This document shows, piece after piece, positions 1 to 64,000 of a DNA stretch of 64,000 nt (within the stretch, counting starts at the first letter, position 1; each line of letters begins with the position of its first letter). The DNA is from Desulfurispora thermophila DSM 16022 (lineage in GTDB: Bacteria; Bacillota; Desulfotomaculia; Desulfotomaculales; Desulfurisporaceae). Position numbers and translations under genes: made by a program. The stretch is taken from positions 1 to 64,000 of the forward strand of contig NZ_AQWN01000011.1 in the NCBI RefSeq assembly GCF_000376385.1, given 5' to 3'. The notes under the pieces were generated by a model that was not told where the DNA came from, did not search any database, and saw only the letters and a program-made list of their open reading frames with translations.

Positions 1-107
<107 letters not shown>

Positions 108-119
108 AATAATTTTATA

Positions 120-166
120 AATACCCAACAGCACAGGTTAAGGCTGTTGGGTATTTTGTTTTTTAG
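120..166 (+). terminator. rRNA operon terminator
   Basis: A perfect 13-bp stem (120-132 with 143-155, AATACCCAACAGC paired with its complement) around a 10-nt loop is followed by a T-rich run. It ends the 5S rRNA transcript. Confidence 0.93.
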
Positions 167-204
167 TGTTAAAAAACTAACTATTGCAAAAATAATCCAT
201 GGGG

Positions 205-233
205 TTGACAAAAATAAATGTCTAATGTATAAA
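205..233 (+). promoter_or_regulatory. promoter of the ACT-hom-thrB-lysC operon
   Basis: TTGACA at 205-210 and TATAAA at 228-233 are separated by 17 bases, which is close to the sigma-A consensus. The predicted transcript starts about 240, leaving a leader of about 45 nt before the TTG start at 287. Confidence 0.8.
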
Positions 234-286
234 GATATATGTCCACCACACAAATACACAATCTGCAGATACAGGGGGTGATTTAT

Positions 287-733
287 TTGACCGGCACCCC
301 CCGGTTCTATATAGTGCAGGAAGACATCCTGCCGGAAGCCCTGATCAAGACTGTGCAGGCAAAAGAGCTTTTGCTCAGCGGAGAGGTAACCACCGTCGCA
401 CAGGCTGTGGAGAGGGTGGGCCTGAGCAGGAGCGCTTTTTATAAATACAAGGACAAAGTCTTTCCCCTGCAAAACTGGGGACGGGGCAGAACCGTTGTAA
501 TCAGCCTGCTCCTGGAGCACAGGTCGGGTGTGCTCTCGGGTGTTCTGAGCAAGATTGCCGCTGTACATGGCAATGTTGTGACAATTAACCAGGACTTTCC
601 CCGCCAGGGAGTGGCAGGCGTTACCGTAACTGTGGAAACCTCGCAGTTGACTACAGGTGTAGAGCAATTGCTGGTATTGCTCAGAGAACAACCGGGTGTC
701 CGGCAGGCTGTATTTCTGGGCGAGGGTGAATAA
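287..733 (+). CDS. ACT domain-containing protein, PheB/UPF0735 family
   Basis: This is a 148-residue protein, the usual length for the PheB/UPF0735 family. The N-terminal half has a helix-turn-helix-like stretch (VGLSRSAFYKYKD, about residues 45-60) and the C-terminal half is an ACT domain (from about residue 70) of the type that binds amino acids in regulatory proteins. I chose the TTG at 287 because AGGGGGTG lies 6 nt upstream; an upstream ATG at 239 has no Shine-Dalgarno and would give an atypical extension. It is the first gene of the homoserine/threonine operon, so it probably senses an aspartate-family amino acid, but its exact role is unknown. Confidence 0.85.
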   Translation: MTGTPRFYIVQEDILPEALIKTVQAKELLLSGEVTTVAQAVERVGLSRSAFYKYKDKVFPLQNWGRGRTVVISLLLEHRSGVLSGVLSKIAAVHGNVVTINQDFPRQGVAGVTVTVETSQLTTGVEQLLVLLREQPGVRQAVFLGEGE

Positions 734-762
734 CTGTCGATGTGGAAGAAAGGAGACTAAAC

Positions 763-2046
763 ATGCAAGTGATCAGAGTGGGCATGTTGGGATTGGGCAC
801 CGTAGGCCGCGGCGTATATAAAATTTTGACCGGTAACCAGGATAATATTACCAGCAAGGTGGGGGCAACGGTGGAAATAACCCGGATCCTGGTACGTGAT
901 TTGTCCCGTCCCCGCCCTGTAAAAATTGACCCCGACCTTTTAACCGATAACCCGGCTGATATTATTGAGAGTCCGGAAATAGATATTGTTGTAGAAGTGA
1001 TGGGTGGTCTGGAACCCACGCTGGACTATGTGCTAACGGCCTTGAAAAATGGCAAAAGCGTGGTTTCAGCCAATAAGGATATGGTGGCCATGTACGGCCG
1101 GGAGCTGTTTGCCGCCGCCCGGGAAAGCGGTGTGGACTTTCTCTTTGAAGGCAGTGTGGGGGGCGGCATCCCCATCATCAGACCGCTAAAAGTCTGTTTG
1201 GCAGCCAATCGTATCCAGGAGATAATGGGCATTATTAACGGAACAACCAATTATATGTTAACCAAAATGACCCGGGAAGGTAGCGACTACCAGCAGGTGC
1301 TGGCGGAAGCCCAGCAAATGGGCTATGCTGAAGCAGATCCCAGCGCCGATGTGGGAGGTCTGGACGCCGCCCGTAAGCTGGCCATCCTGGCCTCCATAGC
1401 ATTTAACACAAGGGTAACCTTAAATGACGTATATGTTGAGGGAATAGAGAAGATTGGCGCCCAGGATATTGCTTACGCCAATGAGTTAGGCTATATAGTG
1501 AAATTGCTGGGCATTGCTAAGGAAACGGCCGAGGGTATTGAGGCCAGGGTACACCCTTGCTTTGTACCTCATCACCACCCCCTGGCATCTGTTAACGACG
1601 TTTTCAACGCCATTTTTGTCCGGGGAGACGCTGTGGGCGAAGCCATGTTTTATGGCCGGGGCGCTGGCGAATTACCCACGGGTAGCGCCGTAGCCGGAGA
1701 CGTGCTGGATGCGGCCCGCAACAGGTTGCGCGGCACCTGTGGCATTAACTGCACCTGTTATGAACAAAAAATGATCAAGTCCATTGACCAGATCAACAGC
1801 CGGTATTATATTCGTTTGAATGTTCAGGACCGGCCCGGCGTGCTGGCCTCTATCGCTTACGCCTTTGGCGACAAGGAAGTCAGCCTGGCCACCGTTCTCC
1901 AGAAGCACACCCGGGGCGAACAGGCGGAAATTGTCCTGATCACTCATCAGGTACGCGAGCGTAATTTGCAGGATTCCCTCAAACTGGTGCAGCAGCTATC
2001 TTCTGTTTACACTATATCAAACGTCATACGTGTAGAAGGGGAGTAA
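763..2046 (+). CDS. hom: homoserine dehydrogenase
   Basis: It reduces aspartate semialdehyde to homoserine with NAD(P)H, at the branch point to threonine and methionine. The Rossmann motif GLGTVG is at residues 10-15, the catalytic-lysine region SANKD at about 105, and the substrate-binding GSVGGGIP region at about 140. The last 75 residues form an ACT domain (QDRPGVLASIA), so threonine feedback is likely. Length (427 aa) fits the Bacillus-type enzyme. The ATG at 763 is preferred over the GTG at 742 because AAAGGAGA lies 6 nt upstream. thrB follows after 5 bases, so translation is probably coupled. Confidence 0.96.
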   Translation: MQVIRVGMLGLGTVGRGVYKILTGNQDNITSKVGATVEITRILVRDLSRPRPVKIDPDLLTDNPADIIESPEIDIVVEVMGGLEPTLDYVLTALKNGKSVVSANKDMVAMYGRELFAAARESGVDFLFEGSVGGGIPIIRPLKVCLAANRIQEIMGIINGTTNYMLTKMTREGSDYQQVLAEAQQMGYAEADPSADVGGLDAARKLAILASIAFNTRVTLNDVYVEGIEKIGAQDIAYANELGYIVKLLGIAKETAEGIEARVHPCFVPHHHPLASVNDVFNAIFVRGDAVGEAMFYGRGAGELPTGSAVAGDVLDAARNRLRGTCGINCTCYEQKMIKSIDQINSRYYIRLNVQDRPGVLASIAYAFGDKEVSLATVLQKHTRGEQAEIVLITHQVRERNLQDSLKLVQQLSSVYTISNVIRVEGE

Positions 2047-2051
2047 AAGAT

Positions 2052-2954
2052 ATGTCCGCAGTGCGCGTAATGGTTCCAGCCTCCACGGCCAACCTGGGAC
2101 CCGGGTTTGATTGCCTGGGCATGGCCCTGAAATTGTACAACATTGTTGAAATGCAGGAAGCAACAAAATTGGAGATTACCGTGGAGGGGGAAGGAACCAC
2201 GAGCATTGCCCGGGATGACAGTAACCTGGTCTGCCGGGCAGCTGCCATGCTGTTTGAGAGGGCTGGCTACCGGCCGGGCGGACTGCAAATCCACCTGATC
2301 AACAACATACCTCTGGCTCGGGGTCTGGGCAGCAGTAGTGCTGCCATCCTGGGAGGTTTGCTGGCTGCCAACGCGCTTTGCGGCCATCCCTTTGCTAAAC
2401 AGGAATTGCTGGATATGGCATTGAAACTGGAGGGGCATGCCGACAACCTGGCCGCGGCCCTGTACGGAGGCATTGCCATAGTGGCACCGGTGGATGGAAG
2501 GGTGAGACATGTAAAGCTGTACCCGCCAGCCGGACTAAAAGTAATCGCCGCTGTACCCGATTATACTCTGAGCACTGCTGCATCACGAAAGGTGCTACCC
2601 GAAACAATTCCCTACCGGGATGCTGTGTATAACCTTGGGCGCCTGGCCCTGTTGGTGGCCGCACTCTCCCGCCAGGATACCGAGTTGTTTTCTGTGGCTA
2701 TGCAGGACGCCTTGCACCAGCCCTACCGCTCTACATTGATTCCAGGTATGCCGGCTGCTATGCAGGCAGCGCAGGATGCCGGTGCTCTGAGCGTAACGCT
2801 GAGCGGAGCCGGTCCCACTATCACAGCCTTTGCCTGCACCCGGGAAAAAGAAATTGCCCGGACTATGCAGCAAAGCCTGAGTGACAGCGGTATCAGCGGC
2901 AGGGTGCTTATTTTGGAACCCGATAGTGAGGGCGCCAAACTGAAAGAACAATAA
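2052..2954 (+). CDS. thrB: homoserine kinase (GHMP family)
   Basis: It phosphorylates homoserine to O-phosphohomoserine with ATP, the step before threonine synthase. The N-terminal [12 protein letters not shown] motif (residues 9-20) and the glycine/serine-rich ATP loop (RGLGSSSAA, about 90-100) are typical of GHMP kinases, as is the 300-residue length and the C-terminal LSGAGPT motif. It follows hom almost without a gap, with GGGGAG as ribosome-binding site. No threonine synthase gene is seen in the window. Confidence 0.96.
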
Positions 2955-3001
2955 CAACCTGGCAACAATTTATCTTACGGACAGAGAGGAAGGAAAACTG
3001 T

Positions 3002-4216
3002 ATGCTGGTTGTACAGAAATACGGTGGTAGTTCTGTGGCCAACCCGGAGCGCATCAAAAACGTAGCCCGGCGGGTAGTGGACACCCGCCGGCAGGGACAT
3101 GATTTGGTCGTGGTAGTTTCCGCTATGGGCGACACAACCGATGAATTAATTGACCTGATGAAACAAATTTCCGCGCAGCCACCGGAGAGGGAAATGGACA
3201 TGCTGCTTTCCACCGGCGAGCAGATTTCCATCGCTTTGCTGGCCACGGCCATCGGCGAACTTGGCGAAAAAGTGATTTCTTTAACCGGTCCCCAGGTGGG
3301 TATCATTACCGACGATGTACACACCAAGGCCAGGATTGTCAAAATCACCGGTGACCGTCTGCAACAAGAGCTGGCTGCGGGCAATATTGTGGTGGTGGCC
3401 GGTTTTCAGGGTGTTAATGAAGCCAACGATATCACCACGCTGGGCCGCGGCGGCTCCGACACCACGGCAGTTGCCCTGGCCGCCGCCCTCAAAGCCGACG
3501 TGTGTGAGATATACACCGATGTGGATGGCGTATTTACCGCGGATCCGCGCCTTGTTCCTACCGCCCGTAAACTGGGAGAAATCTCATACGACGAAATGCT
3601 GGAGCTGGCCAATCTGGGCGCCCAGGTTTTGCATCCCCGCTCAGTTGAATGCGCCAAGCTTTACGGCCTGACCATTCACGTCCGCAGCAGCTTTCACAAC
3701 CAGGAAGGTACTTATGTCAGGGAGGTTGCCAAAATGGAAAAACCGCTGGTAGTAACCGGTATTGCTCACGACCTGAACGTGGCCCGCATCGGCCTTTTTG
3801 ATGTGCCAGACAAACCGGGCGTCGCCTGGCGCATTTTTGCCGCCCTGGCGAGTGAAAACATAAATGTGGATATGATTATTCAGAGTGCCATGCGCAATAA
3901 CCAGAACAACATCGCCTTCACCGTGGCCAAGACCGACCTGGCCAAAGCCCTGGCAGTAGTGGAAAGGATCAAAGACGACGTAGGCATCAAGAGCTTCACA
4001 TATGACGATGATGTGGCCAAAGTATCCATAGTGGGGGCCGGTATGGTCACCAACCCCGGCGTGGCCGCCATGATGTTTGAGGCCCTGGCTAAAAGGAATA
4101 TTAATCTGGAAATGATTACTACATCGGAAATAAAGGTTTCCTGTATTGTTAAGGCGCAGCATGCCAGGGAGGCAGTACAGGCCTTGCATGAAATGTTTGC
4201 CCTGGCCACGATGTAA
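3002..4216 (+). CDS. lysC: aspartate kinase, alpha subunit
   Basis: It phosphorylates aspartate, the first step to lysine, threonine and methionine. The kinase domain opens with KYGGSSVA (residues 6-13), and two ACT domains fill the last 150 residues ([12 protein letters not shown] at about 265, then a second copy after SIVGAG). The 404-residue length matches Bacillus aspartokinase II, which is built from a full-length alpha and an internally started beta chain; a matching internal start is visible here (see 3719-3736). It is the last gene of the operon, with a stem-loop downstream. Confidence 0.96.
3719..4216 (+). other. lysC: internal start giving the LysC beta (ACT) subunit
   Basis: Inside lysC, AGGGAGGTT (3719-3727) lies 7 nt before an in-frame ATG at 3734 (codon 245). 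Translation from it would give a 160-residue protein holding only the two ACT domains. In Bacillus subtilis aspartokinase II the beta chain of about 163 residues begins at an equivalent place. The Shine-Dalgarno quality seen in this sequence supports the same arrangement here; production of the short chain is inferred. Confidence 0.75.
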
Positions 4217-4262
4217 CTAATATTGGAGATAGCTTTTCTTGCTATTGAACAAAGCTTATCAC

Positions 4263-4300
4263 ACACAACAACCGGTCAGTAACCTGACCGGTTGTTGTGT
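4263..4300. terminator. stem-loop between convergent lysC and apgM
   Basis: A perfect 17-bp stem (4263-4279 with 4284-4300) closes a 4-nt loop midway between two convergent genes. Neither side has a good T-run, so it may be an imperfect bidirectional terminator or a barrier hairpin. Confidence 0.55.
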
Positions 4301-4358
4301 TGTTGCAGAGAAAAGGCCTGCAAATTGCAAGCCAAATTGCAACATTTCTGCCATATTA

Positions 4359-5567
4359 TTAATTGTTGAAAAACATTGGTAGAAGCTCGTGTCCCTTCTT
4401 TACAAAGTGACCCGTCTGAGCAGCAATGGTCTCGTTGAAGCAGGGCGTCCCGCCTGGAATAACAGTGGCAGTGGAACGATAAATGACAAAGGGTACCGGA
4501 TCGGCTGTGTGAGTGCGCTTGCATAGGGGAGTGGGGTGATCGGGCAACACCAGCAAGGAAAACTCCTCACCGGCCATCTCCTGCAGAATAGGGCCTACCA
4601 CCAAACTATCGATCTTCTCAATGGCCGCAATTTTATCGGCCAGCACGCCCTGGTGTGCAGCCTCATCGGGTGCCTCTATGTGCACGTACACAAAATCCAG
4701 CCCTTGCCGCAAAGCCTCCACAGCAGCCATGGCCTTACCGGTGAAGTTGGTGTGCAGGTTACCGGTAATTCCCGGCACCTCAATTACCTGCATACCCGCA
4801 CACAGACCAATGCCGCGAATTAAGTCAACCGCAGAAATTACTCCGCCCTGTATGCCAAACATCTCTTTAAAAAGGGGTAGGGCGGGTTTTTTGCCCTGGC
4901 CCCAGAACCAAAGACTGTTGGCCGGTCGCAGGCCTTTCTGCTGCCGGGCAATGTTTACCGGGTGGGAGACAAGCAATTCGTAGCTCTTTTCCATGATAGC
5001 CAGCAATTGCTCACTGCCCGGACCCTGGGGCAGGTAATCGGTTATGGGCTGTTCCAAAATGTCGTGGGGGGGAGTGTAACGGCCATCCGCCTCACCACCA
5101 TGCCAGATGAGCAAGTTACGGTAACTGACTCCCGCATAAAAGCTCATCTTCGCGTTGCCCATCGCTCTGTTCACATCTTGGATGATTTGCGCCGCTTCTG
5201 GCGAAGAAATTTCTCCTGCGCTGTAGTCCAGCATAATTTTTTTCTCATATGGATCGTGGTCGGAAAGTGTAACCAGGTTACAGCGAAAGGCCACATCATC
5301 CGCCCGCATCTGCACGCCGATGCTCACAGCTTCCAGAGGAGAACGGCCAGTGTAATACCGGACCGGGTCATATCCCATCACCGAGAGGTTAGCTACATCG
5401 CTGCCGGGAGGAAAACCAGTCGGTACAGTGCTGACCAGGCCCACTGTACCGTGTGCTGCCAGGTAATCCAGGTTGGGAGTTTGGGCCTGCTCCAGGGGAG
5501 TTTTGCCGGACAACTCTTCCAGGGGGTAATCGGCCATTCCATCGGCCAGCACTACTATGTACTTCAT
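4359..5567 (-). CDS. apgM: cofactor-independent phosphoglycerate mutase, ApgM family
   Basis: The 402-residue protein belongs to the alkaline phosphatase superfamily branch of archaeal-type phosphoglycerate mutases. Residue Asp9 in LADGMADYP is the expected metal ligand, PPGSDVAN (about 53-60) holds the likely phosphorylated serine, and the C-terminal VLPDHPTPL motif gives further metal ligands. The family normally interconverts 2- and 3-phosphoglycerate, but related proteins encoded near threonine genes have been proposed as alternative homoserine kinases. Here it sits convergent to hom-thrB-lysC, and ThrB is present. GGAG precedes the ATG on the minus strand. Confidence 0.85.
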   Translation of the reverse strand: MKYIVVLADGMADYPLEELSGKTPLEQAQTPNLDYLAAHGTVGLVSTVPTGFPPGSDVANLSVMGYDPVRYYTGRSPLEAVSIGVQMRADDVAFRCNLVTLSDHDPYEKKIMLDYSAGEISSPEAAQIIQDVNRAMGNAKMSFYAGVSYRNLLIWHGGEADGRYTPPHDILEQPITDYLPQGPGSEQLLAIMEKSYELLVSHPVNIARQQKGLRPANSLWFWGQGKKPALPLFKEMFGIQGGVISAVDLIRGIGLCAGMQVIEVPGITGNLHTNFTGKAMAAVEALRQGLDFVYVHIEAPDEAAHQGVLADKIAAIEKIDSLVVGPILQEMAGEEFSLLVLPDHPTPLCKRTHTADPVPFVIYRSTATVIPGGTPCFNETIAAQTGHFVKKGHELLPMFFNN

Positions 5568-5902
5568 TCACAACTCCTGCCTTGTTTGCAATCTATCATC
5601 ATGCAACAAGAATATTATACCTTTGCTCTCACGGAAAATCTATCTTGTCTTTAATATTACAAAAAAATGAATAAACATCCGGTTTTGATGTGCTCATCCC
5701 TGAGTTGCATCTGGTTGCACAACCACATCTGTATGCAATATACGAGCCCGGTTCGCATAACAAGCCAGGCCTGCAACTATAAAAGACGAGGCTGAGAGTT
5801 TTGGGATTTCCAAAGAAAAAGGTATTGGCGGAAAATTGGCGAAAGTATTACAGAGAATGGGACATTATATTAATTAATATTAATTATAAGGAGGAATAGC
5901 AC
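5568..5902. promoter_or_regulatory. 335-bp divergent intergenic region, weak apgM promoter
   Basis: Between apgM (minus) and the nitroreductase (plus) the only promoter-like element is a TATAAT box on the minus strand (5614-5619) with a poor -35 (TAGATT, 17 nt further). An AT-rich stretch (about 5863-5890) precedes the nitroreductase AAGGAGGA site. I see no gene or convincing riboswitch in it. Confidence 0.3.
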
Positions 5903-6469
5903 ATGGAACTATTGGAAGCCATTAAAGGCCGGCGCAGCGTGCGGGCTTATCAGGAGCAACCCGTTCCGGAAGAGACAATCCGGCAGTTGCTGGAATACGC
6001 CACCTACGCCCCTAGCGGTTCCAACCTGCAGCCCTGGCGCTTTGCCGTTGTCCAGGATCAGGAAATATTAAAAAAATGGTCGGATGAGGCCAAGGCTTTT
6101 CTTCTGACCAAGGTTCCCGAACGCCCCTATTTACAGCAGTACAAGGCCGTGCTGGAAAACCAGAGCTTTAATATTTTTTACAGCGCTCCCGCCCTGTTGC
6201 TGGTTTTTGGCGACAGCAGAAAATCCATGACCTACATTAACGATTGCAGCATGGCCGCCCAGAACATTATGCTGGCTGCCCACAGTCTGGGGCTGGGCAG
6301 TTGCTGGATTGGCTTTTTTGTCGAATACGGCAACAAGCCCGAGTTTAAGCTAGCATTGGATATACCCGAATACTACAAGTTAATCGCCCCTCTGACTCTG
6401 GGTTACCCGCGGGGCAGCTGGCCCATGCCGCCGCGCCAGCCGGCAGAGGTTCTTTTCTGGAAAAAGTAG
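5903..6469 (+). CDS. nitroreductase family FMN protein
   Basis: This 188-residue protein has the family's N-terminal RRSVRAY motif (residues 10-16), which contacts FMN phosphate, the APSGSNLQPW segment (about 37-46) and a C-terminal GYP motif. Family members are dimeric NAD(P)H-dependent flavoproteins that reduce nitroaromatics, quinones or other small electrophiles; the physiological substrate cannot be told from sequence. The ATG has AAGGAGGA 7 nt upstream. It stands alone on the plus strand, tail to tail with the EamA gene. Confidence 0.88.
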   Translation: MELLEAIKGRRSVRAYQEQPVPEETIRQLLEYATYAPSGSNLQPWRFAVVQDQEILKKWSDEAKAFLLTKVPERPYLQQYKAVLENQSFNIFYSAPALLLVFGDSRKSMTYINDCSMAAQNIMLAAHSLGLGSCWIGFFVEYGNKPEFKLALDIPEYYKLIAPLTLGYPRGSWPMPPRQPAEVLFWKK

Positions 6470-6471
6470 CT

Positions 6472-7398
6472 TCACTCTTGCGCAGCCAGCTTATCCTGTT
6501 GCCAGTGGGTGGTTCCCCAGACGCCCAGCAGGACCAGCAATCCGCCTCCCACCTGGCGCAAGGTAAGCTGCTCGTGCAGAAAAAACACACCGGCCGCCAC
6601 AGCCACCAGAGGGATCAAGTTTAAATACACCGCCACCTGAGAAGCAGGCAAGCGGGACAGGGAATAGTTCAACATAAAAAAGGCCAAAACCGAAGAAACT
6701 ATGCCCAGGTAAACCACACCAATCAGAACAGAAATATCTTTTAGCACAACCAGGTAGGTAGCCAACTGGCTATGCAAATAAGCCTGGCCCACGCCTAACA
6801 TATTGAACACCAGCGCGCCAAGCGCCATCATCACAAAAGTGATTTCCAGAGGGGAAGAATTGGTCGCCGCCTGGCGGGAAAAAACATTGTAGAAACCGGC
6901 CGCCAGCACAGCCCCCAGCAGCAGTACCACCCCCAGCAAGCGCTGGCTACTGCTGGTGCTAGCAGAGCCGCCGTTGTTCAGGGTCATCAAAATCACACCG
7001 GTTACCGCTATGGCAATGCATATTATTTGCCGGACGGTAACCTTTTCTTTTAATAGGATAATGGCTAAAACCGTAATGGAAACGGGTACCAAAGCAACAA
7101 TGATGGCCGACTCGGAAGCTGTGGTGAGTTTGATGCCGTATACTTCGCAGGTGAAATAGAGCACGGGTTGCCAGATGGCGATTTTTAGCAACTCGGGTAA
7201 TCTGGCTACATCAATCCTCATTTTGACCCGCCCCAAAAGAACCAGCAACAACAGGCTCAAGGTTGCCAGGGCGAAGCGCAGGCCCAGCAACTGGAAAGGC
7301 AAAAGATGAGCCAGGGCATCTTTTGTGAACAAAAATGAAAAGCCCCAAATGGCCGCTACAATCAGCGCTGCCATCACAGGTAGAGTTTGAGCTAGCAT
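6472..7398 (-). CDS. EamA/DMT family transporter
   Basis: A 308-residue membrane protein with about ten hydrophobic segments arranged as two EamA repeats; the first starts with AAIWGFSFLFTK and the second follows LLGAVLAAGFYN. The drug/metabolite transporter superfamily exports amino acids, nucleosides or other small metabolites, but the substrate is unknown here. GGAGG lies 6 nt before the ATG on the minus strand. It faces the nitroreductase with a 2-bp gap and is divergent from uxaB. Confidence 0.88.
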   Translation of the reverse strand: MLAQTLPVMAALIVAAIWGFSFLFTKDALAHLLPFQLLGLRFALATLSLLLLVLLGRVKMRIDVARLPELLKIAIWQPVLYFTCEVYGIKLTTASESAIIVALVPVSITVLAIILLKEKVTVRQIICIAIAVTGVILMTLNNGGSASTSSSQRLLGVVLLLGAVLAAGFYNVFSRQAATNSSPLEITFVMMALGALVFNMLGVGQAYLHSQLATYLVVLKDISVLIGVVYLGIVSSVLAFFMLNYSLSRLPASQVAVYLNLIPLVAVAAGVFFLHEQLTLRQVGGGLLVLLGVWGTTHWQQDKLAAQE

Positions 7399-7638
7399 TT
7401 GTTTTCCTCCTTTTGCTCCTATGTATCATCTGCCAACCCAAGCCAGCGTTAACCAGTATACTATCAAAATTTGCACCCCGTGAAAAGAGTGATAAAAATA
7501 TTATGAAAAGCAAAAGATCGATTTTCTTTATGTAAATTGCATAAATAAAATATCCCTGAAAAGGTTTGCAATAGCGAAAATCCAATAAAAATAAAGAATA
7601 ATTCGGCCATACCCAGCCTACAAGCACCTTCTGCTGGT

Positions 7639-7667
7639 TTGTAATATGAAAACGTTTGAGTTATGTT
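7639..7667 (+). promoter_or_regulatory. uxaBA promoter with AAACGTTT operator
   Basis: TTGTAA (7639-7644) and TATGTT (7662-7667) are spaced by 17 nt, and the palindrome AAACGTTT (7650-7657) lies in the spacer. The same palindrome occurs twice before the LacI gene at 15891 and once before iolM, so this unit probably belongs to that regulator's regulon. Confidence 0.6.
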
Positions 7668-7712
7668 ATAAGGTAACACCATCCTTTCAGTCATACTTTA
7701 AGGAGGAGGATT

Positions 7713-9236
7713 ATGCGCCTGCAGAAAGCTTTACTGAGTAGCGATTTCCAGTTTCCACCAGATCTTAACGTACCCGTCTGGCAGGACTACCCGGAAAAAA
7801 TCCTCCAGTTTGGTGAGGGCAATTTCATGCGTGCCTTTGTGAACTGGATGGTTCACCACCTGAATCTGGCAGGGCTTTTTGGTGGCAAAGCTGTGGTGGT
7901 ACAACCCATACCACAGGGTTTGGTCGACGTGCTCAACGAACAGGATGGTCTATATACCCTGCTGTTGCGCGGACTACAAAGTGGACAGGTAGTGGAGGAG
8001 AAACAAATTGTCAGTTCTATTAGCCGGGGTCTCAATCCGTACCAAGACTGGTCCGCATATCTTAAATGCGCTGAAAACCCGTCACTGCGTTTTGTTATTT
8101 CCAACACTACCGAAGCAGGCATCGTTTACGAGCCGGAAGAGTACAATCCATCCTCTTGCCCCAAAACTTTTCCGGCCAAACTGCTGCATTTTCTTTACCA
8201 CCGCTATTGTTACTTCCGCGGGACGACTGAAGCAGGCATGGTAATAATCCCCTGTGAACTGATTGAACGCAATGGAGACAAATTAAAACAGGTCTTGCTC
8301 ACTCTGCTGGACCACTGGTCGCTCCCGGGTGATTTTCGGGATTGGCTTGTTAATTGCAACTATTTCTTGAACACTCTGGTAGACAGAATTGTTACAGGAT
8401 ACCCCGCCGAGCAGGCAGCACAAATTCAGCAATGGTTGGGATATGAAGACAAACTGCTCAATACAGGAGAAATCTTCCACCTCTGGGTTATTGAAGGACC
8501 AGAACACCTGGCCGAAGAGCTCCCCTTCCACAAAATTGGTTTGAATGTCCAGTGGGTAAGTGATGTTACCCCTTATCGCGACCGCAAAGTTTATATCCTC
8601 AATGGCAGTCATACTATGACCGTACCCATTGCCTTCCTGTGCGGTCTGGACACTGTTCGAGAGGCTGTAGAGCATCCCCTGCTGGGCGAATTTCTACGCC
8701 GGGGAATTTTTACTGAAATAGTTCCGGTATTGGAATTGCCAGAAGAGGAAAAAAACAGCTTTGCCAACAGTGTATTGGAACGCTTTGCCAACCCCTATAT
8801 TAAACACAGACTACTGGATATAGCATTGAATTCTACCAGTAAATACATCACTCGCTGCTGGCCTGTGGTCAAGGCCTATTACCATCGTTTTGGTCAGTTA
8901 CCTCAGCATCTTACTTTTGCCATGGCTGCGTTGTTGGCTCTGTACCGGGGACAGGAAATCACCAATGGCTGCCTGGTGGGCCGGCGGGAAAAGGGTTCCT
9001 ACCAGCTTAAAGATGATCTGAACACCCTGCATATAATGCTCCAGGCTTGGCAAAAGACCGATCCGGACAACCCGCAGCAGGTAGCAGAAACCGTCCGTCA
9101 GTTGCTGACAGACCAAGCCATCTGGGGAACTAACCTTGGCGAAATACCGGAGTTCCCATCTGCTGTTGCACAATACCTCCATGCGATCTTGTCCCGGGGT
9201 CCATTGTCTGCTCTGAGTGCATTGCTGCAGAAGTAA
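7713..9236 (+). CDS. uxaB: tagaturonate reductase (altronate oxidoreductase)
   Basis: It belongs to the mannitol dehydrogenase family and reduces D-tagaturonate to D-altronate with NADH. The 507-residue length, the N-terminal ILQFGEGNFMRAFVNWM nucleotide-binding segment (about residues 30-46), and the central YILNGSHT motif with the catalytic lysine just before it are typical of UxaB. AAGGAGGAGG precedes the ATG. uxaA follows directly. No uxaC (uronate isomerase) is present, so the tagaturonate probably comes from the IolO-type epimerase encoded at 20380 rather than from galacturonate. Confidence 0.92.
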   Translation: MRLQKALLSSDFQFPPDLNVPVWQDYPEKILQFGEGNFMRAFVNWMVHHLNLAGLFGGKAVVVQPIPQGLVDVLNEQDGLYTLLLRGLQSGQVVEEKQIVSSISRGLNPYQDWSAYLKCAENPSLRFVISNTTEAGIVYEPEEYNPSSCPKTFPAKLLHFLYHRYCYFRGTTEAGMVIIPCELIERNGDKLKQVLLTLLDHWSLPGDFRDWLVNCNYFLNTLVDRIVTGYPAEQAAQIQQWLGYEDKLLNTGEIFHLWVIEGPEHLAEELPFHKIGLNVQWVSDVTPYRDRKVYILNGSHTMTVPIAFLCGLDTVREAVEHPLLGEFLRRGIFTEIVPVLELPEEEKNSFANSVLERFANPYIKHRLLDIALNSTSKYITRCWPVVKAYYHRFGQLPQHLTFAMAALLALYRGQEITNGCLVGRREKGSYQLKDDLNTLHIMLQAWQKTDPDNPQQVAETVRQLLTDQAIWGTNLGEIPEFPSAVAQYLHAILSRGPLSALSALLQK

Positions 9237-9253
9237 AAGTGGGGCGTAAGAAT

Positions 9254-10756
9254 ATGTCTAACAGTCAGTTGCTACAAATTCACGGCTCTGATAACGTTGC
9301 AATCGCCCTGGTCGACTTGCCCTGCGGTACGGAGCTGATTCATTGTGGAAATACTATTAAAACCCTTGATCCCATTCCCCGGGGTCACAAAGTAGCTATT
9401 AATAATATTCCGCGGGGCGAGCAAGTGATTAAGTATGGCTATGCTATTGGTACGGCCAGCCGGGATATTCACACCGGTCAACACGTACACAGCCACAACC
9501 TGACCACAGGCCTGGCTGGACCACAGACATACCAGTATTCTCCGCAGCAGGCGTCTAGCCCTTTTCCCCTGCCGGCTAAATTGCCCGACAAATTCTTCGG
9601 CTACCTGCGCAAGGATGGTCGGGCTGGCGTGCGCAACGAAGTCTGGATTATCAATACGGTCGGTTGCAGCAACGGTATCGCGGCAGAAATCTGTCGTCGT
9701 GCCCAGTCGATTTTTCAGAGCGCTAAACTAGACGGCATTTTTCATTTCGGACACCCCTATGGCTGCTCGCAGTTGGGGAAAGACCAGCTACAGACTCAGA
9801 AGATACTGGCCGGCCTGGTCCATCATCCCAATGCTGCCGCAGTGCTGGTATTGGGTCTGGGCTGTGAAAACAACAACATTACCTCTTTCCGGCAGGTGCT
9901 GGGAGAGGTCGACCCGGACCGGGTCAAATTTATGGAGGCCCAGGAGGCAGGGGATGAAGTGGAAACCGCTTTGGAGCTCCTGCGGCCGCTGGTGCAATAT
10001 GCGGAAACATTTACCCGTACTGAATTGCCGGTGAGCAAGCTGGTGCTGGGACTAAAGTGTGGGGGCTCGGACGCCTTCTCCGGTATCACAGCCAACCCGC
10101 TGGTCGGCTATATGGCAGATTTTCTGGTGACGCTGGGGGGTAGTGCCATTCTCACCGAAGTGCCAGAAATGTTTGGTGCGGAAAAAATTCTCATGGACCG
10201 GGCTATAAATCAGGAAGTATTTGTCAAGATAGTTGATATGATCAATGGCTTTAAGACATACTTTCAGCGCTACAACCAGCCGGTATATGAAAACCCCTCG
10301 CCCGGCAATAAACAGGGTGGTATAACGACACTGGAAGAGAAGTCGCTGGGCTGCATCTTAAAGGGTGGCCACAGTCAGGTGATGGATGTCATACCCTATG
10401 GTGCACAGGTGCAAAAGCCGGGGCTCACTTTGCTGGACGGACCAGGCAATGACATGGTGGCGGTTACCGCACTTGCAGCTGCCGGTGCCCAGGTTGTGCT
10501 GTTCACCACCGGTCGCGGTACACCGCTGGGTGGTCCGGTGCCCACGCTGAAAATCGCTTCCAATGATGCACTGGCCAAACGCAAGCCGCACTGGATCGAC
10601 TTCTCGGCCGGCGATCTGCTGGCAGGGAAATCAATGTCAGTCATGGCAAGGGATTTATGGAACCAGATTATTGCTGTGGCTGGGGGCAGCAAAACACGCA
10701 ATGAAAACGCCGGTTACCGGGAAATTGCCATATTCAAGGATGGCGTCACCCTGTAG
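9254..10756 (+). CDS. uxaA: altronate dehydratase
   Basis: It dehydrates D-altronate to 2-keto-3-deoxygluconate (KDG). The protein has an N-terminal SAF domain (residues 1 to about 90) and the long UxaA domain that begins at FFGYLRKDGRAGVRN and contains the conserved HPYGCSQ and CGGSDAFSG motifs. The 500-residue length fits the family. I chose the ATG at 9254, which has GGGGCGT upstream, over the GTG at 9239. It is 17 bp after uxaB and certainly co-transcribed with it. Its product feeds KdgK and KdgA encoded about 12 kb downstream. Confidence 0.93.
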   Translation: MSNSQLLQIHGSDNVAIALVDLPCGTELIHCGNTIKTLDPIPRGHKVAINNIPRGEQVIKYGYAIGTASRDIHTGQHVHSHNLTTGLAGPQTYQYSPQQASSPFPLPAKLPDKFFGYLRKDGRAGVRNEVWIINTVGCSNGIAAEICRRAQSIFQSAKLDGIFHFGHPYGCSQLGKDQLQTQKILAGLVHHPNAAAVLVLGLGCENNNITSFRQVLGEVDPDRVKFMEAQEAGDEVETALELLRPLVQYAETFTRTELPVSKLVLGLKCGGSDAFSGITANPLVGYMADFLVTLGGSAILTEVPEMFGAEKILMDRAINQEVFVKIVDMINGFKTYFQRYNQPVYENPSPGNKQGGITTLEEKSLGCILKGGHSQVMDVIPYGAQVQKPGLTLLDGPGNDMVAVTALAAAGAQVVLFTTGRGTPLGGPVPTLKIASNDALAKRKPHWIDFSAGDLLAGKSMSVMARDLWNQIIAVAGGSKTRNENAGYREIAIFKDGVTL

Positions 10757-10833
10757 TTTAAATGTCAATTAAAAAATTATTAAATAAAACCAAAAGACAG
10801 CAGGTAAAAAATATTTTTTGTAGAATAAATATG

Positions 10834-10862
10834 CTGAAAAATGTAAGCGCTTACGATATACT
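10834..10862 (+). promoter_or_regulatory. promoter and GTAAGCGCTTAC operator of the first lacI gene
   Basis: The 12-bp perfect palindrome GTAAGCGCTTAC (10843-10854) lies between CTGAAA (10834-10839) and TATACT (10857-10862), spaced 17 nt. An identical palindrome precedes the ABC transporter. It also fits the cre consensus of CcpA, so the binding protein could be the adjacent LacI or CcpA. Confidence 0.6.
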
Positions 10863-10878
10863 ACCGGGTGATTTGCCA

Positions 10879-11919
10879 ATGCCTACCATCTATGACATAG
10901 CCCAGCGGGCCGGTGTTTCCATTGCCACAGTCTCCCGGGTACTTAACCACAGTCCAGGGGTAAAAGAAGAAACACGTCAAAGAGTTATAGCTGCCATTCG
11001 CGAGTTGAATTATTCCCACAATGCCGTGGCAGCAGCTCTGACGAGAAAAAAAACCTACACCCTGGGACTACTCTTGCCAGACATAGCCAACCCGTTTTTT
11101 GCCGAACTGGCGCGAGGGGTGGAAGACCGGGCCAACTACTACGGATTTAATGTAATTATCTGCAATACCGACAACAAGCCACACAAAGAACAGGCTTACG
11201 TTCGCCTGCTCTTAAAAAAGCGCATTGACGGCCTGCTTTTTGCTGCAGCCAAAACGGGCAGCCAGGCTTTAAAGCAGGTGCAGAACAGCGGATTGCCTGT
11301 TGTACTGGTAGCCCGGGAAGCCACAGATGTGGATTTGTGCTCCGTACTAGTAGACAATGTGGAGGCAGGTTACACAGCTACCCGCCACCTGATTGAATTG
11401 GGACATACCAGCATTGCCCTGGCTACCCAGTCCCTGACCATAAAAACCAGCCAGGACAGACGGCTGGGCTACCTGCGGGCTCTGGAGGAATATGGCCTGC
11501 CCATCAGTGATGAGCTGCAGGTGTTCGACTGTAGCGGCATCGAAGGAGGGCGTATGGCCGCTCGCCAGCTATTGCAGCTAAGCAAAAGCCCCACAGCAGT
11601 GGTTGCCTTCAACGACATGGTTGCCATTGGCATTATTGCGGAAGCCAAATCCGCCGGCTGGAGAATTCCGGAACAGCTATCCGTTGTGGGGTTTGACGAC
11701 ACAATTATTGCCTCTGTAACCGATCCGCCCCTGACTACTGTGGCACAACCCATTTACAGTATGGGGCACCGCGCAATTGATTGCCTAGTCAACATGATCA
11801 ACGGGGAGAGGTTGCCGGAAAAGCGCATTATCCTGGATACCCACCTGGTGATTCGCAAATCCTCCGCTCCACCGACTACGGCAAATATTCGTCGCAAAAC
11901 TTCATGGTTACCTGGTTAA
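10879..11919 (+). CDS. LacI family transcriptional regulator (first copy)
   Basis: The N-terminal helix-turn-helix (TIYDIAQRAGVSIATVSRVLN, in two overlapping parts over residues 3-23) is followed by a LacI/GalR sugar-binding domain with LGLLLPDIANPFFAEL (about 60-75) and VVGFDDT. The ATG at 10879 gives a 346-residue protein of normal length; an upstream ATG at 10762 would run through the promoter and operator and is rejected. GGGTGAT serves as ribosome-binding site. It sits between uxaBA and the ABC transporter and probably controls itself and the transporter through the shared palindrome. The effector is unknown; an inositol or pathway intermediate is a guess. Confidence 0.9.
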   Translation: MPTIYDIAQRAGVSIATVSRVLNHSPGVKEETRQRVIAAIRELNYSHNAVAAALTRKKTYTLGLLLPDIANPFFAELARGVEDRANYYGFNVIICNTDNKPHKEQAYVRLLLKKRIDGLLFAAAKTGSQALKQVQNSGLPVVLVAREATDVDLCSVLVDNVEAGYTATRHLIELGHTSIALATQSLTIKTSQDRRLGYLRALEEYGLPISDELQVFDCSGIEGGRMAARQLLQLSKSPTAVVAFNDMVAIGIIAEAKSAGWRIPEQLSVVGFDDTIIASVTDPPLTTVAQPIYSMGHRAIDCLVNMINGERLPEKRIILDTHLVIRKSSAPPTTANIRRKTSWLPG

Positions 11920-12003
11920 CTATTTTTCAGCGGTCAATGAATTTTCGATAATCTATCAAAATACATCGATAAGCAGAGCACAAAGTGTAATCTGTAAAGT
12001 GAA

Positions 12004-12032
12004 TTGTAAGCGCTTACTTTACTTCCTATTCT
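12004..12032 (+). promoter_or_regulatory. ABC transporter promoter with GTAAGCGCTTAC operator
   Basis: TTGTAA (12004-12009) and TATTCT (12027-12032) are 17 nt apart, and the perfect palindrome GTAAGCGCTTAC (12006-12017) overlaps the -35 box. Binding there would block RNA polymerase. As at 10843 the sequence also resembles a CcpA cre site. Confidence 0.6.
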
Positions 12033-12084
12033 GATTTGTTTTTATAGTTTTTATATTAAAAATGCCAGGGAGGAGGTTGTTTTC

Positions 12085-13581
12085 TTGTCACAGCCACTTC
12101 TGGAACTTAAAGAAGTAACCAAAAGCTTTCCCGGCGTTTTGGCCCTGGATAAAGTTAACCTGTGCATACACCCTGGCGAAGTATTGGGTTTGATGGGCGA
12201 AAATGGTGCCGGCAAATCCACATTGATCAAAATATTGACCGGTGCCTATCAGAAGGATAGTGGGCAGATATTCTGGGAAGGTCAGGAAGTGGAGATTAAA
12301 ACTCCCCGCCGGGCAATTGAGCTGGGGATTGCCTGTATCTATCAGGAGCTTAATATTGTACCTCACATGACGGTTTACGAAAACATTTTTCTGGGGCACG
12401 AGCTGTTGTGCAACAAAAGCCTGGGCTGGCTCAACAGGGAAGAGATGATCGAAATATCCACCAGACTGCTGGGCGAACTGGGGCTGAATATCGATCCCCG
12501 CATCAGGGTGGGCAGTCTGGGAGTAGGACAGCAACAGATGGTGGAAATTGCCCGCGCCCTGTCCAAAAATGCTCGCCTGATCATTATGGATGAGCCAACA
12601 TCCAGTTTGAGCGCCAGAGAAACACACGAACTGCTGCAGACCGTACTGCGACTCAAGCAAAAAGGCGTGGCCGTAATATTTATTTCTCACCGCATGGATG
12701 AGATTTATAAAATCTGTGATACGGTTACCGTGCTGCGCGATGGCAAGTACGTGGCCACCAAGAAACTTTCGGAAACAAACATTGAGGAAATTATCCACCT
12801 GATGGTGGGGCGCAACCTGGACGAGAAGTTCCCCAAGATTACTGTACCCCGGGGAGAAGAAGCCTTGCGGGTGGAAGGATTGTCCCGCCGCGGTACTCTC
12901 TATAATATCAGTTTCACAGCCTACCGGGGGGAAGTACTGGGGATCGCCGGACTGGTTGGGGCCGGTCGCACGGAGTTGGCCAGAGCCATTTTCGGTGCCG
13001 ACAAAATTGACAGCGGCAAAATATATGTTTTGGGCCGGGAAGTAAAAATAAAATGTCCGCGGGATGCCATCAATAACGGTATAGCCTTTCTGACCGAGGA
13101 CCGAAAAAACCAAGGACTGGTCCTGATTCAAAGCATATCTTTCAACACTTCTATTGTGGCACTGGACAAGTACTCCAAAGCAACGGTGATCAATTTGTCC
13201 AGTGTTAACAGAGAAGCCGAAAAATTAGCTCGCGAACTACAAGTAAGACCACTGTACATGGACAGGCAGGCCAAATTCCTTTCCGGGGGCAACCAGCAGA
13301 AGGTAGTGCTGGCCAAGTGGCTGATGAGCAAAGCGCAGATATTTATTTTTGACGAACCAACCAGGGGTATTGATGTAGGGGCAAAAGTTGAGGTGTACAA
13401 CCTGATTAACAGATTGGTAGAACAGGGAGCCTGCGTAATCATGATTTCTTCGGAATTACCCGAAGTCCTGGGGATGAGCGATCGCATTCTTGTTATGCGG
13501 GAAGGACAAATCACAGGTGAATTCAAACGTGACGAAGCGACACAGGAAAAGATCATGTTTGCTGCAACGGGAGGGATTTAG
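12085..13581 (+). CDS. sugar ABC transporter ATP-binding protein (CUT2, RbsA-like)
   Basis: This 498-residue protein has two fused nucleotide-binding domains, the hallmark of CUT2 monosaccharide transporters. The first has Walker A GENGAGKST (about 38-46), signature GVGQQQ and Walker B IIMDEP; the second keeps the signature LSGGNQQ and IFDEP but, as in the family, has a degenerate Walker A (GLVGAGRTE). A TTG start at 12085 is used, with AGGAGG 8 nt upstream. The permease gene starts 3 bases after its stop. It likely energises import of the sugar or cyclitol used by the surrounding pathway. Confidence 0.92.
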   Translation: MSQPLLELKEVTKSFPGVLALDKVNLCIHPGEVLGLMGENGAGKSTLIKILTGAYQKDSGQIFWEGQEVEIKTPRRAIELGIACIYQELNIVPHMTVYENIFLGHELLCNKSLGWLNREEMIEISTRLLGELGLNIDPRIRVGSLGVGQQQMVEIARALSKNARLIIMDEPTSSLSARETHELLQTVLRLKQKGVAVIFISHRMDEIYKICDTVTVLRDGKYVATKKLSETNIEEIIHLMVGRNLDEKFPKITVPRGEEALRVEGLSRRGTLYNISFTAYRGEVLGIAGLVGAGRTELARAIFGADKIDSGKIYVLGREVKIKCPRDAINNGIAFLTEDRKNQGLVLIQSISFNTSIVALDKYSKATVINLSSVNREAEKLARELQVRPLYMDRQAKFLSGGNQQKVVLAKWLMSKAQIFIFDEPTRGIDVGAKVEVYNLINRLVEQGACVIMISSELPEVLGMSDRILVMREGQITGEFKRDEATQEKIMFAATGGI

Positions 13582-13584
13582 GAA

Positions 13585-14598
13585 ATGAGTACAAAAAATG
13601 AAACAGCCATGGCCATACCAGAACAAGTATCTCCCCGGGAACCCGGTCGCTGGCGGGAGATTTTGCGCAGTTTCGGTGCCCTGATCGGCCTCATAATACT
13701 TTGCGCAGTGCTGACATTTTTATCACCCAATTTTCTCACACTGGACAACCTGATGAATGTAGCCCGTCAGTCTTCGATTAACAGCCTGATCGCCCTGGGC
13801 CTCCTGTTGGCCATACTGACCGGCGGCATTGATCTCTCTGTAGGTTCCATCCTGGCTCTTTCCACGGTTTGCATGGCCATTGTTGTGATTAAAATGGGCA
13901 TGTCTCCGCTGCTGGGCGTCCTGATTTGCCTGGGCATCGGCGTGCTGCTCGGCTTTCTGAACGGAGTTATGCTGACCAAGCTTCATCTTCCTCACCCCTT
14001 TATTTCCACCCTGGGCACCATGAACGTGGCCAGGGGGCTGGCGCTGATAGTCACCGCCGCATCACCCATTTCGGGCTTTCCCGCTTCCATCCAGTACATT
14101 GGGGCCAGTTTCTGGGGACCGATACCTGTCAGCTTTGCTCTGGTTATTTTTGTGTATGTCGTATTCCATCTTTTTCTCACCCGCACCACTACCGGGCGTT
14201 ACATCTACGCGGTTGGCGGCAACCCAGAAGCATCCCGCTTGTCTGGTATCAATGTCGACCGCATACTGATCATTGTTTACACGCTCAGTGGTTTTCTGGC
14301 TGCACTGGCCGGTCTGGTTCTGGTGGGGCGCGTAAACGCCGCCTACCCTCTGGCCGGTCTGGGATATGAGTTTGATGCTATTGCTGCCGCCATCATTGGC
14401 GGGGCGAGCTTCTTCGGTGGTGTTGGCACCGTTTGGGGTACCTTGATTGGTGCCATGATCATGGCCGTCCTGCGCAACGGATTAAACCTGCTCAGCGTAT
14501 CGGCCGAAATGCAAACGGTGGCCATTGGTATTGTGATCATTGCTGCTGTATACGTGGACGTCTTGCGTCAGCGGGCAGCGGCAAAAGCGAGGAGGTGA
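13585..14598 (+). CDS. sugar ABC transporter permease (CUT2, RbsC-like)
   Basis: A 337-residue membrane protein with about ten hydrophobic segments and the CUT2 permease signatures ILTGGIDLSVGS and the FDAIAAAIIGGASFFGG motif near the C-terminus. It forms the membrane channel with the ATPase encoded just upstream and the binding protein just downstream. A 3-bp gap to the ATPase gene and a GGGATTTAGGAA leader indicate coupled translation. Substrate specificity cannot be read from the permease. Confidence 0.92.
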   Translation: MSTKNETAMAIPEQVSPREPGRWREILRSFGALIGLIILCAVLTFLSPNFLTLDNLMNVARQSSINSLIALGLLLAILTGGIDLSVGSILALSTVCMAIVVIKMGMSPLLGVLICLGIGVLLGFLNGVMLTKLHLPHPFISTLGTMNVARGLALIVTAASPISGFPASIQYIGASFWGPIPVSFALVIFVYVVFHLFLTRTTTGRYIYAVGGNPEASRLSGINVDRILIIVYTLSGFLAALAGLVLVGRVNAAYPLAGLGYEFDAIAAAIIGGASFFGGVGTVWGTLIGAMIMAVLRNGLNLLSVSAEMQTVAIGIVIIAAVYVDVLRQRAAAKARR

Positions 14599-14669
14599 AA
14601 AACCGTACAGGGAGCTGAGGCCAAATAGTCACATATCATTTGCCAAAATTATTCTTAGGGGGTATTGTC

Positions 14670-15662
14670 ATGCTGAAAAAGTTAGGTTTGGCCCTACTGA
14701 CCGTAGCAATGCTGATTGCACTGGCGGGCTGTGGTGGTTCCGCTCAGCAAAACAATCAGCAGCCACAACAAAGTGAAAATAAGTCGGATAAGATTAAGGT
14801 AAGTGTGGTTTTAAAGGCTGCTAATAGTGATTACTGGAAAATTGTTACTGCAGGCGCCGAACAGGCCGGAAAAGATTTGGGTGTTGACGTGAAGGTCCTG
14901 GGTCCGAACGCAGAAACCGATGTTACTGGTCAGATCAGTATGATTGAAGACCAGATCGTGAACAAAGTTTCCGCATTGGTGGTGGCTCCCAGCCAGCCCT
15001 CCTCGGCTATTGCCGCTTTCGACAAGGCCAAAGCGGCGGGTATTCCTGTTGTGCTGGCCGACACCGATGCCAACTGGGACAGCAAAGTATCCTTTGTGGG
15101 TACAGGTAACCTGGCCGGCGGCAAACAGGCCGGTGAGTACCTGGCCAAAAAGCTGGGCAAAGGGGCCAAGGTGGCCATCCTGCGCGGCGCTCTCGGTGAC
15201 CCCACCCATGATGAAAGGGCCAACGGTGCTAAAGAAATGCTGGAAGCTGGCGGCGTGAAGATCGTCACCATTCAGCCGGCCAACTCGGAACGGGCTATGG
15301 CTGTCTCCGTAATGGAGAACATTCTCCAGGCCAACCCGGACATTCAGGGCGTTTTTGCTACCAACGATGAAATGGCTCTGGGTGCACTGCAAGCACTGCA
15401 GGCAGCCAAGAAAAACATTCCTGTGGTTGGCTTTGACGGTTCCCCTGACGCTCTGAAGTCTATTAAAGAAGGTAAGCTGGATGCCTCCATCGCGCAGAGC
15501 CCTTACAACATTGGTAAAATGTCCGTGGAAGCGGCTGTGAAAGCTGTAAAGGGCGAACAAGTTGAAAAAAGAATTGATACTGGCACGCAAGTGATCAACA
15601 AAGACAACGTTGATCAAAGCATAAGTGAACTGGAAAAGATACTGGGCAAAAAGATTATCTAA
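14670..15662 (+). CDS. sugar ABC transporter substrate-binding lipoprotein
   Basis: The mature 330-residue protein starts with a lipoprotein signal (basic MLKK, hydrophobic core, lipobox ALAGC with Cys at about 20) and a short Q/N-rich linker, followed by a periplasmic-binding-protein fold of the RbsB/IbpA type. Motifs such as KAANSDYW, VVAPSQPSS and VGFDGSPDA match this family. The ATG at 14670 has AGGGGG upstream and places the signal peptide correctly, unlike the in-frame TTG at 14640. Context suggests myo-inositol or a related polyol as ligand, as for the CUT2 inositol system of Caulobacter. A strong terminator follows. Confidence 0.92.
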   Translation: MLKKLGLALLTVAMLIALAGCGGSAQQNNQQPQQSENKSDKIKVSVVLKAANSDYWKIVTAGAEQAGKDLGVDVKVLGPNAETDVTGQISMIEDQIVNKVSALVVAPSQPSSAIAAFDKAKAAGIPVVLADTDANWDSKVSFVGTGNLAGGKQAGEYLAKKLGKGAKVAILRGALGDPTHDERANGAKEMLEAGGVKIVTIQPANSERAMAVSVMENILQANPDIQGVFATNDEMALGALQALQAAKKNIPVVGFDGSPDALKSIKEGKLDASIAQSPYNIGKMSVEAAVKAVKGEQVEKRIDTGTQVINKDNVDQSISELEKILGKKII

Positions 15663-15689
15663 CTACTAACTACAACAACCTTTCGCAAG

Positions 15690-15727
15690 AAAAAGGGAAG
15701 CTGGATATTTATCGGCTTCCCTTTTTC
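15690..15727 (+). terminator. ABC transporter operon terminator
   Basis: A 12-bp stem (15690-15701 with 15715-15726) around a 13-nt loop ends in a T-run. It separates the transporter unit from the second LacI gene. Confidence 0.88.
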
Positions 15728-15822
15728 GCATTACTGCTAATATTGTTCTCTGTAATAATAAAATCACTTTTCGATGATAATATTATTTTCAGGTTAGTGG
15801 AGCAAAATTTTGACCAACCGTA

Positions 15823-15874
15823 TTGACAGCCTTTGAAAACGTTTGTATAATTGAAACATAATCTGTAAACGTTT
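15823..15874 (+). promoter_or_regulatory. consensus promoter with two AAACGTTT operators 30 bp apart
   Basis: TTGACA (15823-15828) and TATAAT (15846-15851) are perfect boxes with a 17-nt spacer. One AAACGTTT palindrome lies in the spacer (15837-15844) and a second lies downstream of the start site (15867-15874); their centres are exactly 30 bp apart, close to three helical turns. This is a classic autoregulation layout for the LacI gene that follows. Confidence 0.85.
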
Positions 15875-15890
15875 GTAGGGAGGGAGAGGC

Positions 15891-16898
15891 GTGGCGGTCA
15901 CCATTAAAGACATAGCTAAAAAAGCAGGAGTATCATACGCCACCGTATCCCGCGCCCTGAACAACCGTCCGGAAGTGAATGAAAAAACCCGGCGCGAGAT
16001 CCAAAAGTTAGCGGAAGAAATGGGTTACAAACCAAACGCACTGGCCCGTAGCCTGGTCACCAGAGAAAGCAAAACGCTGGGGCTAATCATACCCGACATC
16101 ACCAACCCCTTTTTCCCCGAAGTAGCGCGCGGTGTGGAGGAAGCGGCAGCCCAGGCCGGTTACAGCGTCTTTCTTTGCAACACCAACTGGGAAGAGGAAA
16201 AAGAAAGAAAATACCTGGCTCTGCTGGAAGAAAAACGTGTTGATGGTATTATTTTAGCATCAGTTATCCAAGATGGGCAACAGATGATTGAACACATAGC
16301 CAGTAGCAATGTCCCTTTGATAATGATTAACCGGATTCTAAAAAATGTAAATACGCACTATGTGGTAATAGACAATGTGCGCGGTGCCTGTTTGGTAATG
16401 GAGCACTTGATTGAAAATGGACATCGCGATATAGCTTTTATCGGCGGATTATCCCATGTGGAAGCCACACAGGAAAGATTACAAGGTTACAAAATGATGT
16501 TGGGGGCTTACGATCTGCCGGTCAGGCCGGAATTGATTCGCCTGGGCTCTTTTAAACGCGAAAGCGGATACCAAAACGCCCTGGAACTGCTGCGCTTGTC
16601 CCCCAGGCCTACCGCCATCTTTGCGGCCAACGACATACTGGCTCTGGGCGTATTGCAGGCAGCGGCCGATTTGCACCTGCAGGTTCCCGGAGACCTGGCA
16701 GTGGTGGGTTTTGATGATATTCCCTTCGCCTCATATACCGAGGTAAGTTTGACCACAGTGGCCCAGCCCAAGTATGCCATGGGTGAAATGGCAGCCAAAA
16801 TTTTAATTGAAGAAATCAAGGAAGGACCATCCCGCGAAAAGAAAAAGATTGTCCTGCAACCTGAACTGATTATCCGTCGCAGTAGCCAGAGTTTATAA
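15891..16898 (+). CDS. LacI family transcriptional regulator (second copy)
   Basis: The 335-residue protein has an N-terminal HTH (TIKDIAKKAGVSYATVSRALN in two parts, residues 3-24) with the YATVSRALN recognition helix that fits operators with a central CG. The effector domain follows (LGLIIPDITNPFFPEV, VVGFDDIPFA). The GTG start at 15891 has AGGGAGGGAG upstream. Its promoter carries two AAACGTTT sites, and the same site precedes uxaBA and iolM, so this protein is the best candidate regulator of the catabolic genes. The inducer is unknown. Confidence 0.92.
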   Translation: MAVTIKDIAKKAGVSYATVSRALNNRPEVNEKTRREIQKLAEEMGYKPNALARSLVTRESKTLGLIIPDITNPFFPEVARGVEEAAAQAGYSVFLCNTNWEEEKERKYLALLEEKRVDGIILASVIQDGQQMIEHIASSNVPLIMINRILKNVNTHYVVIDNVRGACLVMEHLIENGHRDIAFIGGLSHVEATQERLQGYKMMLGAYDLPVRPELIRLGSFKRESGYQNALELLRLSPRPTAIFAANDILALGVLQAAADLHLQVPGDLAVVGFDDIPFASYTEVSLTTVAQPKYAMGEMAAKILIEEIKEGPSREKKKIVLQPELIIRRSSQSL

Positions 16899-16936
16899 CA
16901 ATAAATATATTTTGTGCTAAGTAATTAATGACTATT

Positions 16937-16965
16937 ATTACAAACGTTTACAAAAGTCTTATCAT
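16937..16965 (+). promoter_or_regulatory. iolM operon promoter with AAACGTTT operator
   Basis: ATTACA (16937-16942) and TATCAT (16960-16965) are 17 nt apart and the palindrome AAACGTTT (16942-16949) overlaps the -35 box and spacer. It links the dehydrogenase/IolN cluster to the second LacI regulator. Confidence 0.6.
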
Positions 16966-17008
16966 ATAACCAAATAAAATAAATCTACTCCAAGGAGGCT
17001 TTCTCAAA

Positions 17009-18205
17009 ATGGCTGAAAAAATGCGGGCAGTAGTACTCAGAGCAGAATGGGCTCCCAAGCCCGATTTCAAACTGGGGGCCAAAGACATCGAATTTAAGCA
17101 AACCTATCTGGGTTCCAAAGTGTGGCGCAACCCGGTCGTTGCGGTGGAAGAAGTGGATGTTCCGGAACCCGGCCCGGGCGAAGTACTGATTGAAGTTAAA
17201 GCCTGCGGTATCTGCGGCAGCGATGTGCACATGGCCCAGCCCGATGATGACGGTTACATCTGGTACCCCGGCCTGACCGGTTTCCCGGCCGTCCTGGGCC
17301 ACGAGTTTGCCGGTAAAATTGTCAAGGCCGGCCCCGGCGCCATCAACAAGCGGACCAACAAACCCTTTGTCGGTGGCGAAGATGTTTGTGCGGAAGAAAT
17401 GCTCTGGTGCGGCCGCTGCCAGCCCTGCGCCGATGGTTATCCCAACCACTGCGAGCGTCTGGACGAAATTGGCTTTAACGTGAACGGTGCCTTTGCCAAA
17501 TACATTGTTGTACCCGATCGCGTGGTCTGGAGCCTGGATCCCCTGAAGGATGTCTACAAAGGAGAAGATCTCTATCTGGCCGGTTCGCTGGTGGAACCCA
17601 CCTGCGTGGCTTACAACGCTGTGGTGCAGCGGGGCGGCGGTATCAAGCCCGGTGACAACGTGGTTATTTGCGGCGGTGGCCCGGTAGGTCTGGCAGCCTG
17701 CGCCATATTGAAGCGCATGGGTGCGGCCAGAGTTATCCTTTCGGAACCAGAAGCCGGTCGGGCGGAAATTGGTAGAAAACTGGGTGCCGATTTCGTTATC
17801 AACCCCTTGAAAGAAGACTTTGTGCAACGCGTACTGGAACTGACCGACGGCTATGGCGCCAAGCTCTACCTGGAAGCTACCGGTCTGCCCACTGTGGTCT
17901 ACCCGCTCATTGAGCAGTGCATCTGGGAAGGCCGCGGCCTGAACAGCACTGTGGTGGTGGTTGCCCGGGCCGATGCCAAGATGCCGGTGACCGGCGAAGT
18001 ATTGCAAGTACGCCGCGCTCAAATTGTCGGTGCCCAGGGCCACTCCGGCGAAGGTACCTTCCCCCGGGTCATCGAAGCCATGGCTACCGGTATGAATATG
18101 CTGCCACTGATCACCAAGAAAATTACCCTGGACGAGGTACCCGAAAACCTGGTCATGCTGCGTACCGACCGCAACGAATGCAAAATTACCTGTGTCATGG
18201 ACTAA
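17009..18205 (+). CDS. iolM: zinc-dependent dehydrogenase, scyllo-inosose 3-dehydrogenase (IolM-like)
   Basis: A 398-residue medium-chain zinc dehydrogenase. Catalytic zinc ligands are Cys69 in CGICGSD and His98-Glu99 in LGHEF; the structural zinc is held by Cys134, 137, 140 and 148; the NAD site is ICGGGPVGLAA at about 219. The long N-terminal lead (about 45 residues before the usual EVLIEVK start) and overall length match the Thermotoga IolM enzyme, which oxidises scyllo-inosose to a diketo-inositol. Being next to IolN- and IolO-like genes strongly supports this. A generic sorbitol- or threonine-type dehydrogenase is the alternative. An AGGAGG site precedes the ATG. Confidence 0.78.
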   Translation: MAEKMRAVVLRAEWAPKPDFKLGAKDIEFKQTYLGSKVWRNPVVAVEEVDVPEPGPGEVLIEVKACGICGSDVHMAQPDDDGYIWYPGLTGFPAVLGHEFAGKIVKAGPGAINKRTNKPFVGGEDVCAEEMLWCGRCQPCADGYPNHCERLDEIGFNVNGAFAKYIVVPDRVVWSLDPLKDVYKGEDLYLAGSLVEPTCVAYNAVVQRGGGIKPGDNVVICGGGPVGLAACAILKRMGAARVILSEPEAGRAEIGRKLGADFVINPLKEDFVQRVLELTDGYGAKLYLEATGLPTVVYPLIEQCIWEGRGLNSTVVVVARADAKMPVTGEVLQVRRAQIVGAQGHSGEGTFPRVIEAMATGMNMLPLITKKITLDEVPENLVMLRTDRNECKITCVMD

Positions 18206-18218
18206 TGGAGGTAGCGGT

Positions 18219-19256
18219 ATGAAGGATACGATGTTAGCGGCCGTATTTACCGCGCCGGGAAAACTGGAACTCCAGCAGGTGCCTGTACCTAAAATACAGG
18301 CACCCGACCAGGTCCTTCTCAAAGTGCTGGCCGCCAGCATTTGTGGCACCGACCTGCATATCTTGCACGTTCCACCCGGTCACCCCGGTACTGTGGGCAG
18401 CATCCTCTGCCATGAGTATGTGGGCGAGGTGCTGGAAGTGGGTTCAGCCGTGACGGAATTTGCCATAGGTGACCATGTGGTGGTGGATCCCAACCTGACC
18501 TGCGGCAGTTGCTGCAATTACTGCAAGAATGGGATGCCCAACATGTGTAGCAACATGACCACGCTGGGCATTTTCATGGATGGAGGATTTGCCGAGTACA
18601 ATGTGGCACCCGCCAGGGCTCTGCACAAGATCAGCAAGGACGTGCCGCCGGAAATAGCGGTATTTGCCGAGCCCCTTTCCTGCGTGGTCAACGCCACACA
18701 GAAAATCAAACTGCAGCCCGGTGAAACGGCTGTTGTCCTGGGGGCAGGACCGATTGGTTTGTATTTCACCCAGATCTTCAAGGCTTCCGGTGCCGGCAAA
18801 ATCATAGTTGCCGAAATTTCCTCCTTCCGCCAGCACTATGCCCGCGTAAGCGGCGCTGATGTGGTGGTTAACCCGGCCCAGGAAAACCTGGTCCAGATCG
18901 TGCAAGAACACACCGGCGGTCTGGGTGCCGACGTAGTAGTGGACGCCGTGGGCACTCTGCTCAAGGATGCTATTCAGATAGCCCGGCGGGGCGGACGCAT
19001 CCTGCTTTTCGGTCAGAACCAGAACGCCCGCGCCGAGATTGCCCAGAACGACATCACGCGCAACGAATTAACCATTATGGGCAGCTTTATAGCCAAATAC
19101 ACCTTTCCGCCCACGATCAAGCTGATTGAAAGCGGCATCTTGCCGCTGGAAAAGCTGATTACCCACCGTTTGCCCCTGCGGGAAATCGAACAGGGTTTTG
19201 ACGCTATGCGGCGGGGAGAAGCAATTGAAGTGGTGATATTCCCGCACCAGGAGTAA
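18219..19256 (+). CDS. second zinc-dependent alcohol dehydrogenase
   Basis: A 345-residue member of the same superfamily but clearly different from its neighbour. Cys42 (ICGTD) and His65-Glu66 (CHEY, with Cys replacing the usual Gly) are the catalytic zinc region; a cysteine cluster (95, 98, 99, 102, 110) carries one extra residue compared with the usual structural-zinc spacing; VVLGAGPIGLY binds NAD. It resembles L-threonine/sorbitol-type dehydrogenases. It may oxidise myo-inositol or another inositol isomer in parallel with the Gfo/Idh enzyme, but the substrate is inferred from context only. The ATG at 18219 has TGGAGGT upstream, 14 bp after iolM. Confidence 0.85.
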   Translation: MKDTMLAAVFTAPGKLELQQVPVPKIQAPDQVLLKVLAASICGTDLHILHVPPGHPGTVGSILCHEYVGEVLEVGSAVTEFAIGDHVVVDPNLTCGSCCNYCKNGMPNMCSNMTTLGIFMDGGFAEYNVAPARALHKISKDVPPEIAVFAEPLSCVVNATQKIKLQPGETAVVLGAGPIGLYFTQIFKASGAGKIIVAEISSFRQHYARVSGADVVVNPAQENLVQIVQEHTGGLGADVVVDAVGTLLKDAIQIARRGGRILLFGQNQNARAEIAQNDITRNELTIMGSFIAKYTFPPTIKLIESGILPLEKLITHRLPLREIEQGFDAMRRGEAIEVVIFPHQE

Positions 19257-19306
19257 ACACAGGGCACGTAATGTTCTTTAACAATACATTATTGGGAGGC
19301 ATTGAT

Positions 19307-20281
19307 ATGAGCAAATGGGGTTTACCTCTGAAGGATGCCGGCAGTATGGATAAGAATGACGGCATCTACTTGCAAAATATGACCTGGGCCCAGGTAGAAG
19401 AGAGATTGAAAAAATGCGACCTGATTATTATTCCGGTGGGTGCCACCGAAGCCCACGGGCCGCACGCCTGCCTGGGTGAAGACACCTTCCTGGTTACCCG
19501 CATGGCCGAACTGGTGGCCAAAAGGACCGGCTGCACCGTATCCCAACCGCTCTGGTGGGGTTCCCACCCCTACCACCATATGGGCATGCCCGGCACAGTA
19601 ATTCTGCCGGAAGAAATCTTCATCGGTGTGCTCAAGTCGGTCATGGCCGGCTACTGGAACACCGGCTTCCGTAAAATGATTCTGCTCAACGGCCACGGCC
19701 AGGAGTATGTCATTCCCACGGCCATTCACCAGTTTGCCAAAACATACCAGGTACCCATGGTGGTGTGCAATGTCAACTGGTACCACGCCATTCAGGACCA
19801 GTTCAAACTGAAGAGCGAGGGCGGCCCGTACGAAACTCACTTCATCCATGCTGACGAAGTGGAAACTTCCTGGTCGCTGGCCCTGTTCCCGGAAATGATT
19901 GATATGAGCAAAGCGGTGGACACCAACGTGCGCGGCTTCATGCCCGACGGCCATATCGACAAAGCCGGCAACCTGCTGCACCGCCCCATTGCCTGGTACG
20001 GACAGGTGGGCATGGGTCCCATTGAAGTGGCGGCCTATCCGGAAGGTGTTGTGGGCAAGGCCACTCTGGCCAGCGCGGAAAAAGCTATTCCGGGCATTGA
20101 GAAATTCCTGGATTACTTGACCAAACTGGTTAACGACATTATGGAAAAATTCCCGCCCGGTCAGCTGCCGCCCATCGAAGATGTAACCCAACGCCCCAGG
20201 GAAGAAGTGGAAGCCGTACTGAAAGGCCCCCTGGCACCCGGCGGTCGCAGCATTTACAGCCTGCGTTGGCCTCCCGCGTAA
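19307..20281 (+). CDS. iolN: creatininase-family hydrolase, diketo-inositol hydrolase (IolN-like)
   Basis: The 324-residue protein has the metal-ligand set of the creatininase family: Glu48 and His50 in GATEAHGPH, Asp59 in GEDTF, His130 in LLNGHGQE, and a later Glu in HADEVE. In Thermotoga IolN, a member of this family, opens the ring of the diketo-inositol made by IolM to give 5-keto-L-gluconate. The placement between the dehydrogenases and an IolO-like gene makes that the best call. The ATG at 19307 follows GGGAGG; the upstream in-frame start at 19271 lacks one. A strong hairpin lies downstream. Confidence 0.78.
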   Translation: MSKWGLPLKDAGSMDKNDGIYLQNMTWAQVEERLKKCDLIIIPVGATEAHGPHACLGEDTFLVTRMAELVAKRTGCTVSQPLWWGSHPYHHMGMPGTVILPEEIFIGVLKSVMAGYWNTGFRKMILLNGHGQEYVIPTAIHQFAKTYQVPMVVCNVNWYHAIQDQFKLKSEGGPYETHFIHADEVETSWSLALFPEMIDMSKAVDTNVRGFMPDGHIDKAGNLLHRPIAWYGQVGMGPIEVAAYPEGVVGKATLASAEKAIPGIEKFLDYLTKLVNDIMEKFPPGQLPPIEDVTQRPREEVEAVLKGPLAPGGRSIYSLRWPPA

Positions 20282-20314
20282 GCAGCATTCCCCCCTCTTC
20301 CTCAATAATAATAC

Positions 20315-20345
20315 AGACAGGACTGCCCGGCCGGCAGTCCTGTCT
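20315..20345 (+). terminator. stem-loop between iolN and iolO
   Basis: A 13-bp perfect stem (20315-20327 with 20333-20345) with a 5-nt loop, followed by only a few Ts. It may be a partial terminator or an mRNA-processing hairpin that tunes expression of iolO-kdgK-kdgA relative to the upstream genes. Confidence 0.55.
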
Positions 20346-20379
20346 TGCTAGCTAAAAAGTAAAAGCATGGTGAAGAAAA

Positions 20380-21192
20380 GTGCAAACATGTCTGGTTGTT
20401 TCCGGTCCGGCCCAATTTGCTGCCCTGGCCTTTAAGGATTCACTGGAGAAGGGCGTCCAGTGCGTGGCCGACCTGGGTTTTGATGCCGTAGAACTGGCCA
20501 TCCGCGATCCAGAACAGGTGGACGCCAGCGGTCTGAAAACATTATTACAAAAACTGGGGTTGCCGGTTGTAGCAATTGGTACCGGTCAGGCTTATGGCGA
20601 AGAAGGATTAAGTTTTACCGATCCCCGGGCGGAAGTTCGCTGGGCGGCCATAGAGCGGGTGAAAAAACACATCGACCTGGCGGCCAAACTGGACGCCATG
20701 GTGATCATAGGCCTGATCCGCGGCCGCCGCGTGGACGGTGTTACCCAGGAACAGGCGGTACAGTGGCTGCTGGAAGCCCTGTGCCAATGCGCTGGCCATG
20801 CCGTTCCCCAGCAGGTGCGCCTGGTCCTGGAGCCTATCAATCGCTACGAAACCAACCTACTAAATACTGTGGCTGAAACCATGGATCTGATCAGGCAGTC
20901 CGGTTGCAGCAACATTGGCATTTTGTATGATACTTTCCACGCCAATATAGAAGAGGCCGATATGCACAGAGCTATCCGGGAAGCCGGGCAGCTCCTGTGG
21001 CATGTCCACACTGCCGACAGCAACCGCTGGGCTCCCGGCTTTGGCCACCTGGATTTTACCTCATTGGTGGTCACGTTGCGGGGCATTGGTTACCGGGGAG
21101 CGCTTTCGGCGGAAATATTGCCACTGCCCGATCCGGAAAGCAGCGCCCGCCAGGCCCGGGAATTTTTAAAAAAGCTCACCCGAAGTCATTAA
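20380..21192 (+). CDS. iolO: TIM-barrel sugar epimerase, 5-keto-L-gluconate epimerase (IolO-like)
   Basis: A 270-residue AP-endonuclease-fold epimerase. Metal ligands typical of the family are visible: Glu151 in LEPINRYETN, Asp184 in DTFHANIEE, His210 in HVHTADSNRW and Glu245 in SAEILPLP. The IGTGQAYGEEGLS and IIGLIRGRR motifs closely resemble, from memory, the Thermotoga IolO protein, which converts 5-keto-L-gluconate to D-tagaturonate. That product is the substrate of UxaB in this window. The start is a GTG with only a weak Shine-Dalgarno (GAAGAAAA), so the exact start is less certain. Confidence 0.82.
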   Translation: MQTCLVVSGPAQFAALAFKDSLEKGVQCVADLGFDAVELAIRDPEQVDASGLKTLLQKLGLPVVAIGTGQAYGEEGLSFTDPRAEVRWAAIERVKKHIDLAAKLDAMVIIGLIRGRRVDGVTQEQAVQWLLEALCQCAGHAVPQQVRLVLEPINRYETNLLNTVAETMDLIRQSGCSNIGILYDTFHANIEEADMHRAIREAGQLLWHVHTADSNRWAPGFGHLDFTSLVVTLRGIGYRGALSAEILPLPDPESSARQAREFLKKLTRSH

Positions 21193-21222
21193 AAAAACAT
21201 GAAAGGGCAGGTGTCCTGCGCA

Positions 21223-22251
21223 ATGAGCAAAAAAGTGGTCACTTTTGGTGAAATAATGCTGCGCCTTTCCACTCCCAACCATTTGCGCTTTACCCAGGCC
21301 GACAGTTTTGATGTCACCTACGGCGGGGGAGAATCCAACGTGGCGGTTTCCCTGGCCCACTTCGGCCTGCAGGCCTGTTATGTAACCAAAGTGCCGGACA
21401 ACCCCATCGGCCAGTCTGCCATCAACCACCTGCGCCGCTTTGGCGTGGACACTTCCTATATTGTACGAGGTGGCAAGCGCCTGGGCATCTATTTCCTGGA
21501 AAGTGGCATTGCCCAGCGTCCATCCAAGGTGGTATACGACCGGGCCGGTTCCGCTATTGCCGAAGCCAGACCCGAGGATTTCGACTGGGAGAAAATTTTT
21601 ACCGGAGCCAGCTGGTTTCACTGGACGGGCATTACGCCGGCCATCAGCGATAGCACGGCCAGCTGTGTGCTGGAGGCCTGCCGGGCGGCCAAAAAAGCCG
21701 GCCTGACCATCAGCTGCGACCTGAATTACCGCAAAAAACTCTGGAGCAAGGAAAAGGCCCGGCAGGTCATGACCGAGCTGATGCAATATGTGGACGTGTG
21801 CATTGGCAATGAAGAAGATGCTGCAGATGTTTTTGGCATCAAGGCCGCCGAGTCCGACATCACCAGCGGTAAGTTGAACCTGGAGGGTTACAAGGATGTG
21901 GCGCGCCAACTGCAACAGACCTTTAACTTCCAGTATGTGGCCATCACTTTGCGGGAAAGCTTTTCCGCTTCTCATAACGGCTGGTCAGCTTTGCTTTACG
22001 ACGGTAAGGAATACTACCATCCCCGCCGTTACGATATCACTCCCATCCTGGACCGGGTGGGTGGCGGTGACTCCTTCGGTGCCGGCTTGATTTACTCTCT
22101 GCTGACAGGGAAGCATCCTCAGGAGGCCATTAATTTTGCCGTGGCTGCCTCCTGCCTCAAACACACCATTCATGGCGACTTCAACCTGGTTACTCTGGAT
22201 GAAGTGGAACTGCTGGCCAAGGGTGATGGCAGCGGCCGGGTACAGCGCTAG
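21223..22251 (+). CDS. kdgK: 2-keto-3-deoxygluconate kinase
   Basis: A PfkB/ribokinase-family protein that phosphorylates KDG to KDPG. It has the N-terminal GEIMLRLS and YGGGESNVAVSLA motifs (about residues 9-15 and 31-43) and the C-terminal VGGGDSFGAGL motif with the catalytic Asp (about 285). The ATG at 21223 follows GGGCAGGTG; an ATG at 21199 has no ribosome-binding site. It lies 30 bp after iolO and 12 bp before kdgA, so the three genes form one unit that finishes the route from tagaturonate. Confidence 0.9.
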   Translation: MSKKVVTFGEIMLRLSTPNHLRFTQADSFDVTYGGGESNVAVSLAHFGLQACYVTKVPDNPIGQSAINHLRRFGVDTSYIVRGGKRLGIYFLESGIAQRPSKVVYDRAGSAIAEARPEDFDWEKIFTGASWFHWTGITPAISDSTASCVLEACRAAKKAGLTISCDLNYRKKLWSKEKARQVMTELMQYVDVCIGNEEDAADVFGIKAAESDITSGKLNLEGYKDVARQLQQTFNFQYVAITLRESFSASHNGWSALLYDGKEYYHPRRYDITPILDRVGGGDSFGAGLIYSLLTGKHPQEAINFAVAASCLKHTIHGDFNLVTLDEVELLAKGDGSGRVQR

Positions 22252-22263
22252 GGGGTGTCCATA

Positions 22264-22932
22264 ATGCTGAAAAAACACGCCCAGTTAAACAGAATTCTGG
22301 AAGCCGGCATAGTGGCAGTCATTCGCGCCGACAATGCCGAAAAAGCCATGCGGGTGATTGAAGCCGTGCGCAAAGGTGGTATTCCGGCCATTGAAGTGAC
22401 CATGACCGTCCCCGGGGCCATCGAGGTCATCCGCCAACTGGCTACTACATTCAGTGAAGAGGAAATGCTGATTGGTGCAGGCACTGTGCTGGATCCGGAG
22501 ACCGCCCGCGCCTGCATTCTGGCCGGAGCTCAGTACATTGTCAGTCCAGGCTTCAATCCGGACACGGTGCGCCTGTGCAACCGCTACCAGAAGATCTGCA
22601 TGCCGGGCTGTACCACGGTGACCGAGATCCTGGCGGCCATGGAGCTGGGGGTGGACGTGGTCAAATTGTTCCCGGGCGAACTCTTCGGCCCGCAGGCCAT
22701 TAAAGCCATCCGCGGTCCGCTACCCCAGGCCAATATCATGCCCACCGGCGGGGTCAGCCTGGACAACGTGGAACAATGGATCAAGGCCGGCGCCGTAGCT
22801 GTGGGTGTGGGCAGCGACATCACCAAGCAGGGTCTGGCCGAGGGCAACTACGATTTAATCACTGAAAAAGCACGCGCTTATGTGGAAAAAATTGCCCGGG
22901 CCAGAGGGCGCTGCATGACGCCAATTTGCTGA
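22264..22932 (+). CDS. kdgA: KDPG aldolase
   Basis: A class I aldolase of 222 residues that splits 2-keto-3-deoxy-6-phosphogluconate into pyruvate and glyceraldehyde-3-phosphate. Glu44 in PAIEVTMT is the expected acid/base residue and the lysine in VVKLFPGE (about 136) forms the Schiff base; GAGTVLDPE and PTGGVSLDN are further family motifs. GGGGGTG lies 6 nt before the ATG at 22264. A good terminator follows, closing the unit. Confidence 0.94.
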   Translation: MLKKHAQLNRILEAGIVAVIRADNAEKAMRVIEAVRKGGIPAIEVTMTVPGAIEVIRQLATTFSEEEMLIGAGTVLDPETARACILAGAQYIVSPGFNPDTVRLCNRYQKICMPGCTTVTEILAAMELGVDVVKLFPGELFGPQAIKAIRGPLPQANIMPTGGVSLDNVEQWIKAGAVAVGVGSDITKQGLAEGNYDLITEKARAYVEKIARARGRCMTPIC

Positions 22933-22956
22933 TTAATATAAGACATTGCTTTCTGG

Positions 22957-22982
22957 GGCAGGCTACCCGGCCTGCCTTTTTT
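22957..22982 (+). terminator. terminator after kdgA
   Basis: A 7-bp GC-rich stem (GGCAGGC with GCCTGCC, 22957-22963 and 22970-22976) followed by TTTTTT. It implies that the next gene has its own promoter. Confidence 0.9.
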
Positions 22983-23075
22983 ATTCAGCCTGAATGAGAA
23001 ATTTTTAACACATTTTCGCGAGATTAATAATTATCTGTCAAAAAAATAGCCAAGCATAAGACGAGGTGATTATAT

Positions 23076-24227
23076 ATGACCAAGATCCGAGCCGGCATTA
23101 TTGGTACCGGCAAAGCCGCCCGCGCTCACATTGAAGCGCTACGCCGCCTGGGTTTTGTGGAGATTGCAGGAATTTGCGGCTCAAACCGGGCTCACACCGA
23201 GCAACAGGCCCGGCAGCTGTTTATTGAGCGTGTCTACTGTGACTACCGGAACCTGTTGTCCGACCCGGACATTGATGTGGTACACGTATGCACCACAAAC
23301 GACCGGCACTATGAGGTCAACAAAGACGCGCTGCTGGCCGGTAAGCATGTGGTCAGTGAAAAACCTTTGGCCGTAACACCCAAGCAAGCCCGCGAATTGG
23401 CAATAATAGCAAAAGAAAAAGGCCTGTGCACCGCGGTCATGTTCAACTACCGCATGTATGCCATGGTGCAGGAAGCCAGAAGGTTAGTGGCAGGAAAAAC
23501 GCTGGGCCGCATTAATCTGGTGCGCGGTGGTTACCTGCAGGACTGGTTGCTGACGGCCACCGACTTCGACTGGCGCCTGCAAACAGAGCAGGGCGGGCCG
23601 AGCGGTGTTTTGGCCGATATTGCTTCCCACTGGTGTGATCTGGTAGAGTATATTAGTGGCGACAATATAGTTGCCGTGCTGGCGGATACCGCGGTCATCC
23701 ACCGGCGACGCCGGGACGCGCAGGGACAATGGCACAAGGTCAACGCCCCCGAATATGCCAGCGTATTGCTGCAGTTCGCCTCGGGAGCCAGAGGGGTATT
23801 TACCGTATCCCAGGTCAGCCCCGGACACAAAAACAACCTCTTTTTGACCATAGACGGCAGCCTGGCCTCTCTGACCTGGCGGCAGGAGGATCCGGAAAAG
23901 GTCTGCCTGGGTCGACGGGAGGAAGGTTATCAATATATTGTAAAAGATGCTGGACGCCCCGGCACAGTAAAGGAATTGTGCCATTACCCGCCCGGACACA
24001 TTGAAGGCTGGCCGGACGGCGTGAAAAACCTGCTGCTCAAATTTTACAGTTACTTGCGGGAAAAGGGCGCCGCACAGCTTTTATCACTTCAACCCCACTG
24101 GCCGGACGCGCCGGCCTGGCCCACATTTGCGGACGGCTACCGGTCTGTACGGCTGGTGGAAGCCATGCTCACCAGCGCGTCCTCCGGCAACGTATGGGTG
24201 AGAATAGACGATAATTGGGAAGTATAA
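23076..24227 (+). CDS. Gfo/Idh/MocA oxidoreductase, candidate inositol 2-dehydrogenase
   Basis: A 383-residue NAD(P)-dependent sugar dehydrogenase with the N-terminal GIIGTGKAARAHI Rossmann motif (about 7-19), the catalytic EKPLA motif (about 95-99) and a C-terminal substrate domain with DIASHWCDL. IolG, which oxidises myo-inositol to scyllo-inosose, belongs to this superfamily, but so do many other dehydrogenases, and the 383-residue length exceeds the usual IolG by about 45. Its location at the end of the cluster makes it a good candidate for the first step. GAGGTGAT precedes the ATG. No AAACGTTT operator was seen in front of it. Confidence 0.82.
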   Translation: MTKIRAGIIGTGKAARAHIEALRRLGFVEIAGICGSNRAHTEQQARQLFIERVYCDYRNLLSDPDIDVVHVCTTNDRHYEVNKDALLAGKHVVSEKPLAVTPKQARELAIIAKEKGLCTAVMFNYRMYAMVQEARRLVAGKTLGRINLVRGGYLQDWLLTATDFDWRLQTEQGGPSGVLADIASHWCDLVEYISGDNIVAVLADTAVIHRRRRDAQGQWHKVNAPEYASVLLQFASGARGVFTVSQVSPGHKNNLFLTIDGSLASLTWRQEDPEKVCLGRREEGYQYIVKDAGRPGTVKELCHYPPGHIEGWPDGVKNLLLKFYSYLREKGAAQLLSLQPHWPDAPAWPTFADGYRSVRLVEAMLTSASSGNVWVRIDDNWEV

Positions 24228-24250
24228 GTTGCAATCGGGAAGGGAATATT

Positions 24251-25531
24251 ATGTCGTCACAAGTTCTGATCATCGGTGCCGGCCCGGCCGGTATGATGGC
24301 GGCCATCGCCGCGGCCCGGACGGGAGCTAAAGTAATAGTGCTGGAAAAAAACGACCGGCCCGGCCGCAAGATGGCGCTCACCGGGGGCGGACGCTGCAAC
24401 TTTACCCATGACAGCTCGCCCCGGGCCATGGTGGAAGCCATCGCCGGCAATGGTAAATTTCTTTTCAGCGCCCTGCACAGCTTCACCAGCCAGGACTGCC
24501 GGGATTTTTTCGCCCGTTTGGGTGTGCCCTCGGTAGTGGAGGACGGGGGACGGGTTTTCCCCCGGGCGGGAGATGCCCGGCAGATGGTGACCGTTTTGGC
24601 CGCACATGCCCGGCAGTTGGGAGTGGACTTCCGCTTCAACAGCCATGTAAACGACCTGCTGCTGTCGCCCGGGAAAGTCAGAGTGCTGGGGGTGCGGCTG
24701 GTTGGTGGTCAGATTATGGCCAGCCGGGTGATCATTGCCACCGGGGGCATGTCCTATCCAGCCACCGGCTCCACCGGTGACGGTTATGAACTGGCCCGCC
24801 GGGCCGGGCACAGCATTATGCCGCCCATCCCGGCCTCGGTTCCTCTGGTCTGCAGCAACGACTGGATCAAGAACCGGCGGGTGCAGGGAGTGAGCCTGTC
24901 CGGCATCAGCCTGACCGTGCAGGGCAGTAACCAAAAACCACTGGTCCAAAGCGAGGGCGACCTGGTGTTCACCCACTGGGGAATCTCCGGGCCGGCTGTG
25001 TTGCGGGCCAGCCGTAACGTGTCGGTTTATCTGTATCGCAACAACTCAGGCAACCCTCAAACAGCCCTGCCGGCTTTAATAGACTTGTATCCCAGGGTTG
25101 ATATCAGTGAGTTGCTGGCCAAATTAGGCCACATGGCCCGGCAAAATCCTCGCAAAAATCTGCTCAATATCGTCAAGCAACTGATACCCCATTCCCTGGC
25201 CCGGGTGCTGCTGGAACTGGGCGGTTTACCACCGGAACAACAGTCCGCCCAAACCGGCAAAGCAGCCTGGCAAAACTTAGCCAGGCTGCTGAAAAATCTC
25301 CCTATTTTTATTACAGGTACTCGCCCGCTGGCCGAAGCCACTGTAACAGCAGGCGGAGTGGATGTGGGGCAGATCGACCCGCGCAGCATGGCCTCGCGCC
25401 TGGCGCAGGGGCTGTATTTTGCCGGCGAGGTTATGGATGTGGACGGGCCCACCGGCGGGTACAACCTGCACATTGCCTTTGCCACCGGGTATCTGGCCGG
25501 CACCGCGGCGGCCCAGGCCGGAACTGGCTGA
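24251..25531 (+). CDS. NAD(P)/FAD-dependent oxidoreductase (HI0933/BaiN family)
   Basis: A 426-residue flavoprotein with the N-terminal IIGAGPAGMMAAI dinucleotide-binding motif, the TGGGRCNFTH signature of the HI0933 family (about 50) and the C-terminal GEVMDVDGPTGGYNLH motif. The family includes BaiN, a flavoprotein linked to bile-acid metabolism, but most members have no known substrate. The ATG at 24251 lies 23 bp after the Gfo/Idh stop, so they may be co-transcribed. Its end faces the AOR gene with a 24-bp gap. Confidence 0.9.
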   Translation: MSSQVLIIGAGPAGMMAAIAAARTGAKVIVLEKNDRPGRKMALTGGGRCNFTHDSSPRAMVEAIAGNGKFLFSALHSFTSQDCRDFFARLGVPSVVEDGGRVFPRAGDARQMVTVLAAHARQLGVDFRFNSHVNDLLLSPGKVRVLGVRLVGGQIMASRVIIATGGMSYPATGSTGDGYELARRAGHSIMPPIPASVPLVCSNDWIKNRRVQGVSLSGISLTVQGSNQKPLVQSEGDLVFTHWGISGPAVLRASRNVSVYLYRNNSGNPQTALPALIDLYPRVDISELLAKLGHMARQNPRKNLLNIVKQLIPHSLARVLLELGGLPPEQQSAQTGKAAWQNLARLLKNLPIFITGTRPLAEATVTAGGVDVGQIDPRSMASRLAQGLYFAGEVMDVDGPTGGYNLHIAFATGYLAGTAAAQAGTG

Positions 25532-25555
25532 AAAAGCCGATGTCCGGCCCGGCTA

Positions 25556-27337
25556 TCAGGTGGCTAAGAACTCCATCAGATCCTGATCCAGCGGATATCC
25601 GTCATCCTGCCAGCCGCGCAGACTGTAATACTCGTCGACCATGCAGCTCAATTCTTCCCTGGTCAGCCGGTTTTGTCCATTGTTGATGCTTTCGGCAAAA
25701 AAGCGCTCGGGCAGTGTATCCATGGCCTTGCTTGCTCCCTCCCGGGCGTTGAACAGGCGGGTAATGGTTATAATCTCATTGGCCATTTTCTCCAGCCGGG
25801 CCTGGGTGTACTCCACACCGGTAGCAGCGTGGATCAGGCGGCTCAATTCGGGCCAGCCCAGCAGGTCACGGAAGAAAAGGCAGAAAATCTGGGTATTGAA
25901 AATGGTCAGGCGGTTTTCATAATCAATAAAAAGCCTGGCCTTCCCTTCTACGGTGGCCGGGTCAATCACACCGCTCAGTTCGGGTTTGTAAAAAGTAGCC
26001 CGCAGGTGGCAGGCACCCCGGGTAGAAGTGGCATAGGCCAACCCCATCCCTTTCAGCACCCGCGGGTCATAACCGGGCGGCTCCAATCCCTTCACATGCA
26101 CGGCCAAATCCTCCAGACCCAGTTCCCGGGCTGCGACCACAATACCTTGAGCCAGCACACCTCCCAAATCCCGCCGGGCAGCCATATCCTTTAGGAGTTG
26201 TACCGTGCCGGTCGCATCGCCGTACTGCAACGGGTAGTCCAGCCGGCCGCAGCGCACCGCCTCCATGACCAGCCCCACCAGGTTGCCGGCTGAAATGGTG
26301 TCCAGCCCCAGACGGTCGCACAGGTCATTGATGTAGATAATGTCCTCCAGGCTGGCAATTTGACACAGTCCACCAAAGGCGAAAATGGTTTCGTACTCCG
26401 GTCCCTCAATGGTGACCCGGCCGTAGCGGTCGCTTTCCATATGCACCATCTTGGCACAGGCCATGAAACAGTTGGGGCAAGCCCGGGGTTTAACCGCAAA
26501 GTTTTGCAAAAAAGTGTCGCCGCTCAATTGCTGCCACTGCTCCAGGGTCCCTTTCCGCCAGTAGGCAGCGGGGAAGGCCCGGGCGCCGTTCATCACACCC
26601 ACCATCACCGTGGTGCCGTAAGTGCGGTAGGTGTTCACTCCGGGTTGTCCCAGGGCCTGCTGGCGGATCTGGCGCACCACGTCTTTGAGCAGCGTTTCGT
26701 CAAAGACGGAAAAGGGGCTTTGGCCATGGAAGACCAGTCCCTTCACCAGCTTGCTGCCCAGCACCGCTCCCATGCCGGTGCGTCCGGCCGAGCGCCAGTT
26801 GTTGTTTTCCAGACAGGCAAAAGCCACCCGGTTTTCCCCGGCCGGTCCAATGACCACGGCCTGAGCGTCTGGCACCGCCACCTGTTGCAGCATGGCCGCA
26901 CTGGCCGCATAGGTATCCTGCCCCCAGATGGCTCCGGCCGGGTGAAAAACCACTTCTCCACCGGAAATCTCCAGCCAGACCGGGCTGTCGGCCCGGCCCT
27001 GGATGATCACGGCATCATACCCCGTGCGCCGCATGGCCGCCGCAACCAGGCCACCGGCATAGGATTCGCCGTACAGACCGGTCTGGGGCGATTTGCTGTA
27101 CACGCCGTAGCGGCTGGCGCCGGGCGCCACCGTGCCCGTCAATGGCCCCCAGGTGAAAATCAGCTTGTTATGCGGCCCCAGCGGGTCGATACCGGCCGGC
27201 ACTTCCCGTAGCAGCAGATAGCTGCCCAACCCCTTGCCGCCCAGTAGGCGGGACAAGACCCTCCCGCCGATTTCTTCCACCTGAAAAGTGCGGCTGCCCA
27301 CATCTATGCGCAAAATCTTCCCGAAAAATCCTTTCAT
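25556..27337 (-). CDS. aldehyde:ferredoxin oxidoreductase family protein
   Basis: A 593-residue tungsten-pterin enzyme that oxidises aldehydes to acids with ferredoxin. The N-terminal GKILRIDV and GGKGLGSYLL motifs belong to AOR domain 1; the iron-sulfur ligands are CPNCFMAC (CX2CX3C, about residue 300) plus a C-terminal cysteine in IFCLFF. GGAGGGG precedes the ATG at 27337; an upstream in-frame start at 27370 is weaker. A MoaD-like sulfur carrier gene lies directly upstream, as often seen with AOR genes. With gabT in the same module, succinate semialdehyde is a plausible substrate (inference). Confidence 0.92.
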   Translation of the reverse strand: MKGFFGKILRIDVGSRTFQVEEIGGRVLSRLLGGKGLGSYLLLREVPAGIDPLGPHNKLIFTWGPLTGTVAPGASRYGVYSKSPQTGLYGESYAGGLVAAAMRRTGYDAVIIQGRADSPVWLEISGGEVVFHPAGAIWGQDTYAASAAMLQQVAVPDAQAVVIGPAGENRVAFACLENNNWRSAGRTGMGAVLGSKLVKGLVFHGQSPFSVFDETLLKDVVRQIRQQALGQPGVNTYRTYGTTVMVGVMNGARAFPAAYWRKGTLEQWQQLSGDTFLQNFAVKPRACPNCFMACAKMVHMESDRYGRVTIEGPEYETIFAFGGLCQIASLEDIIYINDLCDRLGLDTISAGNLVGLVMEAVRCGRLDYPLQYGDATGTVQLLKDMAARRDLGGVLAQGIVVAARELGLEDLAVHVKGLEPPGYDPRVLKGMGLAYATSTRGACHLRATFYKPELSGVIDPATVEGKARLFIDYENRLTIFNTQIFCLFFRDLLGWPELSRLIHAATGVEYTQARLEKMANEIITITRLFNAREGASKAMDTLPERFFAESINNGQNRLTREELSCMVDEYYSLRGWQDDGYPLDQDLMEFLAT

Positions 27338-27374
27338 CAAACCCCTCCTTGTCCAACTACAATACCACACCGGT

Positions 27375-27629
27375 TTAGCCCCCGGCCAGACAGGGAAATA
27401 GATACACCTGGCCTTCTTCCGGCAGCGGCGTGTCCAGACCGGCCCGCTGTCCGTTTACCACCACCATGCCGATCAGGGTGGGGGAAAGACCCAGATAAGC
27501 CAGCAAATCGGCTACATCGCGGCAGGCCCCGGCCGGCAGTTGTACCGCGTTGGCAGCGGGTGCAAACCTGCTCTGACGGGCCAGCAGCACCCCCAGATAA
27601 ACCTGCAACCCCTGTTTTTCTTCCCGCAC
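27375..27629 (-). CDS. MoaD/ThiS-like sulfur carrier protein
   Basis: An 84-residue beta-grasp protein that ends in GG, the residue pair that is adenylated and thiocarboxylated in MoaD and ThiS. It probably delivers sulfur for the pyranopterin of the AOR encoded 37 bp downstream. It starts with GTG behind GGAGGG and lies 29 bp after the regulator stop, so regulator, carrier and AOR look like one operon. Confidence 0.85.
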   Translation of the reverse strand: MREEKQGLQVYLGVLLARQSRFAPAANAVQLPAGACRDVADLLAYLGLSPTLIGMVVVNGQRAGLDTPLPEEGQVYLFPCLAGG

Positions 27630-27658
27630 CGCTTTCTACCCGCCCTCCAGGATAGATA

Positions 27659-29092
27659 CTATTTTTCGCGCAGATTCAGCTCGGGAAAGTATTTTTTCAG
27701 CTTGCGCACAATGGTGGACTGGTTGACCTGCAAAGCCCGGGCCATGCGGTAAGTATTGCGGTACTTTTGCAGGGCTTTCTGTAAAATCTGCCGCTCCACT
27801 TCCTCGGTAGCCTGTTTAAGCGGGCAGATATCCACTACAAAGACATTGCGAAACTGCTGTTGCTCGGTCAGGACATACTCGGGCAGGTGATGTCGCTCAA
27901 TCACATTTTCATCACTGGTCACCACCGCCCGCTCAATCACATTCTCCAGCTCGCGCACATTGCCCGGCCAGTGATATTTCTGCAGGGCCTCCAGAGCCCC
28001 GGCCCCCAGCTGCTTGTTAATCTGATAGCGCTGATTGAGAATCTGCAGAAAATATTCGGCCAGCGGAGTGATGTCCTCCCGGCGGTGCCTCAGGGGCGGG
28101 ATGATAATGGGCACCACATGCAGGCGGTAGAACAAATCCTCACGGAATTTCTGCTCCTGTACCTGCCGGTATACCTGCCGGTTGCTAGCGGCAATCACCC
28201 GGATATCCACTTCCCGGTAGCGGTTTTCACCCAGGCGCATCACCCGCCGGTCCTGCAGCACGTGCAACAGCTTCACCTGCACATTCATGGGCAGTTCGGT
28301 AATCTCGTCCAAAAAGAGCGTTCCGCCGTTGGCCGCCTCAATCAGACCCGCCTTGCCTTCCCGGTGTGCGCCGGTAAAGGCCCCCGGCGCGTAACCGAAA
28401 AGCTCGGATTCCACCAAGTTTTCCGGAATAGCCCCGCAGTTGATCACTACAAAGGGGCGCTGCCGGCGCGGGCTGAGCTCATGCAGCCGCCTGGCCACCA
28501 GCCCTTTGCCCACGCCCGACTCGCCCTCCAGCAACACAGTGGTGTCCAGCTGGGCCACCTTTTCCACCATGGTCAGGATATCCTGCATGGCCCGGCTGAC
28601 GGCCACCAGTTCCTTTTCCTGTCCCAGCAGGCGGCGCAGCTTGCTCAGCTCGGCCCGGTAGCTGGCCAGCTTCTGTTTGCTGTCCAGCAACTGCCGGCGC
28701 AAATTAACCAGTTCGGTAATATCCCGCGAATTCAATATCACCCGCCGCACCTGCCCCTGGTCGTCCAGCAGAGGGTTGGCGGTCACAATCAATTTTTTAC
28801 CGCTGCGGGTGGTCTGCATGGCCGTAACCCGCTTTTTTTCCTGAATGGCCTGCAGGGCCACGGAGTGGTTGAAAAAGCCCTGCTGTTGCAACTGCTGCAC
28901 GTTTTTGCCGATCAAATCCTCAGCCGGTACCCCGTAATTCTGCTCGCAGACCTTGTTCACGCGCAGCGTGCAGCCCTGTCCGTCGGTAACAAATATCTCG
29001 TCACAGGAAGAGTTAAAAATCTCTTCCAGCTCTTGCTTTTCCAGGATCAACTGCTCCACATACCGGTCCTGCACCAGGTTATCCCTCCGCAC
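27659..29092 (-). CDS. sigma54-dependent regulator with PAS domain
   Basis: A 477-residue enhancer-binding protein: PAS domain (about 20-130), AAA+ domain (about 165-400) with Walker A GESGVGKG, the sigma54-contact motif GAFTGA, and Walker B GGTLFLDE, then a TyrR-type HTH at the C-terminus (about 440-470). With GAFTGA intact it should activate sigma54 promoters. Such a promoter with an upstream palindrome is seen before gabT (30627-30732). The start is a GTG with AAAGGG 6 nt upstream. The PAS ligand is unknown, perhaps GABA or a related metabolite. Confidence 0.93.
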   Translation of the reverse strand: MRRDNLVQDRYVEQLILEKQELEEIFNSSCDEIFVTDGQGCTLRVNKVCEQNYGVPAEDLIGKNVQQLQQQGFFNHSVALQAIQEKKRVTAMQTTRSGKKLIVTANPLLDDQGQVRRVILNSRDITELVNLRRQLLDSKQKLASYRAELSKLRRLLGQEKELVAVSRAMQDILTMVEKVAQLDTTVLLEGESGVGKGLVARRLHELSPRRQRPFVVINCGAIPENLVESELFGYAPGAFTGAHREGKAGLIEAANGGTLFLDEITELPMNVQVKLLHVLQDRRVMRLGENRYREVDIRVIAASNRQVYRQVQEQKFREDLFYRLHVVPIIIPPLRHRREDITPLAEYFLQILNQRYQINKQLGAGALEALQKYHWPGNVRELENVIERAVVTSDENVIERHHLPEYVLTEQQQFRNVFVVDICPLKQATEEVERQILQKALQKYRNTYRMARALQVNQSTIVRKLKKYFPELNLREK

Positions 29093-29159
29093 CCATTGCC
29101 CTTTGCAGTGTTAAAGATTCTGTAAGCCCATTATATCATTTTTCCGGCTCCCGGGGATA

Positions 29160-29201
29160 GGCGACTGCTCCACACCGTCCTAACGACGTGGAGCAGTCGC
29201 C
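29160..29201 (-). terminator. stem-loop after gabT
   Basis: A perfect 14-bp stem (29160-29173 with 29188-29201) lies in the gap between gabT and the regulator gene. There is no T-run on either strand, so it would be a weak terminator or processing site. Confidence 0.5.
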
Positions 29202-29235
29202 GGGTTACCCGGTCGACCTCCGAAACAGCAGGCTG

Positions 29236-30552
29236 CTAGAGGGCGACCAGAGCGCTTTCAATAATGGCCAGCCCCTGTTCCAGCTGATCGCTGGTGATGC
29301 AGAGCGGCATCAACACCCGCAACACATTTCCGTATACACCGGCGCTCAAAGTGACCAGGCCGTGCTCGTAGCAGTAGCGTACCACCTGAGCGCAGGCCTC
29401 CTTGGCCGGCGCCTTGCTCTGCCGGTCTTTCACCAGCTCAATGGCCACCATGGCTCCCAGACCGCGCACATCGCCAATCACCGGGAATTTAGACTGCATC
29501 TGGCGGAAACGGTCCATGGTGTAACCACCTATTTCCATTGCCCGGTCAGCCAGCCGGTCGCGTTCCATGATCTCAATGGCCGCCAACGCCGCCACACAGG
29601 CCAGCGGGTTGCCGCCATATGTGCCGCCGATCTGACCGGGATCGGGCACATCCATAATCTCCGCCCGGCCGGTTACAGCACTTAAGGGCAATCCGGCCGC
29701 CAGCGACTTGGCCATGGTCAACAAATCGGGCTCCACATTCCAGTGCTGTACGGCAAACATTTTGCCGGTGCGGCAAAAACCGGTCTGCACTTCATCGGCA
29801 ATCAGCAAAATACCGTACCGGTCGCAAATGCGCCGCAGGCCGGGGAAGAACTCGGGGGGCGGAACAATAAAACCGCCTTCACCCTGTACCGGCTCGGCAA
29901 TGATGGCCGCCACCTCTTCGGCCGCCACTGTAGCTGCAAAGAAGTTCTCAAAGTGCTGCAGGCAGTACATGTCGCATTCCGGATAGGTCCGGCCGTATGC
30001 GCAACGGTAACAATAAGCGTAGGGAATGCGATAAACCTCGGGAGCAAAGGGTCCGAATCCAAACTTATAGGGCTTTACTTTGCTGGTCAGAGTCATGGTG
30101 AGCAGTGTCCGACCGTGAAAAGCCGCATCAAAGGCCACAATGGCCTGCCGTTTAGTGGCCAGGCGGGCAATTTTTACCGCGTTTTCTACCGCCTCCGCGC
30201 CGCTGTTGACAAAAAAGGTCTTTTTCTCACCGCTGCCAGGAGTAATTTGACAGAGTTTTTCCGCCAGGTCCACATAGGGTTGGTAACCCACCACCATAAA
30301 GCAGGTGTGCAGATAGCGGGCGGCCTGTTCTTGCACCGCCTGTACCACTGCGGGCGGGCAGTGACCGGCGTTGATCACCCCAATACCGCCGGCGAAGTCG
30401 ATGAAAGTATTGCCGTCCACATCAGTCAAAAGCGCCCCCCGGGCCTCCCGCACATAAAAGGGCATGCTGTTACCAATACCCCGGGGCACGTATTTTTGTT
30501 TCTTTTCCAACAGGGCCCGGGAACCGGGACCGGGTAGATTGAGTTTTTCCAT
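29236..30552 (-). CDS. gabT: 4-aminobutyrate aminotransferase (class III)
   Basis: A 438-residue PLP enzyme that moves the amino group of GABA to 2-oxoglutarate, giving succinate semialdehyde. Family motifs are FAGGIGVINAGHCPP (about 49-63), VNSGAEAVENA, IADEVQTGFCRTG and the PLP lysine in TMAKSLAAG. A cysteine-rich insert (CYRCAYG with CDMYC) occurs in thermophile-type enzymes. Other omega-amino acids are possible substrates. GGGGAGG precedes the ATG. It is the first gene behind the sigma54 promoter, with the PAS regulator, carrier and AOR downstream on the same strand. Confidence 0.88.
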   Translation of the reverse strand: MEKLNLPGPGSRALLEKKQKYVPRGIGNSMPFYVREARGALLTDVDGNTFIDFAGGIGVINAGHCPPAVVQAVQEQAARYLHTCFMVVGYQPYVDLAEKLCQITPGSGEKKTFFVNSGAEAVENAVKIARLATKRQAIVAFDAAFHGRTLLTMTLTSKVKPYKFGFGPFAPEVYRIPYAYCYRCAYGRTYPECDMYCLQHFENFFAATVAAEEVAAIIAEPVQGEGGFIVPPPEFFPGLRRICDRYGILLIADEVQTGFCRTGKMFAVQHWNVEPDLLTMAKSLAAGLPLSAVTGRAEIMDVPDPGQIGGTYGGNPLACVAALAAIEIMERDRLADRAMEIGGYTMDRFRQMQSKFPVIGDVRGLGAMVAIELVKDRQSKAPAKEACAQVVRYCYEHGLVTLSAGVYGNVLRVLMPLCITSDQLEQGLAIIESALVAL

Positions 30553-30626
30553 CTAGCAGTTCGCCTCCCCAAGTGAACATTGCCCGCTCCGGCACCAGAT
30601 TAGGATGCAGGCTGGAGCGACAATAC

Positions 30627-30642
30627 CGCAAAAAACGTGCCT
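30627..30642 (-). promoter_or_regulatory. sigma54 promoter of gabT
   Basis: On the minus strand AGGCAC, five bases, then TTGCG gives the GG and GC dinucleotides with exactly ten bases between them, as in the -24/-12 consensus (TGGCAC-N5-TTGCA). The start site would be near 30616, 64 nt upstream of the gabT ATG. Confidence 0.75.
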
Positions 30643-30714
30643 TAGACCAGCAAAGCGCTCTTGCGCGAACAACCTTTGTTTTCAGCACCATCAATTTTGA
30701 CAGGCGAGCACATT

Positions 30715-30732
30715 TAATGCACATGTGCATTA
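30715..30732. promoter_or_regulatory. 18-bp palindrome, probable upstream activator site
   Basis: TAATGCACATGTGCATTA is a perfect palindrome centred about 108 bp upstream of the predicted gabT start site, the usual distance for sigma54 activator sites. Further TGCAT repeats occur at 30784-30832. Confidence 0.6.
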
Positions 30733-30895
30733 CGCGTCCCGCTTTTCATGCGGGTTTAAAATCCATCTCTATATCACCACGGTTTGCATTGCATATAATG
30801 CGTTTACGTCATTATTTAATGCATTCATGCAGGTGCGACCTTTTCCTCGCTATAACGGTTTGGCCTCCTGACCAGTTCTGTGGCGCAAATTAAAC

Positions 30896-30932
30896 GCCCG
30901 ACCCAGACTGTCTGGTCTGGCCGGGCTTGTTT
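30896..30932 (+). terminator. terminator with no gene in front of it
   Basis: GCCCG and CCAGAC pair with GTCTGG and CGGGC (30896-30908 with 30915-30926), followed by TTGTTTT on the plus strand. No plus-strand gene lies upstream for more than 5 kb, but a TATAAT box sits at 30794-30799, so a short RNA or an attenuated leader of the amidase gene is possible. Nothing else was found in the 30553-31021 gap beyond the gabT control sites. Confidence 0.6.
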
Positions 30933-31021
30933 TATGGCATAATGCGCGGTAGCCGCAAATATATTTTTATTGTCCAGCAGCAATTATCAGTTAGGCAAGC
31001 ACCATCCGAGGAGGTGAGTAA

Positions 31022-31987
31022 ATGTCCAAAATCATTGTCATCGACCCGGGCCACGGCGGCAAGGACCCGGGCGCCGTAGGAGGGAACCTGCAGGAAAAGG
31101 ACATCTGTCTGGACATTGCCCGCAAACTGCGCCTTGAGCTGCAGCCCTACGACGTGGAGATCCGCCTCACCCGGGACCGGGATATTTTTGTGGCCTTGAA
31201 CACCAGGTCTGAATCTGCCAACTCCCTGCGGGCCGATTATTTTATTTCCTTGCACAACAACGCCGGTGGGGGCACTGGCTTTGAAAGCTTCATTTTCAGT
31301 ATACCTTCCGCCTCTGCTATCCAGGCTCAGGATATAATCCACAATATCCTGGCGGCCTTTTTTGCCAAATATGGTTTTATTGACCGGGGTAAAAAGCGGG
31401 CCAATTTTGCCGTGCTGCGCCGTTCGCAAATGCCCTGCATTTTACTGGAAAATCTGTTCATAGATCACCCCAACGACCAGACCTTCCTGGCCGATGAAAC
31501 CAAACGCCGTTTGCTGGCTGCAACAATCAAGGACGCTCTGGTTAAGGCCCTGGACCTCAAGCTGAAAGAAGTGACCTGGGACCCGGTGGGTGAAATTGCC
31601 CGCCTGACCACGGCCGGCATTATCAGCAGCCCCCACCTGCCTCTGGATGTGGTGAACTGGGGCGAACTGGCTACGGTTTTCAATCGCCTGCGCGGTCGGG
31701 TGGTGCAGGGTACACTGAACTGGAACCCCGAGCTGGAAATTAGGGCGCTATACGACGACAATTTGATAAACACTTTGCACAAACCCTTCAACAGCCTGCT
31801 CTGGGGACCTTTCGCCACCGTGCTCAACCGGCTGCGGGGCAGGCGCTTCCCCGACGAGCCAGCCTGGAACCCCGAGCGGGAAATCAAGCAACTGCAGCTG
31901 GACAAACTGATCAACACTTTGCGCCAGCCCACCGACTTGCTCTATTGGGGCGAGTTTGCCACAGTGATTAACCGGCACCGTTCTTAA
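31022..31987 (+). CDS. N-acetylmuramoyl-L-alanine amidase with C-terminal repeats
   Basis: The first 180 residues form an Amidase_3 zinc domain: His in DPGHGGKDPGA (about 8-18), Glu in NLQEKD and His in SLHNNAGG (about 77-84) are the zinc ligands. It cleaves the peptide from muramic acid in peptidoglycan. The last 115 residues carry three copies of a WG-FATV-NRLRG unit spaced exactly 48 residues. There is no signal peptide, so it may act from within the mother cell during sporulation or be exported unconventionally. A GGAGGTG site precedes the ATG. Confidence 0.9.
   Translation: MSKIIVIDPGHGGKDPGAVGGNLQEKDICLDIARKLRLELQPYDVEIRLTRDRDIFVALNTRSESANSLRADYFISLHNNAGGGTGFESFIFSIPSASAIQAQDIIHNILAAFFAKYGFIDRGKKRANFAVLRRSQMPCILLENLFIDHPNDQTFLADETKRRLLAATIKDALVKALDLKLKEVTWDPVGEIARLTTAGIISSPHLPLDVVNWGELATVFNRLRGRVVQGTLNWNPELEIRALYDDNLINTLHKPFNSLLWGPFATVLNRLRGRRFPDEPAWNPEREIKQLQLDKLINTLRQPTDLLYWGEFATVINRHRS
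31625..31984 (+). repeat. three 48-residue repeats in the amidase
   Basis: The Trp codons of the conserved WG-FATV-NR motif are at 31658, 31802 and 31946, exactly 144 bp apart. The linkers share WNPE-EI and LINTL-(H/R)-P motifs. The last copy is cut short after NRH. They probably bind cell wall or a partner protein. Confidence 0.85.
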
Positions 31988-32052
31988 AGAAACATTATTT
32001 GCATATCCAAAGCCGTAAAGCTGCTTTACTGCCCCATACAGGAGGTGAAAGC

Positions 32053-32760
32053 ATGGGTTTTTTTTACTACTATGTGGAAGTGGGTGACACCCTGCTGTCG
32101 CTCTGCGCCCGGTACCGTAGCCGGGTACGCGAATTTGTGGAACTGAACAACCTTTTTCCATTGCGTGATTTGTTGGTGGGGGAAAAAGTAAAAATTCCCT
32201 ACCGTCATCCATACAAATTTTACCATATAGTACGTTATGAGGAAACTTTAGAACAAATTGCCGCCCGCTACAACACCACACCCCAGCTCATTGCTATGGA
32301 GAATATGATTGAAAAAGCACCGGTCGGGCAAATGCTCTACATTCCCGAGGTACGAATAAAACTGGCCAAACCTCACTTAATGGAACAAGAGAACGAAGAA
32401 ACTTATTTTTACCAACCAGTGAAGTATATTGTTGATGACATCCGCAAGGTAGCACTGCGCGAACAGCTCTTCCTGTTGCAACCCTTCCTGGGACAGGACA
32501 TCCGCCTGCGTGAGTTCACATTTAAAGAGGCCAACAACTTGGCCTATGTGGATCTGAGCGATGCAGTGATCAGCCGTGGATTGGGAGCGCAACAGGAGAT
32601 GGTCATTTATCACACTCTGCTGGATGTGCTTTACCCTTACAAAGAAATTAAATATGTTCAGTTCATGGTCAATGGTAATGTTATTGAGTCCAGCAATGGT
32701 CATGTGGACCTGTCGGAACCGCTGGATTTAGAGGAAAATCTCAAGCATGAGATGGTATGA
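32053..32760 (+). CDS. LysM and GerMN-like domain protein
   Basis: The 235-residue protein has two LysM repeats (YYVEVGDTLLSLCARYRS at residues 5-22 and YHIVRYEETLEQIAARY at about 57-73) followed by a GerMN-like domain (VDLSDAVIS, YHTLLDVLYPYKEIKYVQFMV in two parts) that resembles spore germination lipoproteins. LysM binds peptidoglycan, so a role in spore cortex or cell-wall handling beside the amidase is likely. There is no signal sequence. The ATG at 32053 has GGAGGTGA upstream; the in-frame start at 31999 is rejected. Confidence 0.82.
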   Translation: MGFFYYYVEVGDTLLSLCARYRSRVREFVELNNLFPLRDLLVGEKVKIPYRHPYKFYHIVRYEETLEQIAARYNTTPQLIAMENMIEKAPVGQMLYIPEVRIKLAKPHLMEQENEETYFYQPVKYIVDDIRKVALREQLFLLQPFLGQDIRLREFTFKEANNLAYVDLSDAVISRGLGAQQEMVIYHTLLDVLYPYKEIKYVQFMVNGNVIESSNGHVDLSEPLDLEENLKHEMV

Positions 32761-32787
32761 ATATCTGATTTTTGAGGAGGGGGAAGA

Positions 32788-33051
32788 ATGGCCACAAAAT
32801 TTGCAGACGATTTAAAAACTTATGAAAATCTGGATGTAGTCATTGCCTTCGGCAACTGGATTATTTTTGGCAAGGTTACGGCCATACAAGAAGACTACCT
32901 GGTGATTACCAATGCCGAAACCAAAAAGCCCGTTCATTTGGATGTGCGTTTCGACAGCATCCACTTCATTGCCACCATCAGCCGGGAGGACTTTGAAGTA
33001 TACCGGCGGATAATGATGGGTTTACCGGTAAATCAAATTACCGCCCCGTAA
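32788..33051 (+). CDS. conserved hypothetical protein, 87 aa
   Basis: I do not recognise this small acidic protein. The stretch DVVIAFGNWIIFGKVTAIQEDYLVIT (as three short parts, residues 16-41) has a beta-strand pattern like an SH3- or Sm-like barrel. GAGGAGGGGG lies upstream of the ATG and a terminator follows, so it appears to be the last gene of the amidase-LysM unit. Confidence 0.75.
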   Translation: MATKFADDLKTYENLDVVIAFGNWIIFGKVTAIQEDYLVITNAETKKPVHLDVRFDSIHFIATISREDFEVYRRIMMGLPVNQITAP

Positions 33052-33075
33052 AGAGTGTATTTTCCAACATATGAA

Positions 33076-33118
33076 AAAAGTCAGTCCCGGCCTAGAACCG
33101 GGCCTTCTTTTATTTTTC
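33076..33118. terminator. bidirectional terminator
   Basis: CCCGG (33086-33090) pairs with CCGGG (33098-33102). TTCTTTTATTTTT follows on the plus strand and ACTGACTTTTTTC follows on the minus strand, so it can end both the 87-aa gene and the facing 99-aa gene. Confidence 0.75.
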
Positions 33119-33409
33119 CCCCTGCATGACAATTTCCAGGTGAACCTCTCGCCGCCCATCCAGGCGAAATCCCTCTACTGCATCCTTTTCGCCCTGCTGT
33201 AGGCTCTCTCCGGGATAGCGACCCTTTTGCAAAAAATTGCTGCCTCCATCATTTTGGCCCGGTCGTAACTCCTCCGGTTCGGTCTGAGCTACAGCGGCCG
33301 AAGTTGTGGTCCCTAATTTAGGGTGCCGGTAGAGGATATAGAGCAGGGAAACGGTCAGACCAGCGCAGAGTAAAACCAGTGCGAACAGTATTGTTTTTAA
33401 TGCAATCAC
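33110..33409 (-). CDS. hypothetical single-pass membrane protein, 99 aa
   Basis: A GTG-started gene with GGGTGA 6 nt upstream. The N-terminal 25 residues are one membrane segment (ALKTILFALVLLCAGL), followed by a polar, Gln/Gly/Glu-rich tail, so it is probably anchored with most of the chain outside. A terminator directly after its stop supports it being real. No family is recognised. Confidence 0.6.
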   Translation of the reverse strand: MIALKTILFALVLLCAGLTVSLLYILYRHPKLGTTTSAAVAQTEPEELRPGQNDGGSNFLQKGRYPGESLQQGEKDAVEGFRLDGRREVHLEIVMQGEK

Positions 33410-33452
33410 AGTCCTTCACCCCGCTGTATATTATCACATCGGGCGAGCAGAA

Positions 33453-33479
33453 CACGGCCGGCAAATGATACCGGCCGTG
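33453..33479. other. 9-bp GC-rich hairpin
   Basis: CACGGCCGG (33453-33461) pairs perfectly with CCGGCCGTG (33471-33479) across a 9-nt loop, upstream of the 99-aa gene. It has no T-run. It may be a leader element or an operator. Confidence 0.4.
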
Positions 33480-33576
33480 CCGCGTGGTGGTCACACTCTC
33501 ACCTCGCGTGCCGAAACTAGGACTATCAGCGCTAATACATACTACGCCTATACCCGGTACACGGTTACTGTTTCCA

Positions 33577-33620
33577 GGCAAAAACTAAAAAGCCGCTTAA
33601 ACCCGGACGGGTAAAGCGGC
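33577..33620 (-). terminator. terminator of the hydrogenase gene
   Basis: A two-part stem (33592-33598 with 33614-33620, and 33601-33605 with 33608-33612) is followed on the minus strand by TTTTTAGTTTTTG. It lies about 100 bp after the hydrogenase stop. Confidence 0.85.
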
Positions 33621-33725
33621 CCTCTGATATGAACAAAGTACATGGGTGATGCACTTTTTCCTCAAAAATATAAAAGCGTAATTTGCCGGACTGTTACCCC
33701 CGGCAGTAATGCTCATCTGTTCCAC

Positions 33726-35024
33726 TCAACTGAAGCGGCGCACAAATATACGCCCTCCATTTTCCTCGTCCAGCAATTGTTCCAGTTCGGTTATGCCCAA
33801 CCGGGCCAGCAACTCCAACACAAAGCGGTTGTCCACTGGTGTGTAGTACCTGGCTACCTGGCCGTAATCATTGACCAGCTGCGTAGCCCGGTCAACCGGC
33901 AACAGAGCCCGCGGTCCGCCCACACAACCACCCACACAGCCCATGCCCTCGAAGAAATTGGCTTCCAGTTCCCCGGCCAGCAGGCGGGAGAGCAGTTTTT
34001 TGCATTCGGCCACTCCGTTGGCTTGCACCGCCTTTATTTTAATCGCCCGCTCGGGGCGCAGGCGTTCCAGCGTGGCGGCCACAGCCTGACTCACCCCGCC
34101 TGTGCGGGCGTAAATTCGCCCGGCCGTAGAAGAATGTTCGCTGGGGTCTTCCGGCATCTCCGCCGGGTCAATGTGCATGGCCGTAAAAATATCCTGCAAC
34201 TCCTGGAAGGTGAGCACCGCATCCACAGCGTCGGCTACATCGGGCTCTTTGGCCTCGGCCTTTTTAGCCAGGCAGGGGCCGATAAACACTATCTTTGCGT
34301 CCGGATGCAACTGTTTAATACCACGCCCACAAGCCACCATGGGGGAAACCGAAGGGGAAATGTGTGGTACCAACTGGTGGTATACTTTTTTTACCATGGA
34401 CACCCAAATAGGGCAGCAGCAGCTAGTGAGCAAAAAGTCACGGTCATATCTTATGTGCCGGTCAAATTCCAGCGCCTCTTTAAAGGTTAGTATATCAGCA
34501 AACAGGGCCACCTCTACCATGCCGTAAAAGCCCAGGCGCTTAAGCGCCGCCCGCAGTTTGCCCGGTGTCACCCGGAGACCAAACTGCCCAATATAAGCCG
34601 GGGCCATAATGGCAAATACTGGGACCTTTTTATCCTTCAATATCTCCACCAGGGGTACAAATTCCTTGCGATCCAGTAAACATTGATAACGGCACTGCTC
34701 TACACACTGGCCGCAATCGGTACACTGGCTGTAATCAATAACCACATTGCCCTGCATATCGCGCACAATGCCGTTGAATAAACAGGAAGCTTGACAGATG
34801 TCATCATCGAACGGGCAATCCCGCGGCCGGCAATTATTGATCTGGTGTACAACCCGGCAGGCGTCACCACCGCCGCTGGCGTACTTGACATAGGCCCTGG
34901 TCAATTCATCGCCGCTGCGCTCCAACTCGGCCATTTTTTCCGGCAGGTTGCCCTCGTAAGCCGCCCTTACCAACTGCTGGAAGATCTGTCTGTAGGGCAG
35001 ATCCCAGTCCTTTTTTCCCGTCAA
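33726..35024 (-). CDS. [FeFe] hydrogenase, group B-like
   Basis: The 432-residue protein keeps all H-cluster cysteines: L1 as TSCCCPIW (about 205), L2 as GPCLAKKAE (about 250) and L3 as GMGCVGGCVGGP (about 365). The extra Cys in L1, Gly-Pro-Cys in L2 (instead of Met-Pro-Cys) and GMGCVGGCVGGP fit group B enzymes rather than classical HydA1. The N-terminus has a CX2CX2CX3C ferredoxin motif (CTDCGQCVEQC) preceded by another cysteine set (CRPRDCPF, CQASC). It may produce, take up or sense hydrogen. The start is a TTG behind GGGAAGG. No maturation genes are in the window. Confidence 0.85.
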   Translation of the reverse strand: MTGKKDWDLPYRQIFQQLVRAAYEGNLPEKMAELERSGDELTRAYVKYASGGGDACRVVHQINNCRPRDCPFDDDICQASCLFNGIVRDMQGNVVIDYSQCTDCGQCVEQCRYQCLLDRKEFVPLVEILKDKKVPVFAIMAPAYIGQFGLRVTPGKLRAALKRLGFYGMVEVALFADILTFKEALEFDRHIRYDRDFLLTSCCCPIWVSMVKKVYHQLVPHISPSVSPMVACGRGIKQLHPDAKIVFIGPCLAKKAEAKEPDVADAVDAVLTFQELQDIFTAMHIDPAEMPEDPSEHSSTAGRIYARTGGVSQAVAATLERLRPERAIKIKAVQANGVAECKKLLSRLLAGELEANFFEGMGCVGGCVGGPRALLPVDRATQLVNDYGQVARYYTPVDNRFVLELLARLGITELEQLLDEENGGRIFVRRFS

Positions 35025-35159
35025 TTACCTTCCCTCGCTTTGCATCTCTTGAATCATCCATCCACACCCGGCGTGGACAGAAAGCCGCGGTGTCGTGAAG
35101 TTCATGCGTTCTTTTTTCGGTAATCCTGTCGGGATTAGTATGGGGCAGCAGGATAATTT

Positions 35160-35876
35160 TTAACCGTTGCCCGTTTCCAGCAGGCGGGCGAATTCCTCCG
35201 GCAAACCGGCCCGCCGCAGCTCCTGCACAGTGGCTGCCACATTGTAGGGCACTTCTACAACCTGGCCGCTGATGGATTCCCCCAACTGCACCACAATATA
35301 TGTGGCAGAAGGAGAGCCATGTTTGGGCCTGCCCACACTGCCCGCGTTGATCACCAGCCCCGCGGGCAATTTTTTAATATAGGGCAGGTGAGTATGCCCA
35401 CAGACCAGTACCTGGCAGGAGAACTGTTCCAACAGGCTATTCAGATAATCATCCGGAGTGTCGGGTTTCAAATATTCATTATTGCGCAGCGGACTGCCGT
35501 GTACCATTAGTAAATGCCAGCCATGCAATGTAAAGCGCAATTGAGCGGGCAGTCCGGCCAGAAAGGCCCGGTTTTCTGCTGTGATTGTCTGTTGCGTATA
35601 ATACAGGGATTTTTCGCCCAGCTCCCGTGCCCGGTCATCGGCAAAATCACAACCGCAGAGCAGGCGGTAGTTACCCACGGCATCATCGTAGTTGCCTTGC
35701 ACACAGCTGATATTCTTTTCTCTAATAAAGTCAATCACTTCATTGACAAAGGGGGCATACCCCACCAGATCACCCAAACAATATACCTGCTCGCATTGCC
35801 GCTGGACAATGTCCTCCCACACCGACTGTAGAGCGGGCAGGTTGGCATGAATATCCGAAATAAAAGCTAGCTGCAC
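35160..35876 (-). CDS. metallophosphoesterase (YfcE/MJ0936-like)
   Basis: The 238-residue protein has the calcineurin-like metal motifs: SDIHANLPAL (residues 7-16), GDLVGYAP, GNYDDAV, then VHGSP and GHTHLPY. Such proteins hydrolyse phosphodiesters or act as phosphatases; the natural substrate is unknown. The GTG start follows GAGGTGGAT. It is upstream of the hydrogenase on the same strand with a 135-bp gap holding only a 6-bp stem-loop (near 35121-35138). Confidence 0.88.
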   Translation of the reverse strand: MQLAFISDIHANLPALQSVWEDIVQRQCEQVYCLGDLVGYAPFVNEVIDFIREKNISCVQGNYDDAVGNYRLLCGCDFADDRARELGEKSLYYTQQTITAENRAFLAGLPAQLRFTLHGWHLLMVHGSPLRNNEYLKPDTPDDYLNSLLEQFSCQVLVCGHTHLPYIKKLPAGLVINAGSVGRPKHGSPSATYIVVQLGESISGQVVEVPYNVAATVQELRRAGLPEEFARLLETGNG

Positions 35877-36111
35877 AGCTCATCCACCTCATGCATAGGA
35901 TATTCTTCAACAACATCAACTATTATAGCAATAAACAATTAATTTTATATTACCTTCTGGTTAAGTAGAGAATTACTCCGGCGAAATATTGCTGGGGTGG
36001 AAAGACCGCAACTTTGTGCAGGTTACCAGGCTGCAGCACCAGCCAATCTGCAGACTGAAAATGATAACAATAATTATTATGAACACATTAAAAATAAATT
36101 TGTGTAATGGG

Positions 36112-36140
36112 CTGACAAAGCCGACTTCCCGGCATATAAT
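36112..36140 (+). promoter_or_regulatory. promoter of the czcD-like leader
   Basis: CTGACA (36112-36117) and TATAAT (36135-36140) are 17 nt apart. The transcript would begin near 36147, just before the aptamer-like sequence. The rest of the 35877-36111 stretch shows nothing I can name. Confidence 0.75.
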
Positions 36141-36153
36141 TTATATTGATAAA

Positions 36154-36211
36154 AAGTCAGGCTTATAGCCGGGCCTTTACTCAGGCAGCGGAGCAAACCC
36201 GCGGGACTCAT
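36154..36211 (+). promoter_or_regulatory. candidate NiCo riboswitch
   Basis: The segments AGGC, AGCCGGG, GGCAGC and CGGGACT occur in the order of the conserved NiCo riboswitch boxes, enclosed by AGTC and GACT that can pair as P1. The 3' part overlaps the 5' arm of a terminator, and a cation efflux gene follows, as expected for a nickel/cobalt-sensing ON switch. The P2 and P4 helices look very short, so the match is imperfect. Confidence 0.55.
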
Positions 36212-36240
36212 CACTGCAAAGTGTTCCTGCGGGTTTTTTA
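36195..36240 (+). terminator. regulatory terminator in the cation efflux leader
   Basis: AACCCGCGGGA pairs with TCCTGCGGGTT (36197-36206 with 36225-36234, one GU pair), an inner CACT/AGTG stem continues it, and TTTTTT follows. It lies 72 bp before the efflux gene, within its leader, which indicates attenuation. Confidence 0.88.
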
Positions 36241-36311
36241 GTCTGGCCGGGATTTATTCTACCACGCTGGCAAATAACTAATAAGACGGGGGACAGGGGA
36301 GGCTGGAAGTA

Positions 36312-37238
36312 ATGAATCAGCAAATTCACAGGGCAAAATTCCAAGCAGCCCGCCTTTCCATCACTTCCAATACCATTTTGACCGGGGGCAAACTGGCCGC
36401 CGGCTTGTACATGGGCTCGATCAGCGTGATTTCAGAAGCGTTGCACTCCAGCCTGGACCTGCTGGCCGCCATCATCGCCTACCTGGCGGTGCGACAATCC
36501 GCCCGCCCGGCCGACAAAGAACACCACTATGGGCACGGCAAGTTTGAAAACCTGGCCAGCATTACCGAAGCCCTGCTGATATTTGCCGCCGCCGCGCTGA
36601 TTATTTACCACAGTATACCGCGCCTGCTACACCGGCAATTTGTTGTGGAGGCACTGGACTGGGGTATCCTGGTCATGAGCCTTTCCGCCGCGGTGAACTG
36701 GTTTATTTCCAGCCACCTGCTCCGGGTAGCCCGGTTAAGCGACTCGCCTGCCCTCAAGGCAGATGCCATGCACCTGCGCACCGATGTTTACACTTCCCTG
36801 GGCGTGCTGGCCGGCATAGGCGGGATCCGGATCACCGGCTGGTACTGGATGGATCCGGCCATTGCTATTGTAGTGGCCCTGATGATTATCCGCGCGGCCT
36901 GGGAATTGGCTGGCGAGTCCCTGCGCAGCATGTTGGACCAGTCCCTGCCGGCCGGGGAAGAAGAACTGATATGTCAGGTATTGCAAAAACATTCTTCCAG
37001 TTACGTCGCCTACCAGAACCTGCGCACCAGAAAGGCCGGCCCTTACCGCTACATTGACTTGCAGCTGGTAGTGCCGGCCCGTCTGACCACTGCGCAGGCG
37101 CATGCCATTTGCGATGCTATTGAGCAAGATTTACAGAACCAATTGCAAAACCCGGATATTATTATCCATGTTGAACCGTGCACGGCCGATTGCCAGCAGT
37201 GCCCGATCTGTCCCGTTCGCCCGGAAGAGAAAACCTAA
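36312..37238 (+). CDS. cation diffusion facilitator family transporter (CzcD-like)
   Basis: A 308-residue membrane protein with about six hydrophobic segments. Metal ligands typical of the family are His and Asp in HSSLD (TM2), the HYGHGKFE loop, and His and Asp in HLRTD (TM5). The cytoplasmic C-terminal domain ends in a cysteine cluster (CTADCQQCPIC) that is unusual and could bind metal. It exports divalent cations by proton exchange. The leader suggests control by nickel or cobalt. Its last 4 bases overlap the end of the convergent putA gene. Confidence 0.92.
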   Translation: MNQQIHRAKFQAARLSITSNTILTGGKLAAGLYMGSISVISEALHSSLDLLAAIIAYLAVRQSARPADKEHHYGHGKFENLASITEALLIFAAAALIIYHSIPRLLHRQFVVEALDWGILVMSLSAAVNWFISSHLLRVARLSDSPALKADAMHLRTDVYTSLGVLAGIGGIRITGWYWMDPAIAIVVALMIIRAAWELAGESLRSMLDQSLPAGEEELICQVLQKHSSSYVAYQNLRTRKAGPYRYIDLQLVVPARLTTAQAHAICDAIEQDLQNQLQNPDIIIHVEPCTADCQQCPICPVRPEEKT

Positions 37239-40228
37239 CACTCCTCCTCGGGGGGAGCAAAGCCACGTCTCATCTGGTTTTCAGTCACTGTGCGCGGCAC
37301 CATGAACTGGAGCAGATAATCCGGCCCGCCAGCCTTGGAGCCAACACCCGACATTTTAAAGCCGCCGAAGGGATGACGTTCCACAATGGCCCCGGTGCAG
37401 CCGCGGTTGATGTACAGGTTGCCTACGCGGAACTCTTTTTTGGCCCGTGCGATGTTTTCCGGGCTGCGCGAAAAGACGCCGCCGGTCAACGCGTAGCGCG
37501 TGCTATTAGCCACCTGCAGCGCTTCCGTAAAGTCCTTCACCTTGATTACTGCCAGCACCGGACCGAAAATCTCTTCCTGGGCCAGAACGTGCTCCGGCCT
37601 GATGTCAGCAAAAATGGTCAGCGGCACATAATGCCCCGGCATATCAACATCGTCGCGGCTCAAGAGCAGGCGGCCTTCCTTCTTACCTTGTTCAATAAAG
37701 CCCATTATTTTGCGCTGGGCCTGCTCATCAATTACCGCACCCATATAGGTTTCCGGGTTGACTGCCGGACCGATGTTGATACTTTTCGCCGCCTGTACCA
37801 ACCGGTCCACAAACTTCTGGTAGTTTTCTTCCAGCACGATCACCCGGGAGCAGGCCGAACACTTTTGACCCTGGAAACCAAAGGCCGAATACAGGGTATG
37901 CACAACCGCCTCGTCTATATCGGCGTCCGAGTCAATAATAATGGCGTTCTTGCCGCCCATTTCCGCCACTACGCTCTTTACCCCCATGGCTCCTTCCGGC
38001 GTACGGGCAGCCAGCTCAATGATGCGCAGGCCCACTTCCATGGAGCCGGTGAATGTGACAAAAGCGATATCCGGGTGGGTAACCAAAAAGTCCCCGATGG
38101 CTCCCCCGGGACCGGGCAGGAAATTGAGTACGCCAGCCGGCAGTCCGGCCTGCTGGAAGATTTCGTACACTTTGGCGCCAGTGATAGGGGAGAGGGAAGC
38201 CGGTTTGTAAACCACCGTGTTGCCGGTAACTATGGCTGCAGCGGTCATGCCCACAGAGATGGCCAGCGGGAAGTTCCAGGGAGCGATAACGGCACCTACT
38301 CCCTTGGGCTCATAGAAAAGGTGGCTGGTCTCCCCGGGCGCCCGCCCCATGCGCCGTTGTTTGGCCAGGCGAATCATTTCCCGCCCGTAATATTCCAGAA
38401 AATCAATGGCTTCGGTGACGTCGGCATCGGCCTCGCTCCAGTTCTTGCCCACTTCATAAACCTGCAGCGCAGCCAGTTCCATCCGCTGCCGGCGGGCTAC
38501 CTCGGCGGCCTTGAAGAGCACTTCTGCCCTTTCCCTGGCAGGTGTATCCCGCCAGGCCGGGAAGGCCTGTTTAGCCACTTCCACAGCCATTTGCGCTTCT
38601 TTGAGAGTGGCCGCCGCCACCCGGCCCACCACCTGAGAGGGCTGGTTGGGGTTGGTGGAAATAATCTCCTCAGCGGTTAGCACCTCTCGTCCGCCAATGT
38701 ACAGAGGTATTTTGCGGCCCAGCTCTTTACCCACCTTTTCCAGGGCAGCGGCAAAGCGGGTCCGGTTTTCGGCAATGGTCCAGTCAATAACCGGTTCATT
38801 GGTAAAAATACCCTTGTCGCCGTACTCGGGAGCACTGTATACCTTCTCCGGCAGGGTTGGGTTTTCCGCCAGCAGTTCCAGCGGATTGCGCAACAACTGT
38901 TCCCGGGCCGCACCTTCGGCAAAACTCTGCCGCAGGAAGGACTCATTGGCCGTGTTTTCCAGCAATCTTCTCACCAGGTAAGCCATACCGGGCAACATCT
39001 GGCCAATGGGGGCGTAAAGGCGCAGGGGCAATCCTACCTTGCGCAAGGCGTTGCGCACCGGCTCGGCCATCCCGTACAGTATCTGGAATTCCAGACGCCC
39101 GTTGGGTACCCCCAGTTCTTTGGCTACTTCCCATACATAGGAGATACTTCTGATATTGTGTGATGCGCAGGCAAAGGAAACATACTGGTGGTTTTCCAGC
39201 AGGATACGGGCCAGCTTTTCGTAATTGGCATCGGTTTCGTACTTATTGGTAAAAACCGGGATCTCCCAGTTTTGCTGCCGGGCCAGAATAACTTCCTGAT
39301 CCCAGTAGGCGCCTTTGACCAGGCGGATGGTAATACGCCGCTCCCGCACCCTGGCCCAATCGATTAGTTCGCGCAAATCTTGCTCACTGTCTTTTAAATA
39401 GGCCTGGATAACTATGCCGGCCTGTTCATAGTCCTGAAATTCGGGCTCCTCCAACAGCTTTTTGAACATGGCCAGGGTGAGATTCTTCAGGCCTGTATGT
39501 TCCATGTCCAGCAAAACGGCAGCACCGATTTGCTTGGCCTTGCGAAAGATGGGCCGCAGTCTTTTTAAAGCAGCCTCAACAGAGTAATCAAAAGCCCGGG
39601 CGTTCATCTGGGAATACATGGCCGATGGTTTGATGGAAACATTGATCTTGGGCGAAAAACCCCAGTCCAGGTCACTATTGCTGTTACCCAGGGGTTTCCA
39701 CTTGCTCTGTTCTTTGGCCAGTGTATCAAAAAGGTCTATGTACCGCTGATAGAACTCATCGGCTTCTGTCTCGGAAACCACCGCTTCCCCCAATAAATCG
39801 GCAGTAAAAGCAAAACCCTCCTTGCGCAGCTTTTTCAGCACGGGAAGAGCATCGCGAGCGTCTTCGCCCACAATGAACTGCCGGGCCATGCCCGTAATAT
39901 TATCGGAAATGGCCTTGGTCGCCACTTTGGCCACCAGCGAGTTGGGCGAGACCAGCTTGAGCCCCCACTGCAGGCTACTGGGGAAATCCTGCTCGGGGCG
40001 GCAGAAGTACTCCTGAATATGTTTGGCCACAGAAACCGAAGAACTTAAACTGGGGAAAACGTCAACAAAGCGGAACATTTCCACCTTGAATGCTTCGTTG
40101 CGCATGCACCAATCCATTATTTTGCCCGACCAGAATTCTTTCTTGAATACGGACGGTGCATCCCCCTCAATTAACTGATAAATCTGCAGACCGGTTTCTT
40201 TAATCCTTTTTTCCAAGTCCTGTACCAT
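37235..40228 (-). CDS. putA: bifunctional proline dehydrogenase / P5C dehydrogenase
   Basis: A 997-residue fusion that oxidises proline to glutamate. The N-terminal half is a flavin-dependent PRODH barrel (DMEHTGLKN, RLVKGAYWDQE, YGMAEPVRNALR); the C-terminal half (from about 480) is an aldehyde dehydrogenase with catalytic Glu in EMGGKNA and Cys in GQKCSACSR. It lacks the DNA-binding domain of enterobacterial PutA. The ATG at 40228 sits 7 nt after AAAAGGGG; an ATG two codons earlier is too close to it. Such fusions are more usual in Gram-negatives than in Firmicutes. Confidence 0.93.
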   Translation of the reverse strand: MVQDLEKRIKETGLQIYQLIEGDAPSVFKKEFWSGKIMDWCMRNEAFKVEMFRFVDVFPSLSSSVSVAKHIQEYFCRPEQDFPSSLQWGLKLVSPNSLVAKVATKAISDNITGMARQFIVGEDARDALPVLKKLRKEGFAFTADLLGEAVVSETEADEFYQRYIDLFDTLAKEQSKWKPLGNSNSDLDWGFSPKINVSIKPSAMYSQMNARAFDYSVEAALKRLRPIFRKAKQIGAAVLLDMEHTGLKNLTLAMFKKLLEEPEFQDYEQAGIVIQAYLKDSEQDLRELIDWARVRERRITIRLVKGAYWDQEVILARQQNWEIPVFTNKYETDANYEKLARILLENHQYVSFACASHNIRSISYVWEVAKELGVPNGRLEFQILYGMAEPVRNALRKVGLPLRLYAPIGQMLPGMAYLVRRLLENTANESFLRQSFAEGAAREQLLRNPLELLAENPTLPEKVYSAPEYGDKGIFTNEPVIDWTIAENRTRFAAALEKVGKELGRKIPLYIGGREVLTAEEIISTNPNQPSQVVGRVAAATLKEAQMAVEVAKQAFPAWRDTPARERAEVLFKAAEVARRQRMELAALQVYEVGKNWSEADADVTEAIDFLEYYGREMIRLAKQRRMGRAPGETSHLFYEPKGVGAVIAPWNFPLAISVGMTAAAIVTGNTVVYKPASLSPITGAKVYEIFQQAGLPAGVLNFLPGPGGAIGDFLVTHPDIAFVTFTGSMEVGLRIIELAARTPEGAMGVKSVVAEMGGKNAIIIDSDADIDEAVVHTLYSAFGFQGQKCSACSRVIVLEENYQKFVDRLVQAAKSINIGPAVNPETYMGAVIDEQAQRKIMGFIEQGKKEGRLLLSRDDVDMPGHYVPLTIFADIRPEHVLAQEEIFGPVLAVIKVKDFTEALQVANSTRYALTGGVFSRSPENIARAKKEFRVGNLYINRGCTGAIVERHPFGGFKMSGVGSKAGGPDYLLQFMVPRTVTENQMRRGFAPPEEEC

Positions 40229-40507
40229 AGCCATACCCCTTTTCTGCAATCTGAGTGAATTAGAATTAATTGTCATACAATGACACATATTGGCGGATTA
40301 AGTCAACAAGAAAAACAATATTCTGTATACAAAACAGTACTGCAGACAGAAATATTTTATCATAATTAACTGAGAAGTGAAAAGATTACTTGATGCAAAA
40401 ATAAATTGCTTAGGAGCAGGCAGGAAAATTGTCGGCCACGTCGAATAAAGCTTATTTAGTAATTACTACCTTATGCAGTCAGTTATACCACACGCACAAT
40501 TTCATAA

Positions 40508-40702
40508 CTCCGGCAGGTGCTTTGCCCAGGCAAAGAGAATAGGGAAGACCGGCAAACCCGTTCTTGGTGTGTTCTGGAGGGGTTTGAAACGGCGCGGTCC
40601 CGCCACTGTATGCGGAGAGCCCGGTTCGGATGCCACTGGCCGTCAGGCTGGGAAGGCGAGCACAGGTGATGACCCGTGAGCCAGGAGACCTGCCTGCCGG
40701 AT
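40508..40702 (+). promoter_or_regulatory. cobalamin riboswitch
   Basis: P1 pairs CCGGCAGG (40510-40517) with CCTGCCTGCCGG (40689-40700). Inside are the conserved boxes GGTGC, AATAGGGAA, the GCCACTG box (twice), GGGAAGGCGAGCA and the B12 box AGCCAGGAGACCTGCC. The order and spacing are those of cobalamin aptamers. It controls the ThiC-like pair, not a thiamine gene set. Confidence 0.95.
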
Positions 40703-40754
40703 GTGTAGGGTAGCTGCGCTGGCAGAGCTAGCCTGATCACTGTGTGATGATGGT

Positions 40755-40800
40755 AAAGTCCACAGCTCTTATTTGCTAAGAGTTGTGGGCTTTTTATTTT
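40755..40800 (+). terminator. cobalamin-controlled terminator
   Basis: A 17-bp stem (40755-40771 with 40777-40793, two GU pairs) ends in TTTTTATTTTT, 25 bp before the first ThiC-like gene. High cobamide would fold the aptamer and permit termination. Confidence 0.9.
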
Positions 40801-40825
40801 TCTACTCCCAAAGGAGGTCATTGCT

Positions 40826-42124
40826 ATGCCAACAACACTGGAGCTGGCCCGCCGCGGTGAAGCCACTGCCGCGGTCAGGCGGGTAGCCCGGCAGGAAAAT
40901 GTAACAGAAGACCAACTGCTGGAGGAACTGGCCCAGGGCCGGGCAGTTGTGCTGGCTAGCCGGCAACGCCCCCACTGCCGGCCGGTAGGTATCGGGCGCA
41001 TTTTGCGCACCAAAGTGAGCGCCAGCGTGGGCATGTTTGGTACGACAGCCAGCATGGAGGCGGAATGGGAAAAGGTACATGCTGCTCTGTCCGCCGGTAC
41101 CGATACTCTAATGGATTTGAGTGTCAGCGGAAATATCGACGCCTTGTACCGTAAGATCCTGCTTCGGACCAACCTGCCGCTGGGCACATTGCCCCTATAC
41201 CAGGCCCTGGCCATGGCGCGCGAAAAGTACGGCCATCCGGCGGCCATGACAGTAGAAGACCTTTTTGCTGTGATTGAACAGCAGGCCCGGGAGGGAGTGG
41301 ATTTCATCGCCGTACATGCCGGTGTGACCCAACAAGTGCTGGACAGGGCCCGCCGCGATGGGCGGCAGGAAATGCTGGTCAGTTTCGGTGGCAGCCACTT
41401 GATTGGTTGGATGGCCCTTAATCAGCAGGAAAATCCCCTTTATGTACTTTATGACCGTTTGCTGGACATCTGCCGGCAGTACGATACCACAATCGCCCTG
41501 GCCGACGCTTTCCGACCGGGTTGCCTGGACGACTCGCTGGACGGCCCTCAGGTGCAAGAGTTAATTGTGCTGGGCGAATTGGTAAGGCGGGCCCGGCAGG
41601 CCGGGGTGCAGATTATGGTCAAGGGACCGGGCCACGTTCCGCTGCACCATCTATCGGCAACTGTTACCCTGCAAAAAAGATTGTGCCACGGCGCGCCTTA
41701 CTTTGTCTTTGGCCCTGTGGTAACCGACATCTCACCCGGTTACGACCATATCAGTGCAGCAATTGGTGGAGCGCTCAGCGCCTTGGCCGGAGCCGAGTTC
41801 CTGTGCTACGTAACCGAAGCCGAGCACCTCAGCCTGCCCGATGCCAGGCAGGTGCACGAAGGTGTGATCGCGGCCCGCATTGCCGCCCATGCCGCCGACC
41901 TGGCTCGGGGCCTGCCCGGCGCTGCGGACTGGGATAATGAGCTCTCCCGTGCCCGCAAAAATATGGAATGGGAAAAACAAATCGCTCTGGCAATCGACCC
42001 AGAGAGAGCCCGCCGCCAGCGGCAAAAAACCAGCGCTGATTCTCCGGCCTGCGCCATGTGCGGCAAATATTGCGCCATGCAGGTGATTGCCCAATATCTA
42101 AATACGCCCGTGCATTCCTGTTAG
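40826..42124 (+). CDS. bzaA: ThiC paralogue, 5-hydroxybenzimidazole synthase subunit BzaA-like
   Basis: The 432-residue protein has the ThiC fold and the C-terminal radical-SAM cysteines CAMCGKYC (CX2CX3C). It keeps CHGAPYFVFGP and TDISPGYDHI, but the usual EGPGH motif reads KGPGH. ThiC makes a thiamine pyrimidine, whereas paralogues BzaA and BzaB together turn aminoimidazole ribotide into 5-hydroxybenzimidazole, the lower ligand of cobamides. The tandem pair and the cobalamin riboswitch favour the Bza reading. AAAGGAGG precedes the ATG. The A/B assignment is by gene order only. Confidence 0.78.
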   Translation: MPTTLELARRGEATAAVRRVARQENVTEDQLLEELAQGRAVVLASRQRPHCRPVGIGRILRTKVSASVGMFGTTASMEAEWEKVHAALSAGTDTLMDLSVSGNIDALYRKILLRTNLPLGTLPLYQALAMAREKYGHPAAMTVEDLFAVIEQQAREGVDFIAVHAGVTQQVLDRARRDGRQEMLVSFGGSHLIGWMALNQQENPLYVLYDRLLDICRQYDTTIALADAFRPGCLDDSLDGPQVQELIVLGELVRRARQAGVQIMVKGPGHVPLHHLSATVTLQKRLCHGAPYFVFGPVVTDISPGYDHISAAIGGALSALAGAEFLCYVTEAEHLSLPDARQVHEGVIAARIAAHAADLARGLPGAADWDNELSRARKNMEWEKQIALAIDPERARRQRQKTSADSPACAMCGKYCAMQVIAQYLNTPVHSC

Positions 42125-42157
42125 TCAACCAACAAAATTGCCAGGAAGGTGAAAAAG

Positions 42158-43432
42158 ATGACCCAGGTTTTAAGAGCCCGCGCCGGAGAAATTACACCCG
42201 AAATGCTCGCCGTGGCCAGCGCGGAAAAAATCCCCCCGGAAGTGGTACGGGAAAGAGTGGCCAGAGGCACCATTGTCATCCCCAAAAACAAAAACCGCCA
42301 ATTGAAAAAGATCTGCGGTATTGGTGAGGGTCTGCGGGTGAAGGTCAACGCCCTGATCGGTACCTCCAGCGACCGGGACGACCCGGCTATGGAGGAAAGA
42401 AAAATCCGGGCCGCCCTGCGCGCCGGTGCCGATGCCTTTATGGATTTGAGCACGGGGGGCGACATTGACGGCATGCGCCGCCTCACCCTGGCCACGGCCG
42501 GGGTGCCCGTGGGCAGCGTGCCGCTATACCAGGCGGCGGTTATAGCCATTGAGCAGCGGGGTTCGGTGGTGGCTATGACCGCAGAGGACATGTTTGCCAC
42601 CATTGAGAAACAGGCCGCGGCTGGCCTGGACTTCATGGCCATCCACAGCGCTCTCAATTTCGATGTGCTCAAACGCTTGCAGGAGACAGGTCGCATCACC
42701 GACATTGTCAGCCGGGGCGGCGCTTTCCTGACCGGCTGGATGCTGCACAACCAAAAGGAGAACCCGCTCTACGAGCAGTTTGACCGGCTGTTGGAGATTC
42801 TGCTGGCTTATGATGTAACCCTGAGTGTGGGGGACGCCATCCGCCCTGGCTGCACGGCCGATTCGCTGGACGCCGCCCAACTGCAGGGACTGATGGTGGC
42901 CGGCCGGCTGGTGGCCAGGGCCCAGGCGGCCGGAGTCCAGGTAATGGTAGAAGGGCCGGGTCACGTACCGCTGCATCATGTGCCGGCTACCATGCTCCTG
43001 CAAAAGCGTCTCTGCCACCAGGCTCCGTATTATATTCTGGGTACACTGTCCACCGACATTGCGCCGGGCTATGACCATATCAGCGCCGCCATCGGGGCGG
43101 CCCTAGCCGGACAGAACGGTGCCGACTTCATCTGTTATGTCACGCCGGCCGAACACCTGGGTCTACCCACCGAGGAGGATGTATACACTGGCGTCATGGC
43201 CGCCCGCCTGGCCGCCCACGCCGCCGACCTGGCCCGGGGTAACCGCTCCGCCTGGCAAAAAAGCCGGGAAATGGTCCAGGCCGGACAGCAGGGCAATTGG
43301 CAGCGCTATGCTGAGCTGGCCTTAGATCCCCACCGTCTGGCAACCGCCCTGGAACAGCAAAACCGCGAGCCATGCCCGGTATGCGGGGAAAACTGCCTGT
43401 GCGTCCGGGCCGCGGCATATCTGGCTGGCTAA
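42158..43432 (+). CDS. bzaB: ThiC paralogue, 5-hydroxybenzimidazole synthase subunit BzaB-like
   Basis: A 424-residue ThiC-family radical-SAM enzyme, related to but distinct from its neighbour. It has VEGPGHVPLHH, LCHQAPYYILG, TDIAPGYDHISAAIG and the cysteine motif CPVCGENC (CX2CX3C) followed by an extra Cys. As second gene of a two-gene unit under a cobalamin riboswitch it is best read as the BzaB partner. The ATG at 42158 follows AGGAAGGTGA, 33 bp after bzaA; a GTG at 42149 overlaps that site. A true thiamine ThiC is the alternative for either gene. No bzaC methylase or cobT follows. Confidence 0.75.
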   Translation: MTQVLRARAGEITPEMLAVASAEKIPPEVVRERVARGTIVIPKNKNRQLKKICGIGEGLRVKVNALIGTSSDRDDPAMEERKIRAALRAGADAFMDLSTGGDIDGMRRLTLATAGVPVGSVPLYQAAVIAIEQRGSVVAMTAEDMFATIEKQAAAGLDFMAIHSALNFDVLKRLQETGRITDIVSRGGAFLTGWMLHNQKENPLYEQFDRLLEILLAYDVTLSVGDAIRPGCTADSLDAAQLQGLMVAGRLVARAQAAGVQVMVEGPGHVPLHHVPATMLLQKRLCHQAPYYILGTLSTDIAPGYDHISAAIGAALAGQNGADFICYVTPAEHLGLPTEEDVYTGVMAARLAAHAADLARGNRSAWQKSREMVQAGQQGNWQRYAELALDPHRLATALEQQNREPCPVCGENCLCVRAAAYLAG

Positions 43433-43443
43433 AAAAGAAACTT

Positions 43444-44550
43444 TTACTGTTCTTTTTGCTTTCGGATTATGGCAGTTATCAATAGCAGCGGTACGAGCAC
43501 CGCTTCAGCAATAAAAATGGCATATGCTACAAACTCGCTGTAGGTATCAAATAAAAAAATATCCAGCGGGTAAGCAGCCAGAAATGCCGTAATCAGGCCC
43601 ACGGGCAGGAGAAACTTTTTCTTGTCCATGCCGGTCAATTGTTGCAGGCCGGCCGTAACCAGATAGGCAAAAGGGGCCTGGGTGGTGATAACTGTAATAA
43701 GATTTAAATATAAGAAAATTATTTCTATCCGCTGCACAATTTCCAGCTTGGTCAAGGAGATCAGTGTCATCACCGGGTACAACTCGCTCTGTAAAGCTTC
43801 AATAGAAAAAACCCCTGTAGTAATAACTGTAATTAAAACGTAGACGGCAGTTGTGATGAGCAGGCCCGCAACAATTGCCTTAACGGCACGAGACCTGTCC
43901 GCAGGCTTGAGGGTAGGGAACAAGAGCAAGAAAATCAAAATGCCATTGTATGCATATTTCGTTTGCAAAACGCCCAGGGCAATGTTTTTCCACCCTGCAT
44001 CGCCCACAGGCAATAAATTACCCCAGTTGATATCCGGCCAGGGAGAAATGATCATGAACGTAGCCAGAACCAGTAAAAAACCAAACAGTTCGGCCATCCT
44101 GGCAATGGCCTGTAGTCCAAACCAGGCCAGATAAAGCCCGGGCAACAAGGTCAGCGAAGCCAGTAGCCAGCGGGGGGTGCGGGGCAGCGACCAGAGTTGC
44201 ACCACGTCAATATACGACCGTGTCCCCACCACCAGCGCTCCCGAAAAAGAAACAACCAGATAAGCAATTATGAGCAAGCTCAACGGTTTTCCAAGTATGC
44301 GGGGCAGGTAACCAAAAAGGCCCTGGTTGGGAAAACGGGCGGCCAGCCAAAACATCAGCAGACCCAGAATGATAAACAGCAGTCCCCCTCCCAGGGCGCT
44401 GAGCCAGCCGTCGTGTCCGGCAGATTTGGCTAACTGCCGCGGCAGCACGGCAATACCCGTCCCGATCTGGACGGCCGTTATAGTCAGGGCCAGTTGAGAA
44501 ATGGTCACGGCATTATTCTGATTGTTCTGCGCTTGATCTTTGCCTGCCAT
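43444..44550 (-). CDS. spore germination permease, GerAB/GerKB family
   Basis: A 368-residue integral membrane protein with about ten hydrophobic helices, beginning with TISQLALTITAVQIGTGI (in two parts, residues 15-32), typical of the GerAB branch of the APC superfamily. In spores, the A and B subunits plus a C lipoprotein form a germinant receptor in the inner membrane; the B subunit binds the germinant. The ATG at 44550 has GAGGTGG upstream. It lies 20 bp after the gerA-type gene, and no C-subunit gene follows. Confidence 0.9.
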   Translation of the reverse strand: MAGKDQAQNNQNNAVTISQLALTITAVQIGTGIAVLPRQLAKSAGHDGWLSALGGGLLFIILGLLMFWLAARFPNQGLFGYLPRILGKPLSLLIIAYLVVSFSGALVVGTRSYIDVVQLWSLPRTPRWLLASLTLLPGLYLAWFGLQAIARMAELFGFLLVLATFMIISPWPDINWGNLLPVGDAGWKNIALGVLQTKYAYNGILIFLLLFPTLKPADRSRAVKAIVAGLLITTAVYVLITVITTGVFSIEALQSELYPVMTLISLTKLEIVQRIEIIFLYLNLITVITTQAPFAYLVTAGLQQLTGMDKKKFLLPVGLITAFLAAYPLDIFLFDTYSEFVAYAIFIAEAVLVPLLLITAIIRKQKEQ

Positions 44551-44570
44551 ATACCACCTCTTGAGCACTT

Positions 44571-46232
44571 TCAACGGGATCCGCGCGATTTCCGGGGGTG
44601 CCTTTGCCGCACGGTGTCCAGTGTCCGCACAAAGCTGGGCCGGCGGGAGAGCAGTCGCCAGGGTGCCCGGATAAATGTATCACGCAGGTCGCGATATAAA
44701 AGTGGCATGACGGGTGCCCAGAAGGGTACGCCCAAACTGCGCATGGCGGCCAGGTTGATTGCCAGCATGTAAACTCCCACGGCCATACCAAATCCCCCCA
44801 GTACGGACGCCATAATACTGAAAACAAAGCGCAACAGCCGGATGCCATAAGCGGTATCAAATGAAGGGATGGTCAGTGAAGCAAGCGCGGTCAGGGCCAC
44901 CACAATCACCATAATCGGGCTGACCAGGTTGGCCTTAACTGCTGCATCGCCTATCACCAGGCCGCCCACAATGGAGATGGTGGGACCCAGGGTTCCCGGG
45001 ATGCGCAGGCCGGTTTCCCGCAGCACTTCCAATGTCAGCTCCATAAACAGCACTTCCACCAGCGGGCCGTAGGGCAGGCGGGAGCGGTCCTGGGCAATGG
45101 CAATAATCAACCCCTGGGGAATTAGTTCGTAGTGATAATAAACCACAGAAATGTATGTTGCTGGTAACAGCAGGGCCACCAGTACGGCCAGAAAGCGCAG
45201 CAGACGTATGAAGCTGGACATGATCCAGCGCTGGTAATAATCATCGGGACTTTGAAAAAGCTGCCAGAAGGTGACCGGCATGATCACGGCAAACGGGCTG
45301 CCGTCCACCATAATGGCCGCTCGCCCTTCCAGCAGGTTGGCCACCACCCGGTCGGGCCGCTCCACCGTCAGCGCTTGAGGAAAGATTGCATTGGGGTGGT
45401 CGGCAATCATTTGTTCCAGGTAACCGGTGTCCAGCACTCCATCAATTTGTACTTTTTGTAAACGATTTTCTATTTCTTGTAAATAACTGGGGGGCGTTAA
45501 ATCGCGCATGTAAAACAGAGCCACATCGGTCTGGGTGCGCTGGCCAATTTTATAGATATTGATCTTTAAATCGGGGTCTTTGAGCCGCCGCCTGATCTGG
45601 GTGATGTTGATGCGCAGCACCTCGGTGAACCCTTCCTGGGGCCCGCGGATAGTGGACTCGGTAATGGGTTGCCCCACCGGGCGGGCCGGGTAGGTGATTA
45701 CGTCAAAAATATAGGCATATTTCAACCCGTCCACAAACAGCACGGCCAAACCCGTTAATATGGCTACCAGCACATCCTGCATCTGCCGGCTTTTTTTCAT
45801 TTTGGCCGTGTTTACAGCCGGGTTTTGTTCCAGGCAAAGCACCGCCTTTTCCCCGGCAAGGACCAGGGGGGCCAGGATGTCCCGGTTGACTACGTCCAGG
45901 TCCACCAGGCCGTCCAGGTAGGCAATGGCCAGCTTGTTGTAACACTGTCCATTGATGGGAATCTCCCGCAGAACAAAATCGGGCGCATTGCTAAAAGCTT
46001 GCTGCAGGGTCTCAATATTGGCCGCCAGTTCGCTTTGCACCGGTTGCGGCATCAGTTCGGCTGGCTGCGGCTCGTACACTGCTTGGGCGGCTTTATTTTC
46101 GTCGCTTGTCGCTTTGAATTGTTCTTGCTTTTTTATTTTTCCCTTCCGCATGCCACTCAGGGGCAGCGGCTTGATTATCCTGCTTCGCTGGGACACTTTC
46201 CCTTCCTCCACTCCGGGCAACTCTAACCCCAT
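44571..46232 (-). CDS. spore germination protein, GerAA/GerKA family
   Basis: The 553-residue A subunit of a germinant receptor. A long N-terminal soluble domain (to about residue 330, with polar Lys/Gln/Glu-rich lead) is followed by four to five membrane helices. Family motifs include GRAAIMVDGSPFA (about 283-295), SFIRLLRF, and EVLFMELTLEVLRETGLRIPG (in parts). AAGAAGG lies 7 nt before the ATG. It shares an operon with the permease gene downstream. Confidence 0.93.
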   Translation of the reverse strand: MGLELPGVEEGKVSQRSRIIKPLPLSGMRKGKIKKQEQFKATSDENKAAQAVYEPQPAELMPQPVQSELAANIETLQQAFSNAPDFVLREIPINGQCYNKLAIAYLDGLVDLDVVNRDILAPLVLAGEKAVLCLEQNPAVNTAKMKKSRQMQDVLVAILTGLAVLFVDGLKYAYIFDVITYPARPVGQPITESTIRGPQEGFTEVLRINITQIRRRLKDPDLKINIYKIGQRTQTDVALFYMRDLTPPSYLQEIENRLQKVQIDGVLDTGYLEQMIADHPNAIFPQALTVERPDRVVANLLEGRAAIMVDGSPFAVIMPVTFWQLFQSPDDYYQRWIMSSFIRLLRFLAVLVALLLPATYISVVYYHYELIPQGLIIAIAQDRSRLPYGPLVEVLFMELTLEVLRETGLRIPGTLGPTISIVGGLVIGDAAVKANLVSPIMVIVVALTALASLTIPSFDTAYGIRLLRFVFSIMASVLGGFGMAVGVYMLAINLAAMRSLGVPFWAPVMPLLYRDLRDTFIRAPWRLLSRRPSFVRTLDTVRQRHPRKSRGSR

Positions 46233-46332
46233 CTACAAACCTTCTTGTTTATTGTTTACACTTTAGGGAAACGTTATAAGCCCCTGGCTGACGCCGGTGC
46301 CATAGGAGTAAAAATCCGTCGGTTCAAGGAAA

Positions 46333-46373
46333 AATAGAAAAATAAAAGGTGGTCCCCAATGTGAACCACCTTT
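46333..46373 (-). terminator. terminator after the acyl-CoA dehydrogenase genes
   Basis: AAAGGTGGT (46345-46353) pairs with ACCACCTTT (46365-46373), and the minus strand continues with TATTTTTCTATTTTT. Confidence 0.85.
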
Positions 46374-46403
46374 CACTGTATTAACCGATTCCCCAAAGAA
46401 AAC

Positions 46404-48104
46404 CTACCCCATTACATACTGGCCTTTCAAGGGGTAAACCTGCTCCTGCCACAAGCGGTCGCGTTGCACTGGATCCAGAACCGGCTTTTGCAGCATTTTG
46501 TACAGCAGCTCCTCCTGAGCCGGCGTGTTGACAAAATTCGCCAGGTGAGCCAGGGCATACTGGGCATAATCGCTGATCAGAAAACTGAAAATCTGGTTGA
46601 GCAGGTCGTCCTGCACATGGTATAGTTTGGCATTTTCCAGCACCAGCTGCGCATAAACAATCATGGTGAACAATTCGCCCAGGTGCAGCATATAATCCAC
46701 GTCGCGGCGCTGCTCTTCCGTGGGCGGGGCGGTGGCCAGCAGCTGCCGGAACAGTTCCACCAGTTCATAAAACTTCTGCACATTGGGCAGGTCAACACCT
46801 TTATAAGCCCGCCGGTAATCGGGGAACTTAATTTGCGCCAGTTTGCCCGTGGTCTGTCGGAAAAGGTTGGCGTCATCCTGGGCATCGCGGCGCACGGGTA
46901 TTTCGGGATAGTCTACATTGTTAAAGAAATAATTGCCCATAAACTTGATCACCAGGGCCATGTTCACGTGGGTAGTGCCTTCCAAGCGCGGGATCATCCC
47001 GATGTCCCGAATGGCCAGCTCAAAATAGGTGTCCTGTTCAAACCCCTTGGCGGCAATGGCATCCAGCAACATGTCGATCACCTTCATGCCCTGGGTCGTA
47101 ACCTTCATTTTCTGTATAGGGTTGAAGAGCAGGTAACGGCGGTCCTGCTCGGACGAAGACCGGAAATAGTCCACTGCCCGTAGAGCGAAGAGCTTCATGG
47201 CCACAATGCGGGCATAAGCCTCAGTGAACAGCTTCTTGATGTGGCTGAAGGCGGTGACCGGTTTGCCGTACAGGATGCGGTCGGCAGCGTGATTCAAAGC
47301 CTCGTAAAAAGCGTGTTCGCAAATGCCCACAGAAGCAAAGCCCAGCTGGAACTTGCCGATGTTGATAGTGGAAAGCGAGGAATCCCAGGCCAGCGTACCA
47401 GAGGATAGAATTTGCTCCTGGCTGATGGGATAGTCATGCAGCTTGAATTCGCCCACGTAGGCCGGCCTGACCCCCGAGGTGTAGATCTTTTTCACCAGTT
47501 CATATTTTTCGTGTTTGGGGTCCACCACAAAGAAAACAAAATCGCCGCTATCGGCATATTTGGCAAACACGGAAACCAGCGCCGCCTCGTTGGCATTACC
47601 GATGTAATATTTATCCCCGCTGGCCAGATATGTACCGTCAGGTTGTGGGAACAATTTCATTTCATTGGAGTAGAGATCGGCACCATGGGCTTTTTCCGAC
47701 ATGCCAAAGGCGAAGATGCCGCCCTCCTGCAATAACCGGCCCGTCAAGTGTTTTACTTTTTCATTGTCGCCCATCCAGATGGGCCCCAGCCCCAAAATGC
47801 TCACCTGATAACAATACTGGTAAGCCAGGGAGTAGAAAGCGGTAATTTCCGTAAACTCACACACCCGGGACAGGTCAAAGCGTGCATCCGGGGCTCCGTA
47901 ACCGGCCGGCGTAAGCAATGTGGCAAAGATTTGCTCCCGCTTGATGAACTCCAGAAAGTCATCGTACCACTTGCAAGCCTGGTCGTCTTCTTTAATGCTC
48001 CGCAAGCCTTTTTTCTCAAAGAAATCAATGGTTTTGAGCATTATTTCCTGGCTTTTCTCATCGGGGAAGGTCTGCTCATACTTCTGGGGGTTTAAAAACA
48101 ACAT
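46404..48104 (-). CDS. acyl-CoA dehydrogenase family protein (divergent)
   Basis: A 566-residue flavoprotein of the acyl-CoA dehydrogenase family with the central FGMSEKAHGAD motif (FAD and substrate binding), and RLEGTTHVNMAL, in which Glu takes the place of the catalytic Glu of the WEGT motif. It is more divergent than its upstream neighbour and may act on a different chain length or serve as a partner subunit. The ATG at 48104 follows GGGGTGAG. It is the second gene of a two-gene minus-strand unit. Confidence 0.85.
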   Translation of the reverse strand: MLFLNPQKYEQTFPDEKSQEIMLKTIDFFEKKGLRSIKEDDQACKWYDDFLEFIKREQIFATLLTPAGYGAPDARFDLSRVCEFTEITAFYSLAYQYCYQVSILGLGPIWMGDNEKVKHLTGRLLQEGGIFAFGMSEKAHGADLYSNEMKLFPQPDGTYLASGDKYYIGNANEAALVSVFAKYADSGDFVFFVVDPKHEKYELVKKIYTSGVRPAYVGEFKLHDYPISQEQILSSGTLAWDSSLSTINIGKFQLGFASVGICEHAFYEALNHAADRILYGKPVTAFSHIKKLFTEAYARIVAMKLFALRAVDYFRSSSEQDRRYLLFNPIQKMKVTTQGMKVIDMLLDAIAAKGFEQDTYFELAIRDIGMIPRLEGTTHVNMALVIKFMGNYFFNNVDYPEIPVRRDAQDDANLFRQTTGKLAQIKFPDYRRAYKGVDLPNVQKFYELVELFRQLLATAPPTEEQRRDVDYMLHLGELFTMIVYAQLVLENAKLYHVQDDLLNQIFSFLISDYAQYALAHLANFVNTPAQEELLYKMLQKPVLDPVQRDRLWQEQVYPLKGQYVMG

Positions 48105-48144
48105 GGTAAACTCACCCCTGTTCAAAATCTGATTAATGAAAGGT

Positions 48145-48173
48145 AGGGCAGCCCTTTTTGACAGAGCTGCCCT
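48145..48173. other. inverted repeat between the two acyl-CoA dehydrogenase genes
   Basis: AGGGCAGC (48145-48152) pairs perfectly with GCTGCCCT (48166-48173) across a 13-nt loop. It lacks a T-run in the direction of transcription, so it may be a processing hairpin. Confidence 0.45.
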
Positions 48174-48234
48174 GATGTATTTGGAGATGGCAGATAACCC
48201 AACCTTGCATTGTTAAACCTTATATTGTCAATTA

Positions 48235-50067
48235 TCAATACTCAAAGGACTCTTCCGGTACATCCAATACGGAGGTGTCGGCATCGGCCATGATGCCGGC
48301 CACAGTCATAACTTCGGGCACTATATTGCGCACATAGTAGCGGGCGGCTTCCACTTTGCCCCGGTAGAAAGCGTAGTCATAATGCTCTTCGCCCAGCTGG
48401 GCGATCTTGCTCTGGGCCAGTACGGCCTGCTCCATAATCAATGCTCCGCAGTAGAGTTTGGCCGTGCAGTGCAGGATGCGGGTGGCAAAGAGAGGGAGCA
48501 TTTCATATTTCTGCTGCGTGTAGAAGCCCATAGCCGTCTTTTGGATGGACCGGTAGGCCTGGAAGGCTTCGGCCAGTATTTTGTATTCGCGGGAAAACTC
48601 CGGCTGTTCTTTAAAAGATTCTATTGTCTTGTGCAACTCGGCCATCCATCCCTGGAACACCTGGCCGTTTTTCATGGTCCACTTGCGGCCGATCAGGTCC
48701 ATGGCCTGAATGTAGTTGGTGCCTTCCCAGATGGAGTAAATCTTGCAATCGCGAGCCGCCTGGGCTACCGGGTATTCTTCGGAAAAGCCATACCCGCCGT
48801 AAACCTGGATGGCATCGGCCACCAGCGGCCAGACCACATCGGAAGCGTAGGCCTTGACTAGAGGCGTGTTCACGTCCACCATGGCTTCTGCAAAGGCCTT
48901 CTTCTCTTTGTCCTGTTCATGGAGCAGCACGTCAATAAAGAAGGCGGTCTTGTAGATCATGGCCCGCACGGCCTCGTTGTGCGCTTTCAGGTTCATCAAC
49001 ATGCGCCGCACGTCGGCGTGCTTGATGATGGGTACCCGGTCACCCTTGGGGTTGGTGATGGGCCGCCCCTGCACCCGCTCGCGGGCATACTGGGCAGCGT
49101 TGTGGTAGGCCACTGCGGCAACGGCCAGCGCCATCAGGCCGGTCTCAAAGCGGGCGCCGTTCATCATTTGAAACATCTGAGCCATCCCGCTGGCATGACC
49201 TTTTTCATCGGGTGGATCTCCCACCAAGTAGCCATAGCAGTCATTGTTGTCGCCAAAGCTGAGCATGGCTGTAGCCGAGCCTTTCAGGCCCATTTTGTGC
49301 TCTATCGCCACACAGGTGACATCGTTGGGACCAACTACATCGCCCTGCTCATTAATTCTGTTCTTGGGTACCACAAACAAAGAGATCCCCTTGGTGCCCG
49401 GCGCGGCACCCTCAATACGGGCCAGCAACAGGTGGATAATATTTTCGGTCATGTTGTGGTCGCCGCCGGTAATAAAGCACTTGGTTCCTTTGATTTTATA
49501 AACGCCGGGGGTCTCGGTAGGGTAAGCCTTGGTCAGGATATCGCCCACATCGGAGCCAGCGTGCGGTTCGGTCAGGCACATGGTACCCGTCCAGGTACCG
49601 TCCATCATTTTGGGCAGGAACATTTCTTTCAGCTTGTCACTGCCGAAGGTCTGAATCAGCCGGGCTGCTCCCGTTGTGGCTCCCACGTAGGGGACAAAAG
49701 CCGGGTTGGCTCCCAGCATAAACTCGTTTACTGCGGTCAAAACAGTCTCCGGCAGGGCGGCACCGCTTTCATGGTCCAGGTTACTGCTGCCCCAACCGTT
49801 TTCCTGGATGAACCTGTAGGCTTCTTTAAAGGACTCGGGCAAAACCACTTGCCCATCCACCAGACGGGCCGGGTTTTTGTCACCTTCTTCATTGGTTGGA
49901 GCCAGGATTTCCCGGCACATTTTATGCGCCTGATCCAGGATCATGTCAATGTCTTCCACGCTGTAGGACTCTTTGAAAGCGTCGTAAGAAAAGATCTGCT
50001 CGGTGGGTAACCACTCTTTGAGTATAAACTTGTGATCCCTAGTGTTGAGTAAAAAGTTGGCCGCCAT
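48235..50067 (-). CDS. acyl-CoA dehydrogenase (long FadE/DmdC-like form)
   Basis: A 610-residue FAD enzyme that forms the 2,3-double bond of acyl-CoAs. Motifs are MCLTEPHAGSDVG (about 158-170), the YGGYGFSEEYPVAQAARD segment (in two parts, about 428-445) and YSIWEGTNYIQ with the catalytic Glu; a C-terminal extension (about 140 residues) distinguishes the long form. AAAGGGGT precedes the ATG. It probably takes part in fatty- or branched-acid oxidation with the second dehydrogenase. No electron-transfer flavoprotein gene is nearby. Confidence 0.92.
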   Translation of the reverse strand: MAANFLLNTRDHKFILKEWLPTEQIFSYDAFKESYSVEDIDMILDQAHKMCREILAPTNEEGDKNPARLVDGQVVLPESFKEAYRFIQENGWGSSNLDHESGAALPETVLTAVNEFMLGANPAFVPYVGATTGAARLIQTFGSDKLKEMFLPKMMDGTWTGTMCLTEPHAGSDVGDILTKAYPTETPGVYKIKGTKCFITGGDHNMTENIIHLLLARIEGAAPGTKGISLFVVPKNRINEQGDVVGPNDVTCVAIEHKMGLKGSATAMLSFGDNNDCYGYLVGDPPDEKGHASGMAQMFQMMNGARFETGLMALAVAAVAYHNAAQYARERVQGRPITNPKGDRVPIIKHADVRRMLMNLKAHNEAVRAMIYKTAFFIDVLLHEQDKEKKAFAEAMVDVNTPLVKAYASDVVWPLVADAIQVYGGYGFSEEYPVAQAARDCKIYSIWEGTNYIQAMDLIGRKWTMKNGQVFQGWMAELHKTIESFKEQPEFSREYKILAEAFQAYRSIQKTAMGFYTQQKYEMLPLFATRILHCTAKLYCGALIMEQAVLAQSKIAQLGEEHYDYAFYRGKVEAARYYVRNIVPEVMTVAGIMADADTSVLDVPEESFEY

Positions 50068-50129
50068 TTCTATTACCCCTTTGCCCCAAAATAACTATAA
50101 GTACAGATTCATATATAATTTTGATACTA

Positions 50130-50147
50130 AATGACCATTCAGTCAAT
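50130..50147. promoter_or_regulatory. possible TetR-type operator upstream of the acyl-CoA dehydrogenases
   Basis: ATGACCATTCAGTCA contains the inverted repeat TGAC-N6-GTCA and overlaps a TTGACT -35-like box on the minus strand. FadR/TetR-type fatty-acid regulators bind comparable ATGA/TCAT repeats. The match is modest. Confidence 0.25.
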
Positions 50148-50246
50148 AGCAAAATTCGCACTTGGTGAAATTTTTATTATATTATTTATTAATGGGTTAG
50201 TAGTTGTTATGGTTACCCTTTACGAAAAAATACCCGGTAAAAACTT

Positions 50247-50276
50247 TTGGAAGGGAAAATAGTTTCATGATATAAT
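50247..50276 (+). promoter_or_regulatory. promoter of the miaB unit
   Basis: TTGGAA (50247-50252) and TATAAT (50271-50276) are 18 nt apart, with a TGA extended -10 element at 50268-50270. The start site would be near 50283, about 37 nt before the miaB ATG. Confidence 0.7.
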
Positions 50277-50319
50277 ACATAACACCGAAGGCAATAAACA
50301 TCCTGAACTGTCCGGCGAA

Positions 50320-51660
50320 ATGATGGTGAACAAATTGCAAAGCTACCATATTATTACCTTTGGTTGTCAGATGAACGAATATGACAGCGAGGTCATGGCC
50401 GGCCTGTTGGAACAAATGGGGTACCAGGCTGCCCCCCGACCGGAAGATGCCGACATTGTCCTGGTCAACACCTGTTGTGTCCGGCAGAGTGCGGAAAACA
50501 AGATTCTGGGATTAATCGGCCGCCTGCGTAAATACAAAAAAGCCCGTCCCCACATGGTTATCGGTATCGGGGGGTGCATGACCCAGCAAAAAGAAACGGC
50601 GCAAAAATTGAAAGAGCGCTTTCCTCATCTGGACTTTATTTTTGGCACGCACAACGTACACGAGTTGCCCGATTTGATCAATCAGTCCCTGACAAAGAAA
50701 AAACGCCTGCTGGCCTGGCACCCGGAAAGTGCTGGCATACCCGAGGGCTTGCCGGTGAAGCGCAACAGCGGTATCAAGGCCTGGGTGCCCATCATGCTGG
50801 GATGCAACAACTTTTGTACGTACTGCATCGTCCCTTATGTGCGGGGCAGGGAAAGAAGCCGTCGCCCCGAACAGATTGTGCAGGAAGTCAGGAATCTGAT
50901 CTCCCAAGGGTATAAAGAAGTCACCCTTTTGGGACAAAATGTTAACTCTTACGGTCAGGATCTGGACAGCGGGATCAATTTTGCCGGTTTGCTGAGGCTT
51001 CTGGCGGAGGAGACCAACATTCCCAGGCTGCGGTTTGTCACCAGCCATCCCAAAGATTTCAGCCCGGAACTGATTGAAGTGATGAAAACATACCCAGCCA
51101 TTTGCGAGCACATCCACCTGCCCGTCCAGGCCGGCAGCAACAAGGTGCTGCAAGAGATGAACCGCAAATACAGCCGGGAGTATTACCTGGCTCTGGCGGA
51201 AAAAATTTACCGGGAAATTCCCGGCGTAGCCATTACCACCGACATCATGGTGGGCTTTCCCGGCGAAACGGAAGAAGATTTTGCGCAAACGATGGATATT
51301 GTCCGCAAAGTTAGGTTCGCCAATGCGTATATGTTTGTCTACAATCCCCGCCGGGGCACTCCGGCGGCCGAGCGGTCCGACCAGGTACCCGATGAAATAA
51401 AGGTGGAACGCATCAAGCAACTGGTGGAAACGCAAAACCGCATCACTCTGGAGCTCAACCAGGCCGAAGTGGGCCGCGTGCACGAAGTGCTGGTGGAAGG
51501 GACCAGCAAAAGCAACCCGGGAGTACTCAGCGGGCACACCCGCACTAACAAGACCGTGCTGCTGGAAGGTCAGCACATTGCACCCGGTCAAATAATACAG
51601 ATAAAAATCACCCGGGGCACTTTAACATATTTAGAGGGAAAACCCGTGGCTGGTTTTTAA
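50320..51660 (+). CDS. miaB: tRNA-2-methylthio-N6-dimethylallyladenosine synthase
   Basis: A 446-residue radical-SAM methylthiotransferase that modifies A37 of tRNAs reading UNN codons. The N-terminal domain gives three cluster cysteines (TFGCQMNEYDSE, NTCCVRQSA, GGCM), the radical-SAM motif is CNNFCTYC (CX3CX2C, about 162-169), and a TRAM domain forms the last 65 residues. It needs the isopentenyl adenine made by MiaA, encoded about 9 kb downstream. The start ATG (50320 or 50323) has only a weak Shine-Dalgarno. ymcA follows, as in Bacillus. Confidence 0.96.
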   Translation: MMVNKLQSYHIITFGCQMNEYDSEVMAGLLEQMGYQAAPRPEDADIVLVNTCCVRQSAENKILGLIGRLRKYKKARPHMVIGIGGCMTQQKETAQKLKERFPHLDFIFGTHNVHELPDLINQSLTKKKRLLAWHPESAGIPEGLPVKRNSGIKAWVPIMLGCNNFCTYCIVPYVRGRERSRRPEQIVQEVRNLISQGYKEVTLLGQNVNSYGQDLDSGINFAGLLRLLAEETNIPRLRFVTSHPKDFSPELIEVMKTYPAICEHIHLPVQAGSNKVLQEMNRKYSREYYLALAEKIYREIPGVAITTDIMVGFPGETEEDFAQTMDIVRKVRFANAYMFVYNPRRGTPAAERSDQVPDEIKVERIKQLVETQNRITLELNQAEVGRVHEVLVEGTSKSNPGVLSGHTRTNKTVLLEGQHIAPGQIIQIKITRGTLTYLEGKPVAGF

Positions 51661-51684
51661 TAAAAAACTTGGGAGGTTTTGGTT

Positions 51685-52080
51685 TTGGTAGCTATTTTAC
51701 AAAAAGCCCGTGAACTGGGCGAAGAGATTTCCCGCTCCACCGAACTGCAGGAAATGCTGGCAGCGCAACAGGCGATGCTCAGCAGCCCGGAAGCATCTGC
51801 TTTGATCGAGGAATTCAACAGAAAACAGAAGTATTACATGACCATCCAAAGACAGGGTCTGGAACTGACTGACAGCCAGAAACAGGACATCGCCGACCTG
51901 GAAGAAAGAATGCTGGACAACGAGTTGGTGCTGAGCTTTTTCCGGGCCCAGCAAAATTTTGAAAAAATTCTAGAGGAAATCAACAACATTATCAGTCAGG
52001 CCATTTCGGGCCAGACCACCTGCGGCGAAGGCGGCTGTTCGGACGAATGTTGCTCCAGCTGCAGCGGGTGTGGCGTGTAA
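51685..52080 (+). CDS. YlbF/YmcA family protein (RicA-like) with cysteine-rich tail
   Basis: The first 110 residues are a helical YlbF/YmcA domain (AQQAMLSSPEASALIEEF, QNFEKILEEINNIIS). The last 20 residues hold seven cysteines (CGEGGC, CCSSCSGC). In Bacillus YmcA (RicA), YlbF and YaaT form the iron-sulfur Y-complex, which affects RNase Y processing and sporulation, and ymcA follows miaB there as here. The TTG at 51685 is preferred because GGGAGG lies 8 nt before it. The tail may be the iron-sulfur ligand site. A terminator follows. Confidence 0.85.
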   Translation: MVAILQKARELGEEISRSTELQEMLAAQQAMLSSPEASALIEEFNRKQKYYMTIQRQGLELTDSQKQDIADLEERMLDNELVLSFFRAQQNFEKILEEINNIISQAISGQTTCGEGGCSDECCSSCSGCGV

Positions 52081-52112
52081 AGGCCTGCCCTGAACAAGTC
52101 CTCTTCTCTTTT

Positions 52113-52140
52113 CCCGACAAGGCTGTCGGGTTTTTCTTTT
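52113..52140 (+). terminator. terminator after the miaB-ymcA unit
   Basis: CCCGACA (52113-52119) pairs with TGTCGGG (52124-52130) with a 4-nt loop, followed by TTTTTCTTTTTT. Confidence 0.95.
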
Positions 52141-52156
52141 TTCAGATAATTCTTTA

Positions 52157-52165
52157 TGCTATAAT
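52157..52165 (+). promoter_or_regulatory. extended -10 promoter of mutS
   Basis: TGCTATAAT forms an extended -10 box, 18 bp before the start codon, with no clear -35 (a T-run left by the terminator lies there). The leader would be very short, about 12 nt, but still holds the AGGAGGG site. Confidence 0.55.
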
Positions 52166-52183
52166 TATGCAGGAGGGATCACC

Positions 52184-54757
52184 TTGGCCTACACCCCCAT
52201 GATGGAACAGTATCTGCAAATTAAGTCCCAGTACCCGGATGCCATATTGTTTTTCCGCCTGGGGGATTTTTACGAAATGTTTTTTGACGATGCTCTGCTG
52301 GCATCGCGCGAGCTCTCCATCACTCTCACCGGCCGTGATGCCGGAGCAGCTGAGCGAGTACCCATGTGTGGCGTACCCTATCACGCCGCTGACACCTACA
52401 TTGAAAAACTAATCAACAAAGGATATAAGGTAGCCATTTGCGAACAGGTGGAAGACCCGGCCCAGGCCAAAGGCATTGTGCGGCGGGAGGTAATCCGGGT
52501 TTTCACACCCGGCACATATTTAACCCGGCAAAAGGAGCAGCAGCACAATTATCTGGCGGCAATCTTTTTTTCCTCCACCGAATACGGTCTGGCCATCGCC
52601 GATGTCACGACCGGCCTTTTGCAGGCTACGCAAATTGACGGTACGGAAAAGGACGGGCATTTGCTGGCCGAACTGACCAGAATTATGCCAGCCGAGATTC
52701 TGGTTCCCGCCAGCCAGGTAACCTGCCAGCTGGTGGACGAGATAAAAAAGCGCCTGGCGCCTGCCCTTTCCCCGCTCCCGGAAGAACAATTCCGCGCCGA
52801 CAAAGCCGGACGTCACCTGGAACAAGTGCTGGGCATCCGCTGGCGAGACAGTGGCATAGGCTCTTATCCCGGCGCTCTGTCCGCCACGGGAGCCCTGCTG
52901 GCCTACCTGCTGGAGACGCAAAAGAATTCTCTCGGCCAGTTCCGCAATTTACAGGTTTACACCGCGGGCCAATACATGATTCTGGACGCCAACACCCGGC
53001 GTAACCTGGAGCTGGTTTTCTCTTTGCGGCACAGAGAACGCTGGGGAACACTGCTCTGGGTGCTCGATAAAACCAGAACCGCCATGGGTGGTAGAATGCT
53101 GCGCACCTGGCTGGAACAGCCCCTGCTGGACATGGACCGGATCAACCAGCGGCTGGATGCTGTGAGCGAACTGGTGGAAGACACCTTCTTGCGACAAACA
53201 CTACAAAAACAGCTTAAAGGCATCTACGACCTGGAAAGATTGGCCACCAAAACGCTTTACAGCACAGTCAACGCCCGTGATATGCTGGCCCTGCGCCAGT
53301 CTCTGCTCATGTTGCCGGAAATTGTCTCCATTTGCCAGAATTGCCGGGCAAGTTTACTGCGGGACATACCGCCTGTTGTCAATGCTTTGCAGGAACTGGG
53401 CATATTTCTGTTGGCGGCGCTGGCCGACGACCCGCCAGCCACGCTCAAAGAAGGAAACTTGATCAAAAGTGGCTTTTCCGCCCAGGTGGACCGCTTGCGC
53501 CAGGCGGCCCGCGATGGCCGCAACTGGCTGGTTGATCTGGAAAACCGGGAAAAAGAGCGCACCGGGATCAAGTCCTTAAAGATCAGCTACAATAAGGTTT
53601 TCGGCTACTACATCGAGGTTACTAAGGCAAATCTTTCCGCTGTTCCGGCCGATTATCAGCGCAAGCAGACCCTGGCCAATGCGGAAAGGTTTATCACTCC
53701 CGCCCTCAAGGAACTGGAGCAACAGATTCTGGGAGCGGAAGAAAACCTGATTCAGCTTGAATATAATATTTTTAACCAGATTCGGGAAAAGGTGGCCGGG
53801 CACATTGAAATGATTCAGCAGGCCGCCCGTTGGCTGGCCACTGTGGACGCTCTGGTTTCCCTGGCCGAGGTGGCCTTTACTTCTGGCTACACCCGACCCA
53901 GTCTTACCCCGGAAACGGTTTTATACATTGAAAACGGCCGCCACCCGGTGGTGGAAAAAGTGCTGGACGACGGGTCGTTCGTCCCCAACGACCTGACCCT
54001 GGACAAGCAAACACGGTTAATTCTGCTCACCGGACCCAACATGGCCGGCAAGAGCACTTTTATGCGCCAGGTGGCATTGATTGTGCTGATGGCCCAGGCC
54101 GGTAGCTTTGTACCGGCCGACCGGGCGGTAGTGGGGCTGGTGGACAGAATTTTCACCCGCATTGGGGCAGCAGATGACCTGGCGGCAGGAGAAAGCACAT
54201 TTATGGTCGAAATGAAAGAGTGCGAAATAATCGTAAAAAATGCCAGCCCGCGCAGCCTGATTATTATGGATGAGGTAGGACGGGGCACCAGTACACATGA
54301 CGGCATCAGCATTGCTAGGGCCCTGCTGGAGCACATTGCTGTCAATATCCAGGCCCGCACCCTGTTTTCCACTCATTACCACGAACTGACCGTGTTGGAC
54401 AGCTTGCCCGGGGTAGCCAATTTTACCATGGCCGTACTGGAGGAAGGCCAGCAAGTTTGCTTCTTGCGCAAAGTCATCCCCGGTAAAGCCGACAAGAGTT
54501 ATGGCATTCACGTGGCCGCCCTGGCCGGGTTGCCGGCAGACATCATCAGGCGGGCCAAAGAAATTCTGGCGGACATGGAAAAACAGGCTCTCCCTTCTGT
54601 AACCCAGTGTACTGCTGCAACGCTACAACAGCAAGACAAACAGCAGTTGTGTCCAAACTGTGAATCTGTACGCAGAGTGTTGCAAAATGTTGATATTAAC
54701 CATATTACACCGGTACAGGCGTTAAATATACTGGCGCAGTTGTGCGCCAACAAGTGA
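52184..54757 (+). CDS. mutS: DNA mismatch repair protein MutS
   Basis: The 857-residue MutS1 protein recognises mismatches and uses ATP to recruit MutL. The N-terminal FFRLGDFYEMF carries the Phe-X-Glu mismatch-reading motif (DFYE), and the C-terminal ATPase has Walker A TGPNMAGKST (about 617-626), DEVGRGTSTHDG and STHYHEL. The TTG start at 52184 has AGGAGGG upstream. A short Cys/Gln-containing stretch precedes the C-terminal end. It shares a gene run with mutL, interrupted by two unrelated genes. Confidence 0.97.
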   Translation: MAYTPMMEQYLQIKSQYPDAILFFRLGDFYEMFFDDALLASRELSITLTGRDAGAAERVPMCGVPYHAADTYIEKLINKGYKVAICEQVEDPAQAKGIVRREVIRVFTPGTYLTRQKEQQHNYLAAIFFSSTEYGLAIADVTTGLLQATQIDGTEKDGHLLAELTRIMPAEILVPASQVTCQLVDEIKKRLAPALSPLPEEQFRADKAGRHLEQVLGIRWRDSGIGSYPGALSATGALLAYLLETQKNSLGQFRNLQVYTAGQYMILDANTRRNLELVFSLRHRERWGTLLWVLDKTRTAMGGRMLRTWLEQPLLDMDRINQRLDAVSELVEDTFLRQTLQKQLKGIYDLERLATKTLYSTVNARDMLALRQSLLMLPEIVSICQNCRASLLRDIPPVVNALQELGIFLLAALADDPPATLKEGNLIKSGFSAQVDRLRQAARDGRNWLVDLENREKERTGIKSLKISYNKVFGYYIEVTKANLSAVPADYQRKQTLANAERFITPALKELEQQILGAEENLIQLEYNIFNQIREKVAGHIEMIQQAARWLATVDALVSLAEVAFTSGYTRPSLTPETVLYIENGRHPVVEKVLDDGSFVPNDLTLDKQTRLILLTGPNMAGKSTFMRQVALIVLMAQAGSFVPADRAVVGLVDRIFTRIGAADDLAAGESTFMVEMKECEIIVKNASPRSLIIMDEVGRGTSTHDGISIARALLEHIAVNIQARTLFSTHYHELTVLDSLPGVANFTMAVLEEGQQVCFLRKVIPGKADKSYGIHVAALAGLPADIIRRAKEILADMEKQALPSVTQCTAATLQQQDKQQLCPNCESVRRVLQNVDINHITPVQALNILAQLCANK

Positions 54758-54785
54758 AAAGGGTAATTTGCCGGGGGGTGTATGT

Positions 54786-56462
54786 GTGTTCATTGGCATA
54801 GATGTGGGAGGGACATTTACCGATGCAGTGCTGCTCGACCGCGGCATGGTGAAAGCAACGGCAAAAGTGGTCACCCGGCAGGATCTGCTGTCCTCCCTGC
54901 TGGAAGCACTGGACAGCATATTACAGGGCGTCTCGCCCGACCTGATAGAGCGAGTGGTCTTCAGCACGACAGTGATCACTAACTTAATTGCCGAAAAAAA
55001 ATATGACCCGGTTGGACTGATCATCATCCCCGGGCCCGGCCTCAGCCACGCCCACTATCGCTTTGCTACCCAGACCCATATCATTAACGGCGCCATTGAC
55101 TACCGGGGCAGAGAAATAATCCCCCTGGACTTAAAACAGGTGGAGCAAGCGGTGGAAGAACTGGAAGCCGCCGGATACAATAAAGTGGCCGTGGTTGGTA
55201 AATTTTCTTCCCGCAATAACAAACACGAAAAAGAGATTGAAAAATACATCAAACTCCTGCACCCCCAGTGGCAAGTGGAACTAGGACATACCGTTGCCGG
55301 TCAGTTAAATTTTCCCCGGCGGGTTGTCTCCACCATGTTGACCTGTGCGACCCGGGAAAAATATGAATTCTTCGTGCGCTCTGTCTTTCAGGCCTTGGAG
55401 CAGCGCGGACTGCAAGCGGAGATTTATATCCTGCGCGCCGACGGCGGCACGATGCGATTAAAGAATTCCACCAAGGCGCCCATAGAAACCATCTTCAGTG
55501 GACCGGCGGCCAGCACGCTGGGCGTACAGGCACTCCTGCCGCCTGGCGAAACAGCCGTAGTGGTTGATATAGGCGGCACAACTTCCGACCTGGCCCTGCT
55601 CCTGAGCGGCCAGCCTTTGCTGGCTACCAGGGGGGTGTGCATATATAACCAGTTAACCCATGTCCGCGCTCTGGCTGTAAAATCCGTACCCGTAGGCGGA
55701 GATACCACATTAAGCCGGCAGCAGAATCGTATCGTCCTCCTGCCCGGACGGCAGGGGCCACCCTTCTGCCTGGATGGACCTGCTCCCACGCCGACAGATG
55801 CCCTGCGCGTCCTGGGATTATTCCACAAGGGGGACTACGACAAAGCCCGTCAAGCCATGCACATGCTGGGGGCCGAGCTTAATCTGAGCTGCACCGAAAC
55901 AGCTGTCCGAGTGGTTGACCTGGTGGTGGACACCATTGTGCAGGAAATCAACGAAATGTTCAAGAGCTGGGAGCAAGAACCAAGCTACCGGGTCTGGGAA
56001 GTGTTGCAGAAAAAGAAGGTCCGTCCGACCACTGTAGTGGGAGTGGGCGGTGGCGCAGCGGGCTTGATTACACAAATCGCGGCCCGGATGAACTGTCAGC
56101 CTGTTTTGCCTCCTTATGCCAGTGTAGCCAATGCCATTGGCGCGGCTGTAGCCCGCCCCACCCTGCGGGTAAGCCTGCGGGCCGATACCCAGCAAGGGGT
56201 TTATACCATACAAGAAGAGGGCTTCCAGGGAAAAATTGAGGATGGCAACTTCAACGAGGAAAAAGCCATTGCCTTGGCCCGCACCTGGCTGCAACGGCGG
56301 GCGGAAAACGCCGGGCTGACCAGCTCGCTGGGCGAGGTCGAGATCATCCGGCGGGAAGTATTCAACGTCGTCCGCAACTGGGTTACTTGTGGCAAAATAT
56401 TTGATATCGGTGTCCAAACACAGCGCGGTATTTTACATTACATCGGGGGAGGTGGTCGTTAA
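54786..56462 (+). CDS. hydantoinase/oxoprolinase family protein
   Basis: A 558-residue protein with the HyuA-type ASKHA fold: phosphate-binding GIDVGGTFTDA at the N-terminus (residues 4-14), a second DIGGTTSDLAL at about 264, and VGVGGGAAGLI near the C-terminus. Family members hydrolyse cyclic amides with ATP, but this one has no HyuB partner, so its reaction is unknown. I prefer the GTG at 54786 (GGGGGGTG, 5 nt upstream) to the TTG at 54768. Its stop overlaps the next start (TAATG), so translation is coupled with the deacetylase-like gene. Confidence 0.88.
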   Translation: MFIGIDVGGTFTDAVLLDRGMVKATAKVVTRQDLLSSLLEALDSILQGVSPDLIERVVFSTTVITNLIAEKKYDPVGLIIIPGPGLSHAHYRFATQTHIINGAIDYRGREIIPLDLKQVEQAVEELEAAGYNKVAVVGKFSSRNNKHEKEIEKYIKLLHPQWQVELGHTVAGQLNFPRRVVSTMLTCATREKYEFFVRSVFQALEQRGLQAEIYILRADGGTMRLKNSTKAPIETIFSGPAASTLGVQALLPPGETAVVVDIGGTTSDLALLLSGQPLLATRGVCIYNQLTHVRALAVKSVPVGGDTTLSRQQNRIVLLPGRQGPPFCLDGPAPTPTDALRVLGLFHKGDYDKARQAMHMLGAELNLSCTETAVRVVDLVVDTIVQEINEMFKSWEQEPSYRVWEVLQKKKVRPTTVVGVGGGAAGLITQIAARMNCQPVLPPYASVANAIGAAVARPTLRVSLRADTQQGVYTIQEEGFQGKIEDGNFNEEKAIALARTWLQRRAENAGLTSSLGEVEIIRREVFNVVRNWVTCGKIFDIGVQTQRGILHYIGGGGR

Positions 56463-57832
56463 TGTCCGGAAAAACCGGCCTGGTTTTCTTTCCCGCTTTC
56501 GACTGGGCCATCTCCCCCACGCATCCGGAGAGGGAAGAGCGCCTGCTGTACACCAGGGACACCATCTTTGAAGAAGGTGTCCTGGATCTGCCCAATATTG
56601 AAGAGCTGGCACCCCGCCTGGCCACGTTTCACGATATCGCCCGGGTGCATTTCTGTGTGCCCCGGGTCCAGAGCCAGGTTACCGAGGCCCATCTGATTGC
56701 CGCCGGCGCGGCCATGTTGCTGGGCGACTTAATTATTGAAGGTAGTTTGCGCAATGGCTTTGCTCTGGTCCGTCCGCCGGGACACCACGCCATGCGGGTG
56801 GTGCACGGCAACCGGGGATTTTGCAATATCAACAACGAGGCCGTACTGGTGGAATACCTGCGCCGCCGGCACGGTGTGAAAAGAATTGCCATCGTGGATT
56901 CCGATGTTCACCACGGCGACGGCACCCAGGAAATCTTTTACCACGACCCCGATGTCTTGTTTATCTCATTCCATCAGGACGGGCGTACAATCTATCCGGG
57001 TACAGGTTTCACCCACGAACTGGGCGGTCCCCTGGCCTACGCCCGGACGCTGAATGTGCCCCTCCCCCCAGGCACTACAGACGAAACCTTTCTCTACGTG
57101 GTTGATAATCTGATTTTACCTGTATTGCAAGATTTCGCCCCCGAGTTCATCATCAATTCCGCCGGCCAGGACAACCACTACACCGACCCTCTGGGCAGCA
57201 TGCGTTTCACTGCCCAGGGGTATGCCGAGTTTACCCGGCGGTTAAATCCCCACCTGGCCGTCCTGGAAGGCGGTTATGCCATCGAATCGGCCCTGCCCTA
57301 CGTAAACCTGGCTATTTTGCTGGCGCTGTCGGGTCATGATTACTCTTATGTGCGCGAGCCGGATTACTGGCCGGGCAAGTTCAAAGAAAGCCCGGAGCGG
57401 CTTGACCAGGTGAAAAGAATGGTAGATAATTTACTGGGAATCTGGCAGAACAGAGATAAGGCGGATATAGAAAAATTGTTTGGGACAGGCAAGTTCTACC
57501 AGCGCAAGAAAAATATTTATTATGATACAGATTATATTGAAGAAGAACAGTTTGAAAAAGTGCGCATGTGCCCTTACTGTCCGGGGTACATCATCATCGA
57601 GTCCCGCGCCAACCGCGGTTATGGCTCGCCCAACCGCGTTTTCGCAATTTCCGTACCTTTTCAGGCCTGTTCCTGCTGTCAGGCGGAAGCCGCTGATGCT
57701 TACGAGAAGGCCAAGAAAGAAGGCAGGTTCGACTATGTTTATCTGCAGGATAAAACCACCGATACCTACATGTCCTATGAGCGCAACAAGAATCAGGAAT
57801 GGTGCTCGGAGGGGCCCCGCCCGGAGGTGTAA
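56462..57832 (+). CDS. histone deacetylase-family amidohydrolase with Cys-rich C-terminal domain
   Basis: A 456-residue arginase-fold zinc hydrolase with the deacetylase motifs RPPGHHAM (about 102-109), DSDVHHGDGTQE (metal ligands Asp and His), SAGQDNHYTDPLG (Asp ligand, with Gln in place of the usual Phe) and LEGGYA. Such bacterial enzymes remove acetyl groups from polyamines, proteins or small amides. The C-terminal 130 residues are not part of the usual fold and hold CPYC and CSCC pairs that look like a zinc ribbon. It is coupled to the hydantoinase gene and sits 2 bp before mutL. Confidence 0.9.
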   Translation: MSGKTGLVFFPAFDWAISPTHPEREERLLYTRDTIFEEGVLDLPNIEELAPRLATFHDIARVHFCVPRVQSQVTEAHLIAAGAAMLLGDLIIEGSLRNGFALVRPPGHHAMRVVHGNRGFCNINNEAVLVEYLRRRHGVKRIAIVDSDVHHGDGTQEIFYHDPDVLFISFHQDGRTIYPGTGFTHELGGPLAYARTLNVPLPPGTTDETFLYVVDNLILPVLQDFAPEFIINSAGQDNHYTDPLGSMRFTAQGYAEFTRRLNPHLAVLEGGYAIESALPYVNLAILLALSGHDYSYVREPDYWPGKFKESPERLDQVKRMVDNLLGIWQNRDKADIEKLFGTGKFYQRKKNIYYDTDYIEEEQFEKVRMCPYCPGYIIIESRANRGYGSPNRVFAISVPFQACSCCQAEAADAYEKAKKEGRFDYVYLQDKTTDTYMSYERNKNQEWCSEGPRPEV

Positions 57833-57834
57833 AA

Positions 57835-59634
57835 TTGGCTAGGATCAATATCTTACCTCCCGCCATTGCCAATCTGATTGCTGCCGGGGAGGTGGTGGAG
57901 CGTCCCGCTTCTGTCGTCAAAGAACTGCTGGAAAACTCTTTTGACGCTGACGCCCGCCGGGTGGAAATAGAAATCAAAGAGGGGGGCCTGAAATACATTG
58001 CCGTACGGGACAACGGCCTGGGCATGGACGCCGAAGACCTGAAACTGGCTGTGTTGCGCCATGCCACCAGTAAAATTGCCAGCCTGCCCGATCTGGACAA
58101 TATTACCACCATGGGTTTTCGCGGAGAAGCTTTACCCAGCATCGCCGCCGTCAGCAAACTGCTGATCAATTCCCGCTCACGGCAGGATGTGCAGGGACAC
58201 CAGATTGAAGTCCATGGTGGTGAAACGATAAGTTTTTCTCCTGTCGGCTGCCCGGCAGGAACTTTTGTTTGTGTGCAAGATCTGTTTTTCAACACACCGG
58301 CTCGCCGCAAATACCTGAAATCCGCCGCAGCCGAAGCGGCCGCCATCAGCGATTTCGTAACCAGGCTGGCGCTGGCCCGGCCTGATGTAAGCATAACTTA
58401 CAAAAACAATCAACGCCAGTGCCTGTATACCCCGGGTAACAATAAACTTTCCGATGTCATCAATGCTGTATACGGCGTGGAAGTAGGCAGACAAATGTTG
58501 CCGGTTTCCTATACCCGGGAAGATATGCAGCTCAGCGGTTACATCTCCCCGCCAGCTTTGCAGCGCAGCACGCCCAGGTACCTGACGACCATCGTCAACC
58601 AGCGCTATGTCAAATGCCGGACCATGGTGCAGGCCGTGTTGGACGTGTATCAAAGCATTTTGTCTCCCGGGCGCTATCCTATCGCTGTGCTATCCTTGCG
58701 CATCGACCCCCGGCGGGTGGATGTAAATGTGCACCCGGCCAAAATGGAAATCAAACTGCAGGACGAACAGGCAATTTACCTGTTTATCCGTCAGGCCATC
58801 CAAAAAGCGCTGGCCAGCACTGATCCCGTGCCATCCATTACCATACCAGGAGCTTGCCCGGTCGCCCGGACCAACCTGACCGTGTTGTCGGTACCGCCGA
58901 CCGGAACAACACACGCCGCAGCAACATACAGCAGCATGAACCTTACTGGCAGCTCTTCAAACGGTGATCGGGAGCAAATATGGGAATCCTTACACCATGA
59001 GCGCTATTTACCGGAAAAAAAGAAGGAAGAAGAGCCCGAGAAAACATCCCTGCCTGAGCTAACCCCGGTGGGCTACTTGCCACCGGTCTACATCCTGGCC
59101 ACCGATTATGTTAATTTTTATATAATTGACCACCACGCGGCCCATGAACGAATCCTGTATGAAAAGCTGATGGCAGCTTATAACAATAGTCCCGATCTGC
59201 GCCAGAACCTGCTCATACCCCGCCCGCTGCACTTCACTTTTCAGGAAGCGCAACTCCTGCAAGAGCAACGGGATATACTGGAAAGACTGGGCATTTTCCT
59301 GGAATACCTGGGGGGGAACAGTTTCATGCTGCGCAGTTGGCCGGTAGTTTTACCGGATGACGAGCATCTTATCTACGACATAACTGCCGCTCTGCAAAAA
59401 CTGGCCGCCGAGAAAAGCATTACGCCAGCCAATCTATTAAAGCATATTGCCCAGATGGCCGCCTGCAAAGCTGCCGCCAAGGCAGGAAAAGTGCTGGCTG
59501 AAGCCGAAGCCCGGGAATTGCTGGCCGAGCTCGGGCAGACCGAAAATCCCTATCAATGCCCGCACGGCCGTCCGACAATTCTCAAAAAATCTCTACAAGA
59601 CATTGCCGCCCATTTTAAAAGAAGCCATAATTGA
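57835..59634 (+). CDS. mutL: DNA mismatch repair protein MutL
   Basis: The 599-residue protein has a GHKL ATPase domain (AAGEVVERPASVVKELLENS, in parts, residues 20-40; DNGLGMD; TMGFRGEALPSIAAVS) and a C-terminal dimerisation domain with DHHAAHERILYE, a close variant of the nickase motif DQHA-X2-E-X4-E, so it is likely an endonuclease MutL. CPHGRP near the C-terminus supports this. The TTG start at 57835 follows GGAGGTG. It works with MutS encoded 3 kb upstream. Confidence 0.96.
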   Translation: MARINILPPAIANLIAAGEVVERPASVVKELLENSFDADARRVEIEIKEGGLKYIAVRDNGLGMDAEDLKLAVLRHATSKIASLPDLDNITTMGFRGEALPSIAAVSKLLINSRSRQDVQGHQIEVHGGETISFSPVGCPAGTFVCVQDLFFNTPARRKYLKSAAAEAAAISDFVTRLALARPDVSITYKNNQRQCLYTPGNNKLSDVINAVYGVEVGRQMLPVSYTREDMQLSGYISPPALQRSTPRYLTTIVNQRYVKCRTMVQAVLDVYQSILSPGRYPIAVLSLRIDPRRVDVNVHPAKMEIKLQDEQAIYLFIRQAIQKALASTDPVPSITIPGACPVARTNLTVLSVPPTGTTHAAATYSSMNLTGSSSNGDREQIWESLHHERYLPEKKKEEEPEKTSLPELTPVGYLPPVYILATDYVNFYIIDHHAAHERILYEKLMAAYNNSPDLRQNLLIPRPLHFTFQEAQLLQEQRDILERLGIFLEYLGGNSFMLRSWPVVLPDDEHLIYDITAALQKLAAEKSITPANLLKHIAQMAACKAAAKAGKVLAEAEARELLAELGQTENPYQCPHGRPTILKKSLQDIAAHFKRSHN

Positions 59635-59658
59635 AAGGCAGGTATAAAGCATCTACCA

Positions 59659-60444
59659 ATGTCTGCAGCCGTTACTACCACCATCCGTCCGGATTCCGCC
59701 GTCCTGGACAAAGCCGTACAGGTAGCCCAGGAACTCTCTCTACCTTTTATAGCCAGACAAAAAAACAGCATCGAGCAACTTATCCGGCAAAACAACTTAA
59801 AGGGTGCCCTGGTCATAGGTAAAAACAAAAGTATATATACCGACGGGCAGGTGGAGCTCTTTTTTCACCCGGGCATGGCAAAACTGCGTATAAAAGAAAT
59901 ACTGGCTGGGAAAACTGACCAAATGATCAAAGCAATGGATCTTCAGCCAGGAGATACGGTCCTGGACTGCACTCTGGGTCTGGCTGCCGATGCCATTGTG
60001 GCCTCCTTTGCGGTGGGTGAAAACGGCAGCGTGACCGGTCTGGAAAACAGCACTTTGCTGGCCTGGCTGGTCAAAGAGGGCCTGACATCTTACCAGGACA
60101 GGGAAATGCCAGCCATGAACCGGGCCATGCGCCGCATAAAGGTCCTGCCTGCCGATCACCTGACTTACCTGTCCGCATTACCGTCTGAAAGCGTTGATGT
60201 TGTATACTTTGATCCTATGTTCCGCTATCCACTCTGGCGTTCTTCTGCCATGCTCCCGGTACGCCCGTTGGCCGACCAGCGCCCCGTTTCCGAAGCGGCT
60301 CTCCGGGAAGCGTTGCGAGTAGCCCGCAAAAGGGTAGTGGTCAAAGAAACCAGGGATAGCAAGGAGTTTTCGCGCCTGTGTATTAACGAAGTGTCCGGCG
60401 GCAAACACTCCCCCATCGCCTTCGGCATTATCAAAAAGAAGTGA
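59659..60444 (+). CDS. SAM-dependent methyltransferase, RsmJ/YhiQ-like
   Basis: A 261-residue class I methyltransferase with VLDCTLGLAADAIV (SAM loop, about 104-117) and VYFDPMFRYP (about 190-199), the DPMFP-type catalytic motif of the RsmJ family, which methylates guanosine in small-subunit rRNA. Whether this clostridial relative acts on rRNA is not shown by sequence. It lies 24 bp after mutL and 12 bp before miaA, so all three are likely co-transcribed. Confidence 0.8.
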   Translation: MSAAVTTTIRPDSAVLDKAVQVAQELSLPFIARQKNSIEQLIRQNNLKGALVIGKNKSIYTDGQVELFFHPGMAKLRIKEILAGKTDQMIKAMDLQPGDTVLDCTLGLAADAIVASFAVGENGSVTGLENSTLLAWLVKEGLTSYQDREMPAMNRAMRRIKVLPADHLTYLSALPSESVDVVYFDPMFRYPLWRSSAMLPVRPLADQRPVSEAALREALRVARKRVVVKETRDSKEFSRLCINEVSGGKHSPIAFGIIKKK

Positions 60445-60456
60445 GGGGGGGGAGCC

Positions 60457-61407
60457 GTGCTGAAAAATATCGGTCAAACCTTGCTGGTTATTACTGGCCC
60501 CACGGCAACGGGGAAAACGGCATTGTCGGTTGAGCTGGCTCGCCGGATCAACGGGGAAATAATATCCGCCGACTCCATGCTGATATACAAATATATGGAC
60601 ATCGGCACCGCCAAACCAACCCTGGAGGAACGACAGGGCGTCCCCCATTATATGATTGATATTATTGAACCGGACCAGGAGTACAGTGTGGCACTATATC
60701 AGCAGGAAGTGGAAAAAATCATCCCCGCTATCCTGGCGCGGGGCAGAGTTCCCATGCTGGTGGGGGGCACCGGTCTTTATATCCGGTCTGTTGTAGCGGG
60801 GTTTCACTGCAGTCAAATTGGCAAAGACGAAGCCTTCCGGCAGGAAATGCAACAGCTGGCCAGGGAAAATGGCAATATTTATCTACATGAAATGCTGGCC
60901 AGGGTTGATCCTCCCACGGCCAATCGCCTGCATCCCAATGACCAGAAAAGAGTCATTCGCGCCCTGGAGGTGTACCATTTAAGTGGCAAGCCATTTTCCT
61001 GGCACAACCAGCCCCAGAACAACCGGGCCACACCGTACCGGATCTTGCAGTGGGGTCTTACCTTGGACAGGGAATTGCTCTACCAGCGGATTAACCGGCG
61101 GGTAGATGAAATGCTGCAAAAAGGGCTGGTGCAGGAAGTGCGCTGGCTGTTGGAGCAAGGTTATTCCCCCACCTTGACTTCCATGCAGGGTCTGGGTTAT
61201 AAGGAGATAGCCGCTTACTTGAACGGGCAGATTTCTTTGCCCCTGGCCGTAGAAACCTTAAAGAGAAACACACGGCGTTTCGCCAAAAGGCAACTAACCT
61301 GGTTTAGACGCGATCCCGCCATTAAATGGTTGGATGTGAACTCGGAACCGGAAACTCTGGTGTTACAAATTACCAGAGATCTGGCAGGATTATCCCCGGG
61401 AATGTAG
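60457..61407 (+). CDS. miaA: tRNA dimethylallyltransferase
   Basis: The 316-residue enzyme adds an isopentenyl group to A37 of tRNA, giving the substrate of MiaB. It has the P-loop [12 protein letters not shown] (about 11-22), [18 protein letters not shown] (in two parts), [11 protein letters not shown] and the C-terminal [12 protein letters not shown] motif. The GTG start is preceded by GGGGGGGAG. It is followed by hfq after 43 bp, the same order as in many bacteria. Confidence 0.96.
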
Positions 61408-61450
61408 AACAAGAATTAAGCATAGAGATAAAACTGATGGAGGGAATCCA

Positions 61451-61693
61451 ATGACCAAGCCACAAATAAATCTGCAGGATGCTTTTTTAAACCAGGTACG
61501 CAAGGAAAATATCCTGGTAACAATTTACCTGGTTAATGGTTTTCAGCTACGGGGACAGGTCAGGGGTTTTGATAACTTCACTGTGATCCTGGAAAGCGAT
61601 GGCAAGCAAATGATGGTTTATAAACATGCTATATCCACTATTAGCCCGTTGCGCCCTGTAAGCACCAATTTTTCCGAAAACAAACCTTCCTAA
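61451..61693 (+). CDS. hfq: RNA chaperone Hfq
   Basis: An 80-residue Sm-like protein that pairs small RNAs with mRNAs as a hexamer. The Sm1 motif ([29 protein letters not shown]) and the Sm2 motif YKHAIST are intact, as is [14 protein letters not shown] lies upstream of the ATG. It sits between miaA and spoVK and is followed by a terminator. Confidence 0.96.
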
Positions 61694-61709
61694 GAACCCG
61701 GCAAAAACC

Positions 61710-61742
61710 GGTCTCTCCCATCGAGAGACCTGTTGCTTTTTT
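61710..61742 (+). terminator. terminator after hfq
   Basis: GGTCTCT (61710-61716) pairs with AGAGACC (61724-61730) across a 7-nt loop, and TGTTGC then a T-run of six follows. Confidence 0.88.
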
Positions 61743-61805
61743 AAGCAAAACAGCATCTCCACCGGCGTATAATTAAATAGTGTTTGGCCGGTGAGGTGAA
61801 AGCCT

Positions 61806-62705
61806 GTGCTGTGGAGCGAAAAAAAAAACCAGCTGGCGTTGGATAAAACAAAACATGACTCCGAACAGCAAAGGCAAAAAAATATCAAAACCATCCTGAA
61901 TGAACTGGAAAGACTGGTGGGCCTGCAGGAAGTCAAGCAGGCTGTAAAGGAGATTTACGCCTGGATCGAGATACAAAAAAAGAGGCAAAAAGAAAGATTG
62001 GCTACAGAAAGCCAGGTCCTGCACATGATATTCAAAGGAAACCCGGGCACGGGCAAGACCACCGTAGCCCGTTTGCTGGGCCAGTTGTTCAAGGAAATGG
62101 GGGTTCTGCCCAAGGGGCATCTGGTGGAAGTGGAAAGGGCAGACCTGGTGGGTGAGTATATCGGGCATACCGCTCAGCGCACCAGGGAAGCGGTTAAAAA
62201 AGCCCTGGGAGGCATTCTCTTTGTTGACGAAGCATACTCCCTGGCCAGGGGGGGAGAGAAAGATTTTGGCAAGGAATCTATTGATGTGTTGGTTAAACAA
62301 ATGGAAGACCAGAAAGATGCTTTTATCCTGATCCTGGCCGGATACAACGACGAAATGGAGTGGTTTTTGGAAACCAACCCCGGACTGCGCTCCCGCTTTC
62401 CCATTCAAATCCGTTTTCCCGATTACAATTTATCCGAGCTTTTGGCCATAGCCGATGTAATGCTGCAGCAAAAACAATATGTCTTAAACAGCGGGGCACG
62501 GGAAGAATTGCGCACAGTATTACAAACGCTCAAAAAATCCCATATCAACAGCGGCAATGCCCGGCTGGTGCGCAATATCATTGAAGCGGCCATTCGCCAG
62601 CAAGCTGTTAGGCTTTTGGAAGCCCGCCAGGTTTCCCGGGAGGATTTGCTCACCATTACCAGGGAGGATCTGGTCCGGGCCAGACAAAAAATAAATATCT
62701 GTTAA
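61806..62705 (+). CDS. spoVK: stage V sporulation protein K (AAA+ ATPase)
   Basis: A 299-residue CbbX-type AAA+ protein with Walker A GNPGTGKTT (about 78-86), Walker B ILFVDEAYSL (about 137-146) and an arginine-finger region GLRSRFP. In Bacillus SpoVK is needed for late spore maturation. The GTG start follows GAGGTGA. The hfq-spoVK-ynbB order seen here is the Bacillus order. Its short charged N-terminus (about 35 residues) precedes the AAA domain. Confidence 0.93.
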   Translation: MLWSEKKNQLALDKTKHDSEQQRQKNIKTILNELERLVGLQEVKQAVKEIYAWIEIQKKRQKERLATESQVLHMIFKGNPGTGKTTVARLLGQLFKEMGVLPKGHLVEVERADLVGEYIGHTAQRTREAVKKALGGILFVDEAYSLARGGEKDFGKESIDVLVKQMEDQKDAFILILAGYNDEMEWFLETNPGLRSRFPIQIRFPDYNLSELLAIADVMLQQKQYVLNSGAREELRTVLQTLKKSHINSGNARLVRNIIEAAIRQQAVRLLEARQVSREDLLTITREDLVRARQKINIC

Positions 62706-62722
62706 ACATAGAGGTGGAAGAA

Positions 62723-63964
62723 TTGACACTGGAAGGTGACTGGCTCAGACTTTACCAGGAAACCGTCATAGATACCCAATCCGTTTGCCAGAAAATAGAG
62801 GAAACAGCCCGTGTAAATACTGAAAAGGTTTTGCGAGCATTTCAAAAAGCCAGAGTTAGCGATTTTCACTTAAAGGGAAGCACAGGCTACGGTTATAACG
62901 ACCTGGCCCGGGAAACCCTGGAAGAAGTATATGCCGAAGTATTCTCCAGCGAAGCAGCACTTGTGCGCAGTCAAATTGTCAGCGGCACGCACGCTATTGC
63001 CCTGTGTTTGTACGGCATTCTGCGTCCCGGTGATGAACTGCTGGCTGTGCAGGGCACACCTTATGATACGCTGGCCGCCATTATCGGTATAAACAGCAAT
63101 GAAAGCGGCTCTTTGAAAGAATACGGTATAACCTACCGGCAGGTGGAATTGCTGCCGGACGGTACCCCTGATTATCAAGCCATTAAGCAGGCTATTAACT
63201 CCAGAACCAAAATGGTTATGCTGCAGCGCTCCCGAGGGTACAGTCTGCGCCCCGCCCTGACCATTGACCGGATGAAAGAATTGATCGACTTTATCCGTGG
63301 TCAGAAACCCGATGTGGTGATTCTCGTCGATAATTGCTATGGAGAATTTGTTGAGGAGAGAGAACCTACACAGATCGGTGCCGACCTGGTAGCCGGCTCA
63401 TTAATCAAGAACCCCGGTGGAGGACTGGCTCCCACCGGGGGATACGTTGTGGGGAAGAATAAATACGTACAAATGGCCGCCAACAGATGGACAGCACCGG
63501 GAATAGGCTGGGAAGTGGGACCCAGCCCGGACTATGTACGACTGCTTTTCCAAGGAATATTTCTGGCACCATCTTTTGTTAGTGAAGCACTTCAGGGGAT
63601 GGTCTTTGCCGCCAGGCTTTTTGAAAGGCTGGGGTATGATACGTCCCCCGCATATACAGATTTTCGCAGTGACATCATCCAGGCTGTTATTCTCAACTCA
63701 CCGCAAAAGGTGATTGCCTTCTGTCAAGCCATTCAGGCCAGCTCACCTGTGGACGCCCATGTGCGACCGGAGCCTGTAGATATGCCAGGCTACACTGATC
63801 AGGTGATTATGGCTGCCGGTACATTTATCCAGGGAGCTTCCCTGGAACTGAGCGCTGACGCTCCCATGCGTCCGCCCTATATAGTATACCTGCAGGGCGG
63901 ATTATCCCGCCATCATACTCGTCTGGCCGTTATTCAGGCCGCCCGGGCTTTACAGATGCTGTAA
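62723..63964 (+). CDS. PLP-dependent YnbB family protein (annotated aluminium resistance / methionine gamma-lyase-like)
   Basis: A 413-residue cystathionine-beta-lyase-type fold with VSGTHAIALCLYG (about 93-105), VDNCYGEFVE (PLP-ring Asp) and SLIKNPGGGLAPTGGYV with the PLP lysine. The substrate is unknown; 'aluminium resistance' is a label inherited from early reports. The TTG at 62723 has GAGGTGG 5 nt upstream and is preferred over the GTG at 62714, which lies inside that site. It lies 17 bp after spoVK and is the last complete gene; the last 36 bases of the window hold no gene. Confidence 0.85.
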   Translation: MTLEGDWLRLYQETVIDTQSVCQKIEETARVNTEKVLRAFQKARVSDFHLKGSTGYGYNDLARETLEEVYAEVFSSEAALVRSQIVSGTHAIALCLYGILRPGDELLAVQGTPYDTLAAIIGINSNESGSLKEYGITYRQVELLPDGTPDYQAIKQAINSRTKMVMLQRSRGYSLRPALTIDRMKELIDFIRGQKPDVVILVDNCYGEFVEEREPTQIGADLVAGSLIKNPGGGLAPTGGYVVGKNKYVQMAANRWTAPGIGWEVGPSPDYVRLLFQGIFLAPSFVSEALQGMVFAARLFERLGYDTSPAYTDFRSDIIQAVILNSPQKVIAFCQAIQASSPVDAHVRPEPVDMPGYTDQVIMAAGTFIQGASLELSADAPMRPPYIVYLQGGLSRHHTRLAVIQAARALQML

Positions 63965-64000
63965 TGCACGGGGATGAATATAGTCGCAATATAAATATAT

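What the first reader, a model, noticed from the sequence alone, without database searches (positions are those of the whole stretch)
54786..57832. Hydantoinase-deacetylase pair inserted between mutS and mutL
Two amide-hydrolysing families unrelated to repair are wedged between mutS and mutL, coupled by a TAATG overlap, with only 2 bp before mutL. The deacetylase has a 130-residue Cys-rich tail and Gln in place of the usual Phe next to the catalytic Asp. A shared substrate such as an acetylated or cyclic amide is possible; no function is known to me.
Basis: partly seen in the sequence, partly recalled or inferred. Interest (0 to 1): 0.55.

Follow-up and report, generated by a model that had tools for sequence, protein, structure and literature searches.

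The report
Conserved ATPase-deacetylase gene pair
Two neighbouring genes, one for an ATP-using enzyme of the hydantoinase type and one for a zinc deacetylase with an extra metal-binding-looking tail, travel together through many bacteria of one phylum, and what they do together is unknown.

Summary
HyuA (54786-56462) and a classical zinc deacetylase (56462-57832) overlap by one base and sit between mutS and mutL. The mutS/mutL location is not the point. In a sample of 299 genomes of the phylum, 119 carry this deacetylase family and 120 this HyuA; 117 carry both, side by side in 116. In 33 of 60 fetched loci the pair lies away from mutS/mutL. In two genomes it stays in the operon although MutS and MutL are gone; in 12 of 13 order genomes without it there, mutS and mutL adjoin. 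It is an independent two-gene unit. The deacetylase is a discrete clade with a full catalytic set, acetyl-type motifs, and a C-terminal domain with four Cys invariant in 61 of 61. The Gln beside the zinc Asp is real but shared with tail-less paralogues. HyuA keeps its ATP-site Asp residues but has no HyuB in the own genome or in 17 of 40 pair-bearing relatives. Best reading, inferred: a two-component ATP-dependent amidohydrolase with the deacetylase in HyuB's place. Substrate and ATP coupling are untested.

The parts
54786..56462 (+). HyuA-type ASKHA ATPase subunit (558 aa), without a HyuB partner
   Evidence: Pfam PF05378 + PF01968; ATP-site motifs DVGGT, DIGGTTxD conserved in 57 rows; model best matches acetophenone carboxylase, N-methylhydantoinase, acetone carboxylase, caprolactamase subunits
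56462..57451 (+). zinc deacetylase catalytic domain (residues 1-330), with RPPGHH, RGFC, D-x-D-x-HH, AGQDNH, EGGY
   Evidence: PF00850; model Z about 31 to bacterial HdaH/KDAC and HDAC6 over residues 2-333; motif counts
57452..57832 (+). C-terminal four-Cys domain (residues 331-456), CxxC, 24-33 residues, CxxC, probably metal-binding
   Evidence: 4 Cys in 61 of 61 members; no Pfam match over cut-off and no convincing PDB sequence match
52184..54757 (+). mutS, upstream neighbour, not part of the unit
   Evidence: PF00488 and other MutS domains; MutS/MutL not beside the pair in 33 of 60 loci
57835..59634 (+). mutL, downstream neighbour, not part of the unit
   Evidence: PF01119, PF08676; start TTG 57835 read from the sequence

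Best explanation
HyuA and the deacetylase are two components of one enzyme system unrelated to mismatch repair. Shown: they are co-inherited, adjacent and usually overlapping, both keep their catalytic residues, and the HyuA has no general HyuB partner. Inferred: they work as in ATP-dependent lactam hydrolases. HyuA binds ATP and activates (probably phosphorylates) an amide carbonyl, and the zinc site then hydrolyses the amide; the deacetylase takes the place of the metal subunit HyuB. The acetyl-type pocket motifs suggest that a small acyl group such as acetyl is removed. The four-Cys tail is inferred to bind zinc and to dock HyuA or the substrate. The substrate is unknown. The vegetative-type promoter signal and strong conservation suggest a basal metabolic or damage-removal role.
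For: Co-occurrence in 117 of 299 phylum genomes (119 deacetylase, 120 HyuA), adjacent with HyuA 5' in 116, and in 77 of 113 class genomes (79 each). Across 23 loci with all six genes, HyuA and deacetylase distances stay correlated after removing MutS, MutL, MiaA and MiaB (partial r 0.62, permutation p 0.0005); deacetylase-MutS is 0.07. HyuB absent from the own genome and from 17 of 40 pair-bearing relatives. Catalytic motifs intact. The deacetylase is more conserved than MutS and MutL in 26 of 26 loci. Precedent: CapA activates and metal-bearing CapB hydrolyses caprolactam, with loss of activity on mutating CapA D11 and D295 (PMC8453981, passages); the corresponding HyuA Asp residues are D6 and D261 (correspondence by motif). 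RPPGHH and EGGY mark acetyl-preferring deacylases (PMC11532494, passages).
Against: No physical contact or ATP coupling is shown. Known deacetylases of this fold need no ATP (recalled). Partial correlations are noisy: HyuA-MutL is 0.48 and deacetylase-MutL -0.35, so the distance test alone is weak. In two class genomes (G016, G027) the two genes are not adjacent. The adenosine motif GxxPGP of CapA is not kept in that form (GRQGPP in the window). The HyuA model is of low confidence (pLDDT 64.9, pTM 0.49).
Confidence: 0.42

Rival explanations
1. Two separate enzymes act one after the other in one short pathway: HyuA phosphorylates or opens a small molecule, and the deacetylase removes an acetyl group from it, without forming a complex.
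For: Same co-occurrence and adjacency data; both genes form an isolated unit in about half of the fetched loci, with no third shared neighbour family among 86 neighbour proteins scanned.
Against: The absence of any other pathway gene nearby fits a self-contained enzyme at least as well; the HyuA relatives of known function named here work with a partner subunit (PMC8453981, passages).
Confidence: 0.3
2. The deacetylase is a protein lysine deacetylase, and HyuA is an ATPase that controls or reactivates it, or delivers substrates.
For: Closest folds are lysine deacetylases HdaH/KDAC and HDAC6, Z about 30-31; Leu at the gatekeeper column as in HDAC6 CD2. Sirtuins are somewhat rarer in pair-bearing genomes (58 of 119 versus 113 of 180). 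Wide lysine acylation is reported in the anaerobe Syntrophomonas wolfei (PMC9676460, passages).
Against: The own genome has two SIR2 matches; the SIR2 imbalance equals that of the unrelated PxpA, so it is probably lineage background. The HyuA relatives of known function activate substrates rather than regulate.
Confidence: 0.18
3. A 5-oxoproline or other lactam salvage system that stands in for PxpABC.
For: HyuA matches N-methylhydantoinase and the caprolactamase chain (6yra) among solved structures; PxpA is somewhat rarer with the pair (26 of 119 versus 62 of 180, p 0.02).
Against: 26 genomes carry both; no HyuB in the own genome; the imbalance is no larger than for SIR2.
Confidence: 0.06
4. 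Part of mismatch repair, or a mere hitch-hiker in the mutSL operon.
For: Sits between mutS and mutL here, in 16 of 19 loci from genome contigs (the three others are cut by a contig end or in pieces), and beside mutS or mutL in 27 of 60 fetched loci.
Against: 33 of 60 loci elsewhere; G281 and G329 keep the pair between ylbF and miaA with no MutS or MutL found; 12 of 13 tested order genomes without the pair at this site have mutS and mutL adjoining.
Confidence: 0.03

Closest known systems
HyuA/HyuB-type ATP-dependent amidohydrolases and carboxylases (caprolactamase CapAB, 5-oxoprolinase, N-methylhydantoinase, acetone and acetophenone carboxylase)
   Same: HyuA with Hydant_A_N and Hydantoinase_A domains and the two phosphate-site Asp motifs; best structural matches; gene pair with a metal hydrolase as neighbour
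   Different: No HyuB in the own genome; HyuA is 558 aa against 658-732 for separate-chain relatives in the PDB; the partner is an arginase/deacetylase-fold enzyme
Classical bacterial zinc deacylases (HdaH/KDAC, cluster 1 of Graf et al. 2024, PMC11532494)
   Same: PF00850, HH dyad, D-H-D zinc set, RPPGHH, GFC, (E)GGY; model Z about 31
   Different: Four-Cys C-terminal domain, FPAFDW/HPEREERLLYT N-terminus, AGQDNH, HQDGRT; constant HyuA partner; long separating branch from 14 tail-less paralogues
Acetylpolyamine amidohydrolases (cluster 4) and HDAC10
   Same: Fold and catalytic residues
   Different: No Glu gatekeeper (PEG) or PIS motif: DPL 57 and DPI 4 of 61, followed by A, T or G

Membership tests
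Classical Zn deacylase (PF00850) | Profile match over cut-off | tested here: met
   237 bits, cut-off 27.9
Classical Zn deacylase (PF00850) | HH dyad, D-H-D zinc ligands, catalytic Tyr | tested here: met
   RPPGHH 61/61; DxDxHH 61/61; D237 at least 97%; EGGY 57 + QGGY 4 of 61
Classical Zn deacylase (PF00850) | Deacylase activity | not testable with these tools
   Needs purified protein
HyuA (Hydantoinase_A) | Hydant_A_N and Hydantoinase_A over cut-off | tested here: met
   111 and 140.8 bits against 25.2 and 22.9
HyuA (Hydantoinase_A) | Phosphate-1 and phosphate-2 Asp motifs | tested here: met
   D6, D261, D268 at least 97% identical in 57 rows
HyuA (Hydantoinase_A) | Adenosine motif GxxPGP | tested here: inconclusive
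   Window has GRQGPP; only one Gly of it is on the 97% list
HyuAB two-subunit hydrolase | HyuB partner (PF02538) | tested here: not met
   None in the own genome (99.59% complete) nor in 17 of 40 pair-bearing relatives
Acetylpolyamine amidohydrolase | PEG or PIS gatekeeper motif | tested here: not met
   DPL(A/T/G) 57, DPIT 4 of 61; column placed by the HDAC6 alignment
Mismatch-repair operon component | Constant association with mutS/mutL | tested here: not met
   27 of 60 fetched loci only; separable both ways
Zinc-ribbon-like domain (tail) | Match to a described zinc-binding domain | tested here: inconclusive
   Four invariant Cys, but no Pfam match over cut-off in 5 tails; the structure comparison covered only residues 2-333

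The most novel reading that the evidence does not exclude
The first ATP-driven member of the histone-deacetylase superfamily: a two-component amidohydrolase in which an HDAC-fold zinc enzyme has replaced HyuB as the partner of a HyuA ATPase, widespread and highly conserved in one bacterial phylum, acting on an amide too stable for an ordinary deacetylase.
Probability: 0.28. Interest if true: 0.78.

Novelty: new variant of a known kind. Interest (0 to 1): 0.52.

Why it matters
If the coupling is real, it would add an ATP-dependent branch to the HDAC superfamily and a second kind of hydrolytic partner for HyuA. Even without it, a nearly always single-copy two-gene unit found in about 40% of sampled genomes of the phylum (117 of 299), with a deacetylase better conserved than MutS, is a sizeable uncharacterised piece of basic biology of sulfate reducers and related bacteria. 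The tight pairing makes its function directly testable.

Tried and rejected
Mismatch-repair role: rejected on separable distribution. Gln next to the zinc Asp as a special feature: rejected, shared by 11 of 14 tail-less paralogues. Neighbour-based function: 86 neighbour proteins from loci away from mutSL were scanned, of 112 listed; I left out 26 (short frames, a long antisense frame, near-duplicates in L094 and L139, a HyuA piece, and the ylbF/miaA neighbours of L133 and L134). No family recurred in a way that marks the pair: the commonest, ABC_tran, was in 4 of 61 and Pyr_redox_2 in 2 of 25; only the first 25 families of each list were shown. Sporulation: Spo0A_C is in 116 of 119 pair-bearing against 141 of 180 other genomes (counted by hand; Fisher p 7e-7 uncorrected for relatedness), but upstream regions show no sporulation-sigma enrichment (sigE 1, sigG 1, sigF 1, sigK 0 of 28) and a mild excess of vegetative-type sites (11 of 28 against 47 of 261 control regions); treated as lineage background. 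PxpA and SIR2 complementarity: weak and equal. Fusion of the two genes: the long open frame in G179 does not look like a fusion (HyuA and deacetylase hits lie in different frames by their coordinates). Mobile carriage: no plasmid record covers 80% of the deacetylase; viral contigs gave one distant partial match. Literature: three searches found no paper on the pair in their listings (hydantoinase, histone deacetylase, mutS, mutL; hydantoinase, histone deacetylase, Desulfotomaculum; hydantoinase, deacetylase, gene cluster, operon, Clostridia); only open-licence PMC papers are held. In the main text of PMC11532494 the words hydantoinase, Desulfotomaculum, Firmicutes and zinc finger do not occur. 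Occurrence outside the phylum was not tested, apart from plasmid and viral records.

Full report
Observation. The window holds miaB, a ylbF-like gene, mutS, HyuA, a deacetylase, mutL, a SAM methyltransferase gene, miaA and hfq in one direction (miaB, miaA and hfq named by me from their sequences, used as probes).

A discrete family. Nearly all matches cover the protein almost end to end at 50-80% identity; some are fragments at contig ends. The next matches reach about 45% identity or less over long stretches and are mostly confined to the catalytic domain. I fetched 15 of these lower matches: 14 gave a readable frame, all without a CxxC pair after the GGY motif and without FPAFDW. A tree of 31 family members (of the 61 collected) and the 14 paralogues puts the family on one side of a long, fully supported branch. 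No NCBIfam model matches the deacetylase at E <= 0.1, and HyuA is far below every model's cut-off.

A fixed pair. In the phylum sample HyuA of this type is in 120 genomes at E <= 1e-40. Both genes are in 117; two have only the deacetylase (G331, G354) and three only a HyuA match (G146, G213, G356). In 116 of the 117, HyuA lies directly 5' on the same strand within 1 kb; in the other (G335) the HyuA match is in pieces and the piece listed lies 1043 bp away. In the class, 79 genomes have each gene and 77 have both. Of the 190 distinct genomes with a deacetylase match in the two samples I fetched wide flanks for 60, chosen by me to cover many families: HyuA is directly upstream in 58; the two exceptions are relatives in one genus (G016, G027), where the deacetylase lies alone and, in G016, HyuA is about 3 kb away on the other strand.

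Not a repair gene. MutS or MutL lies beside the pair in 27 of the 60 loci and not in 33. G281 and G329, both 99% complete, keep the pair between ylbF and miaA, but no MutS (E <= 1e-60) or MutL (E <= 1e-20) is found in them. Of 13 order genomes tested that lack the pair at mutSL, 12 have mutS and mutL directly adjoining, with 35 to 276 bp between the matched stretches; G013 had neither. In the 26 loci holding MutS, MutL and the pair, the deacetylase is more similar to the window's than MutS or MutL in 26 of 26; HyuA exceeds MutS in 14 of 26.

Deacetylase anatomy. Across 61 sequences (window plus 60) 97 positions are at least 97% identical. RPPGHH and RGFC are in 61 of 61, EGGY in 57 and QGGY in 4; the gatekeeper column is DPL in 57 and DPI in 4. 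Graf et al. 2024 (PMC11532494: outline, section 6 and passages read) tie RPPxHH and EGGY to acetyl preference, and PEG or PIS to polyamine activity; the column is placed by the HDAC6 alignment. The model (17 sequences, pLDDT 73.6, pTM 0.81) matches bacterial HdaH/KDAC and HDAC6 at Z about 30-31, rmsd about 3, about 300-315 residues aligned, over residues 2-333. The tail, residues 331-456, has Cys 370, 373, 403 and 406 in 61 of 61, with 24 to 33 residues between the two CxxC. It matches no Pfam family over its cut-off (five tails); the only PDB sequence match is at E 1.1. Zinc binding is inferred from the Cys pattern.

HyuA anatomy. Conserved motifs are DVGGT, STTxTN, KFSxRN, SGPxAS, DIGGTTxD, GGD and NAxGA (57 rows). 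Solved relatives by sequence are N-methylhydantoinase, acetophenone and acetone carboxylase and the 6yra chain. The model is weak (pLDDT 64.9, pTM 0.49), yet its best five matches are subunits of these same enzymes, Z 10.4-14.3 with large rmsd (9-13); the next rows are other ASKHA-fold proteins at nearly the same Z. HyuB is absent from the own genome and from 17 of 40 pair-bearing genomes among 60 relatives, so HyuB cannot be the general partner; 23 of the 40 do have a HyuB somewhere.

Mechanism. In caprolactamase, CapA activates the lactam with ATP and the metal subunit CapB hydrolyses it (PMC8453981, passages). By analogy I propose that here the zinc deacetylase takes the hydrolytic role. 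The steps shown are the pairing, the intact catalytic residues and the missing HyuB. The complex, the ATP coupling, the metal in the tail and the substrate are inferred. A distance test supports pairing (partial r 0.62, permutation p 0.0005, 23 loci), but it is noisy: HyuA-MutL is 0.48 and deacetylase-MutL -0.35.

Correlates. PxpA is in 26 of 119 pair-bearing and 62 of 180 other genomes; SIR2 in 58 of 119 and 113 of 180; Spo0A_C in 116 of 119 and 141 of 180 (counted by hand; test). 'Pair-bearing' here means the 119 genomes with a deacetylase match. None is corrected for relatedness; the first two are equal and weak. Upstream of HyuA in 28 loci away from mutSL there is a mild excess of vegetative-type promoter-like sites and no sporulation-type excess.

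Verdict. A real, widespread, uncharacterised two-gene unit; a new variant of known enzyme kinds. No paper on the pair was found in three searches, which cover only open-licence PMC papers.

Noticed in passing
51679-52080: YlbF/YmcA-like protein with a strongly Cys-rich C-terminus (CGEGGCSDECCSSCSGCGV); weak match to the halo-CC-star HcsL model, 68 bits against a cut-off of 140.
   Followed up: no
59659-60444: SAM methyltransferase of PF04445 between mutL and miaA, recurring in 22 of 60 fetched loci; far below the RsmJ equivalog cut-off.
   Followed up: no
L133, L134 (genomes G281, G329): Two 99% complete genomes of one genus with no MutS or MutL found, though the rest of the operon and the pair remain.
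   Followed up: partly
L181-L195: Tail-less class II-type deacetylase paralogues in genomes of the order, most with the same AGQD Gln; no link to HyuA was tested.
   Followed up: partly
L138, L139: In one genus the deacetylase stands apart from HyuA, beside a ThiF-type gene and a Cu-oxidase_4 gene and genes that read to me, by recall, as MoaD-like and aldehyde ferredoxin oxidoreductase.
   Followed up: no
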